Below, in pieces: positions 1 to 35,519 of a stretch of 35,519 nucleotides of DNA; positions within the stretch are counted from its first letter, which is position 1; each line of letters starts with the position of its first letter. The stretch spans positions 1 to 35,519 of the forward strand of contig CAMIVE010000016.1 of assembly GCA_946401725.1 (NCBI GenBank). Reading direction: 5' to 3'. The position numbers were made by a program, and so were the translations under genes. This stretch comes from an uncultured Bacteroidales bacterium. Its GTDB lineage: Bacteria > Bacteroidota > Bacteroidia > Bacteroidales > P3. The notes beneath the pieces were generated by a model. It was not told the DNA's origin and did no database searches. It saw only the letters and a program-made list of their open reading frames with translations.

Positions 1-857
1 TTGTTCTTGGGCTGGTCGCGGGTCTCGGTGTTCTCGATGAGGATTTCCTCTTCCTCGCCGGTGTAGGGGTCTTTGTATTGGTAGCGGAGGCGTACGCCTG
101 ACTCTACCTTGTTGACGTTCTGTCCACCGGCACCGCCGCTACGGAAAGTATCCCAACTGAGACGCGACTGGTCAACCACCACCTCGATAGAATCGTCGAC
201 CAGCGGGGTGACACTGACCGAGGCAAAACTGGTCATGCGTTTGCCTTGTGCGTTGAAGGGGCTGACGCGTACCAGACGGTGGACGCCAGTCTCGCTTTTC
301 AGGTAACCATAGGCGAATTCGCCTTCAATCTGCATGGTGACGCTCTTGATGCCGGCTCCGTCGCCGTCGAGTGAGTTGCTGATGGCGACTTTGTAGCCGG
401 ATCGTTCGGCATAACGGATATACATACGCATCAGCATCTCGGCCCAGTCCTGAGCCTCCACGCCGCCGGCACCGGCATTGATGGAGAGCACGGCATCAAG
501 GCGGTCGCTTTCGTTGCGCAGCATATTCTTGAATTCCAGTTCCTCGACAAGTCGCGTAGTGGTTTCCAGCTGCTTGAGCATCTCTTCCTCGGTGGCGTCG
601 CCAGCTTCGAAGAATTCATACATCACCTGCATGTCGTCACAGCTGTCGCTAACTGATTTGAAGGCGGTGGTCCAGGTCTTCTTGCTTTTGATTTCCAGCA
701 TCACCTTCTTTGCCTCTTTGGGATCGTTCCAGAAGTCGGCGGCTTCTGTCTTCTTCTCCTCTTCGGCGATGGCTTTGGTAAGGTTGTCGATGTCAAGGAA
801 TTTCTTGAGTTTTTCTTTGCGTTGCTCTAGGTCTTTTATCGTCTCGGGGATTGTCAT
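1..857 (-). CDS. prfB: Peptide chain release factor 2, C-terminus cut by window edge
   Basis: RF2 recognises UGA and UAA stop codons and triggers peptide release on the ribosome. The reading frame starts at the ATG at 857-855 and stays open to the left edge (285 codons). It contains the GGQ peptidyl-hydrolysis motif in the context SGGAGGQNVNKVESGVRL, followed by the typical YQYKDPYTG stretch. The N-terminal helical domain is also present. About 80 residues are missing if the length is like E. coli RF2 (365 aa). RF2 rather than RF1 is inferred from the overall sequence style and the N-terminal helix region. At the place where most prfB genes have CTT TGA C, this gene reads CTT GAC in frame (797-792, codons 21-22), so no programmed +1 frameshift is needed. 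It lies 12 bases downstream of the glycosyltransferase gene and is probably co-transcribed with it. Confidence 0.95.
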   Translation of the reverse strand, partial: MTIPETIKDLEQRKEKLKKFLDIDNLTKAIAEEEKKTEAADFWNDPKEAKKVMLEIKSKKTWTTAFKSVSDSCDDMQVMYEFFEAGDATEEEMLKQLETTTRLVEELEFKNMLRNESDRLDAVLSINAGAGGVEAQDWAEMLMRMYIRYAERSGYKVAISNSLDGDGAGIKSVTMQIEGEFAYGYLKSETGVHRLVRVSPFNAQGKRMTSFASVSVTPLVDDSIEVVVDQSRLSWDTFRSGGAGGQNVNKVESGVRLRYQYKDPYTGEEEEILIENTETRDQPKN

Positions 858-869
858 ATTGTTATTGTT

Positions 870-2789
870 TCAGATTTTCAGAATGTTTAAGAGCAGTATT
901 GTTATGTCAGTACCTATTTTATAGTCGGTGGCGTAGTTGTTGTCAAGACGTTTGATGTCGGGATTCTTGACACGAGGCATACGGTCGCGGGTACGGAACA
1001 CGCCGCGGCGTATGGCCGGCAGCGGTTCGTCGAAATCTTCCGAATGGGAATCGATATGGCTGTATCCTACCCAGCTTTTGCGGCCGAGCAATACGGAGAA
1101 GCAGTCGGCGAAGTAGCGGCGCTTGCGTTTCTGGAACCAGAAGAGCAGGGGAGAGAGTACTGTCAGCAGCAAGGCGGTGACAATATCGAACAAGCGCTTG
1201 ATGCGCCGGTTGGTGACGTTGCTGATATTGTTAAAATCGGGCGTGTATAGATCTTCGGGACTGCTGGTATAGTTGCTTCCGATAAGGACATCCATGCCTT
1301 CAGGCAGTATGCGGAAGATGGGGCCGCTACCTGCATGCTGTTGCAGGATGTCGAGAATGCGATGGATAGGGATATCACGTGAACAGAAGATCACTTCGTC
1401 GACTTTGGGAAGGATGCCTTCCCATGCCGGGTCGTTGTTGTCGTTGGTGCAGGAAGCGCCGTCGTGTTCGATACCGAGTGAGTCGAAGAGTTCGAACAAC
1501 CGGTCGGTCTCTTCGTTGGATCCGACGACAAGGTAGCGTCTGCCGCGTTCAGGAGCGATGTGGTATCCGTCGGCATGCATCAGGCTGAGCAGTCCGCGAA
1601 TGCCCAATGCAGCAGCGATACTCCAAAGTGAGCCGAGCAGTACGATGGCGCGTGAGAAGCGTAGCTCTTCGCTGAGCATGGAGTAGAACACCAGCAGACA
1701 GAGTGCGCCGACCGACATGCCTTGAACGATACGCCATACGCGTACCGGCTTGTCGTAACCGCCTGCCAACCACGAGGCCAGCAGGAGGATGAGGATGTAG
1801 ATGGGGATGATGACCCATGTGTAGACCGAGGGGTAGTAGTTGACATTTTCGGCCCAGTAGGTGCTCCATATCTGTTTGATGGCAAGAAATCCTGCAAACG
1901 AGACGGCGAAGTCGAGTGCAGGCACCGCCAGATGTTTGAAAATGCGTTTGAGAAAATCAATCGAGGCTCTCAGCCAGATAGCCAGTTGGATGAGAAAGGT
2001 ATAGGTCTTTGCGCCACCTTTGCTGAAGTATTTCTTGGCGAAGATGGCCATGGCGTTATAAAAAGTGTATACATAGTTCATGCTGCTCTTCCGGGTGCTT
2101 TCACCCTTGTAGTGCAGTATGCGGGTAGTGGGGAGGTAGTAGTTCTTGTAGCCCGCCAGCTTGATGCGCCATGAGAAATCGATGTCCTCACCGTACATGA
2201 AGTAGCTTTCGTCGAGCAAGCCTGTCTTTTCCAGTGCCGGCCGGCTGATCATCAAGAAGGCGCCGGGAAGCACATCCACCTCGTTGACGGTATCGTCGTC
2301 AAGGTGCCCCATATAGTAGGCTCCCATTTTCTTGTTGCGCGGAAAAAGCTTGATGAGGCCGCTGATTTTGTAAAAAGAGGTGGCAGGGGAGGGGAATCCG
2401 CGTTTACTTTCCTTGAGGAACTGGCCTTCCCCGTTGATCATCTTGACACTCAGACCGCCGCAATCGGGATGCTCCCGGAAGAAGTCGATGCAGGTGTGGA
2501 AGGTATCGCGTTGCACCAGCGTGTCGGGGTTGAGCAGCAGTATATAGTCGCCGCTGCATTGACGCAATGCCTGGTTGTTGGCAGTGGCGAAACCGGGGTT
2601 GTCGCTGTTGGCTATCAGATGGACCTGCGGGAATTTGTCGCGCACCATCTGGACGGAGCCGTCGGTCGAGTTGTTGTCGACCACCCATACCTCCGTGTCG
2701 ATGCCGTCAGTGGCGGCAAAGACCGACCGCAGCGACTGCTCAAGGAAGTGCTTGACGTTGTAGTTCACTATGATGACCGACAGCTGCAT
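870..2789 (-). CDS. GT2 glycosyltransferase fused to a degenerate WcaJ-like sugar-phosphate transferase
   Basis: This 639-residue membrane protein has three parts. Residues 1-240 are a GT-A fold GT2 domain of the rhamnosyltransferase type: VIIVNYN at the N-terminus, WVVDNNSTDGS, LLLNPDT near 84-90 and GEDIDFSWR near 200-208. Residues about 285-400 hold roughly four hydrophobic segments, and 416-490 a Rossmann-like region (RRYLVVGSNEE). Residues 528-639 resemble a polyprenyl-phosphate sugar-phosphate transferase: RRIKRLFDIVTALLLTVLSPLLF, then FSVLLGRKSWVGYS, which aligns with the family's NVLKGDMSLVGPRP. The family's intervening KFRSM and DELPQ stretch with the catalytic Asp-Glu pair is absent, so the C-terminal part is probably inactive. 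It likely acts in envelope polysaccharide or glycolipid assembly at the inner membrane. The acceptor is unknown. Confidence 0.85.
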   Translation of the reverse strand: MQLSVIIVNYNVKHFLEQSLRSVFAATDGIDTEVWVVDNNSTDGSVQMVRDKFPQVHLIANSDNPGFATANNQALRQCSGDYILLLNPDTLVQRDTFHTCIDFFREHPDCGGLSVKMINGEGQFLKESKRGFPSPATSFYKISGLIKLFPRNKKMGAYYMGHLDDDTVNEVDVLPGAFLMISRPALEKTGLLDESYFMYGEDIDFSWRIKLAGYKNYYLPTTRILHYKGESTRKSSMNYVYTFYNAMAIFAKKYFSKGGAKTYTFLIQLAIWLRASIDFLKRIFKHLAVPALDFAVSFAGFLAIKQIWSTYWAENVNYYPSVYTWVIIPIYILILLLASWLAGGYDKPVRVWRIVQGMSVGALCLLVFYSMLSEELRFSRAIVLLGSLWSIAAALGIRGLLSLMHADGYHIAPERGRRYLVVGSNEETDRLFELFDSLGIEHDGASCTNDNNDPAWEGILPKVDEVIFCSRDIPIHRILDILQQHAGSGPIFRILPEGMDVLIGSNYTSSPEDLYTPDFNNISNVTNRRIKRLFDIVTALLLTVLSPLLFWFQKRKRRYFADCFSVLLGRKSWVGYSHIDSHSEDFDEPLPAIRRGVFRTRDRMPRVKNPDIKRLDNNYATDYKIGTDITILLLNILKI

Positions 2790-2967
2790 GGGAGATGTTT
2801 GTTTTTTTTGAATGGGTTGAGAGGATGGTGTTCTTAGAGGTGGAAGGTCTATGTATGAAAATAGGTTATTCGGGTCATGCTCAACAGAGATGCCGGTGAG
2901 ACTATCCTGCCGATTATCAATGAGTAAGAGAATAATATAATAGAGTCCGTTATAAAAAATTGGAATG

Positions 2968-2975
2968 CAAAGTTA
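2968..2975 (-). promoter_or_regulatory. Probable -7 box of promoter for the glycosyltransferase gene
   Basis: The minus strand reads TAACTTTG (2975 to 2968), matching the Bacteroidota -7 consensus TAnnTTTG. A clear TTTG -33 box is not seen at the usual distance; the region near 2993-3000 gives only TGTTAAA. The start codon at 2789 would then have a leader of about 170 bases. Confidence 0.5.
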
Positions 2976-2984
2976 CAAAAAAAA

Positions 2985-3015
2985 TTTGTTGGTTTAACAT
3001 TTTTTTGTATTTTTG
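2985..3015 (+). promoter_or_regulatory. Bacteroidota-type promoter for the acetyl-CoA synthetase gene
   Basis: TTTG at 2985-2988 and TATTTTTG at 3008-3015 are separated by 19 bases, an exact match to the TTTG-N19/21-TAnnTTTG form used by the Bacteroidota primary sigma factor. Transcription should start near 3022, about 29 bases before the ATG at 3051. The upstream box lies next to the oppositely directed -7 box at 2968-2975, so the two promoters are back to back. Confidence 0.8.
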
Positions 3016-3050
3016 CATTTTCCAGAAAAATAAACAAATAATATAAGAAT

Positions 3051-5123
3051 ATGATTGCAAAAGAATTACTCAACCCGAGAAGCATTGTCATCTGCGGTGC
3101 TTCCTCTGATGTACATAAACCGGGTGGCAAAGCCTTGAAGAACCTGCTTGAGAGCAATTTCAAAGGTCAGGTCTACGCTGTTAATCCCAAAGAGACTGAA
3201 GTCCAAGGGGTGAAGTGCTATGCTAAAGTCGACGACCTGCCGCAGGTCGATTGCGCCATCCTCTGTATTGCTGCCAAATTCTGTGCTGCTACGGTGGATG
3301 TACTCACCCAGCAGAAAGGTACCAAAGGCTTCATTATCATCTCCGCCGGTTTCTCGGAGGAAAATGCTGAGGGTGCCGCCATCGAGAAGCATATCGTCGA
3401 TAGTATCAATGCCGTTGGTGGTTCTCTTATCGGACCCAACTGCACGGGATTCCTCAATACCAACTATGCTGGCTGCTTCGATACCCCCATCCCGAAATTG
3501 GACCCCCATGGCGTCGACTTTATCACCGGCTCGGGTGCAACGGCAGTCTTTATCAAAGAATATGGAATTAGTAACGGTCTGACATTTAATAGTGTGTGGG
3601 CTGTTGGTAATTCGGCCCAGCTGGGTATCGAGGATGTGTTGGAACACCTTGACGAGACTTTTGACCCGGTGAAATCATCGCGTGTCATCATGCTTTATAT
3701 GGAGAAAATCGGTGATCCGCAGCGTCTGCTGAAACACTCCCGCAGTCTGATCAACAAGGGCTGTCATATTGCTGCCATCAAGAGCGGTGGTTCTGCGGCC
3801 GGCAGTCGTGCGGCTTCCAGCCATACGGGCGCTCTTGCCACCAATGATGCTGCTGTTGACGCCCTCTTCCAGAAAGCAGGTATTGTCCGCTGCCAGAACC
3901 GTCAGGAACTTACCACGGTTTGTGCTGTTTTTATGCACCCTGAAATCAAAGGCAAGCGTTGCGCTATCATCACCCATGCCGGCGGTCCCGCTGTCATGCT
4001 GACCGATGTGCTCAGTAACGGCGGTTTGGAGATTCCTTCTTTGAAGGAACATCCCAAGGCTCCGGAATTGCTTTCCAAGCTGTTCGGTGGCTCTTCGGTG
4101 GGCAACCCCATCGACTTCCTTGCCACGGGTACGGCAGAACAGCTGGGCTACATTATCGACGCTGTCGAGAACGATTTCGACGAGATAGACTTCTCGGTGG
4201 TTATCTTCGGTTCGCCGGGACTCTTCTCCAATAAAGAGGTCTACGACTTGCTTGATGAAAAGATGAAGACCTGTAAGAAGCCTATCTTCCCGGTACTGCC
4301 TTCCATCATCAATGTGAAAGACGAAATCAATGATTTCATTGCCAAAGGCCGAATCAACTTCCCCGAGGAGTGCGTCTTAGGCAACGCTATCTGCAAAGTA
4401 TACAATACACCCAAGCCGCAGCCCGAACATGTGGATGTTCCTCAGATCGACGTGGCTCGTATCCGCAAGACGGTCGATCGTTGCAAGGACGGCTACATGG
4501 AGATCGCCGATTATAATGAGTTGCTCGATGCTGCCGGCATCAGCCGCAAGAAAAGCGTGGAGGTCAGCAAGAAAGAAGATGCTCTCGCTTTTGCCAAAGA
4601 GGTGGGCTGTTCCAAGGATGTGCCCCTTGTGATGAAGGTCGTCGGACCGCTGCACAAGAGCGACGTGGGCGGTGTGACCCTCGGCGTGAAGGATCTCGAC
4701 ACGGTCGCCAAGGAGTTTGACCGTCTTATCGTCATTCCCGAAACCTATGCAGTGGAGATGTACCCCATGCTTGACGGTACGGATGTCTATATCGGTGCTA
4801 TCAAGGATCCGAAATTCGGCCATCAGATTTTCTTCGGTCTGGGCGGTATCTTCATCGAGGTGCTCAAGGATGTCCAGAGTGCATTGGCTCCCATTTCCGC
4901 CGCTGAAGCCAAAGAGATGCTCAAGCAACTGAAAGGTTACAAGATTCTCGAAGGTGTACGTGGTCAAGAGGGCGTGAATATCGACCTCTATGCAGAGCAG
5001 GTGGCCCGCGTGAGCGCTTTGGTTCAGGCAGCTCCCGAGATTGCCGAGATGGACCTCAACCCGCTGCTGGGTAATCCGCGTTACGTTACCGCTGTCGATG
5101 CCCGTATCCGTTTAGAGAAGTAA
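3051..5123 (+). CDS. ADP-forming acetate-CoA ligase (fused alpha and beta subunits)
   Basis: The family converts acetyl-CoA (or other acyl-CoA), ADP and phosphate to the free acid, CoA and ATP in the cytoplasm, giving substrate-level ATP at the end of fermentation. The 690-residue protein has the alpha part first: a CoA-binding Rossmann domain (IVICGASSDVHKPGGKA, residues 12-28) and two succinyl-CoA-ligase-like domains. The phosphorylated histidine is His258 in SSHTGAL. The beta part (about 470-690) is an ATP-grasp domain with LVMKVVGPLHKSDVGGV and, near the end, AEMDLNPLLG. The length is normal for fused forms. It is monocistronic, with its own promoter upstream and a strong terminator downstream. 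Acetate is the likeliest product, but the exact acyl specificity cannot be read from the sequence. Confidence 0.92.
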   Translation: MIAKELLNPRSIVICGASSDVHKPGGKALKNLLESNFKGQVYAVNPKETEVQGVKCYAKVDDLPQVDCAILCIAAKFCAATVDVLTQQKGTKGFIIISAGFSEENAEGAAIEKHIVDSINAVGGSLIGPNCTGFLNTNYAGCFDTPIPKLDPHGVDFITGSGATAVFIKEYGISNGLTFNSVWAVGNSAQLGIEDVLEHLDETFDPVKSSRVIMLYMEKIGDPQRLLKHSRSLINKGCHIAAIKSGGSAAGSRAASSHTGALATNDAAVDALFQKAGIVRCQNRQELTTVCAVFMHPEIKGKRCAIITHAGGPAVMLTDVLSNGGLEIPSLKEHPKAPELLSKLFGGSSVGNPIDFLATGTAEQLGYIIDAVENDFDEIDFSVVIFGSPGLFSNKEVYDLLDEKMKTCKKPIFPVLPSIINVKDEINDFIAKGRINFPEECVLGNAICKVYNTPKPQPEHVDVPQIDVARIRKTVDRCKDGYMEIADYNELLDAAGISRKKSVEVSKKEDALAFAKEVGCSKDVPLVMKVVGPLHKSDVGGVTLGVKDLDTVAKEFDRLIVIPETYAVEMYPMLDGTDVYIGAIKDPKFGHQIFFGLGGIFIEVLKDVQSALAPISAAEAKEMLKQLKGYKILEGVRGQEGVNIDLYAEQVARVSALVQAAPEIAEMDLNPLLGNPRYVTAVDARIRLEK

Positions 5124-5138
5124 ATCGGTAGCGATTGC

Positions 5139-5180
5139 TAAAAAAGAGAAGAAGGGACCATCGACGGTCCCTTCTTTTTT
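5139..5180. terminator. Bidirectional intrinsic terminator
   Basis: A 9-bp stem (GAAGGGACC at 5151-5159 and GGTCCCTTC at 5166-5174) encloses a 6-base loop. It is followed by six T on the plus strand and preceded by an A-rich run on the left, which gives a T-rich tail in the minus direction. It lies between two convergent genes, the acetate-CoA ligase and the thioredoxin-fold gene, and can end both transcripts. Confidence 0.9.
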
Positions 5181-5203
5181 GTTTCTGTTTTTTTTAGTTT
5201 CGG

Positions 5204-5683
5204 TTACTTGGTTTTCCCTTCAACCACCTCTTTGCTCCAGAGGTTCAGGAACTTCTCCACTTTCTTGCGGTTGTATCCCTTTCCCTCCTCCAATGATTCG
5301 GATTCCTGTATGTGAATGGGGACGCCTTCGCTGTTCAGTATCACGAAGACGGGGTATCCGAAACGTCCGGGGTTGCCTAAGAACTGCATGGCTTCCTCAT
5401 TTTTGTTCTCTTTGGAGTAGTTGACATGGATATAGACATAGTTTTTCTCCATCAATGGTGCGATGATGCTGTCGGTGGTGGCGAATTCGGCAAAACGCAG
5501 GCACCACGGGCACCAGTTGCCGCCAACCTGGCACATCACATAGCGTCCACTCTGTTTGGCCTGTTGGGTGGCTTGCTTGATTTGCTCCATGGCGTTCAAC
5601 TTGTCGTTGTAGACTTTCTTTTGAGCCTGTAGGGGACCTAAGATGGTGGTCAGTATCAAAAGTAGGAGGATTGTTTTTCTCAT
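5204..5683 (-). CDS. Secreted thioredoxin-fold protein with CPWC motif
   Basis: The 159-residue product begins with a Sec signal peptide (charged MRKT, then a Leu/Ile-rich core ending near LQAQ). It carries the redox motif CPWC in GGNWCPWC at about residues 55-62, and a cis-proline-type segment FGYPVFVIL later. This fits the thioredoxin_7/DUF255-like group, so it probably acts as a periplasmic disulfide reductase or oxidase; the partner is unknown. It starts 18 bases after galE and probably shares its transcript. The bidirectional hairpin at 5151-5174 ends the unit. Confidence 0.85.
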   Translation of the reverse strand: MRKTILLLLILTTILGPLQAQKKVYNDKLNAMEQIKQATQQAKQSGRYVMCQVGGNWCPWCLRFAEFATTDSIIAPLMEKNYVYIHVNYSKENKNEEAMQFLGNPGRFGYPVFVILNSEGVPIHIQESESLEEGKGYNRKKVEKFLNLWSKEVVEGKTK

Positions 5684-5701
5684 GGCTGTGGCTGTTTTAG
5701 G

Positions 5702-6721
5702 TTATTTTTCAAATCCGTTGGGGTTGTTCTTCTGCCAGTTCCAGCTGTCGCGACACATCTCTTCAATACCGAACTCGGCCTTCCATCCCAGTTCGTTTGC
5801 TGCCTTGGTGGGGTCGCTGTAGCAGGTGGCGATGTCGCCGGCCCGGCGGGGCTTGATGGTGTAGGGGACTTTCACGCCGTTCACCTTCTCAAAAGCCTTC
5901 ACCACATCGAGCACGCTGTATCCGTGTCCGGTGCCGAGGTTGTAGATGGCCAGTCCGCAGCGCCGGTCGAGGGCTTTCAGGGCGCAGACATGTCCGCGTG
6001 CCAGGTCCACCACATGGATGTAGTCGCGTACACCGGTGCCGTCAGGGGTGTCGTAGTCGTTGCCGAACACGCCTAACTCGGGACGCTTGCCGATGGCCAC
6101 TTGAGTCACATAGGGCATCAGGTTGTTGGGTATGCCATTGGGGTTTTCGCCGATGGAACCGCTGGGATGGGCTCCAATCGGGTTGAAATAGCGCAACAGC
6201 ACAATATTCCATTCGGGATCAGCTTTTTGTAGGTCCATCATCACCTGTTCTAGCATGCTTTTGGTCCAGCCATAGGGGTTTGTGCATTGTCCTTTGGGAC
6301 ATTTCTCGGTGATGGGAATCTCGACAGGATCGCCGTAAACGGTGGCGGATGAACTGAAAATGATATTCTTGCAGTTGTGTTGGCGCAGCACATCAAGAAG
6401 CACCAGTGTGCCTCCGATGTTGTTTTCGTAGTACTCCCAAGGCTTCTCGACGGATTCACCTACGGCTTTCAATCCGGCGAAATGGATACAGGCCTCACAG
6501 GGGTGTTCTTCCAACACTTTGTTAAGCCCTTCGCGGTCGAGGATGTCGACTTTGTAGAAAGCCACCGGTTTCCCTGTCAGTCGTTGCACCCGTTCCAATG
6601 CAATGGGGGAGGAATTGTTTAGATTGTCTACCACAACTACTTCATAGTCATTATTCTGAAGTTCGACAATAGTGTGCGAGCCAATAAAACCCGCACCGCC
6701 GGTAACAAGTATTCTTTTCAT
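5702..6721 (-). CDS. galE: UDP-glucose 4-epimerase
   Basis: GalE interconverts UDP-glucose and UDP-galactose using bound NAD, supplying galactose donors for surface polysaccharides and serving the Leloir pathway. The 339-residue protein has the NAD-binding GGAGFIGSH at 8-16, DNLNNSS in place of the E. coli loop, SSSATVYG with Ser125, and the catalytic pair Tyr150 and Lys154 in NPYGWTK. Its length equals that of classical bacterial GalE. The ATG at 6721 fits the start of the Rossmann strand (MKRILVTGG). The next gene downstream encodes a thioredoxin-fold protein. No consensus promoter was found in the 233-base upstream gap. Confidence 0.96.
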
Positions 6722-6798
6722 TTTTTCGATATTGAATGCGTATGTAACGCTGTTTTGGGTTGTTTAGTATTTATTTAGTAAAAGTGAAAAAATGGTAT

Positions 6799-6932
6799 GG
6801 AAGTTAAAATGGAAGTAAAAGAGGAAGTTAAAATGGAAGTAAAAGTGGACAAATGTTTATGTATTGTCCTGTGCGCAGCACATAACTTCCTTTTTTATTT
6901 CCTTCGAAGATTAACTTCCTTTTATTATTCCC
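6799..6932. repeat. Tandem 24-base repeats facing an imperfect inverted copy
   Basis: Two adjacent 24-base units (6799-6822 and 6823-6846) share GGAAGTTAAAATGGAAGT. Around 6884-6932 the reverse complement of the same theme recurs twice (AACTTCC ... TTAACTTCC). A small stem TGTGC-GCA-GCACA sits between them (6870-6882). The stretch could fold as a long imperfect hairpin. It lies between the 3' end of the dikinase-like gene and the start of galE, both on the minus strand, and may act as a transcript end or processing site. Confidence 0.6.
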
Positions 6933-6954
6933 ATTAGTTAATAATCATATAATG

Positions 6955-9639
6955 TTACTGGATTTTTCGTTTCTCCTCTATCTCCGATTTTACCCAGGGC
7001 TTGTTGAGGTCGAATAGTTCGTCGATGGGATGACTCAGTTTCTCCACCAGCAAGTGGGTGTTGTCTTGATGCTCGATATTTTCCAGTTCGCAAGCTATCT
7101 GTTTCCAGTCGTGTGCCGCGTCGAGTAGTGTGATGAAATTATATAAGTCGAAATTATTGATAATCATATTGTCAATACCTTCTGTTTCAATCTTTGAATG
7201 AGCTCTTGCCAATTTGATCTCTCCCACCTCTTCCAGTACGTGGAGGTATTTTTCGTAAAGCACATATTCGTTGAGTAGAAACGCCACATTGCGATCGCTG
7301 AGCATGTCCCATATCCTGGTGGGAAGTGGGCGTGCTACAAAGCGGCCTAACATGAAAGACCCTGCTTTTAGCCCAGTGAGTCCGTTCGCAAGACAGGCAT
7401 CAATGGCTTTGCAGAAAAAGTCCACTTTCCGGTCGTTGCTCAATAAGTTGAACACGCGAGACTGGTCGAGGTGATCCCCCATCCTGCTTTCAAGTACTTG
7501 TTTAATATACAGGCTTGAATTCTCTTCATACCATTTGTTTACGACTCCTTTTGCTGTCAGTGGCTTGTCTTGTAGTTCGCAGCGTATCAGTCGGGCCAGT
7601 TTATTGACATCGGTAATGAAAGAGGTTTGGTTGGACGTTACTATCTCCTGGTAGCAGAGATAGGCTTCTTTCATCTCTTCAAAGACTTGAATCTCGCTCT
7701 CGTCCAGTTTGACGGGATCTCCCTTAAGGTATTTGGTGAACCGTGCCGGTTTGAAGGCGGCAACGCCTTTATAGATCGTTTGATGGTTGCTGCTGATGGT
7801 GATTTTGTCGAGTTCGTGAATGGTCATTCCTTCGTTGTTTACCAGGCTGTTGTCCACCATACGGATGCCGTAGTTCTGCAGGTTCATCAGGGCGGGGATG
7901 CCATATCCTCGGCAGGCGGTAACTACATGGATGGCTGCCGGTGTCATGCTGAGAATGGCGTCGAGTTCCCCGAGCGTAATGGTATCTTCGGGAACAAAGC
8001 GTTCCTGGCAAAGACAGACCGGTGTGCCGCTTTTTTTGAGTTCTTGTGCTTTCTGTGCGGAGAAACAGAGTGTTGCAGTGATTGCGGTTCGGGGTAGTAC
8101 ATTCAATCCCTTGCCGAAAAAATCGAGACGGGACACAGAGCGGTCATCGATAGAGTTGCTGACAATTTGTCGCAGATGATAGGGCTTGATTAGAGACGTT
8201 ACATCGTGCTCTTCTATCAAACCTCTTTTTAACAGGTCAATCGAGGAGATGAGTGCGGCGCGTCCTGTCATTTCGGATTTGTTGAGTTGCAGCAAAGCGA
8301 AGAGGCTCACTTTCCCGGGTCGTGTCTCGACGGCAAATTCAATAGTGACAGGCGATTTGTGCCGCGCTTCGAGCGAATCAAGCAGCGGGTCGAAGTGGAA
8401 CACAGCTGGATAGTCGTGCTTGATTTCCTGTCGGTCGGAATAGGCGATGTCGATGGAGGTGACATCGCCAGTCATAATCTCTTCGCCGAAAATGTTGCGG
8501 TAACTCTCTATCTGACGGCCTTTTCCCGTACGGCTATGGTAGCTGTAGAGTACACCGGGATAAGATTCTTCGTTGCCGATGGTCCACACCATTCGTTGCA
8601 AAATAAATGATGGATATGCCTGCTTGCCTTGCATGAAGGTGAGGATGAGGTCCTGGTTGTCAATGTAGAATTTGCGTACATGTTCAATCAATTGCATGGC
8701 TTGGTAGTGGGCGTCGGTCAACAGCCGTTCGCCGTCCTCCCTGGCTTCTACAATGGCATGTTCCATGGCAGCGATGCGATTGGTCTGCTCTTCGGCGGAG
8801 AGTTCGATGTCGTTACGATCGTATCGCTTCTCGATGGACAACATCTCGCTGATGGTATGCAGTGTACTGAGATATACGCGGTTGGCCATGGTGTTGACGT
8901 AATGCAGGCAGAGCCCTTTGTGGGCTTTGCGTGTCACACCGACGTTGAGCAGTGTGGGCATCAGGCCGGGTATGTATTGCGGCATGGCGCAGCGGATGGC
9001 AAATACGAGAGGGCGTTGGTCGCTTCCCAGAAGATGGGACGTCATGATTTCCAGATTGTGGATGGCTTGCTCCAGCAGATAGTTCAGCCGTTCAGGCTGC
9101 AAAAAAGCTTTAGCCGTAATGATGCAGAAGTCGGGGACAGGGTAGCAGTTGCGTGTCAAATCGAGTAACATGCGTCCTTTGTAACTGATTTGCTCGTCGG
9201 TCAGGTCGCCCTCGACAAGGGTCGTGATCAATTCGTCGGAGTTGAAGAGTGGGTGTTGCGATACATAATCCTGGCATTTGGCTCTGAAAGCATCGCGGAG
9301 CTGTTCCAGTTCGCTGATTTTTTCAGGTTCGTAATTGGCAGCTTTACGTTCGTCGCATAAGGCGTCGCCAAACCGTTCGCGAAGCAGCATCTCAAGATAA
9401 TGCCGCTGCTTCTCGCCCTGTTGGTGCATCAGATAATACATGTCGTACCATCGTGGCGGAAATTCATGCCGCTGGTCGTCATCCCGCAGTTTGTATATGA
9501 CAGTGCCGGGCTTGTTGCCTTTCAACACGTTGTCTTTGTCTTCAATGTTGCGGTTGAAGATTTCGCGCCCTTCATCGGCGTATTTCTTCACCATGAAGTA
9601 GTTGGGATAGCTGGCTCTAATGATGAAATCGGTTATCAT
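6955..9639 (-). CDS. Pyruvate-phosphate-dikinase-like protein lacking the PEP/pyruvate barrel
   Basis: The 894-residue protein aligns by eye with the first two parts of PPDK. After an N-terminal extension of about 130 residues comes an ATP-grasp region: YKGRMLLDLTRNCYPVP (Lys154, like PPDK Lys22), FAIRCAMPQYIPGLMPTLLN (Arg216, like Arg92), and TIEFAVET with Glu434 and Gln451. The phospho-histidine domain follows; AAIHVVTACRGYGIPAL aligns with TSHAAVVARGMGKP and keeps the histidine as His571. The Arg normally found after the Gln (QTR) is not conserved. Residues from about 640 show no TIM-barrel motifs and form an unrecognised helical region. By family logic it may pass a phosphate from ATP via histidine to an unknown acceptor. 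It follows the S41 protease gene after 19 bases and is probably the last gene of that unit. Confidence 0.75.
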   Translation of the reverse strand: MITDFIIRASYPNYFMVKKYADEGREIFNRNIEDKDNVLKGNKPGTVIYKLRDDDQRHEFPPRWYDMYYLMHQQGEKQRHYLEMLLRERFGDALCDERKAANYEPEKISELEQLRDAFRAKCQDYVSQHPLFNSDELITTLVEGDLTDEQISYKGRMLLDLTRNCYPVPDFCIITAKAFLQPERLNYLLEQAIHNLEIMTSHLLGSDQRPLVFAIRCAMPQYIPGLMPTLLNVGVTRKAHKGLCLHYVNTMANRVYLSTLHTISEMLSIEKRYDRNDIELSAEEQTNRIAAMEHAIVEAREDGERLLTDAHYQAMQLIEHVRKFYIDNQDLILTFMQGKQAYPSFILQRMVWTIGNEESYPGVLYSYHSRTGKGRQIESYRNIFGEEIMTGDVTSIDIAYSDRQEIKHDYPAVFHFDPLLDSLEARHKSPVTIEFAVETRPGKVSLFALLQLNKSEMTGRAALISSIDLLKRGLIEEHDVTSLIKPYHLRQIVSNSIDDRSVSRLDFFGKGLNVLPRTAITATLCFSAQKAQELKKSGTPVCLCQERFVPEDTITLGELDAILSMTPAAIHVVTACRGYGIPALMNLQNYGIRMVDNSLVNNEGMTIHELDKITISSNHQTIYKGVAAFKPARFTKYLKGDPVKLDESEIQVFEEMKEAYLCYQEIVTSNQTSFITDVNKLARLIRCELQDKPLTAKGVVNKWYEENSSLYIKQVLESRMGDHLDQSRVFNLLSNDRKVDFFCKAIDACLANGLTGLKAGSFMLGRFVARPLPTRIWDMLSDRNVAFLLNEYVLYEKYLHVLEEVGEIKLARAHSKIETEGIDNMIINNFDLYNFITLLDAAHDWKQIACELENIEHQDNTHLLVEKLSHPIDELFDLNKPWVKSEIEEKRKIQ

Positions 9640-9658
9640 GATGGGGTGAATAGGGGAC

Positions 9659-10705
9659 TTATTTGCTGTTGATTATCAGGTGACAGGCACTGTCGATGAT
9701 GTTGTCGTGGCCGTTAGCCACTGCAATGGGGTCGAGTAGCACTACTTGGTCGGGAGGGACACCGTTTTCATAGTTTGTTCCGTCTGAAGCCAGTGTGCGG
9801 CTGACGCCGAAGCGATAGTACCAACCGTTGGGCAGTGCACCGCCGGTAGGAATAGACAATCCACCTGCTGTGGTGTCGCCCATTACGATGACATTAGGGT
9901 AGTTTTTCAGGCAGAGAGCAAAACTCGAAGCGGCGCTGTAGCATCCGCGATCGGTTAGCAGGATAAACGGTTTGGTGATAGGGGTGTGGTTGCCGTTGGA
10001 TGGGGCAAAAACGGCCACAGGGTCACTATAGTCGTTGTGGTGGGGGCCTGCTTTCATCTGGGTGGTGTAGAGCAGTTGCCCGCCGTCGGGCAGCAGAGCC
10101 ATCAGGTTCCACTCGTTCTGAATCTGCCCGCCGCCGTTTTGTCGGATATCGAATATAATCCCCTCCACTTCAGGATAACGTTTCAGTATGGTTTCCAGTT
10201 GCGAGGTTTGTGCACTATTCATAAAAGAGGCGTAACGGATGTAGAGCACTGTGCCGTCGGCAATGCTGTTGTAGGCCATTCCGCCGGTTGTATGGTAGTC
10301 GGGACGCAGGTAGTTGAGCGCTACGGTGTTGACGTCAAAATTCCCGTTGCCGTATCGTTGCAGAAAGATAGCCTCGCTGCTGGCTACGTCGCTGTTGCCC
10401 CAAAGGTTGACATGACCGTCGTCCAGACTGTTGAGAAGCTTGCGCAACACAGCGAAGAGACTGTCGCCAGACATGCCGTCGTATACTTGAGGCCGCAGAC
10501 TGTCGTACATCTGCTGCCAGTCTACTGTCTTCACGTCGAACAGTGCGTAGCGCTCGTCAACCTGACGCCACAGGTAGTCGAATGTGGTGGTGGCTGTCGA
10601 TTCTATGTCGTCGTCCATAAGCAGTTTCTCGCACCCGCACGGAAGCAGTGTCGAAAGCAAAAGCAACAGGATGCCGAACAGACGGTTGGTTCTTTTATTT
10701 TTCAT
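9659..10705 (-). CDS. S41-family (C-terminal processing type) protease lipoprotein
   Basis: The 348-residue product starts with a lipoprotein-like signal (long Leu run, then LLPCGC with Cys25 the likely lipidated residue; the -3 Pro is atypical). The S41 core shows LDDGHVN (His98, the tricorn/IRBP-type histidine), IIFDIRQNGGG at about 188-197, and the nucleophile Ser257 in RGCYSAASS, followed by GDTTAGG. No clear PDZ domain is seen between the N-terminal helices and the core. It probably cleaves peptides at the inner face of the outer membrane or in the periplasm. Its start overlaps the end of the upstream outer-membrane gene by 11 bases, which suggests translational coupling. It belongs to the probable unit 11627 to 6955. 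Confidence 0.85.
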   Translation of the reverse strand: MKNKRTNRLFGILLLLLSTLLPCGCEKLLMDDDIESTATTTFDYLWRQVDERYALFDVKTVDWQQMYDSLRPQVYDGMSGDSLFAVLRKLLNSLDDGHVNLWGNSDVASSEAIFLQRYGNGNFDVNTVALNYLRPDYHTTGGMAYNSIADGTVLYIRYASFMNSAQTSQLETILKRYPEVEGIIFDIRQNGGGQIQNEWNLMALLPDGGQLLYTTQMKAGPHHNDYSDPVAVFAPSNGNHTPITKPFILLTDRGCYSAASSFALCLKNYPNVIVMGDTTAGGLSIPTGGALPNGWYYRFGVSRTLASDGTNYENGVPPDQVVLLDPIAVANGHDNIIDSACHLIINSK

Positions 10706-11627
10706 TTACAAAACGGTTTCTTAAATGCACAATCAAATCCAGATAGATTCCATGCATGGCGTGGTCAAACCGCCAGTGTCCTTTCCCGCCGCTGCTATGG
10801 TAATCCCATCGGTACGAAAGATGCAATTGGTTTTTGTTCTTCATTTCATACCGAACCCCTATTTCAATTGAGAGGCCGGCAAAGAACTTGGCGTTCCATT
10901 CATACCCGTCAAACAGCGCGGAATGTACCGGTTGTGAGGCGGTGTAGTTGTCTATGTATGCATAACCGGGTCGCAGCATCGCGGCTACAGGCATGACGCT
11001 GCACCCGCCAAAAAGGAACCAGCTGTTGTCTATTTCATATTCACCGTATAAATACAATTCGGGTCCGAAAAATTCACTGATTCCCGTGGATGCATTCTCG
11101 TAGTTCGTGTTAACCGTCACGTCCAGAAAATTGCATGCACCAACCCCGGCCCATAGCTTGTCGGGGAAGCAGAAAGGGTTGGCGATGCGACGTAATGCTT
11201 TAAACCTTAATGTGCTGCTAATGTCAAACGTGGAAAAATTAAAGCGAGGTGCGACGGCATTTTCGTAGAACCCCACCGATGTGAGAGCGTCAAGGTGGAG
11301 CATCCATCTTCCACGATCGTTCCACAGCCCGGCAGCAGCGGTTAACGCAGGTCCCTGAAAACTGATAGGAGCGGTTCCCCTGTCTCGAAAGCGTCCGTAC
11401 CCTATAGCGCCTCCTAATCGTAACGATGTGATATGCAGTGAATTTGATTCGCCGATAAACGCATTTCCACAGGGAAGCCATGCGGTTTCGGAGCGGTTGT
11501 TTCCGGTGCTGTCGGTCTCCTTGTTTTGACCGACAACAATATGATTCGACACTAAAAATATTATCAACAATAATTGAACAATATTATTGTTTATGAATCT
11601 GCCTGTTATATTATTTTTATGGTTCAA
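10695..11627 (-). CDS. Putative outer-membrane beta-barrel protein, unrecognised family
   Basis: This 310-residue protein has a signal peptide (hydrophobic QLLLIIFLVSNHIVVG at about 18-33). The rest is rich in alternating, aromatic-ended strands (for example RLGGAIGYGRF, LYLYGEYEI, LHLSYRWDY) typical of small outer-membrane barrels. It ends in IVHLRNRFVNEK rather than a terminal aromatic residue, so barrel membership is inferred. The start appears to be TTG at 11627; no ATG lies before or inside the signal peptide in this frame. It is the first gene of the minus-strand unit with the S41 lipoprotein and dikinase-like protein, and has a consensus promoter at 11718-11748. The function is not recognised. 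Confidence 0.7.
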   Translation of the reverse strand: MNHKNNITGRFINNNIVQLLLIIFLVSNHIVVGQNKETDSTGNNRSETAWLPCGNAFIGESNSLHITSLRLGGAIGYGRFRDRGTAPISFQGPALTAAAGLWNDRGRWMLHLDALTSVGFYENAVAPRFNFSTFDISSTLRFKALRRIANPFCFPDKLWAGVGACNFLDVTVNTNYENASTGISEFFGPELYLYGEYEIDNSWFLFGGCSVMPVAAMLRPGYAYIDNYTASQPVHSALFDGYEWNAKFFAGLSIEIGVRYEMKNKNQLHLSYRWDYHSSGGKGHWRFDHAMHGIYLDLIVHLRNRFVNEK

Positions 11628-11697
11628 ATTATTCGAAAAAAAATTTTTCTTGATGCGATTGGTAAAATTTGGATAGTCCTATTTAAAAAAATAGTTG

Positions 11698-11705
11698 TAC
11701 TTTTG
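11698..11705 (+). promoter_or_regulatory. Probable -7 box for the coiled-coil lipoprotein gene
   Basis: TACTTTTG matches TAnnTTTG. The nearest TTTG upstream (11668-11671) is 26 bases away, longer than the usual 19-21, so the -33 element is weak or different. Transcription would start near 11712, giving a leader of about 54 bases before the ATG at 11766. Confidence 0.6.
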
Positions 11706-11717
11706 CAGTTCGATTTG

Positions 11718-11748
11718 CAAAGGTAAAAAAATAATTACAAACGACAAA
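11718..11748 (-). promoter_or_regulatory. Bacteroidota-type promoter for the outer-membrane/S41/dikinase unit
   Basis: On the minus strand TTTG (11748-11745) and TACCTTTG (11725-11718) are 19 bases apart, an exact consensus match. The start should be near 11711, about 84 bases before the TTG start codon at 11627. It faces the plus-strand promoter at 11698-11705, and the two predicted start points nearly coincide. Confidence 0.75.
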
Positions 11749-11765
11749 ACAAAATAAGAGAATAT

Positions 11766-13706
11766 ATGAATATTTTTACACCAAAACGTTCAATTTTAAC
11801 AATTTGTGCTGCATTTTTGACTACAGCAATGTTGCAGTCTTGTGGTGGTGGAGCCACCTCAATGAGCAACAAAGATATTGCGGAATTACAGAAACAATTG
11901 GATTCCACCATGCAAATGTACCATCGGGTCAAAGCCCAGAATACGGAATATGACAAACAGATGGCTTCGAGGGATAGCGCCATCAACGCTCAGGCTGCCG
12001 AAATCCAGAGTTTGATTGACCAGCTCAACGGCAAGCAACCTGCTAAGGTACAGACGGTGGCGAATGTGGATCAGAAGAAGTTGGATCAACAACAGAAAGA
12101 GATTCGTGACAAGGAAAACAAAATCAAAACGCTTCAGAAGCAGATCGACCAGCAGTCGCAGCAGATAAAGAAACTCCAGTCGGGTTCAAGCAACAGTCAA
12201 GGGAAAGACAACAGCTCGCAGTACAAGAGCCAGATAACCAAGCTGCAGAAGCAAATCAGTGACCAGGAGAAACAGATTAAAAACCTTCGTGCAGAGGCTG
12301 ACCGATTGAAGAAAAACAACAATAGCAAGTCTACCAATTGTGACGATGTCAGAAATACTTATGAGTCGAAAGTAAAACAACTCAACGGAGAGATTGGCGG
12401 TTATAAAACCCAGATTGCCGACCTCCATAAACAGATCAAAAGTCTCAAGGCTGAAGTCTCGACCTTGCAGAAAGGGTCTGCCAACGACAGTAAGGATGCA
12501 GAAGACTTGAAAGCCGCCAGAAAAGAACTGACCAGCATGACGGCCCAGCTTAACGAATGCCGCAAGCTGAGCAGTCAGTACCAGAATGATGTAAAGGAGA
12601 TTACAGCCAATCTTAACCAGACACGTGGCGATTTGGAGCGGTGCCAGTCGGAGTTGGCTGCCGAGGAAGCCAAGGTGAAAAGTCTGCAGAATACCCAGAG
12701 CGAAGGCGGAAAGACCGAGCAGCAACTGCGTGCCGATCTGGCTGCTTTGACCACCAAGGAGGCTGCCCTTCGTACCCAGCGTGACGAGCTGACCAAATCC
12801 TACGAAGAACTTTCTCAGCAGTGTGACAAGGATAAAAAACAGCTTCAGAACACTATAGAAAAACTTCAAACCCGTGTTTCCGACATGCAGGGTCGTGTAG
12901 ACCAGCTTACTTCGGAGAACAGCACGCTGAAGAAGAAACAAAACGAGTCGTCCGCAAGCGAAGATGCGGCTACCGTAGCCAAACTGTCGGCGCAAGTGGA
13001 ATCCCAGCGTGCCGAAATCGCCAAACTGCAGGCCGATCTGAAACAGCGTGATGCAGACCTTGCCGCCGCACGTGCCGCTGCATCGAAAAACACCCAGCAG
13101 ACCACCACTAAAGGCAATGTCAATCAGAAACTGGCTGAATTGCAAGCACTGTGTGACAGCTATGTCGCCGAGATTGAGCGCCTCCGTGCTGAAAACGAAC
13201 AGCTGAAGACTGAAAACGCCGATCTCAAGAACAAGGTGGCCTCCAGTTCCGAACTTTTTGCTGAGAACGAGCGTCTGCAGCAGAAAGTGAAATTGGCTTC
13301 CGTGCTGGTGACTTCCGATTTGAAAGTGACTCCAGGCAAGAGCGTTAAGACCGGCAATGTGGTGAAAGCTACAGACAAAGCCTCTCAAGTTAAGGTGATC
13401 CGTATCGACGGACGCCTGTTGGACAACAATGTGGTTGATCCGGGTTCTATAACCATTTATGCCCGTATCTCCACTGCCAACAACCGTGTGATATGCAATG
13501 GATCGGCTGAGAACTACAGCTTCGATTTGAACGGTGTCTCCATGCAATACACCACCAAGCAGGATATCGAGTTCACAGGCTATGGACGCACGATTACCAT
13601 GCTGTGGCGCAAGTCGGACGCTGTTGAGCTGGCTCCGGGTCTCTACTGGGTCACGCTCTATGCCAACGGCTATGAGATTGGAAAGATTTCGTTCCGTCTC
13701 AATTAA
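11766..13706 (+). CDS. Large coiled-coil lipoprotein with C-terminal beta domain
   Basis: The 646-residue protein starts with a lipoprotein signal peptide ending in LQSC (Cys26), then a Gly-rich tether. Residues from about 35 to 510 are a long coiled coil with repeated LQKQI, KIKTLQKQI and AEIAKLQADL-type heptads, broken by short polar Ser/Asn linkers. Residues from about 515 to 646 form a predicted beta domain (VTSDLKVTPGKS, VKVIRIDGRLL, GLYWVTLYANGYEIGKISF). It is probably anchored in the outer membrane and reaches across the periplasm, perhaps to peptidoglycan or the inner membrane. That role is inferred from architecture only, and I do not recognise a named family. It lies 62 bases upstream of the MurL-MurD-like fusion gene in the same direction, so the two may share a transcript. 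Confidence 0.8.
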   Translation: MNIFTPKRSILTICAAFLTTAMLQSCGGGATSMSNKDIAELQKQLDSTMQMYHRVKAQNTEYDKQMASRDSAINAQAAEIQSLIDQLNGKQPAKVQTVANVDQKKLDQQQKEIRDKENKIKTLQKQIDQQSQQIKKLQSGSSNSQGKDNSSQYKSQITKLQKQISDQEKQIKNLRAEADRLKKNNNSKSTNCDDVRNTYESKVKQLNGEIGGYKTQIADLHKQIKSLKAEVSTLQKGSANDSKDAEDLKAARKELTSMTAQLNECRKLSSQYQNDVKEITANLNQTRGDLERCQSELAAEEAKVKSLQNTQSEGGKTEQQLRADLAALTTKEAALRTQRDELTKSYEELSQQCDKDKKQLQNTIEKLQTRVSDMQGRVDQLTSENSTLKKKQNESSASEDAATVAKLSAQVESQRAEIAKLQADLKQRDADLAAARAAASKNTQQTTTKGNVNQKLAELQALCDSYVAEIERLRAENEQLKTENADLKNKVASSSELFAENERLQQKVKLASVLVTSDLKVTPGKSVKTGNVVKATDKASQVKVIRIDGRLLDNNVVDPGSITIYARISTANNRVICNGSAENYSFDLNGVSMQYTTKQDIEFTGYGRTITMLWRKSDAVELAPGLYWVTLYANGYEIGKISFRLN

Positions 13707-13768
13707 CTTTAATCGGGGAGAACTTCTCCGACAGTTTTATTTCACCCACTTAACTGTTTAACGTTAAA

Positions 13769-16489
13769 GTGTCGAAACAAAGAAACTATAACACCTATCG
13801 TATGATGTTCCCCGAGTTCATCTACGAAAGTTTTCACTACGATGTGCAGTCTGACGGACTGCACATCTCGTTTTGTTTCCGTTTGAACGACAAGTTGGCG
13901 TTCGAACCCACGGCAATCATACCTTCCCGTCCTTTTCTTCATCCAGAACGGCTGTCGAAGAAAACACTCGACACATTGGTGTTTCATATCGGAATGATCG
14001 AATTGATCAGCTACTGGAAGGCTTATTGCTCACCGACAGTGGTGGTGAAACCTTTCCGTTTGACCGATAAGCAGCTGGATTTTTGGCGGAAACTCTATTT
14101 CAACGGATTGGGAGAGTTTTTCTATACCAACCGTATAGAAGCCACCATGGATGATTTCATGCAGTTCCGTTGCGAGGGTTCCTCTTACACGGCACCGATC
14201 GCCGACCGGTTGTTCAATTCGCCCGCGGGACTTGATACTTTCGACACGCATCTTGTGCCTATTGGTGGTGGCAAGGACTCGGTGGTTACCCTTGAGGCTT
14301 TGAGTGGTTCAGGGCCGCAGGTAAGGCAGTCGACTAATCGTCCGTTGCCACTTATCATGAATCCCCGCGGGGCAACAGTCGACTGTGTCGCCCGGGCTGG
14401 TTACACGATGGATGAGGTGTTGGTCATCAAGCGGACGATCCATCCGTTGTTGCTCGACCTTAACCGGCAAGGGGCGTTAAACGGGCATACCCCCTTTAGC
14501 GCTATGCTGGCGTTTTATACGCTGCTGGCTTCGGCGCTGACCGGCTGCCGTCCGGATATTGCACTCTCCAACGAGAATAGCGCCAACGAGAGTACCGTCT
14601 CAGGCTCGTCGGTCAATCACCAGTACTCCAAAAGTCTGGAATTTGAAAATGATTTCCGCAGCTATGTTGCGGACTACCTGTCCAAGGAATTCAATTACTA
14701 CAGTTTCCTGCGCCCTCTCAGTGAGTTGCAAATTGCCATGCTTTTCGCGCAGCAGGAGAAATACTTCGATGTCTTCAAGAGTTGCAATGTGGGCAGTAAG
14801 ACGGATGTCTGGTGCGGTCATTGTGCCAAATGTCTGTTTGCATACATTATATTGTCTCCATTTATTGCACCCGAGCGCCTGGACGCTATCTTTGGCAAGA
14901 ATATGCTGGACGACAAAAGTCTCCAGTTGGAGTTTGACCAGCTTACGGGACATGCTGAAACGAAGCCTTTCGAATGTGTGGGTACCGTCAGCGAAGTGAA
15001 CAGTGCCTTGTCGATGACGCTTGCCAAGTGGTACAACGATAAGCGTCCGGCACTTCTTGTCGACTATCAGCCCATACCGCTTGTTACGCCGCTCGATACC
15101 TTGTTTGCAGAACATCATGTGCCTGTCAATGACTTGGAGAAACTTCATTCCGTGCTTCATGGCGGTGACGCTGTCGAACGTGTTTTCCGTTACCGGGAAC
15201 TGTTTAACTTGTTGGACGGTAAGAATATCCTGATTGCAGGATACGGTCGGGAGGGTAAGAGCAGTCACTCCTTATTGCAACGATTGTTTCCCACTCGCCG
15301 TTTTGACATAGCGCAGAATAACGAAGAGATTGTTGCAGCGTTGAAAGCCAGGGATTACGACATGATCCTCAAGTCTCCCGGGATTCCGTTCTTTTTTTTC
15401 GATGGATTGTGTGACAGCGCTATTATTTCGTCTCAAAGTGATCTTTTTCTGCAACTCTATGGCGATCATACGGTGGGTGTGACGGGAACCAAAGGCAAGA
15501 GCACCACCACAATGGTTATCTACGAAGCCTTGAGATTTGGTGGCGCTCGAAAGGTGGTGATGGCTGGCAATATGGGTATCCCATTGTTTGATATCATTCC
15601 CGGGCTCAATGATGATACCACTATCGTTGCGGAGTTGTCGTGCCATCAGTTGGAAGGCATTCATCGGGCACCTCATATCGGCGTGATCCTGAATCTTTTC
15701 CAGGAACATCTTGACCATTACCGCAGTTATGAGGATTACCAGATGGCCAAAATGCAGATGGGATTGCAGCAAAGAGAGGGTGATGTGTTGTTTTATTGCG
15801 GGGACAACGAAGCACTCTCCAATAAGATTTCAGCCTTACGAGACCGGTTGCGTTCCCAAGTGGTGCGCTATTCCGGTGAGGATATAGCGCATGATGCGAT
15901 AGATTGGAGCGGCAGCAAACTCAAAGGGCATCATAATATGACAAACTGCAGAGTGGCTGGACTTGTGGTACAGCAGTTTGGGGTCAGTCAACGTGATTTC
16001 TCACAGGTATTATCTCAGATAGTTCCTTTGGAGCATCGCCTGGAGGAAGTGGCTACCGTTGACGGGGTGACCTACTTTAACGACTCTATCTCCACCATAC
16101 CGCAAGCAACCATTGAGGCGGTTCGTTCGTTGGAACGTGTCGATACGTTGATTTTGGGTGGTTTTGACCGGGGAATCGACTATGCTCCGTTGGTACATTT
16201 CCTTTGCCATAGCGAGGAGGGTAGGCGTATCCGCAATCTTGTCTTTTGGGGGTCGGCCGGCGAACGTATCCATGAGGCTTTCTGTCAAGAAAACGATGTC
16301 CCCAGAAACGAGCAGTGCCATTTTGGAGACGACTACAGTATGCGGGAAGCAGTGGCCTTTGCAGCTCAAAACAGTTGCAAAGGACATATCTGTCTGCTCT
16401 CTCCTGCCGCGTCGAGTTATGATCACTACAAGAACTTCGAATATAGAGGACGAGACTTTAAGGAATGTGTTAACTCGTTAGTGTCTTGA
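13769..16489 (+). CDS. MurL-like epimerase fused to MurD2-like glutamate ligase
   Basis: This 906-residue protein joins two peptidoglycan precursor enzymes. Residues about 1-440 resemble MurL, the ATP-using UDP-MurNAc-L-Ala-L-Glu epimerase: a P-loop-like PIGGGKDSVVTLE at 164-176, NPRGATVDC at 198-206, LSNENSANEST at 266-276 and a CGHCAKC cluster at 349-355. Residues about 480-906 are a Mur ligase: IAGYGREGKSS (489-499), ATP-binding GTKGKSTTT (573-581), ELSCHQLEG (622-630), FQEHLDHY, GHHNMTN (721-727), HRLEEV (756-761), NDSISTIP (771-778) and GGFDRGIDY. NDSISTIP in place of the DSKATN of ordinary MurD fits the MurD2 group, which adds L-Glu. Together they would make UDP-MurNAc-L-Ala-D-Glu. The longest frame starts at GTG 13769; ATG 13802 (codon 12) is an alternative. 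The gene lies 22 bases upstream of an M20 amidohydrolase gene. Confidence 0.82.
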   Translation: MSKQRNYNTYRMMFPEFIYESFHYDVQSDGLHISFCFRLNDKLAFEPTAIIPSRPFLHPERLSKKTLDTLVFHIGMIELISYWKAYCSPTVVVKPFRLTDKQLDFWRKLYFNGLGEFFYTNRIEATMDDFMQFRCEGSSYTAPIADRLFNSPAGLDTFDTHLVPIGGGKDSVVTLEALSGSGPQVRQSTNRPLPLIMNPRGATVDCVARAGYTMDEVLVIKRTIHPLLLDLNRQGALNGHTPFSAMLAFYTLLASALTGCRPDIALSNENSANESTVSGSSVNHQYSKSLEFENDFRSYVADYLSKEFNYYSFLRPLSELQIAMLFAQQEKYFDVFKSCNVGSKTDVWCGHCAKCLFAYIILSPFIAPERLDAIFGKNMLDDKSLQLEFDQLTGHAETKPFECVGTVSEVNSALSMTLAKWYNDKRPALLVDYQPIPLVTPLDTLFAEHHVPVNDLEKLHSVLHGGDAVERVFRYRELFNLLDGKNILIAGYGREGKSSHSLLQRLFPTRRFDIAQNNEEIVAALKARDYDMILKSPGIPFFFFDGLCDSAIISSQSDLFLQLYGDHTVGVTGTKGKSTTTMVIYEALRFGGARKVVMAGNMGIPLFDIIPGLNDDTTIVAELSCHQLEGIHRAPHIGVILNLFQEHLDHYRSYEDYQMAKMQMGLQQREGDVLFYCGDNEALSNKISALRDRLRSQVVRYSGEDIAHDAIDWSGSKLKGHHNMTNCRVAGLVVQQFGVSQRDFSQVLSQIVPLEHRLEEVATVDGVTYFNDSISTIPQATIEAVRSLERVDTLILGGFDRGIDYAPLVHFLCHSEEGRRIRNLVFWGSAGERIHEAFCQENDVPRNEQCHFGDDYSMREAVAFAAQNSCKGHICLLSPAASSYDHYKNFEYRGRDFKECVNSLVS

Positions 16490-16511
16490 TGCTTTCAGTG
16501 GAGTTTGTCAA

Positions 16512-17603
16512 ATGAAAACAGAAGATTATTATAGCACTATCCGTCAGCAGTTGCATGACCATCCCGATGTGTCGGGGTGCGAACGGTATGCCCACGATCT
16601 GGTGATGCGTGAGTTACAGCAACTCTCGCCCGACGAATGCTATGACCATGTGGGAGGGTACGGTGTAGTGGCCTATTGGCGTTCGAAGTACCCTGATGCA
16701 AAGACCATTGCCTTCCGTGCCGATATGGATGCTTTACCTATCGGTCACCGATGCGGTCATGACGGACATACGACTATTATGCTGCGTTTTGCTGAAAGGG
16801 TGGCCTCTTGTTCGGAACGGCGTTATAACATTCTTATTATTTTCCAGCCCGAGGAGGAAACGGGTCTGGGAGCGCAGAAGATTCTGGATAGTGGCTTGTT
16901 GCAGCGCCATGACGTACAAGCCGTTTTTGGTTTGCACAATCTGCCAGGTGTCCCGCTAGGGACGGTGGTGCTCAATCCCGGGACCTTTGCGGCAGCCTCG
17001 ACAGGGGTGATTTATAAGCTGCAGGGTCGGGAGACGCATGCCTCCACGCCAGAGAAAGGACTCAATCCGGGACTGGCGATTGCAGAGATTATCCAGCGAT
17101 TCGATAAATTGAGCAACCATTCGGAGTCATTGTCAGAATTCCGCCAGTCTACCCTTATCTGCAGCAGGGTAGGGGAACCTGCTTTTGGCACATCGGCAGG
17201 AGCCGGTGAGGTGATGTTTACGCTTCGGGCCTACACCAATGCCACAATGACCGAATTGGAGGGCACCGCGGACGCCATAGTTGAAGAGGTTGCGAAGAGA
17301 GAACATCTGCAACTGCGTATGGAACGACGGGAACCTTTCCGTGCGGTTGAGAACACTCCTGCGTTGGTGGAGCAGACGGCGTCGCTCTTCGAGTCTTATA
17401 TGCCTATTGTCATGACCACCACGCCGTTCCGCTGGTCGGAGGATTTTGCTGACTATCTGCGGCTGTTCCCTGGAGTCTTCTTTGGTATCGGATGTGGCTT
17501 GAACCATGCCGAGCTCCATCATCCTGACTATGAATTCCCCGATGCACTCACTGTCCCTGCATCCCATTGTTTTGAATTAATTATGAATTATATAGCTCTA
17601 TGA
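16512..17603 (+). CDS. M20D-type amidohydrolase (N-acyl-amino-acid hydrolase family)
   Basis: The family removes acyl or aminoacyl groups from amino acids using two metal ions. The 363-residue cytoplasmic protein (no signal peptide) has LHDHPDVSG near the start, RADMDALPI (69-77), the metal ligands in HRCGHDGHT (79-87), QPEEE (112-116), GLHN (about 140-143) and HAELHHPDYEFPD near the C-terminus. The stretch of roughly 15-20 residues usually found between RADMDALPI and the CGHDGH motif is missing, so the substrate pocket rim is probably changed. Its stop codon overlaps the start of the C69 dipeptidase gene (ATGA at 17600), so the two are translationally coupled. The substrate is unknown; the context suggests a glutamyl or muramyl peptide, which is only an inference. 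Confidence 0.87.
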   Translation: MKTEDYYSTIRQQLHDHPDVSGCERYAHDLVMRELQQLSPDECYDHVGGYGVVAYWRSKYPDAKTIAFRADMDALPIGHRCGHDGHTTIMLRFAERVASCSERRYNILIIFQPEEETGLGAQKILDSGLLQRHDVQAVFGLHNLPGVPLGTVVLNPGTFAAASTGVIYKLQGRETHASTPEKGLNPGLAIAEIIQRFDKLSNHSESLSEFRQSTLICSRVGEPAFGTSAGAGEVMFTLRAYTNATMTELEGTADAIVEEVAKREHLQLRMERREPFRAVENTPALVEQTASLFESYMPIVMTTTPFRWSEDFADYLRLFPGVFFGIGCGLNHAELHHPDYEFPDALTVPASHCFELIMNYIAL

Positions 17604-19231
17604 AAAAAGTATTCCTTTTATTTAGTGCCCTTTTCTGCGTTGTCACGCTGAAGGCACAGACCAATGAAGTCTTGTTCAATTCGCAGCTGGTCGACGGTCA
17701 ATCGTGCACTTCCATTATGGTGGGCAAGAAGGCTTCGGCAGATGGTTCTGTCATCACTTCACACACTTGTGACGGCCGTTACCGCACCTGGATGTCCATG
17801 GAACCAGCCAGGGACTACAAACATGGATCCGTACATACGGTTCTCCGTGGAACCATGCATACCACTCATTGTGATGACACTACGGGTGTGCGCGTTATGG
17901 GAACAATTCCGCAGGTGGCCCATACATACGCCTACCTGAATACTGCGTATCCTTGTCTCAATGAGAAGCAGTTGGCGATAGGGGAAACCACTTTTGGCGG
18001 CCCCGATACACTTGTCAACAAAAACGGTATGTTCACCATCGAAGAGTTGGAGCGCGTGGCGCTTATGCGCTGCGACAATGCTCGCGATGCGATTCGTTTG
18101 ATAGGAAAACTCGTCAAGCAGTACGGTTATGGAGACGGTGGCGAATGTATCACCATTGCCGACAAGAACGAAGTGTGGCAGATGGAGATTCTGGGTGAGG
18201 GACCCGACAAGATTGGCGGTGTCTGGGCTGCCCAGCGTGTTCCCGACCATCATGTCGCAGTCAGTGCCAATATCCCTCGTATCGGCCGTTTGTTGCGGAA
18301 CAATCCCGATTATTTCATGTGTTCAGACAACATTGAAAAGGTGGCTCGCAAGTATAATCTGTGGGACGGCAAGGGTGAGTTTATCTTCTGGAAGGCATTC
18401 AATGCTTCCTATGCCAATGGAAAGAACTTCCGGGAGAGAGAGTTCTATATTTTCAATGCCTTGGCTCCATCCCTTGGTCTCTCGATGGATATGGATGAGT
18501 TGCCCTTCTCCGTCCGTCCCGACCAGAATGTTGATGTCGCCGATGTGATGCAGTTGCTGCGCTCCACTTATGAAGGAACCGAAATGGACATGTGCCGCAA
18601 CGTGCAGATGGTCAAAGCCATGAAACAGAAAGATGGCACAATGAAGTACGACACCATCATCAGTCCGCTGGCCAATCCTTGGATGGGTGGCAATATGCAG
18701 TCCACGCTCAACTACTTGAAGCCCGGCACGGTTGAATTTCGTCGTACCGTCAGTGTCGCCTGGTGCTCCTATTCTTTTGTGGCGCAGCTGCGTAACTGGC
18801 TTCCCGACGAGGTGGGCGGTATCTGCTGGATGGCGGTTGACAATCCCGGACAGAGTCCACGGGTTCCCATCTTCTGTGGAGCTACCCGACTGCCCAAAGC
18901 ATACGATATCTGTGGTCAAAAGTCTTTCAACGAGAATGCGGTTCTTTGGCAATTCCGAAAAGCCAACAAACTCGCCACTGTCGCATGGCAGAACACCAAG
19001 GAAAGCATGACGAAGACATTGTTTAAACTGGAGGAGGATGCCTTTGGAGGGCTTGCAGAACTGGAGCGTACCGTGAAGTCCTATAAGTCTCGCGAGAACG
19101 AAGACTACGATCCCCGTGCACAGATTGCCAACCTGCTGAACGACTATACCTACCAGGTCTACGACAAAGCCGCTTACGCCTGGAAGCAGTTGGAGACGAA
19201 ATACTGGCAGATGTTCGGTATGGGATTTTAA
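17600..19231 (+). CDS. Secreted C69-family dipeptidase
   Basis: C69 (PepD-like) enzymes are N-terminal-nucleophile hydrolases that split dipeptides. The 543-residue product has a signal peptide ending at about KAQ (residue 20), then a short propeptide and the predicted nucleophile Cys36 in QSCTSIMVGKKASADGS, the family's usual N-terminal block after self-processing. RNWLPDEVGGICW is a conserved late motif and recurs in the second C69 gene at the right edge. It should act in the periplasm on short peptides taken in or released from the wall. It overlaps the M20 amidohydrolase gene by 4 bases and is the last gene of the unit, ended by the hairpin at 19251-19274. Confidence 0.92.
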   Translation: MKKVFLLFSALFCVVTLKAQTNEVLFNSQLVDGQSCTSIMVGKKASADGSVITSHTCDGRYRTWMSMEPARDYKHGSVHTVLRGTMHTTHCDDTTGVRVMGTIPQVAHTYAYLNTAYPCLNEKQLAIGETTFGGPDTLVNKNGMFTIEELERVALMRCDNARDAIRLIGKLVKQYGYGDGGECITIADKNEVWQMEILGEGPDKIGGVWAAQRVPDHHVAVSANIPRIGRLLRNNPDYFMCSDNIEKVARKYNLWDGKGEFIFWKAFNASYANGKNFREREFYIFNALAPSLGLSMDMDELPFSVRPDQNVDVADVMQLLRSTYEGTEMDMCRNVQMVKAMKQKDGTMKYDTIISPLANPWMGGNMQSTLNYLKPGTVEFRRTVSVAWCSYSFVAQLRNWLPDEVGGICWMAVDNPGQSPRVPIFCGATRLPKAYDICGQKSFNENAVLWQFRKANKLATVAWQNTKESMTKTLFKLEEDAFGGLAELERTVKSYKSRENEDYDPRAQIANLLNDYTYQVYDKAAYAWKQLETKYWQMFGMGF

Positions 19232-19241
19232 AAAAAAAACA

Positions 19242-19282
19242 GAAAAAAAAGCGGACCATTCATCAATGGTCCGCTTTTTTTT
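19242..19282. terminator. Bidirectional intrinsic terminator
   Basis: A 10-bp perfect stem (GCGGACCATT at 19251-19260, AATGGTCCGC at 19265-19274) has a 4-base loop. Eight T follow on the plus side, and eight A precede it (19243-19250), giving a U tail in the minus direction. It lies between the convergent C69 dipeptidase and LEA-14-like lipoprotein genes. Confidence 0.93.
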
Positions 19283-19292
19283 ATCAGGGCAA

Positions 19293-19901
19293 TCAGCTGT
19301 TGCTTCCTGTTTTCTTCTGGACTTGGATGTAGTTCGGCATCGGGACTTGAACGCCGCCCACATTCAATGAGGGCTTGATGCGCAGTCCTACTTTTGACGA
19401 GGTGCCGTCGCTCTTGAAACTGCTGACAAAATTCTTGAGGGAGTTGATGCCGTCCTTGCTGAACATGCTGTAGAGGTCGGTGTTCACGCCAAGAGGTACG
19501 GTGGTTGTCTGCTGTTTCGTGATGGTGTAGTTCTTGGTGCTGTTGCCTTGGGCAAACTGGCTGTTGTCAATGTCCAGAATCCAGTCCATGGCGGTGAGTG
19601 CCGCATTCTTGGTGGTGGGATTCTTGATGTCAATGTTGACATTCATGGCCATAGGAATCTGCTTGCTCAGAAGTGCAGTGGAGAGTTTCACCACATCGGT
19701 GGCGGTGATATTGCCGTTGGTGAGTGCTTTTACGTTGACACCCGCAATAGTCAGTCCTGAGACATTCTTCAGGCTGTATTCGCAGTTGGCAAGGTTGGCG
19801 ATGCCGGCCACTTGGTCACCCAGGCTTTGCAGGAGTGTGCATGCCGACAGGGAGAAGCATGTAGCGGCAATGACGAAAAAGTAGGTCAGTTTTTTCTTCA
19901 T
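19293..19901 (-). CDS. LEA-14-like (LEA type 2) lipoprotein
   Basis: The 202-residue product starts at the ATG at 19901 with MKKKLTYFF. A longer frame reaches to 19994, but it would put 31 residues in front of the signal peptide. The lipobox is LSAC with Cys21. The mature part reads as a small beta-sandwich: LKNVSGLTIAGVNVKAL, then NVNIDIKNPTTKNAAL, then LDIDNSQFAQG, the pattern of LEA-14/WHy domains (N-P-T near the end of a strand). Proteins of this family in Bacteroidales are usually annotated as hypothetical. A role in envelope stress or lipid handling is possible but not shown. It has its own promoter at 19936-19965, back to back with that of glnS. Confidence 0.75.
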   Translation of the reverse strand: MKKKLTYFFVIAATCFSLSACTLLQSLGDQVAGIANLANCEYSLKNVSGLTIAGVNVKALTNGNITATDVVKLSTALLSKQIPMAMNVNIDIKNPTTKNAALTAMDWILDIDNSQFAQGNSTKNYTITKQQTTTVPLGVNTDLYSMFSKDGINSLKNFVSSFKSDGTSSKVGLRIKPSLNVGGVQVPMPNYIQVQKKTGSNS

Positions 19902-19935
19902 GGTATGATTCTTTTTTTTGATTGTTTTCTGACTG

Positions 19936-19965
19936 CAAAAATACATATTTTTTGCGGATTGCAAA
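19936..19965 (-). promoter_or_regulatory. Promoter for the LEA-14-like lipoprotein gene
   Basis: Minus strand TTTG (19965-19962) and TATTTTTG (19943-19936) are 18 bases apart, one less than the usual minimum. Transcription should start near 19929, about 28 bases before the ATG at 19901, which supports that start over the longer reading frame. Confidence 0.65.
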
Positions 19966-19981
19966 AAAAAATGTATTTTTG
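19951..19981 (+). promoter_or_regulatory. Bacteroidota-type promoter for glnS
   Basis: TTTG (19951-19954) and TATTTTTG (19974-19981) are 19 bases apart, an exact consensus match. The start should be near 19988, about 80 bases before the glnS ATG at 20070. Its -33 box lies inside the spacer of the opposing lipoprotein promoter, so the two polymerase sites overlap. Confidence 0.8.
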
Positions 19982-20069
19982 TAAATTCATACATGGTTGT
20001 ATGAATTGATTATTTATTTATAAATCAGGATGCTTTAATGGGGCATCTGTCTTTATTGTAAAAAAAGAG

Positions 20070-21770
20070 ATGGAAGAAAACAACGAAAAACAGCTCAATT
20101 TCCTCGAGGAAATCATCGAACAGGGGCTGAATGAAGGTAAGTACAAGTCAATTCTCACCCGTTTCCCGCCGGAGCCTAATGGCTATCTCCACATAGGGCA
20201 TGCCAAATCGATTTGTTTGAATTTCGGACTTGCCAAGAAATACGGTGGCAAGACCAATCTCCGTTTTGACGACACGAATCCGGTGAAGGAAGACACAGAG
20301 TATGTGGACTCGATCCAAAACGATATCCGCTGGTTGGGTTTCCAATGGGCGGCAGTATATTATGCTTCAGACTATTTTGACCAATTATATGAATGGGCCT
20401 GCCAGTTGATTCAGCGTGGACTGGCCTATGTCGACGATCAGACGTTGGACGAGATACGGCAGAACCGCGGCACGGTGACGGTGCCAGGCAAGAACAGCCC
20501 GTATCGTGACCGTACACCGGAGGAGAACCTCGATCTTTTCCAAAGGATGAAGGCCGGCGAGTTCCCCGACGGTAGCCGTGTGCTGCGTGCCAAAATTGAC
20601 ATGGCACATCCCAATATGCAGTTCCGCGACCCCATTATGTACCGCATCCTCCATGCCCATCATCATCGCACGGGAGACAAATGGTGTATCTACCCCATGT
20701 ACGACTATGCCCACGGACAGAGTGACTCCATAGAGCATATCACCCATTCCATCTGCACGCTGGAATTCGACATCCATCGTCCCCTCTACGACTGGTTTAT
20801 TGCACAGCTGGGCATTTGGCCCTCCCGTCAGTATGAATTTGCCCGTCTGAATATTGACTATACGGTGATGTCGAAACGCAAGCTGCTTCAGCTGGTGAAA
20901 GAAAACTATGTCAACGGTTGGGACGACCCGCGCATGCCTACCATCTGCGGTTTCCGCCGTCGTGGCTATACTCCCGAGGCAATACGCAATTTCTGCGAAC
21001 GTATTGGTGTCGCCAAACGCGACAATATCATCAGCTACTCGCTTCTGGAATTCTCCTTGCGTGAACATCTGAACAAGGTGGCTCCTCGCCGTATGGCAGT
21101 GCTCGACCCTGTGAAGGTAGTCATCGACAACTACCCAGAAGGCCAGACCGAGATGCTCACTGCGGTGAACAACCCGGAAAATCCCGCCGACGGCACTCGT
21201 GAAGTACCTTTCGGACGCGAGCTCTTCATCGAGCGGGACGACTTCATGGAGAACCCGCCGAAGAAATATTTCCGTCTCTCGCCGGGTACCGAAGTGCGTC
21301 TGCGCTATGCCTATTTTGTCACCTGCCAAAGCGTTGAGAAGGATGCTGAGGGCAACATCACTTGCATCCACTGTACCTACGACCCGGCTACACGCGGCGG
21401 CGACGCGCCCGACGGACGCAAGGTGAAAGGCACCATCCACTGGGTGTCGGCAGCCCATGCTGTCAATGCGGAAGTGCGTCTCTTTGACCGCCTGTTCGCC
21501 GTGGAGGCTCCCGATGAGGCTCCTGAAGGCAAAACGTTCCTCGACAATCTCAATCCCAATTCTTTGCAGGTGCTCAACAACTGCAAATTGGAGCCCTGTC
21601 TGGTCGACGATGTGAAAGCTCCCTACAGCGAAAACGGTGTCGATGCGCCGCACCGCTTCCAGTTTGAACGTATGGGCTATTTCTGCACCGATCCCGACAG
21701 TACTCCAGAACATCTGGTCTTCAACCGCTCCTGCACTTTGAAGGACAGTTGGGCAAAGGTGAAAAACTAA
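20070..21770 (+). CDS. glnS: Glutaminyl-tRNA synthetase
   Basis: GlnRS charges tRNA-Gln with glutamine directly, so this organism need not rely only on the amidotransferase route. The 566-residue class I enzyme has the ATP-binding HIGH motif in [12 protein letters not shown] (about residues 34-45) and the second signature as VMSKRKL. The C-terminal part holds the anticodon-binding beta barrels (for example [18 protein letters not shown]). Its length is typical of bacterial GlnRS. An A/G-rich leader (AAAAAAGAG) precedes the ATG at 20070. It heads a plus-strand run of six genes that ends at the pseudouridine synthase gene. Confidence 0.97.
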
Positions 21771-21807
21771 AAACGTAAGAGACTATAACCCTAAAACCCC
21801 TCCAACC

Positions 21808-23487
21808 ATGCAACGTCAAACCAGTTTATACTTCATCGTAGTAGGCGCTTTCCTGCTTTTCATCTCCGGCAATTTCTTGTCGGAGGGCCTTTCGCATGTG
21901 GGTATGGACAATGCTGTTGTTGCGCAGCGTATGTCGGAAGGATTCGAGGAATTCTGGCTTCCTTCGCTCACTCCCGGCAATCCCGACAGGTCGAACTATA
22001 TGCCGCTGGGCTACTGGATTGAAAGCCTGTGGTTCGATATGTTTGGCAGCAACTCATTCATGGCGGAAAAGGTCTATTCGGTGTTGACCTACTTCATTCT
22101 TGCGGCACTCATGATCTGGATATGGAACCTCATCGGTCAGTCTCGCCGTTCGGGCTGGCTTCCGTTGATGTGCTGGATAACGATGCCGATTGTCACCTGG
22201 TCGGCGACGAACAACCTGCTGGAAAGTACCATGACGATGTTCATCCTTCTGTCGATTGTTTTTCTCCTTAAAGGAAACAAGGCTTCGTTTATTGCCCGTT
22301 CCCGTTTGGCACTCGACAAGGAGCCAGGACCGTATAAATTGAGTCGTACAGGATGGATTGTGTTGGCGGCTTTGATGATGGAGCTGGCTTTTATGGTAAA
22401 AGGATTTGCAGGGTTATTCCCCATCTTTTTTCCGTTCCTTTATTGGATTATAGTGCGTCGTGAACGCATCCTTTTCCCCATTTTCACCACAGGTGTCATA
22501 CTTACGGTATGGATGGTCACCATCTTTATTGCCATCCTGATCTCGCCTGACATCTATCATCATCTCTACAATTATCTACATCATCAGATGATCGGCGGCA
22601 TTTTGCATGTGCAAACGGTGGCATCGCGGTTTTACATCATCTATGCATTTTTGGTGCAAAGTGTTATCCCGTTGATTATTACAGTAGTGGTTTGCTTGAT
22701 TCGCCTCAAAGGTCGTCCTTTCTATCGCTATCTGTTTTTCTGGCATCATGAGAAGAAACTCACCGCTGAGCAAATTGAACGTGCGCGGGTGGGGTGGTTC
22801 TTCCTGGCATTGGGCGTGTCGGGAATCCTTCCCATCATGCTGGGCTTGAAACAGCAGGACTTTTACATCGTTCCCACGCTGCCGTTCTTCGCAATCGCGA
22901 TGGCTTGTCTTTTGTACAATTTGATGGAGGACTGGCTGGAGAATATCAATAAGACAGCCCGTTATGTCCTTATAGGACTTGCAATCATTCTATTTGGTTC
23001 AGGACTGCTGCTTAATTTCAACAGCATCAATAAAATCAACAGCAACCAGTCGATGCTGAGCGATTTGCGGCTGATTCTCCCATACTTGGAGGAGGGGGAA
23101 TGTGTGTCGGTGAGCGACGAAGTGATGTCGTCGAATGACTTGGCGGAATATTGCTACCGTTATAAGAAAATCACCTTTGACACCTGTAAGCACCACGAAC
23201 ATCTGCTGACGATGTATTCTCATATGAATAAAATGGAAGGCGGCTCTCACTTTGTGGAAATGGATATTCCCACCAGACAATATAAACTATATGAACATAC
23301 CGCTGCATTCACCCGGGACAGTGTGCCCCAGATGGAGATGAATGACGAGGAAGCATCTGCAGATTATATGATGTCTGCCGAGGAAGATTCGACAGATGAT
23401 GCTTCTCTGCCTAAGGAGGGAAAGGCTGGACGCAGTGGTATCACTAACTTTGACGAATATGAGATGGATGTTATGCTTGGCCGCTAG
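21808..23487 (+). CDS. ArnT-like membrane glycosyltransferase (GT-C fold)
   Basis: The 559-residue protein is highly hydrophobic up to about residue 415, with some ten transmembrane segments, then a soluble tail rich in Asp, Glu and Ser. The first periplasmic loop has GMDNAVVAQRMSEGF, in the place of the DExxYA-type loop of the ArnT/PMT family, followed by NYMPLGYWIESLWFDMFG, close to the family's P.L.yW. Such enzymes move a sugar from a polyprenyl-phosphate donor to lipid A or a protein on the periplasmic side. The donor and acceptor are not readable. Family assignment rests on topology and these two motifs. Its last 29 bases overlap the start of the next lipoprotein gene. Confidence 0.78.
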   Translation: MQRQTSLYFIVVGAFLLFISGNFLSEGLSHVGMDNAVVAQRMSEGFEEFWLPSLTPGNPDRSNYMPLGYWIESLWFDMFGSNSFMAEKVYSVLTYFILAALMIWIWNLIGQSRRSGWLPLMCWITMPIVTWSATNNLLESTMTMFILLSIVFLLKGNKASFIARSRLALDKEPGPYKLSRTGWIVLAALMMELAFMVKGFAGLFPIFFPFLYWIIVRRERILFPIFTTGVILTVWMVTIFIAILISPDIYHHLYNYLHHQMIGGILHVQTVASRFYIIYAFLVQSVIPLIITVVVCLIRLKGRPFYRYLFFWHHEKKLTAEQIERARVGWFFLALGVSGILPIMLGLKQQDFYIVPTLPFFAIAMACLLYNLMEDWLENINKTARYVLIGLAIILFGSGLLLNFNSINKINSNQSMLSDLRLILPYLEEGECVSVSDEVMSSNDLAEYCYRYKKITFDTCKHHEHLLTMYSHMNKMEGGSHFVEMDIPTRQYKLYEHTAAFTRDSVPQMEMNDEEASADYMMSAEEDSTDDASLPKEGKAGRSGITNFDEYEMDVMLGR

Positions 23488-23920
23488 TGCCCTTCTGTTT
23501 GCCGGATGTTCCAGCGGTTACGAACCGGGCGACTATTATCGGCATGATGGAGTGAAGGGTATCGTGATACAGACTGACGACGAGGGGAATGCCCGACTGC
23601 TGCTATCGATAGACGAGGTCTCTCATGTCGATTCCGATTCGGCGTTGCAGTGGATTGCATCCTTGGGTGACACTGCATGGAAACTGCCGACAAAGGAACA
23701 GATGGCCGTCGCCCGTAAATACCGTTCGGCCATTAATATCACCCTGCGAAACAAAAATCTGCCGACTTTCCTGACAGACCATACCTTCTACTGGACTTCG
23801 ACTCCATGTTCGGAGAGCCACGTGTATGCATGTGGCCCCGATGGTATCCGTTGCTATTTTAAAACCAACAGCTCGCCCTACTACAGGGCCCGGGCAGTGA
23901 GGAAACTGGAAACTCGTTAA
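23459..23920 (+). CDS. Small lipoprotein with DUF1566-like C-terminal region
   Basis: The 153-residue product starts at the ATG at 23459 (ATG 23468 is an alternative). Both give a short signal peptide MLCLAASALLFAGC with a good lipobox (FAGC). A longer upstream frame exists but would bury the signal. The mature protein has WKLPTKEQMAVARKY and later FYWTSTPCSES and YRARAVRKL, the W.LPT, YWTST and RAVR pattern of DUF1566/Fib_succ-type domains. The gene overlaps the glycosyltransferase gene by 29 bases in another frame and precedes pheT by 50 bases. The function is unknown; a surface or periplasmic role is likely. Confidence 0.78.
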   Translation: MRWMLCLAASALLFAGCSSGYEPGDYYRHDGVKGIVIQTDDEGNARLLLSIDEVSHVDSDSALQWIASLGDTAWKLPTKEQMAVARKYRSAINITLRNKNLPTFLTDHTFYWTSTPCSESHVYACGPDGIRCYFKTNSSPYYRARAVRKLETR

Positions 23921-23924
23921 ACAT

Positions 23925-23970
23925 AAAACCTCGATACTTTATAACCTTTTAAACTCTCAAACCTTATATA
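23925..23970 (+). repeat. Pyrimidine-rich leader with CCTTTTAAA / CTCAAACC copies upstream of pheT
   Basis: The 46 bases before the pheT ATG read as short degenerate copies of a CCTTTCAAA-like theme (AACCTCG, AACCTTTTAAA, CTCAAACCTTATA). The same theme precedes other genes of this window at 26528-26563, 30889-30945 and 33741-33758. Confidence 0.5.
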
Positions 23971-26493
23971 ATGAAGATATCATACAATTGGCTGAAAGAT
24001 TACGTAAAGACTACTTTGGACGCCCATAAACTGGAAGACCTGTTGACCTTTTCCGGTCTTGAGATAGAAGACGTGGAGAAGGTGGAGACCATCAAAGGTG
24101 GTCTGGAACATGTGGTGATAGCACAGGTGCTTACCTGCGAAGCCCATCCCGACTCGGATCATCTGCATCTGACCACCGTCGATGTGGGAAGCGGCGAGCC
24201 GCTTCATATTGTCTGCGGAGCCCCCAATGTGGCTGCGGGTCAGAAAGTGGTGTGTGCTCAGATAGGGACGAAGATATGGACTTCGGATACGGAATTCCAT
24301 GAAATCAAGAAAGGCAAGCTGCGTGGTGCTGTCAGTGAAGGCATGCTGTGTGCCGCCGACGAACTGCAGTTGGGTAGCGATCACGACGGTATCATGGTGC
24401 TGCCGGAAGATGCTCCTGTGGGAATGCCTGCTCGCGACTATTTCAATGTGAAAGACGACTATACGCTGGAAGTGGCCATTACCGCCAACCGTTCGGATGC
24501 CACCTCCCATATCGGTGTGGCCCGCGATGTGGTGGCTGTACTCAATACACGCAACATGGAGGGGGAACGCTATGCCATCCAATGGCCTGAAGTGGACGAG
24601 ACCATCAGCGTGAATCAGCATCCTAAAGTGGATGGCCCCCAGCCGGTAAGCGTTACAGTTGAGGAACCCGAACTGTGTCCGCGATACAGCGGTTTGACAA
24701 TCCGCAATGTGAAGGTGCAAGAGTCTCCCGACTGGCTGAAGGACAAGCTCCGTACGGTCGGTCTGCGTCCCATCAACAACATTGTCGACATCACCAATTT
24801 CATTCTGATGGAGGTGGGACAGCCGCTGCATGCTTTTGATGCAGACATGATTCTGGGCAATCAGGTGGTGGTCCGTCGACTGCCGCAGGATACCCCGTTT
24901 GTCACCCTTGACGGTGTGGAACGCAAACTGGATGCCCGCGACCTGATGATATGCAATGCGGGCAACGGCAACGGTCCGCAGCCAATGTGTATCGCCGGTG
25001 TTTTTGGCGGCGAACAGTCGGGCGTCACTATGAAGACACGCAATATCTTTATCGAGAGTGCCTATTTCAACCCCGTCAGCATCAGAAAGACCTCCAAACG
25101 TCACGGTCTGAAGACCGATGCCTCGTTCCGCTACGAACGTGGATGCGACCCCAACATCACCCTGTGGGCTGTGCGTCGTGCAGCCTTGTTGATTCAGCAA
25201 CTGGGAGGCGGCGAGATTTGTGGAGACATTGTCGACCTTTACCCGAAACCTATAGAGAAGGCTGTTGTCGACATCAACTTCCGTCGTGTCGCCGACCTTA
25301 TCGGCAAAGAGATACCGCGCGAAGTGATCCGTACGGCGCTTACCTCGCTTGATATCGAGATTGCCAGCGAAGACAATGAAGGCATGCGGTTGCGTATACC
25401 CACCTGTAAAGTGGATGTGTATCGCGAGTGCGACGTGGTTGAGGAAATCATGCGTATCTATGGGTACAACAATATCGAATTCGATGAACGGCTGAGCAGC
25501 TGTCTGGCCTATGGGGTGAAGCCCAATCCGCAAAAGATGAAGAATGTAGTGTGTGACTATTTGACGAACAACGGCTTCAACGAGATAATGAACAATTCGC
25601 TGACCAAGAGCAGTTACTACGAGAACAATCCTGATTTCCCAATGGAGCATTGTGTGACCATACTCAATCCGCTCTCAAAGGAACTCAATGTTATGCGCCA
25701 GACATTGCTTTACAACGGATTGGAGTGCATTGTGTATAATATGAATCACAAGATTAACGACCAGAAGATTTATGAATTTGGTCGTAGCTATGTGAAGAAT
25801 CCCGATGCGGGAAGCGATCCCACTGCGGAAGTTTCCGTCACCAAACGATATGTGGAAACACAGCATCTGACATTCATGATGACGGGTGCCGTACAGCCCG
25901 AAAGTTGGCGTGGGAAAGTGGTGAAAGTCGATTTCTTCGACGCCAAAGCCTATCTTGTCAACATCCTGCAGCGCATGCGTATTCCGATGGGAAGAATCGA
26001 GGTGGTTTCCTCTTCCGAGCATTTCTTGTCGGAAGGATTGTCCTATCGTTTCAGAGACAGTAAGAAACAACTTGCTGTAGTAGGCCGCATCGCACGTCCC
26101 ACCTTGCAGCAGCTGGATTGCAAGCAGGAGGTTTTCTATGCCGACATCGACTGGGATCTGCTTCTCAAGAGCATCCCTCAGAAAGATGTGACGTACAGCG
26201 AGATCCCCAAGTTCCCGGAGGTGCGTCGCGATCTGGCGCTGGTAATTGACCGTTCGGTTACTTTCGCCCAGATTGAGGCGGTGGCTCGCAGCACAGAAAA
26301 GAAACTGCTGAAGCGAGTCTCATTGTTCGACGTGTACGAAGGCAAAGGCATTGCCGATGGTTTCAAGTCGTATGCTGTGAGCTTTATTCTGCAGGACCCT
26401 GACAAGACGCTCAACGACAAACAGATTGAGGCTGTGATGTCCAAACTGCAAAAGAACTTCGAGACCCAACTGAACGCCAAAATCAGGCAGTAA
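23971..26493 (+). CDS. pheT: Phenylalanyl-tRNA synthetase beta subunit
   Basis: PheT is the large subunit of the alpha2-beta2 enzyme that charges tRNA-Phe. The 840-residue protein starts with MKISYNWLKDYV, the usual PheT opening, then an EMAP-type tRNA-binding domain (VVIAQVLTCEAHPDSDHLHL) about residues 45-60. The B3/B4 editing region includes GLRPINNIVDITNFILMEVG and QPLHAFDAD. The catalytic-like domain follows (ASFRYERGCDPN), and the C-terminal anticodon-binding ferredoxin fold is at about 745-840 (FPEVRRDLALVID). The length is slightly longer than the 790-820 of many relatives. pheS is not in the window, so the subunits are encoded apart. Confidence 0.97.
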   Translation: MKISYNWLKDYVKTTLDAHKLEDLLTFSGLEIEDVEKVETIKGGLEHVVIAQVLTCEAHPDSDHLHLTTVDVGSGEPLHIVCGAPNVAAGQKVVCAQIGTKIWTSDTEFHEIKKGKLRGAVSEGMLCAADELQLGSDHDGIMVLPEDAPVGMPARDYFNVKDDYTLEVAITANRSDATSHIGVARDVVAVLNTRNMEGERYAIQWPEVDETISVNQHPKVDGPQPVSVTVEEPELCPRYSGLTIRNVKVQESPDWLKDKLRTVGLRPINNIVDITNFILMEVGQPLHAFDADMILGNQVVVRRLPQDTPFVTLDGVERKLDARDLMICNAGNGNGPQPMCIAGVFGGEQSGVTMKTRNIFIESAYFNPVSIRKTSKRHGLKTDASFRYERGCDPNITLWAVRRAALLIQQLGGGEICGDIVDLYPKPIEKAVVDINFRRVADLIGKEIPREVIRTALTSLDIEIASEDNEGMRLRIPTCKVDVYRECDVVEEIMRIYGYNNIEFDERLSSCLAYGVKPNPQKMKNVVCDYLTNNGFNEIMNNSLTKSSYYENNPDFPMEHCVTILNPLSKELNVMRQTLLYNGLECIVYNMNHKINDQKIYEFGRSYVKNPDAGSDPTAEVSVTKRYVETQHLTFMMTGAVQPESWRGKVVKVDFFDAKAYLVNILQRMRIPMGRIEVVSSSEHFLSEGLSYRFRDSKKQLAVVGRIARPTLQQLDCKQEVFYADIDWDLLLKSIPQKDVTYSEIPKFPEVRRDLALVIDRSVTFAQIEAVARSTEKKLLKRVSLFDVYEGKGIADGFKSYAVSFILQDPDKTLNDKQIEAVMSKLQKNFETQLNAKIRQ

Positions 26494-26527
26494 AAAACGA
26501 TAATTTGCGAAAACTATAATAAAACGC

Positions 26528-26563
26528 GAACCCTTTCAACCTTTTCAACCTTTCCAACAAACT
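26528..26563 (+). repeat. CCTTTTCAA leader repeats before the orphan gene
   Basis: The sequence reads CCCTTTCAAC, CTTTTCAAC, CTTTCCAAC in tandem, three units of about nine to ten bases, ending eight bases before the ATG at 26572. The strand of the theme matches the gene. Confidence 0.7.
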
Positions 26564-26571
26564 CCTATCTC

Positions 26572-26988
26572 ATGGGTCTGGAGAAATACGATATCAAGAT
26601 ATTGCTTGTGCTGATGAAGTGCATTGCCGGAAGGAAGGACTTCTTCCGGTGGCTGCTTGATAACGGTTATCCAGAACTTGCTGCATTCTCCAATGCCATA
26701 CGAGGGGATGTCGATGCCATGAAATGGCTTTTTGAACATCACCACGAATGGCTTGCCATACTCTCCAATGCCATTGATGGCGAAGACAAAGCCCGTGTTT
26801 GGATTGGCAAAGCGACCCATCGGTGTAACCTGATGTTCGCTTTGGCCTGTCGTGAGGATGTCGACGCCATACGGTGGCTTCGGGACAACAACCTGCAGGT
26901 CTTTTTGCTTATGGCAAAAGAAGTGGCTCAGGTACTCGACACACAAGCTCTTGAAAACAAGGGCCCGTACGTTCTACATTTCGGATAG
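26572..26988 (+). CDS. Small hypothetical protein with two ankyrin-like helix pairs
   Basis: I do not recognise this 138-residue protein. It has no signal peptide and is rich in Trp, His and charged residues. Two similar segments, about 32-50 apart in the chain, read GDVDAMKWLFEHHHEWLAI and EDVDAIRWLRDNNLQVFLL; each is preceded by a short ALSNAI- or ALACRE-like helix. This looks like a degenerate tandem of helix pairs, reminiscent of ankyrin repeats but without the canonical TPLH. It lies between pheT (78 bases) and the pseudouridine synthase gene (23 bases), so it is probably co-transcribed with them. No function is proposed. Confidence 0.75.
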   Translation: MGLEKYDIKILLVLMKCIAGRKDFFRWLLDNGYPELAAFSNAIRGDVDAMKWLFEHHHEWLAILSNAIDGEDKARVWIGKATHRCNLMFALACREDVDAIRWLRDNNLQVFLLMAKEVAQVLDTQALENKGPYVLHFG

Positions 26989-27011
26989 CTACTAAAAACA
27001 TAACTAAAGTC

Positions 27012-28040
27012 ATGGAAGAAGAAAAATCAATCCGTCAGGATGGCTTCGGAAAAAAGCGCCCTCGCGTACGTCGCGAAAACAACAGTCGTGGAGACTCCTA
27101 TCAGCGCATCTACAGCTCCAAAACTCAATCACGTCGCAATGCCGACGGTTCTAACGCTGATGAATATGGAAACAACGGTGGAAAACCGTACGGGAACAAA
27201 CCGCGGTTTGACAAGAAAAAACAGAAGGGACCTTTAAAAATCAATAAATTAAAGGGGTCAGACGAGATTATTCAGAATAAAATCAACCGTCGAAAGAACA
27301 AACAGGCACCACCCGAACCCAAGCACGATGGGACGACCCGTTTGAACAAGTATATCTCGAATGCCGGTATTTGCTCGCGCCGTGATGCAGACAAGTTGAT
27401 TGAGGCAGGGGCAGTATCGGTCAATGGAGAAGTGGTCACCACGTTGGGGTTCAAGGTTAAAGAGGGTGATGTGGTTAGCTATGGGGGAGAGGTGCTTCGC
27501 AGTGAACCCAAGCGCTATTTCCTCCTTAACAAGCCGAAGGGATATATCACCACGTTGGATGATCCGCAAGAGCGTCGCACAGTCATGATGCTTGTCCAGG
27601 ATTGTTGCAAAGAACGAATCTATCCTGTGGGGCGATTGGACCGCTATACGACCGGTCTCCTGCTCTTCACCAACGACGGCGAGTTGGCGCGCAAGTTGAC
27701 GCATCCTTCCTCGAAGGTCTATAAGATTTACCAGGTGGAATGCGACCGGCCGGTGAGCCGTGAGGACATGCAGCAGATGCTTGAAGGCATTGAGTTGGAG
27801 GATGGTCCTATCTCTGTCGACGATGTTCAGTATCAGGATGGGGGTAAAGACCGTCGTGTGGTGGGCGTGGCATTGCATTCGGGCAAAAACCGCATTGTGC
27901 GTCGCATTTTCGAACACTTTGGCTATGAAGTCCGCAAGCTCGATCGCTGTGTTTTTGCAGGCCTCACCAAGAAAGACCTTCCCCGTGGTCACGTCCGCGA
28001 ACTGACCCAGCAGGAAGTCAACTACCTTCAGATGGTTTAG
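27012..28040 (+). CDS. RluB/RsuA-type pseudouridine synthase with long basic N-terminal tail
   Basis: These enzymes convert a specific uridine in ribosomal RNA to pseudouridine. Of 342 residues, the first 105 or so are a Lys/Arg/Asn-rich, low-complexity tail. An S4 RNA-binding domain follows (RLNKYISNAGICSRRDADK), then the catalytic domain with GRLDRYTTGLLLFTNDG, where Asp210 is the expected catalytic residue. The core matches RluB/RluE/RsuA; RluB (23S position 2605 in E. coli) is the likeliest but cannot be settled by eye. The last 23 bases overlap the 3' end of topB on the other strand, so no terminator fits between the two genes. Confidence 0.9.
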   Translation: MEEEKSIRQDGFGKKRPRVRRENNSRGDSYQRIYSSKTQSRRNADGSNADEYGNNGGKPYGNKPRFDKKKQKGPLKINKLKGSDEIIQNKINRRKNKQAPPEPKHDGTTRLNKYISNAGICSRRDADKLIEAGAVSVNGEVVTTLGFKVKEGDVVSYGGEVLRSEPKRYFLLNKPKGYITTLDDPQERRTVMMLVQDCCKERIYPVGRLDRYTTGLLLFTNDGELARKLTHPSSKVYKIYQVECDRPVSREDMQQMLEGIELEDGPISVDDVQYQDGGKDRRVVGVALHSGKNRIVRRIFEHFGYEVRKLDRCVFAGLTKKDLPRGHVRELTQQEVNYLQMV

Positions 28041-30039
28041 TATGGTTTTTTTGTTGTGTGGTGTTGATGCGTGAAGTGTTGTCGCGCATCACGTCTTGGA
28101 CGATTTGTGTGACCATGGTTTTCAGCTCCTCGATGAACTGATGGGCGTCGTATTTGTGCGCCTCGATTTCGCGGAGCTTCTTCTCCCATTGTCCGGTGAG
28201 TTCGGCGCTTTTCAGCAACTCTTCGTGGATGAGGTTGATGAGGTTGATGCCTGTCTCTGTGGCTGAAAGCGACTTGCGGACTTTCTGGATATAGCCCCGT
28301 TTGAAGAGTGTCTCGATGATGGCTGCACGGGTGGAGGGTCGGCCGATACCGTTTTCCTTCAATGCGTCGCGCAGCTCGTCATTGTCCACAAAACGACCGG
28401 CGGTCTCCATGGCACGCAGCAGGGTGGCTTCGGTGTAGGGCTTGGGCGGTGTAGTCCATTTCTCAGAGAGGGTAGGGGTGTGGGGCCCTTTCTCGCCTTT
28501 GGTGAAGGCGGGCAGCATCTTGCTCTTCTCTTCCGAGTCGTTGTTTTCGTCATCATTCAAAACATCGTTCGCTCCTTTGTGGTCGCGCTCGGCATTCTCC
28601 GTCTTCCGTTCCTGATGCCAGCTGCCGTCGGTCTCAACCCACTTGCCGAAACAGACCCTCCAACCGGGGTCGGTAATCTGTTTTCCGGTGGCTTTGAACT
28701 GCAGCTTTTCGCCTTTTTTCTTGCCCTCCTCGGGAGCACATTCCACCTTGCCGCTAACCGTGGTGGTCGCCACCTTGCAGTCGGGATAGAAAACAGCGAT
28801 GAAATGGCGGGCGACCAAGTCGAAAACACGTTTTTCGTTGATGGTCAAGTCCCCGTTGCTAGGGTTCTCGCCGGTGGGTATGATGGCATGGTGGTCGGTG
28901 ACTTTGCTGTTGTCGAACACTTTCTTGCTTTTGGGAAGCGTCTTTGCCAACAACGGGGCGGTGAGGTTGGCGTAGGGAAGCAGCCCTTTAAGTATTCCGG
29001 GACATTTGGGGTAGATGTCATCGCTTAGGAAGGTGGTGTCGACACGGGGATAGGTGGTCAGTTTCTTCTCGTAGAGGCTCTGGATGTATTTCAGTGTCTC
29101 GTCGGCCGAGAAGCTGTATTTCTTGTTGCACTCCACCTGCAGACTGGTGAGGTCGAACAAACGAGGGGGCGCCTCATTGCCGTTTTTACGGCTGATGCCG
29201 GTGACCTCGAAGTCGCGTCCTTCAATGGCTGCCAGTGCCCGTTGACCCTCTTCTTCACTTGTAATGCGTCCTTTGATTGTCTTTCGTTTCCCGTTTTCTG
29301 TTTTCCGTTCCTCGTTCGCAGTTTCCTCATCCTCTTCTTCGTTCCCCTGCAGCGAGAAAAGGGTGTCGCGATAGATGGTGGAGAGCACCCAGTACTGTTC
29401 CGGTTTGAAATTCTGAATTTCCATCTGCCGGTTGACGATGAGTGCCAGGGTGGGGGTCTGTACGCGTCCGATGCTGAGCACCTGCCCGCGTTCGGTGCGG
29501 TATTTGAGGGTGTAGAGCCGTGTAGCGTTCATGCCCAACAGCCAGTCGCCGATGGCGCGGCACAGTCCGGCTTCATAGAGCGACTGGTAGTCGTTCTGCG
29601 GTTTGAGATTTTGGAATCCCTCACGAATAGACTGTTCGGTCAGTGAGGAGATCCATAACCGCTGCACAGGACATTTGGCGGCGGCTTTCTGCATCACCCA
29701 TCGCTGGATGAGTTCGCCCTCCTGTCCGGCATCGCCGCAGTTGACAATGCCGTCGGCTTTCTGCATCAGGCTTTCGATGATGTGGAACTGTTTTTCGTAG
29801 GTCTTGTTGTCAATCAGCTTGATGCCGAAACGGGGTGGAATCATGGGGAGCCGGCTGAGCGACCAAGCTTTCCACATTTCCGTGTAGTCGTGGGGTTCTT
29901 TAAGCGTGCAGAGGTGACCGTAGGTCCAGGTGACCTGATAGCCGTTGCCTTCCATGTAACCATCATGGGGAGTGGTGGCTCCCAGTACTTTTGCTATATC
30001 TTTCGCCACACTGGGCTTCTCGGCTATACAGACTATCAT
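28018..30039 (-). CDS. topB: DNA topoisomerase III
   Basis: TopB is a type IA topoisomerase that cuts one strand and decatenates DNA. Start taken at ATG 30039 (MIVCIAEKPSVAKDIAKVLG), giving 673 residues; a TTG at 30084 would add 15 Ser/Thr/Lys-rich residues not seen in the family. The Toprim domain has CIAEKPS and GDAGQEGELI. The active-site Tyr is Tyr330 in TTYPRVDTTF. SIGRVQTPTLALIVNRQ is also conserved. Two charged inserts, near residues 232-260 (EERKTENGKRKT) and near 490-520 (QERKTENAERDHKGAND), interrupt the usual core. The gene converges with the pseudouridine synthase gene and overlaps it by 23 bases. Conjugative-element TopB copies exist, but nothing else here is mobile. Confidence 0.93.
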   Translation of the reverse strand: MIVCIAEKPSVAKDIAKVLGATTPHDGYMEGNGYQVTWTYGHLCTLKEPHDYTEMWKAWSLSRLPMIPPRFGIKLIDNKTYEKQFHIIESLMQKADGIVNCGDAGQEGELIQRWVMQKAAAKCPVQRLWISSLTEQSIREGFQNLKPQNDYQSLYEAGLCRAIGDWLLGMNATRLYTLKYRTERGQVLSIGRVQTPTLALIVNRQMEIQNFKPEQYWVLSTIYRDTLFSLQGNEEEDEETANEERKTENGKRKTIKGRITSEEEGQRALAAIEGRDFEVTGISRKNGNEAPPRLFDLTSLQVECNKKYSFSADETLKYIQSLYEKKLTTYPRVDTTFLSDDIYPKCPGILKGLLPYANLTAPLLAKTLPKSKKVFDNSKVTDHHAIIPTGENPSNGDLTINEKRVFDLVARHFIAVFYPDCKVATTTVSGKVECAPEEGKKKGEKLQFKATGKQITDPGWRVCFGKWVETDGSWHQERKTENAERDHKGANDVLNDDENNDSEEKSKMLPAFTKGEKGPHTPTLSEKWTTPPKPYTEATLLRAMETAGRFVDNDELRDALKENGIGRPSTRAAIIETLFKRGYIQKVRKSLSATETGINLINLIHEELLKSAELTGQWEKKLREIEAHKYDAHQFIEELKTMVTQIVQDVMRDNTSRINTTQQKNHTKPSEGS

Positions 30040-30196
30040 GGGGGAGGATGTTGATATATTGTTTTTTGTCTTTGTCGATTTCAAACGGATGACTGGAAAA
30101 AATATTGTGTTTGAGAAAATATATATACAATGTTTCCGTTATAAAAAATTAAGAATTCAGACATTTATTGTCGTTTGATTTAAAGAAAACTGACTA

Positions 30197-30859
30197 ATGA
30201 TAAAGGAAAAACTACAGGAAATCCGTGCCACGCTGCCTTCGCAGGTGCGGCTTATCGCGGTCTCGAAGACCAAACCTGTCGAGATGCTACAGGAAGCCTA
30301 TGACGCCGGACAGCGGCTTTTCGGTGAGAACTATGCCACCGAGTTGCGTGACAAGCATGCGGTGCTTCCCGACGATATCGAATGGCACTTCATCGGTCAT
30401 CTGCAACCCAAACAGCTGAAATACTATATCCCCTTTGTGAAGATGATTCATGGTGTCGACTCGGTGGAACATCTGGAAGCGGTGGAGCATGCCGCCGCCA
30501 AGGTGGACCGTAGGGTCGATGTGCTGCTGCAATTCCATATAGCGCAGGAGGAGACCAAGTTCGGTTTTGCCCTTGGCGAGGTGGCGCAACTCTCGGCGAT
30601 GCCCCCGATGGAGCATGTGCGTGTATGCGGTGTGATGGGTATGGCGACACAGACCGACGATCAGCATCAGGTGCGCGAGGAATTCCGCCATCTGAAACAG
30701 ATTTTCGACCAGCTGAAGGCCACCACTTTTGCCGGTCATCCGGAATTCTGTGAAATATCGATGGGTATGAGTGGCGACTATCCTATCGCCATCGAAGAGG
30801 GTGCCACTCTGATTCGCTTAGGTTCGTCCATCTTCGGTGCAAGGTATTATCAACATTAA
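30197..30859 (+). CDS. yggS: YggS-family pyridoxal-phosphate homeostasis protein
   Basis: The family holds pyridoxal phosphate on a conserved Lys and affects vitamin B6 and amino-acid balance in the cytoplasm without a settled catalytic reaction. The 220-residue protein has IAVSKTKP with Lys24 as the PLP-binding residue, RLFGENYATELRDK, WHFIGHLQ and the phosphate-gripping end MGMSGDYPIAIEEGATLIRLGS. It is a single alanine-racemase-like TIM barrel, slightly shorter than E. coli YggS. It starts a plus-strand run with the YitT-like gene, rpe, the methyltransferase gene and folE. No consensus promoter was found in the gap from topB. Confidence 0.94.
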   Translation: MIKEKLQEIRATLPSQVRLIAVSKTKPVEMLQEAYDAGQRLFGENYATELRDKHAVLPDDIEWHFIGHLQPKQLKYYIPFVKMIHGVDSVEHLEAVEHAAAKVDRRVDVLLQFHIAQEETKFGFALGEVAQLSAMPPMEHVRVCGVMGMATQTDDQHQVREEFRHLKQIFDQLKATTFAGHPEFCEISMGMSGDYPIAIEEGATLIRLGSSIFGARYYQH

Positions 30860-30888
30860 AGAAATCTATCAACCTACACAGCGTCCTT

Positions 30889-30945
30889 TTAAAACCTTTC
30901 AACAAATCACCCCGAACCTTTCAAACCTTTCAAACCCTTCAAATC
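30889..30945 (+). repeat. CCTTTCAAA leader repeats before the YitT-like gene
   Basis: At least five near-copies are seen: CCTTTTAAAA, CCTTTCAACA, then AACCTTTCAA, ACCTTTCAAA and CCCTTCAAAT in tandem. The last ends just before the ATG at 30950. This is the clearest example of the theme in the window. Confidence 0.75.
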
Positions 30946-30949
30946 CTCT

Positions 30950-31843
30950 ATGCATATCTTTCAAAATAAATCCAAGCTGATTCTTTCCTATGTCGTCATT
31001 ACCTTCGGCATAGCGGTATACACGTTTGCATGGTCTGCCTTCATGCTGCCCGCCTCTATTGTCGGTGGCGGTGTCAGCGGTATCTCGTCGGTGCTCAATA
31101 TCGCTGCGGGAATACCGTTACCTATCGGTGTGTTGAACTTCATCATCAATGGCGTCCTTCTCGCCATCGGTTTCAAGATTCTCGGTTCCAAGTTCGGGGC
31201 CAACACCATCTACGGCATCGTGATGTCGTCGCTCTTCTTTATTTTTTGGCAGCAGGGTCTGCAGGTCGACAATCTTTTCAAGGTTGACGGCATAATGGCA
31301 TTCGACCCCTTCATGTGCGCCATTATCGGCGGTGCGCTCTGTGGCGGCGGCATCGGCTTGACCTTCTCCATGGGTGGCAACAGCGGTGGAACGGATATCA
31401 TTGCGCTCATTATCTCCAAATTCTATAATGTTTCGCCGGGCAAAGTCATCATGTATCTGGATATCTTCATCATCGGTAGTTCCTACTTTGTGTCGCACCA
31501 GATCACCAATGTGGTTTATGGCTACATTGTCATGGTGACCATGACTTACGTGCTGGATATGGTGCTTGACGGTAACAAGCAGTCGTATCAGATTTTGGTT
31601 TTCTCGACCAAGAACAAAGAGATTGGCGATGCCATTACCAAGGAAATCGGACGCGGGGTGACCCTCCTCGACGGCGAAGGCGGCTACAGCCACCAACCCC
31701 AACAGGTGCTTGTCGTTATGGCGCATAAAACCGACAAACCCAATGTGATGCAGGTCATCCACCGCATTGACGACAACGCCTTTATCTCCGTCTCGAAGAC
31801 CCAAGGCGTCTATGGCCGCAATTTTGAAAAACTGAAGTTATAA
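30950..31843 (+). CDS. YitT-family membrane protein with DUF2179 domain
   Basis: The 297-residue protein has about five to six transmembrane segments in its first 205 residues, including GGGVSGISSVLN and the glycine-rich FSMGGNSGGTDIIALII block typical of YitT proteins. The last 80 or so residues form the cytoplasmic DUF2179 domain (VLVVMAHKTDKPNVMQVIHRID followed by FISVSKTQGVYG). The family's transport role, if any, is unsettled. It lies 90 bases after yggS and 41 bases before rpe, behind the leader repeats at 30889-30945. Confidence 0.9.
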   Translation: MHIFQNKSKLILSYVVITFGIAVYTFAWSAFMLPASIVGGGVSGISSVLNIAAGIPLPIGVLNFIINGVLLAIGFKILGSKFGANTIYGIVMSSLFFIFWQQGLQVDNLFKVDGIMAFDPFMCAIIGGALCGGGIGLTFSMGGNSGGTDIIALIISKFYNVSPGKVIMYLDIFIIGSSYFVSHQITNVVYGYIVMVTMTYVLDMVLDGNKQSYQILVFSTKNKEIGDAITKEIGRGVTLLDGEGGYSHQPQQVLVVMAHKTDKPNVMQVIHRIDDNAFISVSKTQGVYGRNFEKLKL

Positions 31844-31884
31844 GAATCTTTATAACCCGGACTATTTTAAACCTATCAACATAC

Positions 31885-32529
31885 ATGCATTTAGTTTCCC
31901 CATCACTCCTTTCTGCTGATTTCGGCAACCTGCAGCGCGACATTGAGATGCTCAACGACAGCGCCTGCGACTGGCTCCATGTCGATGTCATGGACGGCAT
32001 TTTCGTCCCCAATATCTCATTCGGACAGCCTGTTGTCAAACATATCAAGAAACATGCCCGTAAGCCGTTGGATGTTCATCTGATGATTATGGACCCCGGC
32101 CGTTATGTCGAAGACTTCAAAAATGCTGGTGCCGACATCCTTACTGTCCATTACGAGGCTTGCACCCATCTGGACCGCACCCTCCACGCCATCAAAGATG
32201 CAGGCATGAAAGCCGGCGTGGTGCTCAATCCACACACACCCGTTTCGCTTCTTGAAGACAGTGTGCAGATTTGCGACCTGGTGTTGCTGATGTCGGTGAA
32301 CCCCGGTTTCGGAGGACAGAAATTCATTGAGAACACCTATGCGAAGGTCCGCCAGCTGCGTGCCCTCTGCGACCGCAAGAACCCGCAATGTCTTATCGAA
32401 ATCGACGGCGGTGTCAACACCACCAACGCCCCGTTGCTCTATGAGGCGGGTGCCGATGTGCTTGTGGCGGGCAATGCCGTGTTTAAATCCGACAATCCGC
32501 AGCAGACCATCCTCGAACTCAAACGATGA
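31885..32529 (+). CDS. rpe: Ribulose-phosphate 3-epimerase
   Basis: Rpe interconverts ribulose 5-phosphate and xylulose 5-phosphate in the pentose phosphate pathway. The 214-residue TIM barrel has SPSLLSADFGNL at the start, the metal ligands in WLHVDVMDGIFVPN and LDVHLMI, LLMSVNPGFGGQKFI, and EIDGGVN with its Asp near the end. Length is normal. Its stop codon overlaps the start of the methyltransferase gene by 4 bases (ATGA at 32526). Confidence 0.97.
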   Translation: MHLVSPSLLSADFGNLQRDIEMLNDSACDWLHVDVMDGIFVPNISFGQPVVKHIKKHARKPLDVHLMIMDPGRYVEDFKNAGADILTVHYEACTHLDRTLHAIKDAGMKAGVVLNPHTPVSLLEDSVQICDLVLLMSVNPGFGGQKFIENTYAKVRQLRALCDRKNPQCLIEIDGGVNTTNAPLLYEAGADVLVAGNAVFKSDNPQQTILELKR

Positions 32530-33704
32530 ATCGCCCGCAACTCATACTTGCTCCCGGTAAGGAAAGATCGCTCCTGCGTCGTCACCCCTGGCTTTTCTCG
32601 GGTGCTGTCCGTCGTATCGTTGGAACTCCTCAGGAGGGCGACCTCGTCGATATTTGCGATGCCCAAGGACAATGGCTTGCGGCAGGTCACTACCAGCAGG
32701 AGAGCATCATCTGCAAGATTCTCTCCTTCGGCACTCCGCAGATTGATGAAGACTTCTTCCGGATGCGGATTCGGTCGGCGGTGGACTACCGCCGACGGCT
32801 GGGCTTCTTCGAGATGCCGGATACCGATGTCTTCCGCCTTGTCCATGCTGAAGGCGATGGGATGCCGGGATTGGTGGCCGACTGGTACAACGGTGTGCTG
32901 GTCCTCCAAGCCCACAGTGAAGGTATGCACCGTCTGTTTCCGCTGCTGTCGCGCCTGTTTGTGGAGATCCTGAGTGAATATCATATCGTCTCGGTATTCG
33001 ACAAAAGCAGTGCCACGCTGAAGGTGGAGGCTGCTGACGGCTTCATCTGGGGCGAGGAACAACCCGAACAGGAAATCTGTGAACACGGAAACCGTATGCT
33101 GATCAATTTCTTCGAAGGACAGAAGACAGGTTTCTTTATCGATCAGCGCGAGAACCGTCATCTGGTCCATACGTTGGCGCGTGACCGCAGAGTGCTCAAC
33201 TGCTTCGGCTATACCGGCGGATTCTCGTTGGGAGCCCTCAGTGGGGGTGCCCAGTATGTCGAGACAGTCGACATCTCCAAGAAAGCCATCGAACTCTGCA
33301 ACCGCAATGTGGAACTCAATTTCAGTGCGGACAACCGCCATCGGGGGGTGGTGGCCGATGTGCTGAACTACCTTAACACCATCGACAACACGTTTGATTT
33401 CATCATCCTCGACCCGCCGGCTTTTGCCAAAAACCACCGTTCGCTGCAGCAGGGGCTCAAAGGGTACCGTTCCATCAACCAGCGCGCCATGGAGAAGATT
33501 CGTCCGGGTGGGCTGCTGATGACCTTCAGCTGTTCGCAGGCCGTCTCGAAGGATGATTTCCAGACCATGGTTTTCACTGCTGCCGCCAATGCCCACAAGC
33601 AAGTCCGCATTGTCCGTCAGCTGCCCCATGCCCTGGACCACCCGGTAAGCATCTACCACCCCGAAGGGGAATACCTCAAGGGACTCCTTCTGGAAGTGGA
33701 GTAG
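32526..33704 (+). CDS. rlmI: RlmI-type 23S rRNA (cytosine-5) methyltransferase
   Basis: RlmI methylates C1962 of 23S rRNA (E. coli numbering) with S-adenosylmethionine. The 392-residue protein has an N-terminal PUA domain (LILAPGKERSLLRRHPWLFSG, residues about 6-26). The Rossmann methyltransferase domain follows, with VLNCFGYTGGFSL, FDFIILDPPAFAK (motif IV) and MTFSCSQAVSKDDF, whose Cys is the expected catalytic residue. Length matches RlmI (396 in E. coli). It overlaps rpe by 4 bases, so the two are translationally coupled. The exact target base is inferred from the family. Confidence 0.92.
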   Translation: MNRPQLILAPGKERSLLRRHPWLFSGAVRRIVGTPQEGDLVDICDAQGQWLAAGHYQQESIICKILSFGTPQIDEDFFRMRIRSAVDYRRRLGFFEMPDTDVFRLVHAEGDGMPGLVADWYNGVLVLQAHSEGMHRLFPLLSRLFVEILSEYHIVSVFDKSSATLKVEAADGFIWGEEQPEQEICEHGNRMLINFFEGQKTGFFIDQRENRHLVHTLARDRRVLNCFGYTGGFSLGALSGGAQYVETVDISKKAIELCNRNVELNFSADNRHRGVVADVLNYLNTIDNTFDFIILDPPAFAKNHRSLQQGLKGYRSINQRAMEKIRPGGLLMTFSCSQAVSKDDFQTMVFTAAANAHKQVRIVRQLPHALDHPVSIYHPEGEYLKGLLLEVE

Positions 33705-33768
33705 AAAACAAAAACGATAACGAAATACAAAAAACCGTCCCGAACCTTTTAAACGTATCAATATATCA

Positions 33769-34374
33769 ATGGAAAAAGGATACCTGAAAATAGACAAGTA
33801 CGACAACGCGTGTGTCGACGAACTGGCGAAACATTATAAAGAAATTATTCGTCTGTTGGGCGAAAATCCCGACAGGGAGGGACTGCTGAAAAGTCCTGAG
33901 CGTATTGCGAAAGCCATGCTTTTCTTCACGTTTGGATACGACCTCGACCCTGAGGAGATACTCCGTTCCGCCATGTTCCACGAGGACTATAAGCAGATGG
34001 TGGTCGTGAAGGACATCGAACTCTATTCGCTTTGCGAGCACCACATGGTTCCCTTTGTGGGCAAAGCCCATGTGGCCTATATCCCCAACGGCACCATTGT
34101 GGGACTGAGCAAGATTCCGCGGGTGGTGGATGCCTATGCCCGCCGCCTGCAGGTGCAGGAGCGTCTCACTAAGCAAATTAAGGATTGTATCCAGAACACG
34201 CTGAATCCATTAGGTGTTGCCGTGGTCATCGAGGCACAGCACATGTGCATGTCGATGCGTGGGGTGCAGAAACAGAACTCCGTCACCACCACCAGCGATT
34301 TCACGGGAGCTTTCATGAAAGACCCCAAGACCCGCGAGGAGTTTATGCATATCATCGGCGTGAATCTGCATTAA
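33769..34374 (+). CDS. folE: GTP cyclohydrolase I
   Basis: FolE turns GTP into dihydroneopterin triphosphate, the first step to folate. The 201-residue protein has [16 protein letters not shown], the zinc and catalytic motif [21 protein letters not shown] (Cys, His, His), [23 protein letters not shown] and the late [16 protein letters not shown] with the second zinc Cys. Length is normal. The leader before its ATG (33741-33768) holds a CCTTTTAAAC copy of the pyrimidine-rich theme seen before other genes. It is the last gene of the plus-strand run. Confidence 0.97.
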
Positions 34375-34427
34375 GTTTGGTTTAAAGAGTTAAAAAAGGT
34401 TTGAAAGGGTATTCTTACCTTTTCTAT

Positions 34428-34590
34428 TGTTGCGGCAGACAAATCCGCCACAACGGGAATAATAAAATCAAAACGGATTACAAATCCTTATAGTAAGATG
34501 TGTCGGATTGCAAATCCGCCACAACGGGTGTTCATTTTGTTGCGGCAGATTTGTAATCTGACGCAACCTATTATAAGGATTTGCAATCCG
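34428..34590. repeat. REP/MITE-like nested inverted repeat after folE
   Basis: The 264-base gap after folE holds several copies of a GGATT-NNN-AATCC hairpin: 34475-34487, 34504-34518, 34546-34560 (as CAGATT-TGT-AATCTG) and 34577-34589. The left half from 34474 (CGGATTACAAATCCTTATAGTA) matches the reverse complement of the right half ending at 34590 (CGGATTGCAAATCCTTATAATA) with two differences. The match continues inward for about 50 bases with mainly transition changes. A related unit (GTTGCGGCAGACAAATCCGCCACAAC) precedes it at about 34429-34454. No transposase lies beside it. It may also act as a terminator for folE. Confidence 0.8.
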
Positions 34591-34638
34591 TAATACAATA
34601 ATTCTCCAGATTGTCTGAAGTTATAGTTTTTCTCTCTG

Positions 34639-34941
34639 TCAGCCCCTTTCCAGTAGGAAGCTGACGGGACGGAAACCGTCGTTGCAGCTTATCAGGGCGC
34701 TGTAGGGGTTTTGCATCCAACCGTCATAGAAATTGCCGCGTCCCGCAGCCAGTTCTTCGACGAACCATCGCATGGATTCCCATGCGCTCTCACACATACC
34801 TTCCGGTTTTTTCCCATCGGTGCTGGTCCAGGTGTCGCCTTCGTTGATGTCGCAGGCGTGCTGGATAGGGTTTTCGTATTTTGCCTGCAAGTCTTTGTAG
34901 TCAGCCTTGCGGATGGCGGTTATCTTGACTTGATACATCAT
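34639..34941 (-). CDS. TIGR04076-family small protein
   Basis: The 100-residue protein matches the TIGR04076 pattern: an opening KITAIRKADY, EGDTW, PEGMCESAWESMRWFV and the end SCNDGFRPVSFLLERG. The family's role is unknown. No signal peptide is seen. Its ATG at 34941 overlaps the stop of the C69 dipeptidase gene (ATGA), so the two are translationally coupled; a second ATG follows at once at 34938. Confidence 0.82.
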   Translation of the reverse strand: MMYQVKITAIRKADYKDLQAKYENPIQHACDINEGDTWTSTDGKKPEGMCESAWESMRWFVEELAAGRGNFYDGWMQNPYSALISCNDGFRPVSFLLERG

Positions 34942-35519
34942 CTTTCTCTCCTTTTAATCACCTCCTGTAGCCGGTAACGGTCGCCGGTGGCAGGACCGAC
35001 GGCATCGATAAAGGGCTGTCCGTAGCCGGGCGTGTCGTAGCCCCAGCGTTGGAAATCGCCCTTCTCGTCGGTGCGGCGCACCACCTGGTCGTTGTATTTC
35101 ACTATGAGGTATTTCGCCAGCTTATCCCAGCGTTGCATCATGCGTTCGGCATAGGCGATGCTTTTCCGGTTCAGGTAGTCGCGCCGGTCGGCGGGCGTCA
35201 TCTTGTCGATGGCGGCAAGCACGCTGTCTTGGTCTGCAAAGTAGTAATCCTCCAGCTCTTGCTGTGCTGCGCGCAGGTCGCCGATCATCATCGAGTAACG
35301 CGGGTATACCATGTTGGCCACCCAGTTGTTCATCCAGAACGCCGACTGGAACGAGAATTCGTTGCGCGGGTTGTTCTCGGGACGGAAGCAGTCGGGTACC
35401 TGTGTGATGCAGCAGTAGAGCGGCACATAGGCTACCATGTCGGCGTCGTCGCAGTTGAACCAGGTGATGCCGCCCACGTCGTCGGGCAGCCAGGAGCGCA
35501 TCTGGCAGGTCATGGTGAA
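34938..35519 (-). CDS. C69-family dipeptidase, C-terminal part only
   Basis: The open frame reaches the right edge; 193 residues are visible. MRSWLPDDVGGITWF, followed by VPLYCCITQVPDCF, parallels RNWLPDEVGGICW and VPIFCGATRLPKAY of the C69 gene at 17600-19231, so it is a second member of the same family. The tail is more divergent (QRWGYDTPGYGQPFIDAVG). The nucleophile region and any signal peptide lie outside the window. It is followed by the coupled TIGR04076 gene. Confidence 0.88.
   Translation of the reverse strand, partial: FTMTCQMRSWLPDDVGGITWFNCDDADMVAYVPLYCCITQVPDCFRPENNPRNEFSFQSAFWMNNWVANMVYPRYSMMIGDLRAAQQELEDYYFADQDSVLAAIDKMTPADRRDYLNRKSIAYAERMMQRWDKLAKYLIVKYNDQVVRRTDEKGDFQRWGYDTPGYGQPFIDAVGPATGDRYRLQEVIKRRER

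Follow-up and report, generated by a model that had tools for sequence, protein, structure and literature searches.

A MurL-MurD2 fusion protein in Bacteroidales and its probable role in supplying cell-wall D-glutamate without glutamate racemase

Organization of the Locus

The window (the whole stretch of DNA analysed here, 35,519 nucleotides of contig CAMIVE010000016.1 from an uncultured Bacteroidales bacterium) harbors a gene in which MurL and a complete MurD-type ligase are fused in one frame (Table 1). This frame runs without interruption over 906 codons on the forward strand, from a GTG start to the stop at position 16489, and many relatives open with MS[KR]Q at the place equivalent to the GTG. 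The predicted structure of the whole protein reached a pLDDT of 92.4 and a pTM of 0.87; for the MurL half (modelled as residues 1-440) the mean pLDDT was 90.0. A homologue search found 737 proteins. Among the best 120 of these 737, 119 span 98-100% of the protein, with identities of 45-100%; the identical one (P0001) is the window's own entry, and P0058, which covers 72%, is the sole shorter one. The genome bin from which the window originates is 59.7% complete; absences in this bin alone therefore mean little, and larger surveys carry the argument.

Table 1. Features of the fusion gene and of neighbouring genes (coordinates in the window)
Feature	Position	Strand	Basis
894-aa protein	6955-9639	-	weak pyruvate phosphate dikinase match, 114 bits vs cut-off 843
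murL-murD2 fusion gene, 906 aa	13769..16489	+	GTG start; frame and profile matches
MurL epimerase half, residues 1-422	13769..15034	+	NF041275 match 17-422; predicted model
PP-loop PIGGGKDS, residues 164-171	14258..14281	+	alignment of MurL rows
Four-cysteine motif C339-x9-C349-x2-C352-x2-C355, probable zinc site	14783..14833	+	MurL alignment, QueC comparison
Linker, residues 423-476	15035..15196	+	partly helical by prediction
MurD2-type ligase half, residues 477-906	15197..16486	+	
Mur ligase P-loop TGTKGKST, K577 at E. coli MurD K115	15482..15505	+	alignment
E646, at E. coli MurD D182 / X. oryzae MurD2 E197 (review's numbering)	15704..15706	+	alignment
I774, at E. coli MurD K319	16088..16090	+	alignment
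R801, at E. coli MurD K348 / X. oryzae MurD2 R358	16169..16171	+	alignment
M20 amidohydrolase gene, 22 nt past the fusion's stop	16512..17603	+	TIGR01891 over cut-off
C69-family dipeptidase-like gene	17600-19231	+	
Second C69-family dipeptidase-like gene, cut by window end	34938-35519	-	

The MurL Half and Its Kinship to PP-Loop Enzymes

In a search of NCBIfam profiles, residues 17-422 match MurL_Xanthmoales (NF041275) with E 2.4e-79 and 267 bits, a score that falls short of the 700-bit equivalog cut-off; X. sacchari MurL, at 836 bits, clears it. The identity between the two proteins is approximately 35%. Residues G166-S171 of the PP-loop are invariant across 131 aligned MurL rows (re-fetched duplicates included) and are the same in X. 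sacchari MurL; so are the four cysteines, which encompass CGHCAKC and form a probable zinc site. Profile and motifs support membership of the MurL family, though the score remains below the Xanthomonadales cut-off.

Unexpectedly, the predicted MurL fold is nearest to the QatC/QueC PP-loop enzymes, which agrees with the ATP-to-AMP chemistry published for MurL. The window protein combines GGGKDS with C(x)9CxxCxxC, as compared with SGGxDS and C(x)8CxxCxxC in QueC, where the latter is described as the zinc motif (PMC13329287). When MurL is compared with E. coli QueC by hhalign, the alignment is confined to the cysteine region, where the register is the same, and is weak (E 0.0049, probability 7%). 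Since the QueC family (PF06508) is not among the Pfam matches of the window protein at E up to 0.1, MurL is regarded as a fold-level relative of QueC and not as a family member. It also differs from the QatC/QueC/Cap9 enzymes in its substrate and in catalyzing epimerisation in place of amidation. The main text of two QueC papers (PMC13329287, PMC13279940) contains no mention of epimerase, peptidoglycan, or MurL.

MurL homologues annotated as hypothetical are also found on two Pseudonocardia plasmids (L134, L135), beside a convergent WD40-repeat gene and with no MurD annotated adjacent to them. The PP-loop of L134 has R instead of K. These homologues possibly represent another use of the MurL fold.

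The Ligase Half and Its Predicted Specificity for L-Glutamate

Residues 524-902 match the murD profile TIGR01087 of NCBIfam (E 8.5e-73, 246 bits) above its 212-bit cut-off. At the sites of E. coli MurD D182, K319, and K348 (numbered as in the literature, with the start Met left out of the count), the window protein and X. sacchari MurD2 alike carry E, I, and R. The window's NDSISTIP occupies the place of NDSKATN in E. coli MurD, and because the residue alignment puts I774 at K319, the DSISTIP loop is the K319 site and is common to Xanthomonas. Published mutants bear on these sites: the E197D/R358K double mutant of X. oryzae MurD2 turned to the use of D-Glu, and MurD accepted L-Glu, or accepted it better, with K319T in the E. 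coli enzyme or K330T in that of S. mutans (PMC8788868). At the positions of A414 and L416 the window protein has S/Y vs P/F in Xanthomonas; the residues at these sites did not set specificity in the published mutants (PMC8788868).

The pattern extends to a set of 101 MurL-linked ligases, consisting of the window's own copy and ligases adjoining or fused to MurL, and also taking in L030, encoded on a different contig of a genome that has MurL, and L048, which lies at the end of a contig. At D182, 100 rows are readable: 99 have E and L119 retains D. K319 is replaced by I in 98/98, and K348 by R in 98/98. The 19 canonical MurDs of the order show D in 18/18, K in 19/19, and K in 19/19 readable cases. 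Twenty canonical loci had first been chosen, one of which (L155) was dropped as it is the MurD2 of G014. Of 120 fused database proteins, P0001 included, 119 were alignable, and E/I/R is present in every one of them. A quick tree of 56 ligases sets 36 MurL-linked ligases and X. sacchari MurD2, the lone MurD2 reference and a long branch, opposite 19 canonical enzymes (E. coli MurD and 18 of the order) with an SH-aLRT of 99. Residues and tree thus support a C-terminal half of the MurD2 rather than the MurD type. The original prediction, made from the letters of the DNA, had read one protein with MurL motifs (PIGGGKDS and CGHCAKC) in its N-terminal half and a full, MurD2-like Mur ligase with an NDSISTIP loop in its C-terminal half, and each part of this reading was borne out by the profiles, alignments, tree, and near-full-length relatives described above.

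Three genomes (G041, G048, and G049) carry a canonical MurD (L154, L152, and L153, respectively; K/K, and D where readable) alongside MurL and MurD2. MurI was not found in them by a PF01177 search, nor in G041 and G048 by TIGR00067. This MurD may stem from contamination or have a second role.

Source of D-Glutamate in MurL Genomes

The usual source of D-Glu for the wall is MurI or a D-amino-acid aminotransferase (PMC8788868, PMC5808125). A survey of 295 genomes of the order, every one at least 90% complete save the window's own, revealed mutual exclusion of MurL and MurI: 95 genomes have MurL, 187 have MurI, 13 have neither, and none has both (Fisher p 1.3e-63, a value that ignores relatedness). 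These 95 MurL genomes belong to 39 families, none of which has a surveyed genome with a strong MurI match. MurI was counted by TIGR00067 at E below 1e-25, which 187 genomes reached, 186 of them above the curated cut-off. Weaker TIGR00067 matches (E 1.5e-5 to 4e-21, the strongest in G682) in 22 of the 95 MurL genomes were counted as not MurI, and weak or partial MurL matches in four genomes (G498, G547, G616, G628) were left out of the MurL count.

PF01177 was rejected as a MurI marker; it takes in racemases other than MurI, and the count was therefore made with TIGR00067. Among the order's 95 MurL genomes, PF01177 matches 29. Ten PF01177 proteins, from 12 stretches fetched, scored far higher as TIGR00035 amino-acid racemase or cysteate racemase than as glutamate racemase, nine over the TIGR00035 cut-off and one at 91.4 of 93.1 bits. 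A racemase of an aspartate/glutamate type might make some D-Glu in those 29 genomes. In G618 (L183, G618:C1:3500-6800), a TIGR00035-type racemase gene precedes MurL by approximately 0.8 kb, in the same orientation.

Within the genus of the window, no PF01177 racemase was detected in any of 37 genomes (completeness 60-100%), and neither PF01177 nor TIGR00067 matches anything in the window's own bin, at 59.7% completeness. Once pieces of the linked MurD2 are set aside, the remaining Mur-ligase matches listed for the genus are remote (approximately 23-33% identity), as we would presume for MurC, MurE, and MurF, and no close second MurD is among them. The lack of a PF01177 racemase and of a listed close second MurD in the genus agrees with the original prediction, which saw MurI as possibly dispensable. 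D-amino-acid aminotransferase (TIGR01121) was over its cut-off in 0/61 relatives, in a weak test (matches under the cut-off in 57/61; controls passing in 1/14). Neither MurL-MurD2 nor MurI was detected in the genus genomes G012, G018, and G035; as these lack the M20 neighbour too, a gap in assembly or binning is a likelier cause than gene loss. G051 (98% complete) likewise has no detected MurL or MurI, and no close MurD match (best E 3.2e-9).

Distribution and Origin of the Fusion

The unfused murL-murD2 pair is widespread in the order. In the genus survey (37 genomes), five have the one-frame fusion and 26 have adjacent murL and murD2 genes; MurL and MurD2 lie on separate contigs in G014, and G017 and G019 offer contig-edge pieces alone. 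Across the order, MurL resides within a frame of more than 850 aa in 6/95 MurL genomes, i.e. the window's and five others that were confirmed as fused. In a collection of named genomes, a MurL relative is encoded in at least 572 of at least 586 stretches; the best 80 named MurL loci comprise 4 fusions, 59 with MurD2 as a separate neighbouring gene, and 17 without MurD2 in the fetched DNA. Record titles trace the MurL-bearing named bins to the rumen, the gut, and other sites. The MurL of one named locus, L061 from a Candidatus Colimorpha bin, is identical to the MurL of G013, a member of the window's genus. A phylum-wide NF041275 search gave a full-length match in one of 392 genomes (the window's own) and two short weak ones, in a draw that held few genomes of the window's order and was searched with this profile and not with the better MurL profile derived from relatives.

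In a quick MurL tree (100 of 256 domains, 30 fused; 39/94 inner branches below 80 support; long outgroup rows), the window and 14 other rows, all fused, form a clade with an SH-aLRT of 100. Parsimony requires 11 changes between the fused and the separate state, at least six of which are forced by well-supported branches; these 11 changes do not distinguish fusion from splitting. The fusion occurs beyond the window's genome and arose or was lost several times. X. sacchari has murL-murD2 in the same gene order with a 20-nt overlap, and in G030 both genes lie in one frame with two stops between them. Such an overlapping or adjacent arrangement makes fusion easy.

Proposed Function and Alternative Explanations

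The fusion protein is very probably a bifunctional enzyme of peptidoglycan-precursor synthesis, a reading that draws on sequence comparison. Its MurD2 half would join L-Glu to the cell-wall precursor and its MurL half would then flip the L-Glu residue to the D form, so that D-Glu for the wall would be supplied without glutamate racemase. An adenylate may form in the PP-loop pocket of the MurL half, and the fusion may hand the intermediate from one active site to the other. For the fusion protein itself, activity, order of the steps, channelling, and adenylate chemistry are what we infer.

A plausible alternative, to which we give a little less than even weight, concerns the passage of the intermediate: both halves would be active, with the fusion fixing stoichiometry or co-translation only and the L,L intermediate diffusing freely. 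The prevalence of separate genes among relatives (as in 59 of the best 80 named loci) and the two overlapping genes of X. sacchari speak for free diffusion; the repeated fusion read from the MurL tree is compatible with channelling but is not proof of it. It is far less probable that the C-terminal half is an ordinary MurD that adds D-Glu obtained from another enzyme or from the surroundings, with the MurL half doing something else. The murD score over the cut-off, the named database entries of homologues, which read D-glutamate ligase, and the PF01177 racemases, all outside the genus, fit such an enzyme; however, X. sacchari MurD2 also passes TIGR01087, so this profile does not separate MurD from MurD2, while the E/I/R residues, the side taken in the ligase tree, the lack of a strong MurI match in any MurL genome of the order, and the empty PF01177 search of the genus argue against it, the aminotransferase search adding a weak point in the same direction. 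That two separate genes only look fused through misassembly or a frameshift error, as the adjacent pairs of the genus and the stop-separated frame of G030 could suggest, carries a negligible probability given the uninterrupted frame, the full-length fused chains in many contigs, the fused-only clade, and the forced label changes.

The preferred bifunctional reading rests on a pathway already known. In Xanthomonas, both the MurD2 and the MurL reaction are established, the latter converting ATP to AMP and running one way from L to D, and homologues from Micromonospora and Salinispora were confirmed in vitro, according to the review PMC8788868. X. oryzae MurD2 (XOO_1320) and MurL (XOO_1319) belong to the same two families and carry out the reactions proposed for the fusion (PMC8788868), as two proteins and not as one chain as in the window. 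The route via MurI and canonical MurD differs in making free D-Glu first and in a ligase with D/K/K. The two reviews consulted (PMC8788868, PMC5808125) place MurD2/MurL in a limited set of gamma- and alphaproteobacteria and actinobacteria, not in Bacteroidales, and mention low-similarity counterparts in a fungus, cyanobacteria, and an amoeba. Other fusions join a Mur ligase to another wall-precursor step, as in the window: MurC-Ddl (PRK14573), MurE-MurF (PRK11929), and MurF-alanine racemase (PRK11930), the last also pairing a ligase with a stereo-inverting enzyme. By their NCBIfam names, these are set apart in having no MurL or MurD2. No description of a MurL-MurD2 fusion, or of MurL in Bacteroidales, was found in the literature searched, which covered few subscription papers, in keeping with what the original prediction had supposed of the fusion.

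With about a third of the surveyed genomes (95/295) having MurL without a strong MurI match, and some having MurL and MurD2 as one chain, these findings bear on which gut bacteria are reachable by a MurI-directed or a MurD2-directed compound. The fusion is also a compact enzyme for the study of the obscure MurL reaction, and the likeness to QatC/QueC is a structural clue to its mechanism.

The Downstream M20 Gene and the Rest of the Window

Where flanking DNA suffices, the M20 gene adjoins murL-murD2 in most loci of the genus; one exception is G003 (L166), in which MurD2 and the C69 gene have no M20 gene between them. P0007 is a triple fusion, with profile matches to MurL at 8-413, MurD at 506-888, and amidohydrolase at 901-1235, and P0011 lists the same Pfam domains. 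In G014, M20 is fused to MurD2 alone in a 779-aa frame (L155:1191-3530). Repeated fusion of M20 suggests a task shared with MurL-MurD2. A wider reading, which we put forward tentatively and hold to be plausible though short of probable, would see a racemase-free, single-chain D-Glu machine that was fused several times in Bacteroidales, with MurL as a PP-loop enzyme of the QueC/QatC type that has moved from amidating a carboxylate to carboxylate-activated stereo-inversion, and M20 as a third working part.

The 894-aa protein upstream of the fusion has no Pfam match at E 0.1. It is found near the same locus in several relatives.
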